Shown here: piece after piece, positions 1-35,743 of the stretch | Position numbering within the stretch: position 1 is the stretch's first letter | Layout of the letters: the number at the start of each line of letters is the position of its first letter | Source of the DNA: Rhodospirillales bacterium | Lineage (GTDB): Bacteria; Pseudomonadota; Alphaproteobacteria; Rhodospirillales; Casp-alpha2 | DNA: 35,743 bases | NCBI GenBank assembly: GCA_021775325.1 | Contig: JAJFID010000078.1 | Span: forward strand, 1 to 35,743 | Direction of reading: 5' to 3' | The notes under the pieces: generated by a model | Databases searched by the model: none | What the model saw: the letters and a program-made list of their open reading frames with translations, nothing else | What the model was told of the DNA's origin: nothing | Program-made: the position numbers and the translations under genes

Positions 1-228
1 GATGATGGTCATGGACCGCATCATATCTTTCAGGCGGCTGTCAAGCACCGGTGCCGTCGCCGCCGATCCCTCGTTCTGGGCGTGCGCGTTCGTGACCGAT
101 GATCCGGCGATCAGGACCGTGACGGCCAGCATAATTGCGTATGTCCTGATCACGGCCACAAACAGCTTTGACGGCACAGGGCACTGGCGGTATGTGGTTT
201 GGCAGGCATATGGTTCTGGCGGGTTCAT
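1..228 (-). CDS. Putative secreted/periplasmic protein, N-terminal part (truncated by left edge)
   Basis: Open minus-strand frame from ATG at 228 to the window edge: MNPPEPYACQTTYRQCPVPSKLFVAVIRTYAIMLAVTVLIAGSSVTNAHAQNEGSAATAPVLDSRLKDMMRSMTII. Hydrophobic stretch followed by an AHA-Q signal-peptidase-like site. Absent from the ORF track because it has no stop in the window. Confidence 0.5.
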   Translation of the reverse strand, partial: MNPPEPYACQTTYRQCPVPSKLFVAVIRTYAIMLAVTVLIAGSSVTNAHAQNEGSAATAPVLDSRLKDMMRSMTII

Positions 229-365
229 CACAGCATCGTAGACCGGCCCTGCACCGGGTCAATTCAACAAGCCCGCCGTCACAGTAACAATACCGTTAGC
301 GACTTAAACGGTTGTCGTTCCCTGATCCGGCGCGCCCTCAACACCCGGGGTTCCGCCATGCCAGA

Positions 366-902
366 TCAGCCGTCTGCGTCCCGGTACCGTTCCCATGTCT
401 CGTGCGGATTGTCCCGGGCTTCCTCAACGGTCAGGATGTTGGATACCCGGGTACCGTCATCGGACAACGGCAGCCGCACCATGGTATAGGGTCTGAACAG
501 TTCCGCCGTCCTGGCGGGAATCATGTTGTGAAACACCAGGGGGGCCTTGTGTTCAATAACCATCCGGTACTGGTCAAGGCACAGGTTCCTGAATCCCTCC
601 GGTTCAACGGAGTCCGTGGTTTTGTTGGTCAGCTCGAAGGTGTGCATGCGTGCCAGGCCCGTGCCAAAAAACCTGTACGAAAAAGGGGGTTCTGCCGGGG
701 CTGTGTCGATGACGTTGCAATAGGGAACCAGCGCGTTGTGCAGACCGCTGAGAATGGACACGTCCCATTTGGGTGCAAAAAGACTGCCCCGTATTGCGTT
801 CCAGTGATCTATGGCGGCACATAACTGCACACTGACAACGTCGGCCATGCTGCCGTGTGTCCACCGGAAGGATCCGTAACGTTCAGATTCTGAGGAAATC
901 AT
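366..902 (-). CDS. PAS_5-like domain protein (alphaproteobacterial single-PAS type)
   Basis: 178 aa; 'W..IRGSLFAPKWDVSILSGLHNALVPYCNVIDTAP..PPFSYRFFGTGLARMHTFELT' and 'MVRLPLSDDGTRVSNILTVEE' match the PAS_5 pattern as I remember it. Confidence 0.65.
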   Translation of the reverse strand: MISSESERYGSFRWTHGSMADVVSVQLCAAIDHWNAIRGSLFAPKWDVSILSGLHNALVPYCNVIDTAPAEPPFSYRFFGTGLARMHTFELTNKTTDSVEPEGFRNLCLDQYRMVIEHKAPLVFHNMIPARTAELFRPYTMVRLPLSDDGTRVSNILTVEEARDNPHETWERYRDADG

Positions 903-1009
903 ATGTGGCCCGGACTGCGAACAGGAGGCATAAAGCTATTCGCTGCTCGCAGGGCGGGCAAGATGAATGTCCTGTTTGTGTGGATTTTGGGAACTGCATG
1001 AGACGCAAG

Positions 1010-1099
1010 TGGCGGAGAGACAGGGATTCGAACCCTGGGTACTCGCGAGAGTACAACGGTTTTCGAGACCGCCCCGTTCGACCACTCCGGCATCTCTCC
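1010..1099 (-). tRNA. tRNA-Ser, anticodon CGA
   Basis: Reverse complement GGAGAGATGCCGGAGTGGTCGAACGGGGCGGTCTCGAAAACCGTTGTACTCTCGCGAGTACCCAGGGTTCGAATCCCTGTCTCTCCGCCA: class II tRNA with long variable arm, CTCGAAA anticodon loop, GGTTCGAATCC T-arm, encoded CCA. Confidence 0.96.
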
Positions 1100-1177
1100 G
1101 CGTTGACGTGTTACATATACGTTTCGGTTACGGATGCCAACACCCGTCGCCTGTGTCGCCTGTGTCGCCTGTGTGGT

Positions 1178-1861
1178 CTAGGCACCGAACAGCCCCACCA
1201 GCAAACCGATGGCGCCGCCGAACACACCGCCCCACACAACCAGCCAGCCCAGATGTTTGCGGATCATGTCCTGGACGATGCGTTTGACATTTTCAGGCGT
1301 CAGTTCGTTGAGGCGGTTGTCGATAATATGTTCGACCTTTTCGATCAGCGAGCCCGTGAAATCAGCGTCGCCATCGCCGCTCAGGTTTTCGTCCACCAGT
1401 TCGGCAATGATATCTTTCAGCTTCAGTGAAACAGGTTCGCGCAGGGGCTCAAGCGCCTTCGAGCCGCCGACCATGGACAGCATGGCACCCAGGCTGGATT
1501 GCTCGATGGCTTCGGTGAGGTGCGCAAACACCCGGTCATAATCGACTTTTTCCACAATGCCTGCTGACGCGCCGCCGCCATTCTGCCGGAAAAACCGTTC
1601 AATATGTTCGCGGGTGAAAAACTCTTCGACAATCAGCGTCTTGATCCCGGCCTTGAAGTCCTCGAACCGGTTGGGAATGACGCCCGAGCCATACAGCAGC
1701 GGCACCTTCTCGAACAACATATGAATGGCGATCCAGTTGGTGATGCCACCCGAGAGGGCAAAAATGCCCACCATGAAGATGAGATCGCCGTGGACCGGTG
1801 ACAGATGACCGGCCACAGTTATCAGCGCGGCGACGATATTGGTGACGAGAGATTTATTCAT
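1178..1861 (-). CDS. DUF445 family membrane protein
   Basis: 227 aa; 'GGITNWIAIHMLFEKVPLLYGSGVIPNRFEDFKAGIKTLIVEEFF' is characteristic of DUF445/YheB-like proteins; hydrophobic ends. Confidence 0.85.
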   Translation of the reverse strand: MNKSLVTNIVAALITVAGHLSPVHGDLIFMVGIFALSGGITNWIAIHMLFEKVPLLYGSGVIPNRFEDFKAGIKTLIVEEFFTREHIERFFRQNGGGASAGIVEKVDYDRVFAHLTEAIEQSSLGAMLSMVGGSKALEPLREPVSLKLKDIIAELVDENLSGDGDADFTGSLIEKVEHIIDNRLNELTPENVKRIVQDMIRKHLGWLVVWGGVFGGAIGLLVGLFGA

Positions 1862-1882
1862 GCAGAGGTTTCGCTTACTCGC

Positions 1883-3556
1883 TTAATTGTCGTTTGATTT
1901 GGCATGTGCCGCGACGGCATCGATGACAGGCTGCCAGCCTTCACCGCTGCCGCGACGGAAAATTTCCACGCCGTCGTACCACGGTGAATCCGTGCGTTCC
2001 AGGAACCAGTGCCACAGCGGTACATCGCCCACCATGACCGTACACGGCGTGCCCAGTGCGCCAGCCAGATGAACGGTCGCGTTGGATATGGAAATGACAT
2101 GATCGACGGCGGCGATCTGCGCGGCATGGTCATCCAGATGACTCAGCGCATCGATGTCTGTGTCGTGGTAAAGATCCAGACCCCGAGGGGCCTCGGCTGA
2201 CCCATACTGGAGACTGACGAAGGTACATCCGGCGTATGCCTCGAAGATCGGAGCCCACAGGTCCAGATCGATGTTCTTCTGATCAAAGTATGTGGGGCTG
2301 TCCGAATGCCACGCAATACCGATAACAGCACCGTCGCCCCGTGCCGTATACCGGTCTCTCAGTTCCCGTACTCTAACGGGATCAGCCTGCAACAACGGGC
2401 TTCTGACGGGTGGCGTTTGTGCCGCTGACCAGAAATACCGGGGCAGGGTTCCGGCAGTCACTTTGAAATCGAACGGCGTATCGCCCGCTACAGCCTGATC
2501 GGTCAGCGCGCAGACCTGAACCCCGGGCAGGGATCGCGTGTACAACGGCACAAGCCGCGTGTCGCAGGCAAACGTGACCCGGGCATTCTGTTCCAGTATC
2601 CGGGGTATCAGGGTCGAGAACATGATCTGCTCGCCAATGCCCTGTTCGCCCACGATCAGCAGATTTTTGCCGTCAAGCGGCTCACCGGACCACTCGGGGG
2701 CGGGGCATGTTGCCCATCCGTGGTTCGCCAGAACATCCACTTTCCAGCGCCAGCCGTATTCCTGCCATCCTTCATCAAACTGACCTGTCAGCAGCAGCAA
2801 CATGGCCAGGTTGACGTGTGACTGAGCGTGTTCAGGATCATTGCGCAGGGCCTCGCGCCAGGCGTGTTCCGCTTCATCAAGCTGCCCCTGTGCCTGCAAC
2901 ACCCGCCCCAGATTGGACCGTGCTTCACAGAACCCGGGATCCAGAGCAAGGGCCTGATTGTGCAGCCGGGCCGCTTCGTCCAGGTTGCCAAGGATGTGCC
3001 GGACACAGCCCAGATTGGTCAGGGCTGGCGTATGACGGGCATCCAGTTGCAGGGTTTCCTCGTAACAGCCGGCGGCCTCGTCGTATTGATGGCGGGCCTG
3101 CAGCACGACGCCCAGATTGTAGTGGGCCTCTACATAGTTTGGTCGCAACGCAATCGCCTGACGGTAGCTGTCGGTGGCGTCGGCATAACGGGCTTCGTCC
3201 TGATACAGAATGCCCAGATTATAGTGGACCTCCGGCATTTCCGGATTGAGGTCGCGCGCCCGGTGATAGGTCTCCAGCGCACCTTCGGCATTATTCAGTC
3301 TGGTCTGGGCGGTCGCCAGATTGACCAGTGCACCCACATCGTCAGGTTCGATCACCAGCGCCTGGCTGATGAATTGCGCGGCGCGTTGGTAATCGCCGGT
3401 CTGCAATGCGATGACCCCCTTGTAGTGAAGGGCCGAGGGGTGATTGGGGTTCTGGTCCAGCACCGCCTGGTACAGCCGTTCCGCGTCCTGCAAACGACCA
3501 GCGTGATGATGGTCCAGTGCGGCAGAAAACATGTCCTCAATTGAATTTTCCGGCAT
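1883..3556 (-). CDS. TPR-repeat protein with C-terminal glycosyltransferase-9-like domain
   Basis: 557 aa; repeated TPR consensus ('PNYVEAHYNLGVVLQARHQYDEAAGCYEETLQLD') followed by 'LLIVGEQGIGEQIMFSTLIPRIL' and 'ISISNATVHLAGALGTPCTVMV'. Confidence 0.85.
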   Translation of the reverse strand: MPENSIEDMFSAALDHHHAGRLQDAERLYQAVLDQNPNHPSALHYKGVIALQTGDYQRAAQFISQALVIEPDDVGALVNLATAQTRLNNAEGALETYHRARDLNPEMPEVHYNLGILYQDEARYADATDSYRQAIALRPNYVEAHYNLGVVLQARHQYDEAAGCYEETLQLDARHTPALTNLGCVRHILGNLDEAARLHNQALALDPGFCEARSNLGRVLQAQGQLDEAEHAWREALRNDPEHAQSHVNLAMLLLLTGQFDEGWQEYGWRWKVDVLANHGWATCPAPEWSGEPLDGKNLLIVGEQGIGEQIMFSTLIPRILEQNARVTFACDTRLVPLYTRSLPGVQVCALTDQAVAGDTPFDFKVTAGTLPRYFWSAAQTPPVRSPLLQADPVRVRELRDRYTARGDGAVIGIAWHSDSPTYFDQKNIDLDLWAPIFEAYAGCTFVSLQYGSAEAPRGLDLYHDTDIDALSHLDDHAAQIAAVDHVISISNATVHLAGALGTPCTVMVGDVPLWHWFLERTDSPWYDGVEIFRRGSGEGWQPVIDAVAAHAKSNDN

Positions 3557-3766
3557 GGCAAAATGGCTCGTTCAGGGATGATTGTCGTGGGGCTGGCGAA
3601 TCCTGCCTCAACATAAGGGGTCTGGCACCAACATGCAGGTAAAAAAACAAAATTTATGGTGCCGGAAACAGGCTGGTGTCCCGGTCATTAAAAACACCGG
3701 GACTGTGCAGTTTACATGGGTTGAATTTCGCTACGAAAACCTGTGGAAATGGCGGGGTTTATTGCG

Positions 3767-3794
3767 TTGACAAGCAATCGCCAATGGGTATAGT
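3767..3794 (+). promoter_or_regulatory. Sigma70-type promoter upstream of rplU
   Basis: TTGACA (3767-3772), 16-nt spacer, TATAGT (3789-3794), about 78 nt upstream of the rplU ATG. Confidence 0.75.
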
Positions 3795-3871
3795 GCGCCT
3801 CCATTCACGGGGACCGTCCATACGTGTCGGTGCCCTTATTGTTGCATAATTTCTGAGTTGTTGGGGCGAAG

Positions 3872-4447
3872 ATGTTCGCAGTCGTAAAAACCGGCGGAAA
3901 ACAGTACCGGGTAGCCAAGGACGATATCGTCATTGTGGAAAAAATCGCAGGCGAGGCAGGCGATGTTATCTCGCTTGATGAAGTCCTGATGATTGGTAAA
4001 GAAGGCGAGGCCCCTACTGTTGGCACGCCACGTATTGAGAAGGCTGCGGTGTTCGCCGAAGTGGTTGAGCAGGGCCGGGCCGACAAGATCATCGTCTTCA
4101 AGAAGAAACGTCGCCAGAACTATCGCCGTAAGAACGGCCATCGTCAGGATCAGACGGTTCTGCGTGTGGTTGAAGTAAGCCCGACGGGTACCAAGCCTAA
4201 AGGTGTCGCAAAAGCCAAGGCCGCACCGGCCAAGGAAGCTGCTGCCGATGCGCCCGCAAAAGCGAAGAAAGCTGCGCCGAAGGCGGTTAAAGCCAAGAAG
4301 ACAGACGACAAACCGGCAACTGAAGCCAAAAAGGCTGCGCCCAAGAAAAAGGCTGCACCCAAGAAGGCTGCTTCTGAAACAGCAGAGAAGAAGGCTCCTG
4401 CCAAGAAGGCAGCGGCCAAGAAAACAACCAAGAAGACTGAGGAGTAA
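3872..4447 (+). CDS. rplU: 50S ribosomal protein L21 with long Lys/Ala-rich C-terminal extension
   Basis: [31 protein letters not shown]... and [21 protein letters not shown] are L21 hallmarks; followed by a KAAPKK-type tail. Confidence 0.97.
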
Positions 4448-4453
4448 GGTTCC

Positions 4454-4711
4454 ATGGCTCATAAAAAAGCAGGTGGTAGCTCCCGCAACGGTCGCGACTC
4501 AGCCGGTCGCCGCCTGGGTGTAAAGAAATACGGTGGTGAGCTGGTTGTTCCAGGCAACATTCTTGTTCGCCAGCGCGGCACCAAGTTCCATCCCGGCAAC
4601 AATGTCGGCATCGGTAAAGATCATACCCTGTTCGCCAAGGTGGACGGTAACGTCAAGTTCAACAAGAAGGCTGCAGGGCGCACGTTCGTTTCTGTAGAGC
4701 CATCAAGCTGA
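4454..4711 (+). CDS. rpmA: 50S ribosomal protein L27
   Basis: [48 protein letters not shown]. Confidence 0.98.
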
Positions 4712-4742
4712 CGTCGTACCGGCCATTTGCCTGATACGCGAA

Positions 4743-4769
4743 GGGGAATGGTCATCCATTCCCCTTTTT
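4743..4769 (+). terminator. Rho-independent terminator after rpmA
   Basis: GGGGAATGG-TCAT-CCATTCCCC-TTTTT: perfect 9-bp stem, 4-nt loop, T tract. Confidence 0.93.
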
Positions 4770-4818
4770 GCTTTTACAGGCCAATTCATGCTTGTTACAG
4801 GTTTGAGCACCACGTCCC

Positions 4819-5865
4819 ATGAAATTTCTCGACGAAGCCAAGGTTTATATCAAGAGCGGTACCGGCGGTGATGGCGCTGTATCTTTTCGTCGTGAGAAGT
4901 ACGTGGAGTTTGGCGGTCCCGACGGTGGTGATGGTGGCCGTGGCGGCGATGTCATTGTCGACTGTGTTGATGGCCTGAACACGCTCATCGACTTTCGGTA
5001 TCAGCAGCACTTCAAGGGCAAACGCGGAATCCACGGTATGGGCAAGAACCGTACCGGCCACAGCGGTGCAGCGGTGGTGCTCAGGGTTCCTGTAGGCACC
5101 CAGATTCTGGGTGAAGACAAGGAAACCCTCATCGCCGACATGACAGAAGTAGGCCAGTCGCTGGTGATCGCCCGTGGTGGCGATGGCGGACGCGGCAACG
5201 CCCGTTTCAGGTCCTCAACCAATCAGGCCCCACGCCAGTTTGAAAAGGGCTGGGAAGGCGAAGAACGCTGGGTCTGGCTGCGGCTCAAGCTCATTGCCGA
5301 CGCCGGTCTGGTCGGATTGCCCAATGCCGGAAAATCCACTTTCCTGTCCGTGGTCAGCCGCGCCACACCCAAGATTGCCGATTACCCCTTTACCACCATT
5401 CATCCCAATCTGGGCGTGGTCACTCAGGGGCACGATCAACTGGTGCTGGCAGATATTCCAGGCCTGATCGAGGGGGCCAGTGAAGGGGTCGGCCTTGGCA
5501 CGCGGTTCCTGGGACATATTGAGCGGTGTGGTGTTTTGTTGCATCTGGTCGATGGTACAGGCGAGGATATCGCCGAGGCCTATCAGACAGTTCGCCATGA
5601 GTTGGAAGCCTACGGGGCCGATCTCGATAACAAGGTGGAGCTGCCTGTGCTGAACAAGTGTGACGCCATGTCTGATGAAGATGTATCAAAACAGCGTGCC
5701 AGGTTGGCAAAACTTGCAGGCGTAAAAAAGTCCGAAGTGTATGTAATTTCCGGCGTTGCCGGTACGGGCGTGAAGGAACTCACCAGCCGCATATTTCAGG
5801 AGGTCATGGATGCCCGCGAACAGGCACAGGAGGTATCTTCCGAACAGGTGGAGTACCAGCCGTGA
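4819..5865 (+). CDS. obgE: GTPase ObgE/CgtA
   Basis: [46 protein letters not shown]1 [18 protein letters not shown]. Confidence 0.98.
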
Positions 5866-6995
5866 GTACTCATGCTACCAGTACGGATATCCTGAACGCC
5901 TGCAAACGAATCGTCATCAAGATCGGATCGTCCCTGCTGGTGGATGGCGAAACCGGACGAATTCATGAGTCCTGGTTGAAAGCCTTCGCTGATGATGTGG
6001 CCCGTTGCCGGGCACGCGGCCAGGAAGTAACTATTGTTTCGTCGGGCGCAATCGCGGTGGGGCGTCGGCATCTGAAACTGAGCGGCGGGTTTTTGCGCCT
6101 GGAAGAACTGCAGGCAGCGGCGGCTACCGGCATGCTGCGACTGGCCCACGCCTACGAGGAAGCCCTCGCCAGACACGATGTGACGTTGGGCCAGATTCTG
6201 TTGACCCTGGACGATACCGAGAGCCGTCGTCGGTACCTCAATGCGCGCAGCACACTTCATACCCTGTTGAAAGCCGGTGCCGTGCCGCTGATCAATGAAA
6301 ACGATACGGTGGCGACGGATGAAATCCGGTTTGGCGACAACGACAGGCTGGCGGCCCGCGTGGCTGCCATGATCTCGGCTGATGCCCTGATCCTGTTATC
6401 GGATATTGACGGGCTGTACTCCGCTGATCCGGTATCCAACACGGGCGCGAAGCACATTCCCGTGGTTGAGGAAATCACACCCGAGATCGACGCAATGGCG
6501 GGCAAGGCCGTTTCCAATGTGGGCACCGGCGGTATGGTCACTAAACTGGCAGCCGCCCGTATCGCCATGAACGCCGGTTGCCGCATGGTCATCAGCCAGG
6601 GCCATGCTGACCACCCGGTCCGATTGCTGGAGGAGGGGGCTCGTTGCACATGGTTCATGCCCAAAGCAAGTCCGCGTGCCGCGCGCAAGGATTGGATCGC
6701 CGGCAGTCTGAAACCCATGGGTTCCATCACCATCGATGCCGGTGCCGAAAAGGCGCTGGCCTCGGGCAAGAGTCTGCTGCCCGCCGGTATCGCATCGGTT
6801 AGTGGCACGTTTGAGCGCGGTGATCCCATTGTTGTAATGAACAGCCTCGGCGCGGAACTGGCGCGTGGTATTTCGGCTTATGCGTCGACGGACATCGACC
6901 TGATCAAAGGCCATAAAACCAGTGAAATCGAGGCGTTACTGGGCTACCGTGGCCGCGACGAGGTAATCCACCGCGATGATTTGGCGCTATCGTGA
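5862..6995 (+). CDS. proB: Glutamate 5-kinase
   Basis: [65 protein letters not shown]-terminal PUA region. GTG start overlaps obgE stop. Confidence 0.96.
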
Positions 6996-8281
6996 CAGGA
7001 ATTAAGAATATGACGGCGATTGAACAAATGGACATTCCGGCACTCATGCGCGGGCTTGGAGAAAACGCCAAGGCGGCTGGTCGTGTCCTGGCCCAGACAT
7101 CGACTGAAGCCAAGAACACGGCACTGCATGTATCGGCTGCTGCTCTGCGCACTGATGCGGAGACCATTAAATCGGCTAACGCTCTCGACATGGCCGCCGC
7201 CGAACAGAAAGGTGTCAAAGGCAGTTTCCTTGACCGGTTGCTGCTGAGCGATGACCGCATCGAAGCCATGGCCAGGGGTCTGGAGGATATCGCCCGACTG
7301 CCGGATCCTGTGGGTGATGTCATCGCCGCATGGGAACAGCCCAATGGATTACAGATTGAACGCCTGCGCGTGCCGCTGGGTGTGATCGGTGTAATCTATG
7401 AGTCCCGCCCCAATGTGACGGCGGATGCCGGTGCGTTGTGTCTGAAAGCCGGCAATGCATCGATCCTGCGTGGCGGCTCGGAAAGCTTCAGGTCTTCTGC
7501 AGAAATCATGGAATGTCTACTGGCCGGATTACGTGCCGCCGAGATTCCCGAAACCGCCATTCAGCGGGTGCCGACAACGGACCGTTCTGCGGTCGGGGAA
7601 TTGCTGCGCCTGACGGATTATGTGGATGTGATTATACCCCGTGGCGGTAAATCCCTGATCGAACGTGTGACAGCAGAAAGCAAAGTGCCGCTGTTCAAAC
7701 ATCTGGAAGGTATCTGCCATGTCTATGTTGACGGTGCGGCGGATCCGGACAAAGCACGCGCCGTGGTCCTGAACGCAAAAATGCGCCGGACCGGCATTTG
7801 CGGATCCGCCGAAACGCTGTTGGTGGATCGTGCCGCATCAGATCAGTTGCCGGGAATCCTGGATGGGCTGGTAGAAGCCGGTTGCGAAATACGCGGCGAT
7901 GTGGCGGCACAGGCCATTGACGCCCGCATGTCGGCGGCCACACAGGATGACTGGGGAACGGAGTATCTGGATTCCATCATTTCTGTGGCCATGGTTGACG
8001 GTGTCGACGGTGCGCTGGCGCATATTGTCGCCCATAGCTCCGACCATACGGACTCTATAATTACAGAGGATGCCGACGTTGCCGCTCGATTCCTGAACGA
8101 GGTGGACTCGGCGATCGTCATGCACAATGCCTCGACCCAGTTCGCCGACGGCGCGGAATTTGGTATGGGCGCGGAGATCGGTATATCCACCGGCAAGATG
8201 CACGCGCGTGGACCCGTCGGTGTCGAGCAACTGACGTCCATGAAGTACGTGGTACGCGGCGATGGTCATATCCGCCCGTGA
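6992..8281 (+). CDS. proA: Glutamate-5-semialdehyde dehydrogenase
   Basis: [69 protein letters not shown]. The true start could be ATG 7010 or ATG 7019. Confidence 0.96.
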
Positions 8282-8889
8282 GCCAAGTGACGAATAGTTG
8301 GGGTATTGAGCCCGGTGCCAGTGTGGGCATTCTGGGCGGTTCCTTTAATCCTGCGCACGAGGGGCATTTACACATTTCGGCTCTGGCCCGGGAACGGTTG
8401 CGTGTGGATCACATCGTCTGGATGGTATCGCCGCAAAATCCGCTTAAATCGGAAGATGGCATGGCGGCTTTCTCTGAACGTATGGCGGGAGCCATTCGCG
8501 TGGCATCCGCAGACCCGGCCATAATTGTCAGTGACATCGAGACGAAGCTGGGTACCCGGTATTCGGCGGACACGCTGGTTGCGCTCAAATCCGCATCACC
8601 GGACACGCCACTTGTGTGGATCATGGGAGCCGATAATCTGGCACAAATTGATCGTTGGGAATCCTGGACCACAATATTTAGTACAGTTCCCATTGCGGTT
8701 TTTGCCAGACCGCCCTATTCTGGTGGGGTGATGGCTTGCAAGGCGGCAGAGGATTTCGCGGAAAGCCAAATGAGTGAATCCCGAGGTGCCGAACTGGCGA
8801 TGCAGTCACCGCCCGCGTGGATTTACTTCGATACTCCCTTGAATTCGAAGTCGGCAACGCGGATCAGAGCCGGGCGCGAAGCAGAGTAA
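8278..8889 (+). CDS. nadD: Nicotinate-nucleotide adenylyltransferase
   Basis: [46 protein letters not shown] start overlapping the proA stop (GTGA). Confidence 0.93.
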
Positions 8890-8944
8890 GCGCCTGTTAT
8901 CAGAGCCTCGTGCAGGCTCGCCATAAGTAAAAAAGGAGACGGCC

Positions 8945-9334
8945 ATAAAGACTAAAAAGAAGACACCAGCAATTTCCAAGACATTGGATCTGGTGTGTAA
9001 AACGCTCGATGACGACAAGGCGACGGATATTGTCGTTATTGATCTCAAGGGCAAGACCTCCATGGGTGACTTCATGGTCCTTGCCAGTGGAACGTCACAG
9101 CGCCAGGTGGGTGCCATGACAAATCATCTTCAGGAAAATCTGAAAGCAGCAGGCCACGCGGGCATCGCCGTTGAGGGCGCGTCCCAATGCGACTGGGTGC
9201 TGGTGGATGTGGGCGATATTATTGTCCATCTGTTCCGCCCCGAAGTCAGGGATTTCTATAACCTGGAGAAAATCTGGGACGTACCCGTCATGGACGAGCC
9301 GGTATCAGCCGACGCCGTGGTTGGCTCCGCCTGA
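8945..9334 (+). CDS. rsfS: Ribosome silencing factor RsfS (start inferred as ATA; ORF track starts at TTG 8984)
   Basis: LDDDKATDIVVIDLKGKTSMGDFMVLASGTSQRQVGAMTNHL...VEGASQCDWVLVDVGDIIVHLFRPEVRDFYNLEKIW. In-frame N-terminal codons back to ATA 8945, with AAAGGAG 6 nt upstream. Confidence 0.9.
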   Translation: MKTKKKTPAISKTLDLVCKTLDDDKATDIVVIDLKGKTSMGDFMVLASGTSQRQVGAMTNHLQENLKAAGHAGIAVEGASQCDWVLVDVGDIIVHLFRPEVRDFYNLEKIWDVPVMDEPVSADAVVGSA

Positions 9335-9345
9335 TCGTGTGCGAT

Positions 9346-9401
9346 CTGAACGGTAGCACCTGAACGGTAACACCTGAACGGTAACACCTGATCAGAATTG
9401 T
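9346..9401. repeat. 14-bp tandem repeat (CTGAACGGTAACAC), about 3 good copies plus degenerate units
   Basis: Unit starts at 9346, 9360, 9374, a degenerate unit at 9388, and a partial CTGAACGG at 9402. Confidence 0.85.
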
Positions 9402-9418
9402 CTGAACGGACGACTGGT

Positions 9419-9877
9419 ATGCAAATCCTGTTATGTGCCGTAGGCCGCATCAAGGCGGGCCCGGAGAAGGCACTTTTTGAACATTATGCCAAACGGTTGT
9501 CGTGGCCGTTTGAGGTTGTTGAGGTGGTGGAGAAACGTAAACTCCCGAGCCTCGAACTGCGCACGCAGGAAGCGGAGTTACTGTCGGCAAAAATACCGGC
9601 GGGCGCTGCCGTTGTGGTGTTCGATGAAAAGGGCAAGGAAACGGACAGCCGCGGATTTTCGCGACTGCTGGCCGATTGGCGTGATGAAGGCCGGGGCACG
9701 GTGGCTCTGGTCATTGGTGGCGCGGACGGGGTGGATGCGGGCCTGCTGAAACGTGCCGACACGGTACTGTCACTGGGGCGTATGACGTGGCCGCACATGC
9801 TGGTTCGTGGGCTGGTGGTCGAGCAACTCTACCGGGCCCAGTGTATCCTCGCGGGCCATCCTTACCATCGGGACTGA
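9419..9877 (+). CDS. rlmH: 23S rRNA pseudouridine1915 N3-methyltransferase RlmH
   Basis: MQILLCAVGRIKAGPEKALFEHYAKRL, VALVIGGADGVD, LSLGRMTWPHMLVRGLVVEQLYRAQCILAGHPYHRD. ATG 9419 preferred over the GTG/TTG extension at 9398. Confidence 0.95.
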   Translation: MQILLCAVGRIKAGPEKALFEHYAKRLSWPFEVVEVVEKRKLPSLELRTQEAELLSAKIPAGAAVVVFDEKGKETDSRGFSRLLADWRDEGRGTVALVIGGADGVDAGLLKRADTVLSLGRMTWPHMLVRGLVVEQLYRAQCILAGHPYHRD

Positions 9878-9881
9878 ATAT

Positions 9882-10814
9882 ATGACGCCTCAACCCGCAT
9901 CCCGTCGCCAGGACAGGCCCATGCTGGGGTTGACGCTTTACCTCACCAACCTGTTGCTCATGGTCGTGATCAGTTCACTGGTCAAGGAACTGAGCACCAC
10001 GTATCCCTTGCAACAGATATTGCTGTTCCGGTTCGCGCTGGCACTGTTGCCATTTGCCGTTGTGCTCATGCTGTCCTCGGGGCCGCCTCTGTTACAGACC
10101 CGTCATCCAGGCGTGCACATCATTCGCTCGGTTTCCGGCGTGTGTTCCATCGGCATGTTTTTCTATGCGCTGTCCGTCATTCCCATCGCCGAAGCCACAA
10201 TTCTGGCGTACTCCGCGCCAATATTCGTGACCATCATGGCGGTGCCGTTTCTGGGTGAAAAGATCGGCTGGCAACGTACCGGTGCTGTGGTCGCCGGGTT
10301 TATTGGCATGGCCGTCATTGTTCAGCCAACCACGTCAACCTTTGGTCTTGGTATGCTCGCGGGCATCGGTTCCGCTTTTTTCGGGGCCATCGTATCCATT
10401 GCCCTGCGCCGGTTGGGTGCAACGGAGCCGGTCGAGCACATCGCGGTTATCTACAATGGAACGGGGACAGTGGTATGGGTCAGCGCTTGTCTGTTGTTTG
10501 GCTGGGTCATGCCGGGATTGGCGGACCTTGGTCTGTTGGCCCTTCTGGGTTGCGTCGCCATGGTTCAGCAGTATGCGCTGACCTCCAGTTTCCGCTTTGG
10601 TGAAGCCAGTCTGCTGACGCCGTTTGAATACACCTCGCTGGTGTTCGCTGCTATCGCCGGATACGCGTTGTGGGGCGAGGTTCCGAATTTCAGCACCTGG
10701 ATTGGTGCCTTCATTGTGGTGGCCAGCGGTCTGTTCGTGATCCACCGCGAAACAAGTCTGAAACGCCAAAGCGTCAAACCGGTGTCTGAATCCAAAACCC
10801 TGCCCGGCGTGTGA
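9882..10814 (+). CDS. EamA/DMT family transporter
   Basis: About 310 aa, multiple hydrophobic segments, RFALALLPF, SVIPIAEATILAYSAPIFVTIMAVPFLGEKIGW, second EamA repeat FEYTSLVFAAIAGYALWGE. ATG 9882 follows the rlmH stop. Confidence 0.88.
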   Translation: MTPQPASRRQDRPMLGLTLYLTNLLLMVVISSLVKELSTTYPLQQILLFRFALALLPFAVVLMLSSGPPLLQTRHPGVHIIRSVSGVCSIGMFFYALSVIPIAEATILAYSAPIFVTIMAVPFLGEKIGWQRTGAVVAGFIGMAVIVQPTTSTFGLGMLAGIGSAFFGAIVSIALRRLGATEPVEHIAVIYNGTGTVVWVSACLLFGWVMPGLADLGLLALLGCVAMVQQYALTSSFRFGEASLLTPFEYTSLVFAAIAGYALWGEVPNFSTWIGAFIVVASGLFVIHRETSLKRQSVKPVSESKTLPGV

Positions 10815-10817
10815 CGA

Positions 10818-13049
10818 TCAGCCAACCTCAGCGATTGCCAACGTATCGGCATGCGTTATGTCGCGTATCAATTGCAATCGTCGGCTATGTGTTTCCAGAA
10901 TTCGCCAACGAACAATTGGAATGTCAGAAATGACCGACGTTGATACATCCCAAAGTTTGCTCGGGCCGATTGAATGCAGGTGGGATTTTGGCTCCAGATC
11001 AAACAGACTTCGACCCTCGTTGAAGAAATCACCACCGCTTAGTGTTTCGACCACATAGTCGTCCACGAAGCGTTTTAGAATGCCGTCATCAATCAGTCTC
11101 AGCACTGATCGGTTGTCTTCATTCACAATAATTTCGCCGTCATCAATCTCTGCTGCGACCATGCCGCTCGCAATACGGTTCAGGATTTTGGAGCATAGTC
11201 CCTGATGAAACAACGGCGTGCGCCGTAACCAGGCTCGTTTCTCAGCCAGATCAATCACACCCTGTCGCTGCGTGAAATTGTCGACAAATGTCAGATACAG
11301 ATCCGCAGGAATGACAAGTGCTGTCAGAAAACTCGTGGCCCGATAGGTCGTGATCGCGGACGATCCTCGTAACAATGGCAACTCGCTCAGAAGATCACCG
11401 GCACCCAGTCGATAGGTTTCGCCAGTTTCCGCAATTATCGACTCGGCGTTTCCCGATAGTATCAGCAGCAACTCTTCTATGGGCTCACCCTGCCTTACCA
11501 GAATTTCGTGCGGATTGCAGGTTCGAACCTCGTTATTGAGCAATATCTCCAGACGTCCGATTGGCAGCTCCGAAAAAAACTCACGGATGTGCAGGAATGC
11601 GTGCCGACGCAAATACTCCTGCGATGATGGAATCAGAACATCAACAGTTCCAAAATCTGCACCGGAACCGATCTGCTTCTCAGCCGTGGTCAATGGTCTG
11701 GCGATATGGGCCAGGATGATCTTTTCCGACTTGTCATCTGCAAAATCATGACTGTCGCCGTGAATCAGGCCGCCGCCGACATCGATCTTCTTGAGGTCCG
11801 AAAATTCCTGGTAATTGCTCCTGACTTTTTGAAACAGTTCAGGGGACAAGCCAGGCTCGTTCGGATCATCTGTGACCATGTTCTTAAGTACCTTGTCTGC
11901 CGCGATGTCAGCCAGGTGATAGTAGGTTTTGTATCCTTTTGGCCCGAGGGCGCGAAACTGGAACACTGACGTCTCCACGGGGTGTGGCGACATCATCGGT
12001 TTGACCTCCAGTCCGTCTACGTCATTCCAGGTTTCCGGTTCGAGATCGACGATGTCAAAAATGGCTGCAAACTCGGATTCATCTATTGAAAGAAGTGCGG
12101 CCAGTTTTTTGGCAACTGAGTGCCGAACCGCCGGAACGGCGAAGTATCGGAGCTTGTGATCCGTTTGAAGCAGCGTGGTCAATCCGGCAAAATGATCGTC
12201 GTGTGAATGGGTGTGAAATATGCCTTCAATTTCATTCGGACTAAGGCTTAACGATTGAAGAATAGCGCCCATGTTGGGGCCAGCATCTATCATATACAGC
12301 CTGCCCTGGAAGGAAATGACCCCACTCATGCAGGGCCGGTCTATGTCCCAGCCATCGCCCTCACCGGAATGAACCACAGAAAAATAGCCCCGTGATACAT
12401 CATACATCCCGAGCGGGTATGGAGAGACGTAACCATCTGCATCAGGCAGGTTAAGATCAACATCGATGCGCTCTGATCCATATTCAAACCGATAACGGTT
12501 CAACCCGAGTCGCCGATAATAGACGCCGTCTCTGATCTCTGTCCGGCCTTCACTTACGGGAACACAGGTCATGAGTTCACTGGCCGAGCTGATCTTGCCG
12601 AACGCAAAAAACAGCTTGATCCGCATCATTTCTGCGGCGGCCTCTTGGCTTAGGCCTGCGGCCATCAATTCATCCACCGAGGTCAATCCGTAATTGCCGC
12701 GATAAATGTAATTAAGTTGTGCCTCCAGGCGTTGAGGCAGACCGATAAGTATGGGCTTTTCGCCGGTGTTGTTGGGGTGGTTGGGGAGAATGAGCCCTTG
12801 TCGGTACAACATCTGCAAAACAGGAAATTCAGCAAGATTGGCAAATGCGCCGGACTGGAGCATGAGATCGGATATCAGGATCGCATTGGGGCCGGTCTCG
12901 CACGTCGTGCCATCTATTTCAGTCTCGACAATAAGACCGCGACGCATCAGGTGTTTTACAATGTCAGCCGGACAGCCGCATAGAATCCGAAGATTGGCCT
13001 CCTCAATTTCGACCCACTTAACACCCGGGGTGACGTCAATTTTTCGCAT
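10818..13049 (-). CDS. Multidomain protein: unknown N-terminal domain, metallo-beta-lactamase fold, two cyclic-nucleotide-binding-like domains
   Basis: 743 aa; HTHSHDDHFAG (HxHxDH metal motif), later His-containing segments SPHPVET, GGGLIHGDSHDF, ILAHIARP; cNBD-like 'RTCNPHEILVRQGEPIEELLLILSGNAE...YRLGAGDLLSELPLLRG' and a weaker second copy 'EIDDGEIIVNEDNRSVLRLIDDGILKRFVDDYVVETLSGGDFF'. Confidence 0.85.
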   Translation of the reverse strand: MRKIDVTPGVKWVEIEEANLRILCGCPADIVKHLMRRGLIVETEIDGTTCETGPNAILISDLMLQSGAFANLAEFPVLQMLYRQGLILPNHPNNTGEKPILIGLPQRLEAQLNYIYRGNYGLTSVDELMAAGLSQEAAAEMMRIKLFFAFGKISSASELMTCVPVSEGRTEIRDGVYYRRLGLNRYRFEYGSERIDVDLNLPDADGYVSPYPLGMYDVSRGYFSVVHSGEGDGWDIDRPCMSGVISFQGRLYMIDAGPNMGAILQSLSLSPNEIEGIFHTHSHDDHFAGLTTLLQTDHKLRYFAVPAVRHSVAKKLAALLSIDESEFAAIFDIVDLEPETWNDVDGLEVKPMMSPHPVETSVFQFRALGPKGYKTYYHLADIAADKVLKNMVTDDPNEPGLSPELFQKVRSNYQEFSDLKKIDVGGGLIHGDSHDFADDKSEKIILAHIARPLTTAEKQIGSGADFGTVDVLIPSSQEYLRRHAFLHIREFFSELPIGRLEILLNNEVRTCNPHEILVRQGEPIEELLLILSGNAESIIAETGETYRLGAGDLLSELPLLRGSSAITTYRATSFLTALVIPADLYLTFVDNFTQRQGVIDLAEKRAWLRRTPLFHQGLCSKILNRIASGMVAAEIDDGEIIVNEDNRSVLRLIDDGILKRFVDDYVVETLSGGDFFNEGRSLFDLEPKSHLHSIGPSKLWDVSTSVISDIPIVRWRILETHSRRLQLIRDITHADTLAIAEVG

Positions 13050-13185
13050 GCCATGAACCTGTGGCTGAATTTATGTGTCGATACCTGCGGCTAACTCTGG
13101 CGCTCCGAATACAGAATGACGTGACGCCTGAACAAATTCAATCAAAGTCGTCCCGGTCAATGTCTGCGCACGTTGTTGCAGACAG

Positions 13186-13899
13186 TTATCTCACAGCATC
13201 CATAAAGTTACGGTACAACTGCCGGGCGTTGGCGTTGAAGTCGGCCATGCCTTCTGTGGCCTGGGTGTCCAGTGCCTCCAGAGAGCCGGGACCGAGGGAC
13301 TTTTCGAGGGCGGTTCTGTAGGCTTCGATATCGCCCCAGTTCCGCACCGTGTCGCTTTCCAGTTCCACATGATACTGCATGGACCAGGCATTTTTACCCA
13401 CGCGCATGGCCTGATTGCGGCATAAGTCGGACGATGCCAGCACCGTCGTATCGGCGGGGTCTTCGGTTACACACACCGAATGCCATTGCAGGCAACGCTG
13501 ATGCCTGGGCATGTCGACAAAAATGGCGTCGGCCTCGCCAGCCTGCGTCAACTGGACATCCAGGATACCGATTTCCGGCGGGTTTTGCGGACCACACGCT
13601 CCGCCAAGTGCGTCGGCCAGGAGCTGATGCCCCAGACACAGGCCCAGATAAGGTTTTTCCAGTACCCTGACCCAGCGATGAATGGCTTCCTTTTCCGCCA
13701 CCAGCCACGGATTGTCGTCTGTGTCCCACACATCCATGGGGCCGCCCATGACCCACAGGGCGTCGTAATCCTCCAGCGGGGGAATCGCCTCACCAGCGTC
13801 CAGTTCAACAGCGTCCCACGAGACGCCGTCTTCGCTCAGGTATGTACGCAGCATACCGGGGTGTTCGCATTCAATATGTTGGAAGACCAGCAAACGCAT
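13186..13899 (-). CDS. Class I glutamine amidotransferase-like protein (GMP-synthase GATase type)
   Basis: LWVMGGPMDVWD, PYLGLCLGHQLLADALGG (nucleophile Cys elbow), WHSVCV, MQYHVELE. Confidence 0.9.
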   Translation of the reverse strand: MRLLVFQHIECEHPGMLRTYLSEDGVSWDAVELDAGEAIPPLEDYDALWVMGGPMDVWDTDDNPWLVAEKEAIHRWVRVLEKPYLGLCLGHQLLADALGGACGPQNPPEIGILDVQLTQAGEADAIFVDMPRHQRCLQWHSVCVTEDPADTTVLASSDLCRNQAMRVGKNAWSMQYHVELESDTVRNWGDIEAYRTALEKSLGPGSLEALDTQATEGMADFNANARQLYRNFMDAVR

Positions 13900-14133
13900 A
13901 GAGAACTCCTGTAACGGATTCAGTTCTAAAGTCGATACTGCATAGTATCCGTTTTGTCGGTATCCTCAATGGATTGATCGGCACCCGGGTTTGTCCGGCT
14001 GGTTAATTCGGGTACCGCTGTGCCCCATGACAATAAATTGATAGTATTTGCCCTGTGAAAGCGTGCTTGCGCTCGTCAAACCGCTGGAATTTTCATATAG
14101 TCATGGTCCGAATCGACTGACGTTGAGCAAATC

Positions 14134-15708
14134 ATGAATTCTGCCGAAAAACGGACCGGACCGGTCGTGTTATGCATCCTTGATGGATGGGGTCTGAGGG
14201 ACGAAACTGATAATAATGCCATTGCGCTCGGGCACACGCCGGTGTGGGACCGGCTGCTGACAAGTTATCCGGCGGGTCGACTGGAAGCGTCGGAAGATTA
14301 CGTTGGATTGCCCACTGGTCAGATGGGCAATTCCGAAGTCGGTCACATGAATCTGGGCGCGGGTCGCGTGGTCTTGCAGGATCTGCCCCGTATTGATTCG
14401 AGCATTGCCGACGGCAGTCTCGCGGCGTTGCCAACACTGACAAACATGCTCGCCGGTCTGAAGGACAGCGGCGGCACCTGCCATATCATGGGCCTGATGT
14501 CACCTGGCGGTGTGCATGCCCACCAGGCCCATATGCTGGCGCTGGCCCGTATTGTGTCTGAAGCTGGTGTTCCGGTCGCCGTGCACGGATTTCTCGACGG
14601 CCGCGATGCACCGCCGCGGAGCGCCATTGACTATGTGGCGCAGGTGGAAGAAGCGCTCGCTGAGATGCCGCACGCGCGTCTGGTGAGCCTGTGCGGGCGA
14701 TACTTCGCCATGGACAGGGACAGCCGGTGGAACCGGGTTTCCAAGACATACAATCTGCTGGTCGAAGGTACGGGGGCTCCTTGGCCTGACGCATGCAGCG
14801 CTATCCAGGCCTCGTATGATGCCGGTATCCGGGACGAATTCTTTGAACCTGTCACGCTGGGTGATTACGCAGGCATGCAGGATGGCGACGGGCTGCTGAT
14901 GACGAACTTCCGAGCTGATCGCTCGCGTCAGATTCTGGGCGCCCTTGTTGATCCGGCATTTGACGGCTTTGCCCGCAATCGTGTCATCAATTTTGCCGCA
15001 CGTGTGGGCATGGTGGAATACTCGACGGACCTCAGTCAATTCCTCTCGACGCTGTTTCCGGCCGACAGGCCACACAATATCCTGGGACAGGTCGTGTCAG
15101 AAGCGGGCCTGCGTCAGTTGCGTATTGCCGAAACAGAAAAATACGCACACGTGACGTTTTTTCTGAACGGTGGAAGGGAAAGGGTGTTTGACGGAGAGGA
15201 CCGGATACTGATTCCGTCACCCGATGTGGCGACCTATGACCTGCAACCGGAAATGTCCGCCGCCGAAGTCACGGAAAATCTGGTGCGCGTTATCGAGGCA
15301 GGGACGTACGATCTCATTGTAGTCAATTATGCCAACGGTGACATGGTGGGGCATACGGGCATCCTGAGCGCTGCCATCACAGCGGTTGAGACGCTGGATG
15401 ACTGTCTCGGCAGGCTGGAGTCGGCAATTCAGGACGCGTGCGGCGTCATGCTTGTGACGGCAGACCACGGCAATTGCGAACGCATGGCTGCGGCGGGGGG
15501 AGATATGCATACATCCCACACCCTGAATCAGGTACCGGTTATCCTTGTGGGCGCTTCTCGCAATATTGATGAATTAAGGGCCGGAAGCCTGTGTGACGTG
15601 GCACCAACATTGTTGCAGTTAATGGGACTGAAACAACCCGTGGAGATGACGGGCCAATCACTCATCGCCAGTGAAAATGGCGATGTCTGCAATGCGGCAG
15701 CGGAGTAA
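14134..15708 (+). CDS. gpmI: 2,3-bisphosphoglycerate-independent phosphoglycerate mutase
   Basis: VVLCILDGWGLRDETDNNAIALGHTPVWDRL, GQMGNSEVGHMNLGAGRVV, FLDGRDAPPRSA, LVTADHGNCERM. Confidence 0.97.
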   Translation: MNSAEKRTGPVVLCILDGWGLRDETDNNAIALGHTPVWDRLLTSYPAGRLEASEDYVGLPTGQMGNSEVGHMNLGAGRVVLQDLPRIDSSIADGSLAALPTLTNMLAGLKDSGGTCHIMGLMSPGGVHAHQAHMLALARIVSEAGVPVAVHGFLDGRDAPPRSAIDYVAQVEEALAEMPHARLVSLCGRYFAMDRDSRWNRVSKTYNLLVEGTGAPWPDACSAIQASYDAGIRDEFFEPVTLGDYAGMQDGDGLLMTNFRADRSRQILGALVDPAFDGFARNRVINFAARVGMVEYSTDLSQFLSTLFPADRPHNILGQVVSEAGLRQLRIAETEKYAHVTFFLNGGRERVFDGEDRILIPSPDVATYDLQPEMSAAEVTENLVRVIEAGTYDLIVVNYANGDMVGHTGILSAAITAVETLDDCLGRLESAIQDACGVMLVTADHGNCERMAAAGGDMHTSHTLNQVPVILVGASRNIDELRAGSLCDVAPTLLQLMGLKQPVEMTGQSLIASENGDVCNAAAE

Positions 15709-16990
15709 GACGATTATCAACAGAGTCTTTTTTGCCGTAACGGCTGTTTTCATGCTGGCGCAGGGAATGCAAAACTATGCTCACGCACAACAATCCAGTG
15801 ATGAAAGTCTGAACGAAGTTGAACGGGCACTGGCGCTTGAACTGGAACAATCCGAGAATCTTCGACAGCGTGTGGCCGACATTGCCCGCGAAACGGCATT
15901 ACTCAGGGCCAAACTCGTAACATCCGCCAAAGCCGTTCAGGATCATGAACATTCTATCGCCTCGCTGGAAGCGCAACTCGTCGATCTGGAGCAGTCCGAA
16001 CGCGAGAAGGTTGCCCATCTGGCGTCCAGGCGCGTGCAGTTTGCCAAGGTCCTCATGGCGCTGGAGCGGCTGGCGCGGTTCCCGCCTGAAGCGATGATCG
16101 CACAACCGGGATCGCCAACGGACACGGTTCGCAGTGCCCTGTTGCTCCGTTCAGTGGTTCCGGAGATCGAAAGCAGGGCAGCAGAACTGGGCCGGGAGGT
16201 GGAAAGTCTGGCCCGGGCGCGTGAACAGATTGAAGTCCGGCGTGAAGCTTTGTGGCGGGAGACTGTGGCTCTGGAAGAAAAAGGCCAAATGCTGGGTGCC
16301 TTGCTGGCACAGAAAAAGCTGTTGAAACTGCAAACGGATTCGGAAAGCAGAATGGCCGAACAGCGGGCAAGCGAACTGGCACGCGAAGCGTCGACACTGC
16401 GCGAACTGATTGCCAGGATTGAGCAGGATAATGCCGCGCGGGCACTATCGGCAGCCGAAACCATGCTCGCCTCCGTGACCCCGCCAAGCAAACCTGACGC
16501 AATTGACACCGAGGCGGGGGATGAAGACGTTCAGATTGGTGCACTGTCATTGCCCGGTAACGGTGTTTTGACCGGCGATTTCATCGGTGACATGAAAGGT
16601 AAATTGCCGTTTCCTGTTGTTGGAGAGATCATCTCCCGATACGGTGAAACCAATGAAAACGGGATGACTCAACGTGGTCTCAAGATTAGAACCCGGCCCG
16701 GCGCGCAGGTCGTTGCACCTTTTGAAGGGACTGTCGCGTTTGTTGGCGACTTTCGTGGATATGGGCAGCTCTTGATCATTGAGCATGGCGAGGGATACCA
16801 TAGTCTCCTTGCCGGGATGACACGTATTGACAGTATCATCGGTCAACAGGTCCTGATCGGCGAACCTGTCGGGATCATGAATTCAGCGGCTGACGAGAGT
16901 GCCGTCCTCTATGTAGAACTTCGTCGTGAAGGTCAGTCAATAAATCCGATCTCGTGGCTTGCGCCCCGGGACAACAGTACACAGGGTTAA
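15671..16990 (+). CDS. envC: EnvC-like murein hydrolase activator (coiled-coil + LytM/M23 domain)
   Basis: Signal-like N-terminus, coiled-coil region, LytM-like GLKIRTRPGAQVVAPFEGTVAFVGDFRGYGQLLIIEHGEGYHSLLAGM. Exact start among several ATGs (15671-15692) is uncertain. Confidence 0.88.
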   Translation: MKMAMSAMRQRSKTIINRVFFAVTAVFMLAQGMQNYAHAQQSSDESLNEVERALALELEQSENLRQRVADIARETALLRAKLVTSAKAVQDHEHSIASLEAQLVDLEQSEREKVAHLASRRVQFAKVLMALERLARFPPEAMIAQPGSPTDTVRSALLLRSVVPEIESRAAELGREVESLARAREQIEVRREALWRETVALEEKGQMLGALLAQKKLLKLQTDSESRMAEQRASELAREASTLRELIARIEQDNAARALSAAETMLASVTPPSKPDAIDTEAGDEDVQIGALSLPGNGVLTGDFIGDMKGKLPFPVVGEIISRYGETNENGMTQRGLKIRTRPGAQVVAPFEGTVAFVGDFRGYGQLLIIEHGEGYHSLLAGMTRIDSIIGQQVLIGEPVGIMNSAADESAVLYVELRREGQSINPISWLAPRDNSTQG

Positions 16991-16995
16991 ATGGA

Positions 16996-18354
16996 ATGAA
17001 TGTAAAAAATGTAATGCCTGGAACCGCTGGCCTTGTCTTGGCTTTTGTCCTGACTTTCTCCTATGTGTCGCCACTTTATGCCGCTGATGAAACATCTGAG
17101 CAGACCAGTACCTATGAACTGCTGAACCTGTTTGGTGATGTTTTGGAGCGTATTCGCTCAGATTACGTGGAGGCACCCGAAGACAAGGATCTGATTGAGG
17201 CTGCGATCGGTGGTATGCTGGCGTCACTTGATCCGCACTCCAGTTACATGAATGCAGACACCTTTAAGGAGATGCAGGTCCAGACCAAGGGCGAGTTTGG
17301 CGGTCTGGGCATCGAAGTTTCCATGGAGAATGGCCTGATCAAGGTTGTCTCGCCCATAGATGACACACCGGCATTCCGCGCCGGGCTGCAACCGGGCGAT
17401 TTTATCACTCATCTGGACGGCGAACCCGTTTTGGGCCTGACCCTGAATGACGCGGTTGACCGGATGCGTGGCAAGGTCGGTGAAGATATTACGCTATCGG
17501 TGCAACGAATCGATGCAGACCCGTTCGAAGTCACGATCACCCGCGCCATTATCAAGATCGAATCCGTGCGATCCCGGATGGAAGGCGATATCGGTTACAT
17601 CCGAATCACTTCATTTAGTGGCAACACCGATAAGGGGCTGAAAAAAGCTATGAGTAAGCTCATGGACGAGCAGGGCGACACGATGACAGGCATTGTGCTC
17701 GATCTTCGTAACAACCCGGGCGGTCTGCTGGATCAGGCGATTAACATATCTGACGCGTTCCTGGAAAAGGGTGAGATCGTATCAACGCGCGGTAAACGCC
17801 CGGAAGATACCGAGCGGTTTAATGCGCGCGAAGGTGACATCTCAAACGGCCTGCCGATGGTAATTTTGATCAATAGCGGTTCCGCCTCTGCATCTGAAAT
17901 CGTCTCTGGCGCGCTTCAGGATCATGGTCGTGCCATCGTTATGGGCACCCAGTCATTTGGCAAGGGGCTGGTTCAGACGATTATCCCGCTGGGCAAGCAT
18001 GGTGCCATGCGCCTGACCACGGCGCGTTATTATACGCCGTCTGGTCGCGACATTCAGAAGATCGGCATTGAGCCCGATATTATTGTGGAGCAGGCGCGTC
18101 TGGAAAATTTGACGACAGGATCGAGCAGGCGGGAGGCTGATCTTCGGGGCGCACTGGATAATGCCGGCGGCACAGATGAAAATCCATCGGAGGCGACGGA
18201 ACCTGTCGCCGACGAGGAAACCAGTGCACCAGAATCAACGGATCAAGTAGCAACGGACAATGATACGCCGGAAGACTATCAGCTTTCCCGCGCTCTTGAT
18301 TTGTTACAGGGCTACGCGTTGTTTTCCGATTTGAACATGCAGAACGGAGGTTAG
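16996..18354 (+). CDS. ctpA: Carboxyl-terminal processing protease, S41 family
   Basis: PDZ 'GGLGIEVSMENGLIKVVSPIDDTPAFRAGLQPGDFITHLDGEPV', 'GIVLDLRNNPGGLLDQAI', catalytic 'INSGSASASEIVSGALQDHGRAIVMGTQSFGKG'. ATG 16996 preferred over the track start 16954. Confidence 0.95.
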   Translation: MNVKNVMPGTAGLVLAFVLTFSYVSPLYAADETSEQTSTYELLNLFGDVLERIRSDYVEAPEDKDLIEAAIGGMLASLDPHSSYMNADTFKEMQVQTKGEFGGLGIEVSMENGLIKVVSPIDDTPAFRAGLQPGDFITHLDGEPVLGLTLNDAVDRMRGKVGEDITLSVQRIDADPFEVTITRAIIKIESVRSRMEGDIGYIRITSFSGNTDKGLKKAMSKLMDEQGDTMTGIVLDLRNNPGGLLDQAINISDAFLEKGEIVSTRGKRPEDTERFNAREGDISNGLPMVILINSGSASASEIVSGALQDHGRAIVMGTQSFGKGLVQTIIPLGKHGAMRLTTARYYTPSGRDIQKIGIEPDIIVEQARLENLTTGSSRREADLRGALDNAGGTDENPSEATEPVADEETSAPESTDQVATDNDTPEDYQLSRALDLLQGYALFSDLNMQNGG

Positions 18355-18400
18355 GACCGCACCCGGTTATTTGTTCACGTAACCTGTCGGGCAATATGTC

Positions 18401-20053
18401 ATGGGCTTAAAAGACCTGTTCAGTCGAAAAAAAGGCGATGCCGACGAAGACGATGATGATGATTTCGAGGCTGATGACTTCGAAGACGACGGTGATTCGG
18501 AAAATGACGACACCGAATCAGATGACTTCCCGGCTGATGAGGGCGACGACGACCCCGGTTTCGGCGGTTCCTCGCTGGACGATGGCGGTGATCAAGACCC
18601 TGATGCAATGGACGATGCTCTTGGTAATGATGAGATCGTTACTGGTGGCGGGCCTCCGGACGCGGAACAGGTCCCTGATGACATGGACGACCCGGAGTTC
18701 GAGGGCGAAGATCCGGACTTTGGCGCTGATGATCAGGACTACGATGAGGGGGAAGATGAAGATGAGGACGCCGACGACGATGGTGGCGGCCTGTTTTCCA
18801 ACCCACTGGTTCTGTACTCCGCCATTGGTGCAGGTGTACTGCTAATCCTTGTTGCGGTTGGCATTGGCGGCTGGATGTTCATCAGCGGTGGTGACGAAGA
18901 GGTTGCGGAACAGAACACTGAAGAGATCAGTAACGCCATTGCACTGCCGCCGCCGTCTAGTGGTGGCAGTGGTGGCCTTAATGACTTGCTCGGCGCGGAC
19001 GACAAACCACCCGAGAGCGAAACGTCAACGACCCAGGCTCCCGAGTCCGCGATTCCTACGGGTGCGGAGACCCTCAGTTCTGTTCAAAGTGCGGGCGGCC
19101 TGAACGCGCTTGCTGGCGGCGGCCTGAATTCGTTGACGACGGGCGGGTCTACAGCGGCAGGATTAGTTATTCAGGCCTCGACCATGGCTGCGTTTGACAC
19201 GTTCGTTGATCACCCGACTCCCGATCCCCTGCCGCGCGCGCCGGATCCCGATTTTCTCGAAACCCGGGAAGAGGAGGGGATCGCCCTGCCAAGGGTGGCG
19301 GTAGATGGACGTTTGCCATGGGAGTTTTACAGCCGCCCATCGGCTGTCGAACCCGATAAGCGCCGGGTCGCGATTCTGGTAACCGATCTTGGCTTGAGCC
19401 AGGCCGCGACCCTGTCAGCGATCCGCAAACTGCCGCCCGCTGTCACGCTGTCATTCAGCCCGTACGCGGACGACCTGGACCAGTGGTTGCTTCGTTCTCG
19501 CCGTGCAGGGCATGAGGTCGTATTGGGTCTGCCGCTGGAGTCATCCCGTTTTCCGATTGAGGATCCGGGACCATTGGCATTGCAGACGTTGTTGTCAGGT
19601 AGTGAGAACCTGACCCGGCTTGAAACCATTATGGCGTCTTTTCATGGATACATCGGGTTCGAGGTCATCATGGGATCCAAGTTTACGACCAGTGAACGTC
19701 ACGTAAAAGAGATGCTGGATGTCCTGAACAGCCGGGGTCTGATGGTTCTGGATGGTGTCTGGAATAATCGCTCATTGATACCGACCCTCGCCGGCGAACT
19801 GGGCATGCCAAGGGCATTTAGTGATTTGCGACTGGATAGCGTTTCAGCACTTGCTGCCATTGATGCCAAGTTTAAGGAGCTGGACACGACAATCATCACC
19901 CGCAATCAAGCCATAGCCACAACGACCATGTCTCCGGCGATAATGGGACGGCTCAAGACATGGTTCCAGACATTACCCGGCAAGAATGTACAGTTGGTCC
20001 CGGTCAGTGCCCTGGTGTCAACACAGCTTACAGCGACTGATGTGGAACCCTGA
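18401..20053 (+). CDS. Divergent polysaccharide deacetylase (YibQ-like) with highly acidic N-terminal region and one TM segment
   Basis: 'RRVAILVTDLGLSQAATLSAIRKLPPAVTLSFSPYADDLDQWLLRSRRAGHEVVLGLPLES' and 'MLDVLNSRGLMVLDG' match the YibQ/divergent deacetylase pattern; TM LVLYSAIGAGVLLILVAVGIGGWMFI. Confidence 0.85.
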   Translation: MGLKDLFSRKKGDADEDDDDDFEADDFEDDGDSENDDTESDDFPADEGDDDPGFGGSSLDDGGDQDPDAMDDALGNDEIVTGGGPPDAEQVPDDMDDPEFEGEDPDFGADDQDYDEGEDEDEDADDDGGGLFSNPLVLYSAIGAGVLLILVAVGIGGWMFISGGDEEVAEQNTEEISNAIALPPPSSGGSGGLNDLLGADDKPPESETSTTQAPESAIPTGAETLSSVQSAGGLNALAGGGLNSLTTGGSTAAGLVIQASTMAAFDTFVDHPTPDPLPRAPDPDFLETREEEGIALPRVAVDGRLPWEFYSRPSAVEPDKRRVAILVTDLGLSQAATLSAIRKLPPAVTLSFSPYADDLDQWLLRSRRAGHEVVLGLPLESSRFPIEDPGPLALQTLLSGSENLTRLETIMASFHGYIGFEVIMGSKFTTSERHVKEMLDVLNSRGLMVLDGVWNNRSLIPTLAGELGMPRAFSDLRLDSVSALAAIDAKFKELDTTIITRNQAIATTTMSPAIMGRLKTWFQTLPGKNVQLVPVSALVSTQLTATDVEP

Positions 20054-20544
20054 TGCAGAGCGGTCCAGTGTCTTCGCCATTTGGACCGGAGTACAGGCCA
20101 TGTGTGGGCATCATGCTTCTCAATGACCGGGGCCAGGTGTTTCTGGGACAACGGGCCGGAGCTGAAAACAGGGCCTGTTCATGGCAGATGCCACAGGGTG
20201 GGATTGATTCTGGCGAGACACCTTTGCAGGCAGCCTGGCGCGAACTGGCCGAAGAGACGTCTGTTACGAATGCGGCGTTGTTGGGCCAAAGTGCTCAATG
20301 GTTGAAGTACGACCTGCCGGAACAGGCTCTCAGAAGCTGGCGGGGTAGATACAAGGGACAGGCACAGAAATGGTTCGCTTTTCGTTTCCTGGGTGAGGAC
20401 TCAGACATTGATTTGACGGCGCATACAGAGATCGAGTTCTCTGACTGGCGTTGGGAAGCCCTCGACAACATTACCGACCTCGTTGTTCCTTTCAAAAGAG
20501 ACGTCTATGCGACCGTCGTTGCCGAGTTTCGCGCATTCGCATAA
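20053..20544 (+). CDS. rppH: RNA pyrophosphohydrolase (Nudix)
   Basis: YRPCVGIMLLNDRGQVFLGQRAG, WQMPQGGIDSGETPLQAAWRELAEETSV (Nudix box), WLKYDLPEQ...GRYKGQAQKWFAFRFLG. ATG overlaps the upstream TGA by one base. Confidence 0.95.
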   Translation: MQSGPVSSPFGPEYRPCVGIMLLNDRGQVFLGQRAGAENRACSWQMPQGGIDSGETPLQAAWRELAEETSVTNAALLGQSAQWLKYDLPEQALRSWRGRYKGQAQKWFAFRFLGEDSDIDLTAHTEIEFSDWRWEALDNITDLVVPFKRDVYATVVAEFRAFA

Positions 20545-20647
20545 CATGCTTCTAGATCAGCATGTTACTTGCCTACAATCAGGCTTCATGGCACACATAA
20601 ACGTTACGTGTTCACAATAACCACGATATTGATATCAGGGGCCTGCC

Positions 20648-21622
20648 ATGATGTACCTTAAAGTCGCGATCGGGTTTGTTCTGTTGCTCGTTGCGGCTGA
20701 ATTCATGGTGCGTGGCGCCGTTGCGCTGGCCAAGAAATTTGGTGTTTCCCCTCTGGTCATCGGGATGACCATTGTGGCGATTGGAACATCGGCACCTGAA
20801 CTTGTCGTTGGCTTGCAGGCTGGCCTGGCCGGCGCACCGGGGCTGGCACTGGGTAATATTGTCGGCTCAAATATTGCCAATGTTTTGTTGATTTTGGGTG
20901 CTGCCGGTCTGATCGCACCCATCGTTTCGAAACATGGCGCACTGCTGCGTGACGCTGTCGTTCTGATCGGCGGCAGTATTCTCTTCGCTTTTTTCTGTAT
21001 GCAGGGGGAAATTGGCCCCATGAGTGGCGCTACGCTCGTCGCCGGTTTGGCCATCTTTTTGTATCTATCCTATAAGCGTGAAAACATGGAAGGTGGCGCT
21101 GACGCGGAGCTTCATGTGGAGGAAGTCGAAGAAGTTGGCGACCTGCCGGACAACATGTTCATCGTCTGGGCGGCTCTGTTGGGCGGTATGGCCGGCATTA
21201 TTTATGGCGCTGACCTGCTGGTCGAGGGCGGTGTGGACATCGCCCGTAATTTTGGCGTGTCAGAGGAAGTCATTGGTTTAACGCTGGTTGCACTGGGTAC
21301 GTCGCTACCTGAACTGGCTGCGTCTGTCGTTGCTGCGCTGCGTGGTCATGCAGATGTTGCGATTGGTAATGTCGTCGGTTCCAACATGTTTAATATTCTG
21401 GGTATCGGCGGCGTGGTTGCCATGGTTACGCCACTGCCGGTGTCCAACCAGATCATGACCTTCGATTTGTGGGTCATGTTGGGGGCGACGGCTATTATGC
21501 TCCCAATATTAATCTGGGGATGGCGCCTTAGCCGCCCCGCAGCCACTCTATTCCTCGCCCTGTATGTCGGTTACATTGCAATGCAGGCAATTGGCGTGGA
21601 ACAGGCGTTGGCAGCTTTTTGA
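20648..21622 (+). CDS. CaCA-family calcium/sodium antiporter (YrbG-like)
   Basis: Two alpha-repeats: VIGMTIVAIGTSAPELVVGLQAGLAGAPGLALGNIVGSNIANVLLILG and VIGLTLVALGTSLPELAASVVAALRGHADVAIGNVVGSNMFNILGIGG. Confidence 0.95.
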   Translation: MMYLKVAIGFVLLLVAAEFMVRGAVALAKKFGVSPLVIGMTIVAIGTSAPELVVGLQAGLAGAPGLALGNIVGSNIANVLLILGAAGLIAPIVSKHGALLRDAVVLIGGSILFAFFCMQGEIGPMSGATLVAGLAIFLYLSYKRENMEGGADAELHVEEVEEVGDLPDNMFIVWAALLGGMAGIIYGADLLVEGGVDIARNFGVSEEVIGLTLVALGTSLPELAASVVAALRGHADVAIGNVVGSNMFNILGIGGVVAMVTPLPVSNQIMTFDLWVMLGATAIMLPILIWGWRLSRPAATLFLALYVGYIAMQAIGVEQALAAF

Positions 21623-21636
21623 GTTAACCCCGCATC

Positions 21637-22413
21637 ATGACGGAAAATAAGTTTCAGGGAACTGCGTTGATCACGGGCGCGGCGCGGCGCATTGGTCGTG
21701 CTATCGCTGTGGATTTGGCCGCGCATAACTGGCAGGTGGGGGTTCACTACAATACATCCAGGAATGAGGCGGAGGCCCTGTGCGCCGAGATTTGCGACAA
21801 GGGCGGTCATGCAACGACGGTACAGGCCGACCTGGAGCAGGAGGATCACGTGGATGGCTTGCTGGCAAAAGCGGGCGAGAAGCTTGGGCCGGTAAGCTGT
21901 CTGATCAATAATGCCTCTGTATTCGAACACGACACGCCGACAACAGCCACGCGCGAAAGCTGGAATCGCCACATGCAAATCAATTTGCATGCGCCGTTCG
22001 TTCTGACCCAGAAATTTGTTGCCCAGTTGCCGGATAATTGCAGCGGCAATGTCATTAACATCATTGATCAGCGTGTATGGAATCTGACCCCCCAGTTCAC
22101 GTCATATACTCTGAGCAAGTCTGGCCTCTGGGCACTGACACGAACACTTGCACAAGGCCTTGCGCCGCAAGTCAGAGTAAATGCCATTGGACCTGGACCA
22201 ACCCTTAAGAGTACAGTCCAGAATCAGGAGGGATTCGAAAAAGAGTGGTCTTCTGTGTTGTTGCAGCGCAAGGTCGGTGTCAACGAGATATGCGATGCGG
22301 TCCGTTTTATTCTTGGTGCCGAGTCCATGACCGGGCAAATGATTGCGCTTGATAGTGGCCAGCATCTCGGATGGCAGCAAATTGGCGACGACGAACCAGG
22401 GCCTGATGCGTGA
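21637..22413 (+). CDS. SDR family oxidoreductase (possibly FolM/pteridine-reductase-like, from folB linkage)
   Basis: TALITGAARRIGRAIAVDLA, LINNASVFEHD, SYTLSKSGLWALTRTLAQGLAPQVRVNAIGPGPT. Confidence 0.88.
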   Translation: MTENKFQGTALITGAARRIGRAIAVDLAAHNWQVGVHYNTSRNEAEALCAEICDKGGHATTVQADLEQEDHVDGLLAKAGEKLGPVSCLINNASVFEHDTPTTATRESWNRHMQINLHAPFVLTQKFVAQLPDNCSGNVINIIDQRVWNLTPQFTSYTLSKSGLWALTRTLAQGLAPQVRVNAIGPGPTLKSTVQNQEGFEKEWSSVLLQRKVGVNEICDAVRFILGAESMTGQMIALDSGQHLGWQQIGDDEPGPDA

Positions 22414-22465
22414 GAATAAAATCGATGCGGGTCGTCTCTGGTTTCCTGCACCGTTGATTGGATGA
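22406..22465 (+). CDS. Putative 19-codon linking mini-ORF between SDR and folB (MRENKIDAGRLWFPAPLIG*)
   Basis: ATG at 22406 lies inside the SDR 3' end; its TGA (22463-22465) overlaps the folB ATG (22462) as ATGA. Confidence 0.35.
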   Translation: MRENKIDAGRLWFPAPLIG

Positions 22466-22896
22466 GTAATCCCGTGACAACAGAAAAATCGACAAGCCCG
22501 ATTGAACCACTCCGCCTCGCTGACGCCAGTCGGGGTCTGTATCATGTGTTCATCCGTGACCTGATTGTTCCATGTTCTATTGGAATATATGATTTTGAAA
22601 AGGAAGCGCCTCAGCCTGTTCGCCTCAACCTGGATCTGGCTGTCCATGAATCCCTGTCACCCGTGGATGACGAACATCGAAATGTGGTGTGTTATGAAAA
22701 GATTGCCAATGGTGCCAAAGATCTGATTGGCCAGGGTCATATAAATCTGGTTGAGACTCTCGCCGAGGAACTGGCTGCCATGTGTCTGGCCAATAGCCGC
22801 GTTTTCTCTGTTCGGGTCCGTATCGAGAAGCTGGATATTCTGCGTGACGCGGCCAGCGTCGGCGTTGAAATTGAGCGTTTGAATACGGCTATCTAG
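22462..22896 (+). CDS. folB: Dihydroneopterin aldolase
   Basis: VFIRDLIVPCSIGIYDFEKEAPQPVRLNLDLAV, NVVCYEKIANGAKDLIGQGHINLVETLAEELAAMCL, VRIEKLDILRDAASVGVEIER. Confidence 0.9.
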   Translation: MSNPVTTEKSTSPIEPLRLADASRGLYHVFIRDLIVPCSIGIYDFEKEAPQPVRLNLDLAVHESLSPVDDEHRNVVCYEKIANGAKDLIGQGHINLVETLAEELAAMCLANSRVFSVRVRIEKLDILRDAASVGVEIERLNTAI

Positions 22897-23106
22897 GCGA
22901 CCCAAAATATCAGCAACGCCCTGCAACTCCTTGGCATGAAATCAGTTTTTGTAATTTGACGTGTGCGTCGCCACCGTAAGTTTTACACAGGCAATTCCAA
23001 CCTTGGGTTTATTGTCTCTACAAGAGGGAAAGATGCCGGAATACGTGGGTATGGTGATCGTAAGTCGCTGAGCTCATGATTAATCGTGTGATTTCAAGGG
23101 CTTATT

Positions 23107-23131
23107 TTTTTGCCTAAAAAATAGGCAAAAA
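23107..23131. repeat. Perfect 10-bp inverted repeat with A5 loop (TTTTTGCCTA-AAAAA-TAGGCAAAAA)
   Basis: Read directly from sequence in the folB-uvrC intergenic region. Confidence 0.9.
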
Positions 23132-23176
23132 TGCTAAGTCTCAGGTATACCACGATTCCTGTTTCTGAAGACCGTT

Positions 23177-23211
23177 TTCCCCACAACTTTATCCACACGA
23201 CTCGTGGATAG
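23177..23211. promoter_or_regulatory. Cluster of DnaA-box-like sites (TTCCCCACA, TTATCCACA, inverted CTATCCACG)
   Basis: 23189-23197 is an exact TTATCCACA; 23203-23211 CGTGGATAG is its near-match on the opposite strand; 23177-23185 TTCCCCACA is a weaker match. Confidence 0.6.
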
Positions 23212-23322
23212 TTTATGGCTGTCAGACAATTGTAAGAAAACATGAAATATATTTCTTGAATATGGCGAAATCTATCCCCCCTGACATTGACGTCGGGTCC
23301 GAGTTGACGCAGATTCGAACGT

Positions 23323-25317
23323 ATGTCTGACCCGAATCAGGTATCCAGCAAAACTGATACGCTTGACCATAGTCCGGCGGACAAAAATGAAGACCTGAAT
23401 ATGTCGACAGGTGTTGATGTCGTCCGCTCGTATTTGACCAGTCTTCAGAACTCGCCCGGTGTTTACCGAATGGTCAGCGCGACCGGGAAAGTGCTGTATG
23501 TCGGTAAGGCCAAACAACTCAGGAAACGGGTAACCAGCTATACAAACCTGACAAACCAGTCCAATCGAATTCGCCGCATGGTTTCGGAAACCGCGACCAT
23601 GGAGTTTGTGACGACTCATACAGAGGCGGAAGCGCTGTTGCTTGAATCAAATCTGATCAAGCGATATGCGCCGCGTTACAACATCCTGTTACGTGACGAC
23701 AAGTCCTTCCCCCAGATATTGGTCACCGGTCATCATGACTTCGCCCAAATCCTGAAACATCGGGGCGCGCAAAAGCGCAAGGGTGAGTACTTTGGTCCGT
23801 TCGCGTCTGCATGGGCAGTCAATGAAACGCTGGCGTTCCTGCAAAAGGTGTTTCTGTTGCGAACATGTACCGATGCTGTGTTTGAAGCCCGCACACGGCC
23901 CTGTCTTCTGTATCAGATCAAACGCTGCTCCGGACCCTGCGATGATCGTGTCAGCAAGGACGCATACGGTGAACTGGTTGATCAGGCGCGGGCATTTCTC
24001 AGTGGGCGAAGTAACTCGATTCAACAGGACCTGGCAACCAAAATGCAGGCCGCCAGTGACCAACAGGCATATGAGGAAGCGGCCCAGTTCAGGGATCGAA
24101 TTCAGGCCTTAACCCGTATCCAGGCCCATCAGGATATAAATCTCTCGGGGATGCCGCCGACGGATGTTATTGCCATCTACCAGGACAGCGGCAATTACTG
24201 CATTCAGATTTTCTTCTATCGGGGGGGGCGGAATTATGGCAATCGGGCCTATTTCCCGGCACATGCCCGTGATGAGACCGCAGATGTGGTGTTGGAGGCC
24301 TTTCTGGGGCAGTTCTATGCCCAGACGCCGCCGCCTGGTCAATTATTACTGAGCGCAAGGATTCCCAACAGAGAACTCGTGGCCGAGGCTCTGGGCATTC
24401 GGGCTGAGCGGCGGGTACATATACGTGTCCCGACACGGGGTGACAAACGCAAGCTGGTCATGCATGCCGAAACCAATGCCCGCGCGGCCTTGTCCCGCCG
24501 GATGGCCGAAAGTGCAACACAGCGCAAACTTCTGGATGGTCTCGGGCATGTCATGCAGATGGACGGCGCACCCGAGCGTATTGAAGTCTATGACAATAGC
24601 CACGTATCCGGTACGGATGCCGTCGGTGCCATGATTGTGGCTGGCCCTGAAGGCTTCGTGAAAAATGCCTACCGCAAATTCAATATCAAGGGTGCGGTGC
24701 CGACCGTGCCAGTCGATACACAAGTCAGTGCCCCGTTGTCATACGGCCTGTCAGATAAGCCGCAGGAGCCCTACAGCGCCGGAGACGACTTTGCCATGAT
24801 GCGTGAGGTCTTAACGCGACGGTTCTCCCGAGCCATGAAGGAAGACCCCGACCGCACCCTGGGACAATGGCCGGACCTGTTACTTATTGACGGCGGACTG
24901 GGTCAACTGAATGCCGCCCGGCTCGTGCTTGAGGAACTCGGCATTGAGGACATTGCCGTCGCCGGCGTGGCCAAAGGGCCGGACCGGAACGCCGGGCGGG
25001 AGCGAATATTCCTGCCGGACAAATCACCGATAAGTCTCGAGGCCCGTGATCCGGTACTTTACTTCATTCAGCGGCTGCGGGATGAGGCGCATCGTTTTGC
25101 CATCGGCACACACAGAAAGAAACGTGGAAAATCCACGCAAAAATCGGCTCTTGACGAGATTCCCGGTATAGGTGGTCAACGCAAGAAGGCGCTTCTGCAT
25201 CATTTTGGTGCTGCATCTGCGGTTGCCGCGGCAGGACGGGAAGACCTGTCCTCTGTCGACGGCATCAGTGCAGCCATGGCTGGTAAAATTTATGACTGGT
25301 TCCATCCCCATGGATGA
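23323..25317 (+). CDS. uvrC: Excinuclease ABC subunit C
   Basis: SPGVYRMVSATGKVLYVGKAKQLRKRVTSY (GIY-YIG), YFGPFASAWAVNETLAFLQKVFLLRTC, IEVYDNSHVSGTDAVGAMIV, LDEIPGIGGQRKKALLHHFG. Confidence 0.98.
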   Translation: MSDPNQVSSKTDTLDHSPADKNEDLNMSTGVDVVRSYLTSLQNSPGVYRMVSATGKVLYVGKAKQLRKRVTSYTNLTNQSNRIRRMVSETATMEFVTTHTEAEALLLESNLIKRYAPRYNILLRDDKSFPQILVTGHHDFAQILKHRGAQKRKGEYFGPFASAWAVNETLAFLQKVFLLRTCTDAVFEARTRPCLLYQIKRCSGPCDDRVSKDAYGELVDQARAFLSGRSNSIQQDLATKMQAASDQQAYEEAAQFRDRIQALTRIQAHQDINLSGMPPTDVIAIYQDSGNYCIQIFFYRGGRNYGNRAYFPAHARDETADVVLEAFLGQFYAQTPPPGQLLLSARIPNRELVAEALGIRAERRVHIRVPTRGDKRKLVMHAETNARAALSRRMAESATQRKLLDGLGHVMQMDGAPERIEVYDNSHVSGTDAVGAMIVAGPEGFVKNAYRKFNIKGAVPTVPVDTQVSAPLSYGLSDKPQEPYSAGDDFAMMREVLTRRFSRAMKEDPDRTLGQWPDLLLIDGGLGQLNAARLVLEELGIEDIAVAGVAKGPDRNAGRERIFLPDKSPISLEARDPVLYFIQRLRDEAHRFAIGTHRKKRGKSTQKSALDEIPGIGGQRKKALLHHFGAASAVAAAGREDLSSVDGISAAMAGKIYDWFHPHG

Positions 25318-25356
25318 CCTATATCCGTGGTGGAATTCTGTCTGACGAGAACACAA

Positions 25357-25992
25357 ATGTACCTCGCGCTGCCTAATATTCTGACCTACACCCGGTTGAT
25401 TGCCACACCAGTTGTCGTAGGGTTGTTCTTTTTGCCGGACCCGCTTGGTAGCTGGCTTGCTTTCGGTGTCTATACCTATGCCTGTGTGACCGATTTCCTT
25501 GATGGATATCTGGCACGTGCCTGGCACATGCAGTCGGCACTGGGTCGGTTTCTCGACCCTATAGCCGACAAGATGCTGGTCGCCGGGGTGCTGTTCGCCT
25601 TGTTGGCGGCGGATCGTATAAGCGGGTTCGAGGTTATCCCTGCAGGCGTTATTCTGGCACGGGAAATTCTGGTGTCCGGTCTCCGTGAGTTTCTGGCCGA
25701 GTTGCGTGTTGGTATGCCGGTCAGTCATCTGGCCAAATGGAAAACCGGTATCCAGATGCTGGCGCTGGGTTTTCTGCTGGTCGGACACAACGGGCCGGAT
25801 TTCTGGGGTATGCCCACCCTGCAGATCGGCGTTATCGGATTGTGGTCGGCTGCGGCACTGACCTTGTTCACAGGTTTTGATTACCTCTATGTGGGATTAA
25901 AACACATCAGGGACACGGACGAAGCACCGACGCAGCGCTCCGGTGATGATAGCACCGGTACGGATGAAGCTGGCACGGATGAGCAGGCATGA
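25357..25992 (+). CDS. pgsA: CDP-diacylglycerol--glycerol-3-phosphate 3-phosphatidyltransferase
   Basis: YLALPNILTYTRLIATPVVV, CVTDFLDGYLARAWHMQSALGRFLDPIADKMLVA (CDP-alcohol phosphotransferase motif). ATG 25357 preferred over the track start 25327. Confidence 0.95.
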   Translation: MYLALPNILTYTRLIATPVVVGLFFLPDPLGSWLAFGVYTYACVTDFLDGYLARAWHMQSALGRFLDPIADKMLVAGVLFALLAADRISGFEVIPAGVILAREILVSGLREFLAELRVGMPVSHLAKWKTGIQMLALGFLLVGHNGPDFWGMPTLQIGVIGLWSAAALTLFTGFDYLYVGLKHIRDTDEAPTQRSGDDSTGTDEAGTDEQA

Positions 25993-26510
25993 AAATTTTT
26001 GGTCTGGCCGGGTGGAGCGGCAGCGGCAAAACCACGTTGGTTGTCCAGGTCCTGCCTTTGATCATTGAGCACGGTATTACTGTGTCGACCATGAAACATA
26101 CCCATCATGGTTTTGATCTGGATCGTCCGGGTAAGGATTCCCACAATCATCGACAGGCAGGTGCGGAAGAGGTCATGCTCACTTCGTCAGCGCGGTGGGC
26201 TTTGCTGCATGAGTTGAATGGCGAACCGGAACTGTCCATAGAAGAGTTACTGCAGCACATGACGCCGGTTGATCTGGTCTTGATCGAGGGCTTCAAATCC
26301 TATCCACATCCCAAGATCGAGGTTCACCGTCCGTCTTTGGGCAAACCTCTGTTGGCGACGAACGATCCATCGGTGGTGGCCGTCGCGTCGGATGAATGTC
26401 TGGAAATTGATCGCGTGCCAGTAATCGACCTGAACGATGTGCAGTCGGTAGCCGATTTCATCGTGGATTACGTTGGCCTGAGTCCGGAGATACGGAATGG
26501 CGCAGCTTAA
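25989..26510 (+). CDS. mobB: Molybdopterin-guanine dinucleotide biosynthesis protein B
   Basis: MKIFGLAGWSGSGKTTLVVQVLPLI, TMKHTHHGFDLDRPGKDSHNHRQAGAEEVMLTS, DLVLIEGFKSYPHPKIEVHR. ATGA overlap with pgsA. Confidence 0.95.
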   Translation: MKIFGLAGWSGSGKTTLVVQVLPLIIEHGITVSTMKHTHHGFDLDRPGKDSHNHRQAGAEEVMLTSSARWALLHELNGEPELSIEELLQHMTPVDLVLIEGFKSYPHPKIEVHRPSLGKPLLATNDPSVVAVASDECLEIDRVPVIDLNDVQSVADFIVDYVGLSPEIRNGAA

Positions 26511-27777
26511 GGACGATTGTTTTGCCTTTGGCGGTGAGCTGACACCCCTGACGGATGCGCTGAATGATATGCGCGCGCGCGTCGGCACCGTGGTTGGTCA
26601 GGAACTGGTAGAGCTGGACAACTGCTACGGTCGGGTTCTGGCCGAAGACCTGATCTCGTCACGTAACGTCCCGCCTCGTGACAACAGCGCTGTGGACGGG
26701 TATGCCGTTTACTTTGATGATCTGAATCCCGACAGCGACACGCGCCTTCCATACACGGGGCGTATCGCCGCCGGTCATCCTCTCGGGCGAGCAGCCGTGC
26801 ATGGCGAGGCCCTGCGCATTTTTACCGGTGCACCCATGCCCACAGGCCCGGACGACATGCAAAGCAGTGGCCCGGATACGATCTTCATGGAGGAAGACGT
26901 TACCGTGGATGGTGATGCTGTGATCCTGCCTGCCGGACTCAAACGGGGCTCTAACAGACGGTTTGCCGGCGAGGACATTAAGTCCGGAGATACTATTCTG
27001 CGTGCCGGAGCCAAACTGCGCCCGCAGGAACTGGGGCTGGCGGCATCCGTCGGGTCCCATGAATTGCCGGTTTTTGCCGCCTTGCGTGTCGCCGTGTTCT
27101 CAACCGGGGACGAGGTTCGTGACCCGTTCGGTGATGCGCCGGAGGGCTGTATTTTTGATGCCAACCGCTCCACGTTGAAAGCCCTGCTCAAGGGGCTTGG
27201 CTGTGACGTGACGGACCTGGGTATCCTGCCCGATGATGCTGTGACCATCGCCGATGCGTTGCGGGGAGCGGCGACAGACCACGATCTGCTGATCACATCG
27301 GGTGGTGTATCAGCCGGTGAAGAGGATCATGTCAAAGCTGCCGTCGAAGCCCATGGCTCCGTCTATATGTGGCGACTGGCCATCAAACCCGGCCGTCCCA
27401 TCGCCCTGGGCCAGGTCGCCGATACAGCCTTTGTGGGTCTGCCCGGCAATCCGGTGGCGGCCATGGTCACGTTCATGGTCATCGCCCGCCCACTGGTTTG
27501 CTGGCTGTCGGGTTTATCGGATGCAGAACCGGCGCGATACCGCGTCGTCTCGGGGTTCGAGCACACGAAAAAAACAGGCCGCCGCGAATGGGTCCGTGCC
27601 CGTCTGGCCACAGATACCACGGGTCAGTTAACGGCATTCAAGGACCATTCCGGCGGAGCGGGTATTCTCACCTCCATGGTGGGCGCCGATTGTCTGGTTG
27701 AACTGGATGAAGATATCGAGCACGTCAGCCCCGGTGATGATATCCTCGTGCTGCCGTTCAGCGAGGTATTGGCATGA
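26497..27777 (+). CDS. moeA: Molybdopterin molybdenumtransferase
   Basis: RNVPPRDNSAVDGYAV, RIFTGAPMPTG, FSTGDEVRDPFG, LLITSGGVSAGEEDHVK, FVGLPGNPVAAMVTF. Confidence 0.96.
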   Translation: MAQLKDDCFAFGGELTPLTDALNDMRARVGTVVGQELVELDNCYGRVLAEDLISSRNVPPRDNSAVDGYAVYFDDLNPDSDTRLPYTGRIAAGHPLGRAAVHGEALRIFTGAPMPTGPDDMQSSGPDTIFMEEDVTVDGDAVILPAGLKRGSNRRFAGEDIKSGDTILRAGAKLRPQELGLAASVGSHELPVFAALRVAVFSTGDEVRDPFGDAPEGCIFDANRSTLKALLKGLGCDVTDLGILPDDAVTIADALRGAATDHDLLITSGGVSAGEEDHVKAAVEAHGSVYMWRLAIKPGRPIALGQVADTAFVGLPGNPVAAMVTFMVIARPLVCWLSGLSDAEPARYRVVSGFEHTKKTGRREWVRARLATDTTGQLTAFKDHSGGAGILTSMVGADCLVELDEDIEHVSPGDDILVLPFSEVLA

Positions 27778-28025
27778 AGATACTGTATTTTGCCTGGGTG
27801 CGTGAAAAAACCGGCATCGCCAGTGAAGAGATTTCGCTGCCTGACGGTATCGGTACGGCGACGCAGCTCATGGACTGGCTGAGCGTCCGTGGCGATGGAT
27901 TTGCCGACGCCTTTGCCAATACGGATACGGTCCGGGTTGCTATCAACCAGGAACATGCCAGTCTGGATCATCCTGTTACGGACAGCGACGAGGTGGCCTT
28001 TTTCCCGCCGGTAACGGGTGGTTAG
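27774..28025 (+). CDS. moaD: Molybdopterin synthase sulfur carrier subunit
   Basis: MKILYFAWVREKTGIASEEISLP... ending EVAFFPPVTGG (C-terminal GG). ATGA overlap with moeA. Confidence 0.95.
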   Translation: MKILYFAWVREKTGIASEEISLPDGIGTATQLMDWLSVRGDGFADAFANTDTVRVAINQEHASLDHPVTDSDEVAFFPPVTGG

Positions 28026-28034
28026 GGGGCATCC

Positions 28035-28493
28035 ATGATCAGGGTACAGCTCGAGGATTTCGATATCGGTCAGGAGATTGACGCGCTGACGGCGGGCAAC
28101 ACCGGTATCGGCGGCATCTGCTCGTTCATGGGCACCGTGCGCGATATGGCCGGGGGTTCCGGGGCCGATGACGCCGTGTCCACCATGACGCTGGAGCATT
28201 ATCCGGGCATGACGGAAAAAGCGCTGGCGCAAATCGACGCCGAAGCCAACACCCGCTGGAATCTGGCTGCGTCCCTGATCGTGCATCGTTATGGCGAGCT
28301 GACGCCGGGTGATCGCATTGTTCTGGTGGTCACGGCCTCGGCTCACCGTCAGGATGCCTTTGAGGCCTGCCAGTTTCTCATGGACTGGCTCAAGACCAAG
28401 GCTCCGTTCTGGAAACTGGAAGCCAGCGAAGACGGGGCTTCCTGGGTCGAGGCCCGGGAGTCTGATGACGACGCCACGGCACGCTGGAAGTAA
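28035..28493 (+). CDS. moaE: Molybdopterin synthase catalytic subunit
   Basis: GGICSFMGTVRD, LEHYPGMTEKAL, VHRYGELTPGDRIVLVVTASAHRQDAFEACQFLMDWLKTKAPFWKLE. Confidence 0.97.
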   Translation: MIRVQLEDFDIGQEIDALTAGNTGIGGICSFMGTVRDMAGGSGADDAVSTMTLEHYPGMTEKALAQIDAEANTRWNLAASLIVHRYGELTPGDRIVLVVTASAHRQDAFEACQFLMDWLKTKAPFWKLEASEDGASWVEARESDDDATARWK

Positions 28494-28500
28494 CACCAGA

Positions 28501-29418
28501 ATGTACAACGACAGTTTCTTCCGCCACACCCACGCCATGCAGACTGTGCTGAAGGATGCCGGTCTGATCCGCTCCGGCATCCGCTCCCAGACCAACAACC
28601 TCAAGGGTGGGTACTGGAACCGGGTCATGCACTATCAGCAACCGGGCAAGAACTGGGTGGTCAAACAGTTCGTGCTGGGCGATGAGAACCTCATGTTCCC
28701 CAACCTGCCGGATCACGAAGCACAGGCCCTGCGTGATCTGGATGGCAGCACCATCGCGCCCGGATTCGTGGGTTATATCCCGGATGCGGAAGGTGGGCCG
28801 GTGCTGGTTTATCAGTTTCAGGACGGCAGCGACTGGCGTGACGATACAGCCAGCATGGGGCGGCTGTTACGGTCCCTGCATGACGCACCTGTCACGGGCA
28901 CCTATCGGGACCTGAATATTGAACCATCCGATATCCTCGCCCAAAGCAACGAGATCATGGCCAGCGTGGATTCAGGCGATGCCACATGGCTGAAACTCGA
29001 AACTCTCCGTCCGCAGGCCGTGCCCCATCCCGGACTGGAACAGCGTCACATGATCCATACGGACTGCGGGCCTGGCAATGTGATCGTCACTGAGCAAGGC
29101 CCGGTCCTGATCGACTGGCAGTGCCCCGGCATGGGCGATCCGGTGGAGGATCTGGCCTGTTTCACCTCACCCGGTATCCAGACCCTGTACGGGTGTCCGG
29201 CACTGACCGAAGTGCAGATTACGGACCTGCTGGACGCCTACGATGATGCCATCGTAATCGACCGTTTCCACGCCCTGCGCCGGTTCTATCATTTCCGTCT
29301 GGCGGGTTACTTCCTGGCCCGGACCCGGTCACTGCAGGACAGCGATGCGGACAGCAGCCGACGGTATGATCAGGCGCTGGAACTGGAACTGACACTGCTG
29401 GAGGACCTGCTGCCGTGA
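28501..29418 (+). CDS. Aminoglycoside/choline-kinase-like phosphotransferase family protein
   Basis: 'HMIHTDCGPGNVIVTEQGPVLIDWQCPGMGDPVEDLACF' = APH/ChoK-like Brenner motif (HTDCGPGN) and metal-binding DW. Start ATG 28501, not the track's 28309. Confidence 0.82.
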   Translation: MYNDSFFRHTHAMQTVLKDAGLIRSGIRSQTNNLKGGYWNRVMHYQQPGKNWVVKQFVLGDENLMFPNLPDHEAQALRDLDGSTIAPGFVGYIPDAEGGPVLVYQFQDGSDWRDDTASMGRLLRSLHDAPVTGTYRDLNIEPSDILAQSNEIMASVDSGDATWLKLETLRPQAVPHPGLEQRHMIHTDCGPGNVIVTEQGPVLIDWQCPGMGDPVEDLACFTSPGIQTLYGCPALTEVQITDLLDAYDDAIVIDRFHALRRFYHFRLAGYFLARTRSLQDSDADSSRRYDQALELELTLLEDLLP

Positions 29419-30371
29419 AATCCGTCGGCATGCACATCCATTCATTTTCCCTGCGCTACCAGTTCCGCTACCGGGATGACTTCGACGTCTTCAGCTTTAT
29501 CACACTGGCCGCAGACGAGGGTTTTACCGGCGTCAATATCTCGGCCAACGGGCCGGGGTATCGTGATCTGGGCGGCACCAGCGCGGCCCATTTCGCCCGT
29601 GTCCGCGATGCTGTCCGCGACCACGGTCTGGTGTGCGAACTGGATACCAGCGACACCCGGCCCGGGCACATGGAACAGATGATCCGGGTTGCCCACGCCA
29701 TCGGTGCGGACCGGCTGCGTACCTACACCCGCTACCCTGTGGACAGACCTGATCTGATCGCACAGACCATCCACGACCTGCAAACCGTGGCGCAACTGGC
29801 TGAACAGTCCGGTGTCATCGTGGTGCTGGAAAATCACGAGGATTTTACAGGCCCGCAGATGGCCGGGATCGTCGAAACCGTGGACCACCCGGCCATCCGC
29901 CTGCTGTATGACTACGGCAATGCCCAGATGGTGGGCGAGGATCCCCATGCGGCGCTGGACTCCATGCTGCCCCATGTGGCGGTGGTGCATGTGAAGGATC
30001 ACGTGATGATTGAACACGGCGGTGAGACTTGGGTTCAGGGTGTGACTATGGGGCAGGGACGTCTGCCGATCATGGACCTGACGGACCGACTGTATGACGG
30101 CGGGCTGCGGCGGTTCTGTTTCGAGAACGTGTGGTCCTATAGGGCACCGCTGCTGTGTGATCCGTCCCAACTCCCCCATACACCCTGTTTCGAAATCGAT
30201 GCCAAGACGCCGTATCTGTGGGGCGATGATCTGCCACCCGCGGCGGCGCTGGTGGACGAGATGACGGCCTTCCGCGACGGCTGGGACTGGATGAAACAAT
30301 CGCTCGCCCATGGCGGTTACGCCATAACTTCAGACCATGGCGGTTACGCCATACCCGCAGACCATGGCTAG
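29415..30371 (+). CDS. Sugar phosphate isomerase/epimerase (xylose-isomerase-like TIM barrel)
   Basis: GVNISANGPGYRDLG, IVVLENHEDFTGPQMAGIVETVDHPAIRLLYDYGNAQMVGEDPHAALDSMLPHVAVVHVKDHV. GTG start overlaps the upstream TGA (GTGA). Confidence 0.82.
   Translation: MKSVGMHIHSFSLRYQFRYRDDFDVFSFITLAADEGFTGVNISANGPGYRDLGGTSAAHFARVRDAVRDHGLVCELDTSDTRPGHMEQMIRVAHAIGADRLRTYTRYPVDRPDLIAQTIHDLQTVAQLAEQSGVIVVLENHEDFTGPQMAGIVETVDHPAIRLLYDYGNAQMVGEDPHAALDSMLPHVAVVHVKDHVMIEHGGETWVQGVTMGQGRLPIMDLTDRLYDGGLRRFCFENVWSYRAPLLCDPSQLPHTPCFEIDAKTPYLWGDDLPPAAALVDEMTAFRDGWDWMKQSLAHGGYAITSDHGGYAIPADHG
30309..30368. repeat. 27-bp tandem repeat spanning the isomerase 3' end and EamA start (2 copies plus partial third)
   Basis: CCATGGCGGTTACGCCATA... 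repeated with ATGs at 30310, 30337 and 30364, exactly 27 bp apart. Confidence 0.9.
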
Positions 30372-31275
30372 TTCCAGCCCGGCACAGACCACCGAACACG
30401 TGGGCCTCGGCATTGCCGCCATCGTATGCGCGGTGTTTCTGGGCAGTGTGGCTGATGCCTCGGCCAAGTGGTTCGGCACTCAGGGGTACATGGCGACGCA
30501 GGTGGTGTTCATGCGCTATCTGTTTGGCCTGCTGCCCATGGCCTTTTTTCTGTATCGCAGCGGCTTTGGGGCCCTGCATACGACACGCCCCGGTGCCCAC
30601 ATGTTTCGCGCCCTGCTGGGGTTTGGCAGCATCGTGCTGTTTTTCTGGGGCGTCACGCTGATGCCGCTGGCCGAGGCCATGGCTATTTCCTTCACCGCGC
30701 CCCTGTTTACCACGGCGTTGTCGGTGCCGGTATTGGGCGAGCGGGTGGGGGTGCGCCGCTGGTCCGCCGTGGGCATCGGTTTTGTCGGTGCGCTGGTGGT
30801 GATCCGACCGGGTACCGAGGCCTTCCGGCCCGAGGCCATGGTGGTTATTGCCTCGGCTTTTGTGTATGCGCTGGCCATGATCACGACCCGGCGCATGTCG
30901 GCCACGGAAACCAACGTGGCCATGTTTACCTATACCACCATCGGTGCGGGACTGATCAGCGCGCCATTCCTGCTGCTGGCGTGGCAGACACCCACACTCA
31001 CCCATCTGGCGCTGTTTTCGGGCTTCGGTATTATTGAGGGCTGCGCCTCGTTTCTGCTGATTATCGCCTATCGTAACGTGGCGGCTGCGGTGGCCGCATC
31101 CTTCGACTACACTTCGCTGATCTGGGGTGCCATATTTGGCTGGTTGTTATGGAGCGAGAACCCGGACGCCACGGTATGGATCGGTGCCGCCATTATCGCG
31201 CTGGCCGGTATCTATATCGCCCGCCGCGAGGGCACCGCCCACACGGGACCGGCACTGCCAGAGAGAGAAGGATAG
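30364..31275 (+). CDS. EamA/DMT family transporter
   Basis: 'LMPLAEAMAISFTAPLFTTALSVPVLGERVGVRRWSAVGIGFVGALVVIRPG', second repeat 'AASFDYTSLIWGAIFGWLLWSE'. Start ATG 30364 (MASSSPAQTTEHVG) preferred; in-frame ATG 30337 is also possible. Confidence 0.88.
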   Translation: MASSSPAQTTEHVGLGIAAIVCAVFLGSVADASAKWFGTQGYMATQVVFMRYLFGLLPMAFFLYRSGFGALHTTRPGAHMFRALLGFGSIVLFFWGVTLMPLAEAMAISFTAPLFTTALSVPVLGERVGVRRWSAVGIGFVGALVVIRPGTEAFRPEAMVVIASAFVYALAMITTRRMSATETNVAMFTYTTIGAGLISAPFLLLAWQTPTLTHLALFSGFGIIEGCASFLLIIAYRNVAAAVAASFDYTSLIWGAIFGWLLWSENPDATVWIGAAIIALAGIYIARREGTAHTGPALPEREG

Positions 31276-31279
31276 GGAT

Positions 31280-32110
31280 ATGAGCGAAACGGATACAGGG
31301 ATGGAAAGGCCCGTCGCGTATAAGGACGCAGCCTTTCTGGAGGGCCACGATGGCCGCGCGGTCAGAATCCTCGCCGAGTATCTGGAACCGCTGGCCCGGT
31401 TCGAGGCGCAAGGCATCAGCGACACGGTGGTCATGTTCGGCTCTGCCCGCATGATCAGCCTTGCTGATGCAGAGGCCAGACTGGCCGAAGCCGAGGCGTC
31501 AGGCGCTGGGGACGGCGATCTGTCGGTTGCACAGCGCGACCTGAACAACGCCCGCTATTACGAGGCGGCGCGGGAACTGTCCCGACGCATTACCGAATGG
31601 GGGATCAGTCTGGACTGCCACGGGAACCGTTTTGTCGTCTGTTCGGGCGGTGGCCCGGGTATTATGGAGGCCGCCAATCGTGGTGCGGCGGAGGCGGGCG
31701 GAGCCAACATCGGCCTCAACATCCAGTTGCCGTTTGAGCAGACGGAGAACCCGTACATCACGCCCGAACTGGCATTCCAGTTCCATTACTTTTTCATGCG
31801 CAAATTCTGGTTTGTCAGTCTGGCAAAAGCCATCGTGGTGTTCCCCGGCGGCTTCGGCACCATGGACGAACTGTTCGACGTCATGACCCTGAACCAGACC
31901 GGCAAGCTCACCCAGAAAATCTCCATCGTGCTCTATGGCATGGACTACTGGAACAGTGTGCTCAATTTCGAGGCTATGGTGGAGGCGGGCACCATCAGCC
32001 CGGAGGACCTGGACCTGTTCCACAGGACCGACGATCTGGACGACGCCTTCAACTTCATCACCGCCGATCTCAGCACCAACGCCATACACTGCCCGGGCAT
32101 TATTCTCTAG
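31280..32110 (+). CDS. LOG family protein (possible cytokinin riboside 5'-monophosphate phosphoribohydrolase / nucleotide N-ribosidase)
   Basis: VMFGSARM, VVCSGGGPGIMEAANRGAAEAGG, VVFPGGFGTMDELFDVMTL. ATG 31280 preferred over 31127, which overlaps EamA. Confidence 0.9.
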   Translation: MSETDTGMERPVAYKDAAFLEGHDGRAVRILAEYLEPLARFEAQGISDTVVMFGSARMISLADAEARLAEAEASGAGDGDLSVAQRDLNNARYYEAARELSRRITEWGISLDCHGNRFVVCSGGGPGIMEAANRGAAEAGGANIGLNIQLPFEQTENPYITPELAFQFHYFFMRKFWFVSLAKAIVVFPGGFGTMDELFDVMTLNQTGKLTQKISIVLYGMDYWNSVLNFEAMVEAGTISPEDLDLFHRTDDLDDAFNFITADLSTNAIHCPGIIL

Positions 32111-32120
32111 CACCGTGCCG

Positions 32121-32156
32121 GTGCGGGCTTACTGGGGTGCGGGCTTACTGGGGTGC
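32121..32156. repeat. 16-bp tandem duplication (GTGCGGGCTTACTGGG x2 + GTGC)
   Basis: Read directly: 32121-32136 and 32137-32152 are identical. Confidence 0.9.
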
Positions 32157-32954
32157 TGGCGGAAATCGAACAGTCACGCCATTTCCCGGCATGCACACAT
32201 GGGATCGTTGAAATCATTGACCAATTGGCCCGAATGTAGACATTCGCCGACGTTTGGTTACACGTTTCACCCCTTCGATGCCTGCATTTCGCAATAATCA
32301 TTATACATCAGTAAGTTAGCGGCAATGAGAGGCCAAAATTCGTGTTCACATCGGCACACATCCGAGCACGTTTTATACTGATCCGCGAAGATCACCATTA
32401 TCCGGCAATGTCGGACACAGGACAATCGGGCCCAATAAAATCTCATCTTCAAGCTGCCAGACAGATAGCACAACCACCACAATAGTGGCCCACCAAACCC
32501 CGGCAACAGGTCTTCTTTCTCGGGTCACACGGTGGCCCCTCTCGAATCACACAAAGATTCTGCCGGGTAACACCTGTCAGGCAATGCATATTCACAATGT
32601 CAAATAACACAAATATGTTTATAATCCTAAATAGGTAATTTGTCAAGAGGCCCGTCGATTTATCCATAATGCCGACTCAATTTCGCTAAACCCAATATGG
32701 CTCCTCATTTACCCTCGATACTTATATATACTTGCTGATGGAGAACGGAAACGCATCTCCTGGCTGAGATGGTTGCGAAAATAACCGGAAGCGGACGCCG
32801 CGATACTCGCGTGCATTGGTCGTCCCGGCAGCAAGAAACAACTAGAACACGAGATCAAGTATCCAGAAACCGGAACCCACAAATGTCCGCTACGCTCCCG
32901 AATGTAGATGCATTCGCCCAACGCGGGCCTTCGCGGTACCAAAAGACTACAGGT

Positions 32955-33773
32955 TCAGCCCTTGGCCTTGCTGTCTCCGAAAAAGCCCCAGTCCATGAGG
33001 GCTTCTGTGAGCGGGGCTGCGAACTCGGTGCCTTTTTTGAGTACCAGAGTTCCAGCCGGCAGTTCACTCAAATCCGGGTTTTTTTCCACATCGGTCGTCA
33101 TCAATATGTAACGGATGTTTTTGAGTGCCTTGATGCCGTGTGCCGCGCAGATAAGGTCAACCCCGCTCATGTCACTGAGCACAAAGCTGGAAAAAATGAT
33201 GTCCGGTTTTGTCATCAGCGCCAATTTTAAGGCGGCAATGCCGTCGGCGTTAAAAGACAGGCCAAAGCCGCAGGAAAGCAGTTCTCTGCCGATGATTTTT
33301 CGCTGTACGTTTTTGGGCATGGCGAGCATGACACTGACCTCGCGAGAGGGACGCTCCACAACCATTCGGGGTTCGTGACTAACCGCCTTTGGCAGGCCTC
33401 GCAGTATGTCCTGAAGCTCGTTATCTTCGGGATTGCGCCCGTCAATGGCAATTTCGCGAATCTGATACAGGAACGCATCCAGCGCGTAGGTATGATTGGT
33501 CAGTTCGTCCTGGCTCTCCATAAAGTCTTCCATCAAATGAGTGATCAGACTTATTGCTGGAAAACCGAAGGTGCCACCGCGTCCTTTGATACTGTGTATT
33601 TGTCGCTGCAGCTCCATAAGGTGGTTTTTCCACCCGGTTCCTGCCTCACCTATGCCGCGTATGGCCGTATAACAATCCTCTAACATGTGAAGGCAATCAT
33701 CCCTGAACTCTTCACTCAAACGGTCGATGATTGAATGGACCTGGCTAGTGGACGGCATGCATCCTCCATACAA
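32955..33773 (-). CDS. Hpt domain protein fused to a degenerate (pseudo)receiver domain
   Basis: Hpt motif QIHSIKGRGGTFGFPAISLITHLMED; receiver-like 'SVMLAMPKNVQRKIIGRELLSCGFGLSFNADGIAALKLALMTKPDIIFSSFVLSDMSGVDLICAA...RYILMTTDVEK...LVLKKG'. MPSTSQ at 33758 is an alternative start. Confidence 0.8.
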   Translation of the reverse strand: MYGGCMPSTSQVHSIIDRLSEEFRDDCLHMLEDCYTAIRGIGEAGTGWKNHLMELQRQIHSIKGRGGTFGFPAISLITHLMEDFMESQDELTNHTYALDAFLYQIREIAIDGRNPEDNELQDILRGLPKAVSHEPRMVVERPSREVSVMLAMPKNVQRKIIGRELLSCGFGLSFNADGIAALKLALMTKPDIIFSSFVLSDMSGVDLICAAHGIKALKNIRYILMTTDVEKNPDLSELPAGTLVLKKGTEFAAPLTEALMDWGFFGDSKAKG

Positions 33774-34060
33774 CGAGGTGTCTGGTCCCAGGGGAGTTGA
33801 TTAGCTGTTGAGCCACGATGCTGCGTTTATCCGATTCGTGCGTTTGCCGCCATTCACCCAGGCGTCTGTGATTGAGACCAAAGCAGAGGCCGTCGCAGCA
33901 GGGTTCTGGTTGGCCCTGACTGTCGCGGAAATCGCTCAACGCGTACATGAGCGATGATTCCGGGTACATTGTAAGGTTACCGTAAAATGCATAAGGTCGA
34001 TATGGGGATTGTCTGCCGCTTATTCAACCCCGGAAATTTCTCTCGGTGGTTTCGCTGGTG

Positions 34061-34885
34061 TTACGCAGCCGCGACCCGGGCGCCGTAGATGGTTTCGTTG
34101 ACCTCGGCATCCCCGAGTACACCCGGTTCTGTCTCGTAGACGAACACACCCATGATACGCATGGTTTTGCCCTGTACCGGTGAAACGCGGTGCAGGGAAT
34201 TGCATCCGCGGAAAATGCAGAGCGCACCCGGCTCGCGCCCGACGGATACAATTGTATCATTGCGTTCGCCGGTCAGGACCTGCCTGACGTGATCATAATT
34301 CTGATCGTCATCGGTTCGTGTGCTGGGCGACATCTGGAATTCACCCCCGGACTCAGACGCCTGAATCATCAACGTCATGGTAAACGCATTCACGGAATCG
34401 TAGTGCCAGGATGACTGGTCGCCTTCCTCATAACAAACATAGTTGGCCGGTTGGTAGGGGTCTTCATTGTCGTACAGCGCCGTATCACCAACGATCTCGG
34501 CGATCAGTTCCCGGACGGCATCCCAGTGATAGAAGGTTTTCAATGGCGAGTTGGCGGGTATCCGGTCATAGGCGATCATTCTGGTGCTGGCGTCCGCCAG
34601 CAGGTTACGCGGATGGTCTTCTGGCAGTGACGGGTCTTTCTGCCGTTGCAGATAGCAGTTCCTGCGGGAATTGTTGTCATGCGCCACGGGTCGAAGACGC
34701 GATGCTTCTTCGGTCATCGTCACCAACGCGGCGGGCGTTACGAAATCCGGAATAACACAATACAGATTGGCGTCCAGTTCCGCCCTGCACCGGGCGACCA
34801 GACTGGCACGGCGCGGGTCCTCGTGATCGTGGATCGGGTATTGTTTCAGGTTAATGACGGTTTCGGCACTCGCTGTTGTCTTCAT
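34061..34885 (-). CDS. Fe(II)/2-oxoglutarate-dependent oxygenase, BesD/HalD-like family
   Basis: 'YVCYEEGDQSSWHYDSVNAFTMTLMIQASESGGEFQMSPSTR' (HxD) and 'PGALCIFRGCNSLHRVSPVQGKTMRIMGVFVYETEPG' (distal His, Arg). GAGGAG upstream of ATG. Confidence 0.75.
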   Translation of the reverse strand: MKTTASAETVINLKQYPIHDHEDPRRASLVARCRAELDANLYCVIPDFVTPAALVTMTEEASRLRPVAHDNNSRRNCYLQRQKDPSLPEDHPRNLLADASTRMIAYDRIPANSPLKTFYHWDAVRELIAEIVGDTALYDNEDPYQPANYVCYEEGDQSSWHYDSVNAFTMTLMIQASESGGEFQMSPSTRTDDDQNYDHVRQVLTGERNDTIVSVGREPGALCIFRGCNSLHRVSPVQGKTMRIMGVFVYETEPGVLGDAEVNETIYGARVAAA

Positions 34886-34985
34886 TGTCGTCGCTCCTCG
34901 TGGATATCTGCAAAAATCTGCATTGGTTCACACAGTTGAATTCCGCGAAGAAACTCTCACAAAACCATTTCGCATGCAAATAAAA

Positions 34986-35025
34986 ATTGAACGTACGTTT
35001 AATTTTTATTGGACGTACGTTTAAT
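34986..35025. promoter_or_regulatory. Two near-identical 18-bp palindromic operator-like sites (ATTGRACGTACGTTTAAT)
   Basis: 34986-35003 ATTGAACGTACGTTTAAT and 35008-35025 ATTGGACGTACGTTTAAT, centres 22 bp apart, in the divergent intergenic region. Confidence 0.75.
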
Positions 35026-35153
35026 ATTGTGTTTTATATCTCAATAACGACAGGCAGACGGCAACCGGTGTTGGCGTCCTGAATTCAGGTAATGGTTCAA
35101 CTCACGCAAACTCAACTCACACAACTCAACTCAGACAGCCAAGGGGAAACAAA

Positions 35154-35743
35154 ATGTCCGATGTCAATTTTTTAAAGTCAGAGTTTCGGCACCGTCGCAT
35201 GACACGCAGGGCGTTCGTTCAGCAGTCGTCAATGCTTGGCGGCGCAGCGGTTATGGCCGCATCGTTTGGCGGAACATCGCTGGCTTCCACACCCCGTCGG
35301 GGTGGGCATATGCGGTTTGGGATGGGGCACGGCGGCATTGGCGACTCGCTTGATCCCGCCAATGTTGCAAACGGTATGCTGGCCGCTATGCACTATGGCG
35401 TAACCAACAGGCTTACTGAAGTGGCGGCGGATGGATCACTTGTACCCAAGTTGGCAGAAAGCTGGGAAGCATCAGCCGATGCAGCAAAATGGACGTTCAA
35501 CATTCGCAGGGGTGTGGAGTTTCATGATGGGCGTAACGTAACGGCAAAGGATGTTATCGCATCAATCAACTATCATCGCGGCGACGAGTCCAAGTCCTCG
35601 GCAAAGCCAATCGTCGATGCGATCACTGAAATTCGCGCGGATGGTGATTATGTGGTAGTGATCCAGCTTAATGCCGGAAATGCCAACTTCCCTTTCAAAC
35701 TCAGCAGTTTCGAGTTTCCAATTTACCCGGCCACAGCGGAAGG
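35154..35743 (+). CDS. Family-5 ABC transporter solute-binding protein (peptide/opine type), Tat-like signal, truncated by right edge
   Basis: MSDVNFLKSEFRHRRMTRRAFVQQSSMLGGAAVMAASFGG (RR signal) then 'LDPANVANGMLAAMHYGVTNRLTEVAADGSLVPKLAESWEASADAAKWTFNIRRGVEFHDGRNVTAKDVIASINYH' = SBP_bac_5 pattern. Confidence 0.88.
   Translation, partial: MSDVNFLKSEFRHRRMTRRAFVQQSSMLGGAAVMAASFGGTSLASTPRRGGHMRFGMGHGGIGDSLDPANVANGMLAAMHYGVTNRLTEVAADGSLVPKLAESWEASADAAKWTFNIRRGVEFHDGRNVTAKDVIASINYHRGDESKSSAKPIVDAITEIRADGDYVVVIQLNAGNANFPFKLSSFEFPIYPATAE

Follow-up and report, generated by a model that had tools for sequence, protein, structure and literature searches.

A candidate signal-controlled phosphodiesterase with tandem MBL-type domains and non-canonical cNBDs in a Rhodospirillales bacterium

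The nearest solved relative, by MBL profile, of the protein that we describe here is Apyc1, an anti-Pycsar MBL cNMP phosphodiesterase (PDB 7u2r, 7u2s, 7t28). Apyc1 is a homodimer with the HxHxDH motif as in YhfI, PDE1 and RNase Z (PMC9117128). Long-form tRNase Z (ELAC2) lies in the same MBL branch and is built in tandem, with an active C-terminal half and an N-terminal half that is degenerate (PMC2942849). Two cNBDs in tandem are the layout of the PKA and PKG regulatory regions. In the trypanosomatid PKA regulatory subunits (PKAR) the cassette Arg is replaced by polar residues; these proteins bind inosine, guanosine and adenosine, and an added Glu is important for nucleoside binding (PMC10959531). 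There are also the chimeric bacteriohemerythrins of the DcrH type, and the partner domains identified for bacteriohemerythrins are MCP, GGDEF, histidine kinase and CheY-like domains (PMC2556348).

The window, by which we mean the whole stretch of 35,743 nucleotides that was analysed (contig JAJFID010000078.1 of a Rhodospirillales bacterium), encodes a protein that resembles each of these systems in part. It shares the HxHxDH MBL domain with Apyc1, but Apyc1 is a homodimer of ~250 aa without cNBD or hemerythrin, and the family described here falls under the cut-off of the Apyc1 model PF23023. The apparent tandem arrangement resembles that of long-form tRNase Z, but the family is far under the RNase Z cut-off, has two added cNBDs, and keeps its N-terminal half strongly conserved. 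The tandem cNBDs are laid out like those of PKA and PKG, but the family is bacterial and its cNBDs are fused to a putative hydrolase instead of acting on a kinase. The likeness to PKAR rests on the loss of the cassette Arg in both; the nucleoside site of PKAR also needs an extra ribose-binding Glu. Finally, most relatives end in a hemerythrin domain with conserved di-iron ligands, as chimeric bacteriohemerythrins do, but the window copy has none and MBL-cNBD is not among the partner domains listed in PMC2556348. The domains are all known; their combination is apparently undescribed. Our literature searches found no paper on such an architecture and no reported activity for any member of the family.

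The gene is an ORF of 743 aa at 10818..13049 on the minus strand, and its product reads as pseudo-MBL, MBL, cNBD1 and cNBD2 in that order (AlphaFold2 pLDDT 91.9, pTM 0.91). The position, strand, length and quoted motifs given for it by the first-pass annotation were all confirmed from the sequence. Its stop codon does lie 3 bp from that of a convergent gene (9807..10814, plus strand) which is of the EamA transporter family by PF00892 (E 2e-23). It had also been described as alone on the minus strand, and this is wrong. A class-I glutamine amidotransferase gene (13186..13899, minus strand; PF00117 E 9e-20) lies upstream on the same strand, separated from it by 136 bp. We treat both neighbours as context only. 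Neighbour clustering shows that adjacency of the amidotransferase gene to homologues elsewhere is not conserved; an amidotransferase homologue near the family member of locus L036 is probably there by chance. The neighbourhood and profile check proposed in the first-pass annotation found homologues in many lineages but no conserved gene partner beyond lineage-level synteny. No conserved neighbourhood links the family to a cyclase or to a pathway, and co-occurrence does not point to a particular pathway either.

The ORF is a genuine gene, a member of a family that is conserved but patchy in its distribution. The gene is present in 12 of 41 related genomes, in 5 of the 289 genomes of a class sample, and in 61 of the 399 genomes of a phylum sample, where five of the 61 rest on a hemerythrin match only. 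Almost every full-length match in the phylum sample begins at model position 1 or close to it. In GTDB contigs a scan found 370 matching stretches, and the 80 that were kept represent Rhodospirillales (many of them Magnetospirillum), Terasakiella, Magnetococcales, Desulfobacterota, Campylobacterota, SAR324, Gallionella, Kuenenia, Lentisphaerae and others. One of the families in the phylum sample is closely related to the Magnetococcales record. A plasmid search gave no family match. The same draft genome carries two more full-length paralogues with 45-47% identity to the window protein, and many phylum genomes (e.g. G354, G360) have two scored copies, of which often just one carries hemerythrin. 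A tree of 97 family members has 14 switches of the hemerythrin label and puts the window protein on a long branch. Across the 41 relatives no clear association with the family was seen for MCPs (31/41), hemerythrins (35/41) or class-III cyclases (41/41). Class-III nucleotide cyclase domains (PF00211) are matched 15 times in the 4-Mb draft genome itself, and judging by this its cyclic-nucleotide signalling repertoire is rich.

The MBL domain proper spans residues 218-475 (11625..12398, minus strand). Pfam places it in PF00753 and PF12706 by two overlapping matches, Lactamase_B at 36.1 bits against a cut-off of 22.7 and Lactamase_B_2 at 30.9 bits against 27.0. The ligand-type positions are D255, H281, H283, D285, H286, H356, D381, H430 and H448, and all nine, including the HxHxDH motif, are invariant in 148 of 148 aligned members, a set that includes some near copies. 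The complete metal motif that the first-pass annotation had seen in this core is therefore well founded. A profile of the MBL domain alone, searched against the PDB, finds Apyc1 first (7u2s, E 2.6e-7), and after it come an MBL-fold arylsulfatase, the PhnP-family diphosphatase 6b9v, ELAC1 and RNase Z. The Apyc1 Pfam model matches all 31 tested MBL domains at E <= 1 (best 1.6e-5), with the similarity confined to the first half of the domain, and its 50-bit cut-off is missed by the window MBL domain (12.1 bits) and by the scanned full-length homologues (12-21 bits). The class II cyclic nucleotide PDE family (PF02112) is absent from the Pfam matches of the protein, its homologues and the 31 MBL domains. 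We infer that the domain lies near the phosphodiesterase branch of the MBL superfamily, a placement that does not name the substrate. A viral library search returned mainly MBL and cNBD/cupin-type matches. PADLOC gave a weak match to a Pycsar cyclase model through cNBD1 only, which does not support a role in defence.

The N-terminal domain covers residues 1-205 (12435..13049, minus strand). The first-pass annotation could not place these ~200 residues, and at the level of sequence this stands: no Pfam model reaches its cut-off within the first 200 residues, there is no match among PDB sequences, and the N-terminal profile finds nothing in the PDB up to E 10. At the level of fold the domain does resemble the MBL superfamily. 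The structure check that had been proposed for it was run on an isolated model (pLDDT 74.5, built from 18 sequences, of moderate confidence), and the best 16 PDB matches in Foldseek are all MBL-fold, with Apyc1 at the top of the list (E 5.6e-4, prob 1.00). The query-normalised TM-scores to these entries are 0.31-0.40, i.e. below 0.5, so what we rely on for the assignment is how consistent the list is and in what order the secondary-structure elements follow one another. Comparison of its profile with those of the active MBL domain of the protein and of cNBD1 detected no relation, and an internal duplication at the sequence level is not supported. The stretch that aligns by eye with HxHxDH of the active domain reads SDLMLQ in the window protein, which is why we call the domain a pseudo-MBL. 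Most probably it is another MBL fold, one that lacks the metal motifs; this predicted fold is supported but not proven.

It is important to realize how strongly this domain is conserved. Identity of 95% or more is reached at 31% of positions in the N-terminal domain and at 32% in the catalytic MBL domain. The N-terminal figure is 28% without residues 69-85, which overlap the search patterns used to gather the loci, and an independent set of 17 loci from a whole-protein search gives 28% against 29%. The cNBDs are much less conserved, with 8-11% of positions at this level. Such strict conservation suggests that the N-terminal domain has a role in shaping the substrate pocket.

The two cNBDs make up the rest of the protein. 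cNBD1 covers residues 509-589 (11283..11525, minus strand; PF00027 E 7e-12), with S555-E556 and the canonical Arg position A565 in its cassette. cNBD2 covers residues 607-725 (10875..11231, minus strand), with N677-E678 and the canonical Arg position at P687; profile comparison matches it to cNBD1 with a probability of 94.8%. PF00027 scores 45.6 bits against a cut-off of 27.5, in one stretch of the window protein and two in homologues. A Foldseek search of the full-length model against the PDB is dominated by cNBD matches, with the PKA and PKG regulatory regions at the top, and the family profile finds the tandem cNBDs of PKG at E 2e-31. The first-pass annotation stated that cNBD1 keeps the cassette Glu and seems to have lost the canonical Arg. 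This is correct: Glu556 is present in the window protein and in 73 of 81 members, and position 565 is mostly Ser or Ala and never Arg (0/81). It also judged cNBD2 to be the more degenerate, which agrees with the lack of a separate Pfam stretch in the window protein, though homologues show two, and with N677 in place of Gly. Glu678 is kept in 77 of 81 members and Arg stands at 687 in one of 81. Intact cNMP cassettes, the case that was named as arguing for an ordinary cNMP-regulated enzyme, are not what the alignment holds. The cassette Arg has been lost throughout the family, and the window copy is not peculiar in this. What does set this copy apart is the GE signature, whose Gly, near-universal elsewhere, is S555 in cNBD1 and N677 in cNBD2. 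By analogy with the trypanosomatid proteins, the family may plausibly bind a nucleoside or another ligand that is not cyclic; it is also possible that the cNBDs are used structurally and are ligand-free. Those of the window copy may bind nothing because the GE-signature Gly is lost in both.

Of 97 members, 62 have a C-terminal hemerythrin after cNBD2, and the di-iron ligand positions are conserved in 56-62 of these 62. The family profile finds the hemerythrin of DcrH in the PDB at E 2e-20 and Apyc1 at 1e-6. Pfam finds no hemerythrin (PF01814) in the window protein, and the two paralogues likewise lack it. Since most relatives carry the domain, an O2 or redox input is likely for the family. At three loci (L006, L016, L077) a member with fused hemerythrin is directly followed on the same strand by an extra gene for a single-domain bacteriohemerythrin. 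Long open frames had suggested other C-terminal fusions in some homologues, and these we reject. In 20 fetched homologue regions the proteins stop 0-17 residues past cNBD2; it is reading frame upstream that accounts for the extra length.

We believe, tentatively and with slightly less than even confidence, that the protein is a metal-dependent phosphodiesterase under signal control, composed of a pseudo-MBL and an active MBL domain, with non-canonical cNBDs and, in most relatives, an O2 input. The active domain would bind metal through HxHxDH and the other conserved His and Asp residues and would cut a phosphodiester bond of a small substrate of nucleotide type; our first guess is a cyclic mononucleotide or something similar. 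This would place the enzyme in the RNase Z / class-II PDE / Apyc1 branch of the superfamily. The pseudo-MBL, having lost metal binding, would replace the second subunit of an Apyc1- or RNase Z-type homodimer, a role that we model on the N-terminal half of long-form tRNase Z. The cNBDs, in their PKA/PKG-like arrangement, would switch the enzyme in response to a ligand that has no 3',5'-cyclic phosphate, such as a nucleoside. In the hemerythrin-bearing relatives, about two thirds of the family, O2 or redox state would be a second input, and the window copy would have the cNBD input only. Catalysis, substrate, pseudo-dimer role, ligand and O2 control are all things that we infer here, and the two kinds of regulation are read from domain content only. 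The first-pass annotation had pictured a one-chain sensor and hydrolase with a possible non-cNMP ligand. That idea fits the evidence, including the family-wide Arg loss, but its reading of the N-terminal region has changed and hemerythrin has been added for the relatives.

Other explanations have to be weighed against this phosphodiesterase. The protein could be an ordinary cNMP-regulated enzyme whose cNBDs bind cAMP or cGMP through other residues and whose MBL domain is under feedback control and hydrolyses cNMP or another substrate. The cNBD matches are clear, the GE motif is kept in most members, the organism has many cyclase domains, and in 29 of 81 members cNBD2 has an Arg at the non-canonical position 690. 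However, the canonical Arg is missing in 81 of 81 members in cNBD1 and in 80 of 81 in cNBD2, and the window copy lacks the preceding Gly in both, so we consider this unlikely. A hydrolase with cNBD-type regulation and a non-nucleotide substrate, such as a lactone, thioester or sulfate ester, strikes us as a still weaker prospect. The MBL-fold arylsulfatase does stand third in the PDB list (E 1.4e-5) and there are weak matches to lactonases and glyoxalase II, but the candidates other than the arylsulfatase score under Apyc1 and the PhnP-family enzyme.

The same ranking bears on an RNase Z-type ribonuclease that would process tRNA or other RNA under ligand and O2 control. The best partial NCBIfam match of the window protein is RNase_Z (TIGR02651; 40.1 bits, residues 238-365) and the tandem MBL layout is like that of long-form tRNase Z. 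But the score is far under the 293-bit cut-off, Apyc1 and the PhnP-family diphosphatase outrank RNase Z in the PDB, and the residues around H430 read IHG and not HEAT, the motif that is a tRNase Z feature in the corresponding region. We regard this explanation as improbable. More improbable again is a non-catalytic or O2-reactive di-iron MBL sensor, like the flavodiiron or ODP proteins, which would signal through protein contacts. It would suit the fused hemerythrin of most homologues and the lifestyle of many carrier lineages, which we take to be microaerophilic, anaerobic or magnetotactic. However, the motif is HxHxDH, typical of zinc hydrolases, and not the HxExD of flavodiiron proteins, and the fact that every ligand is strictly conserved speaks for catalysis.

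A wider claim may be made for the phosphodiesterase reading, and we put it forward as a possibility that we doubt more than the reading itself. The family may be an undescribed one of signalling hydrolases, in which a one-chain pseudo-MBL/MBL composite breaks a nucleotide second messenger and is gated by cNBDs retuned to nucleosides or other non-cyclic ligands and, mostly, by an O2-binding hemerythrin. It would then be a direct converter of O2 into a nucleotide signal in microaerophilic and magnetotactic bacteria. The family is testable, since cultured Magnetospirillum, Terasakiella and Desulfonema strains have members. If the claim is true, bacterial nucleotide signalling would gain a class of phosphodiesterase that has gone unrecognised, cNBDs that no longer use cyclic nucleotides would have a bacterial test case, and there would be a direct molecular link from O2, through hemerythrin, to nucleotide turnover.
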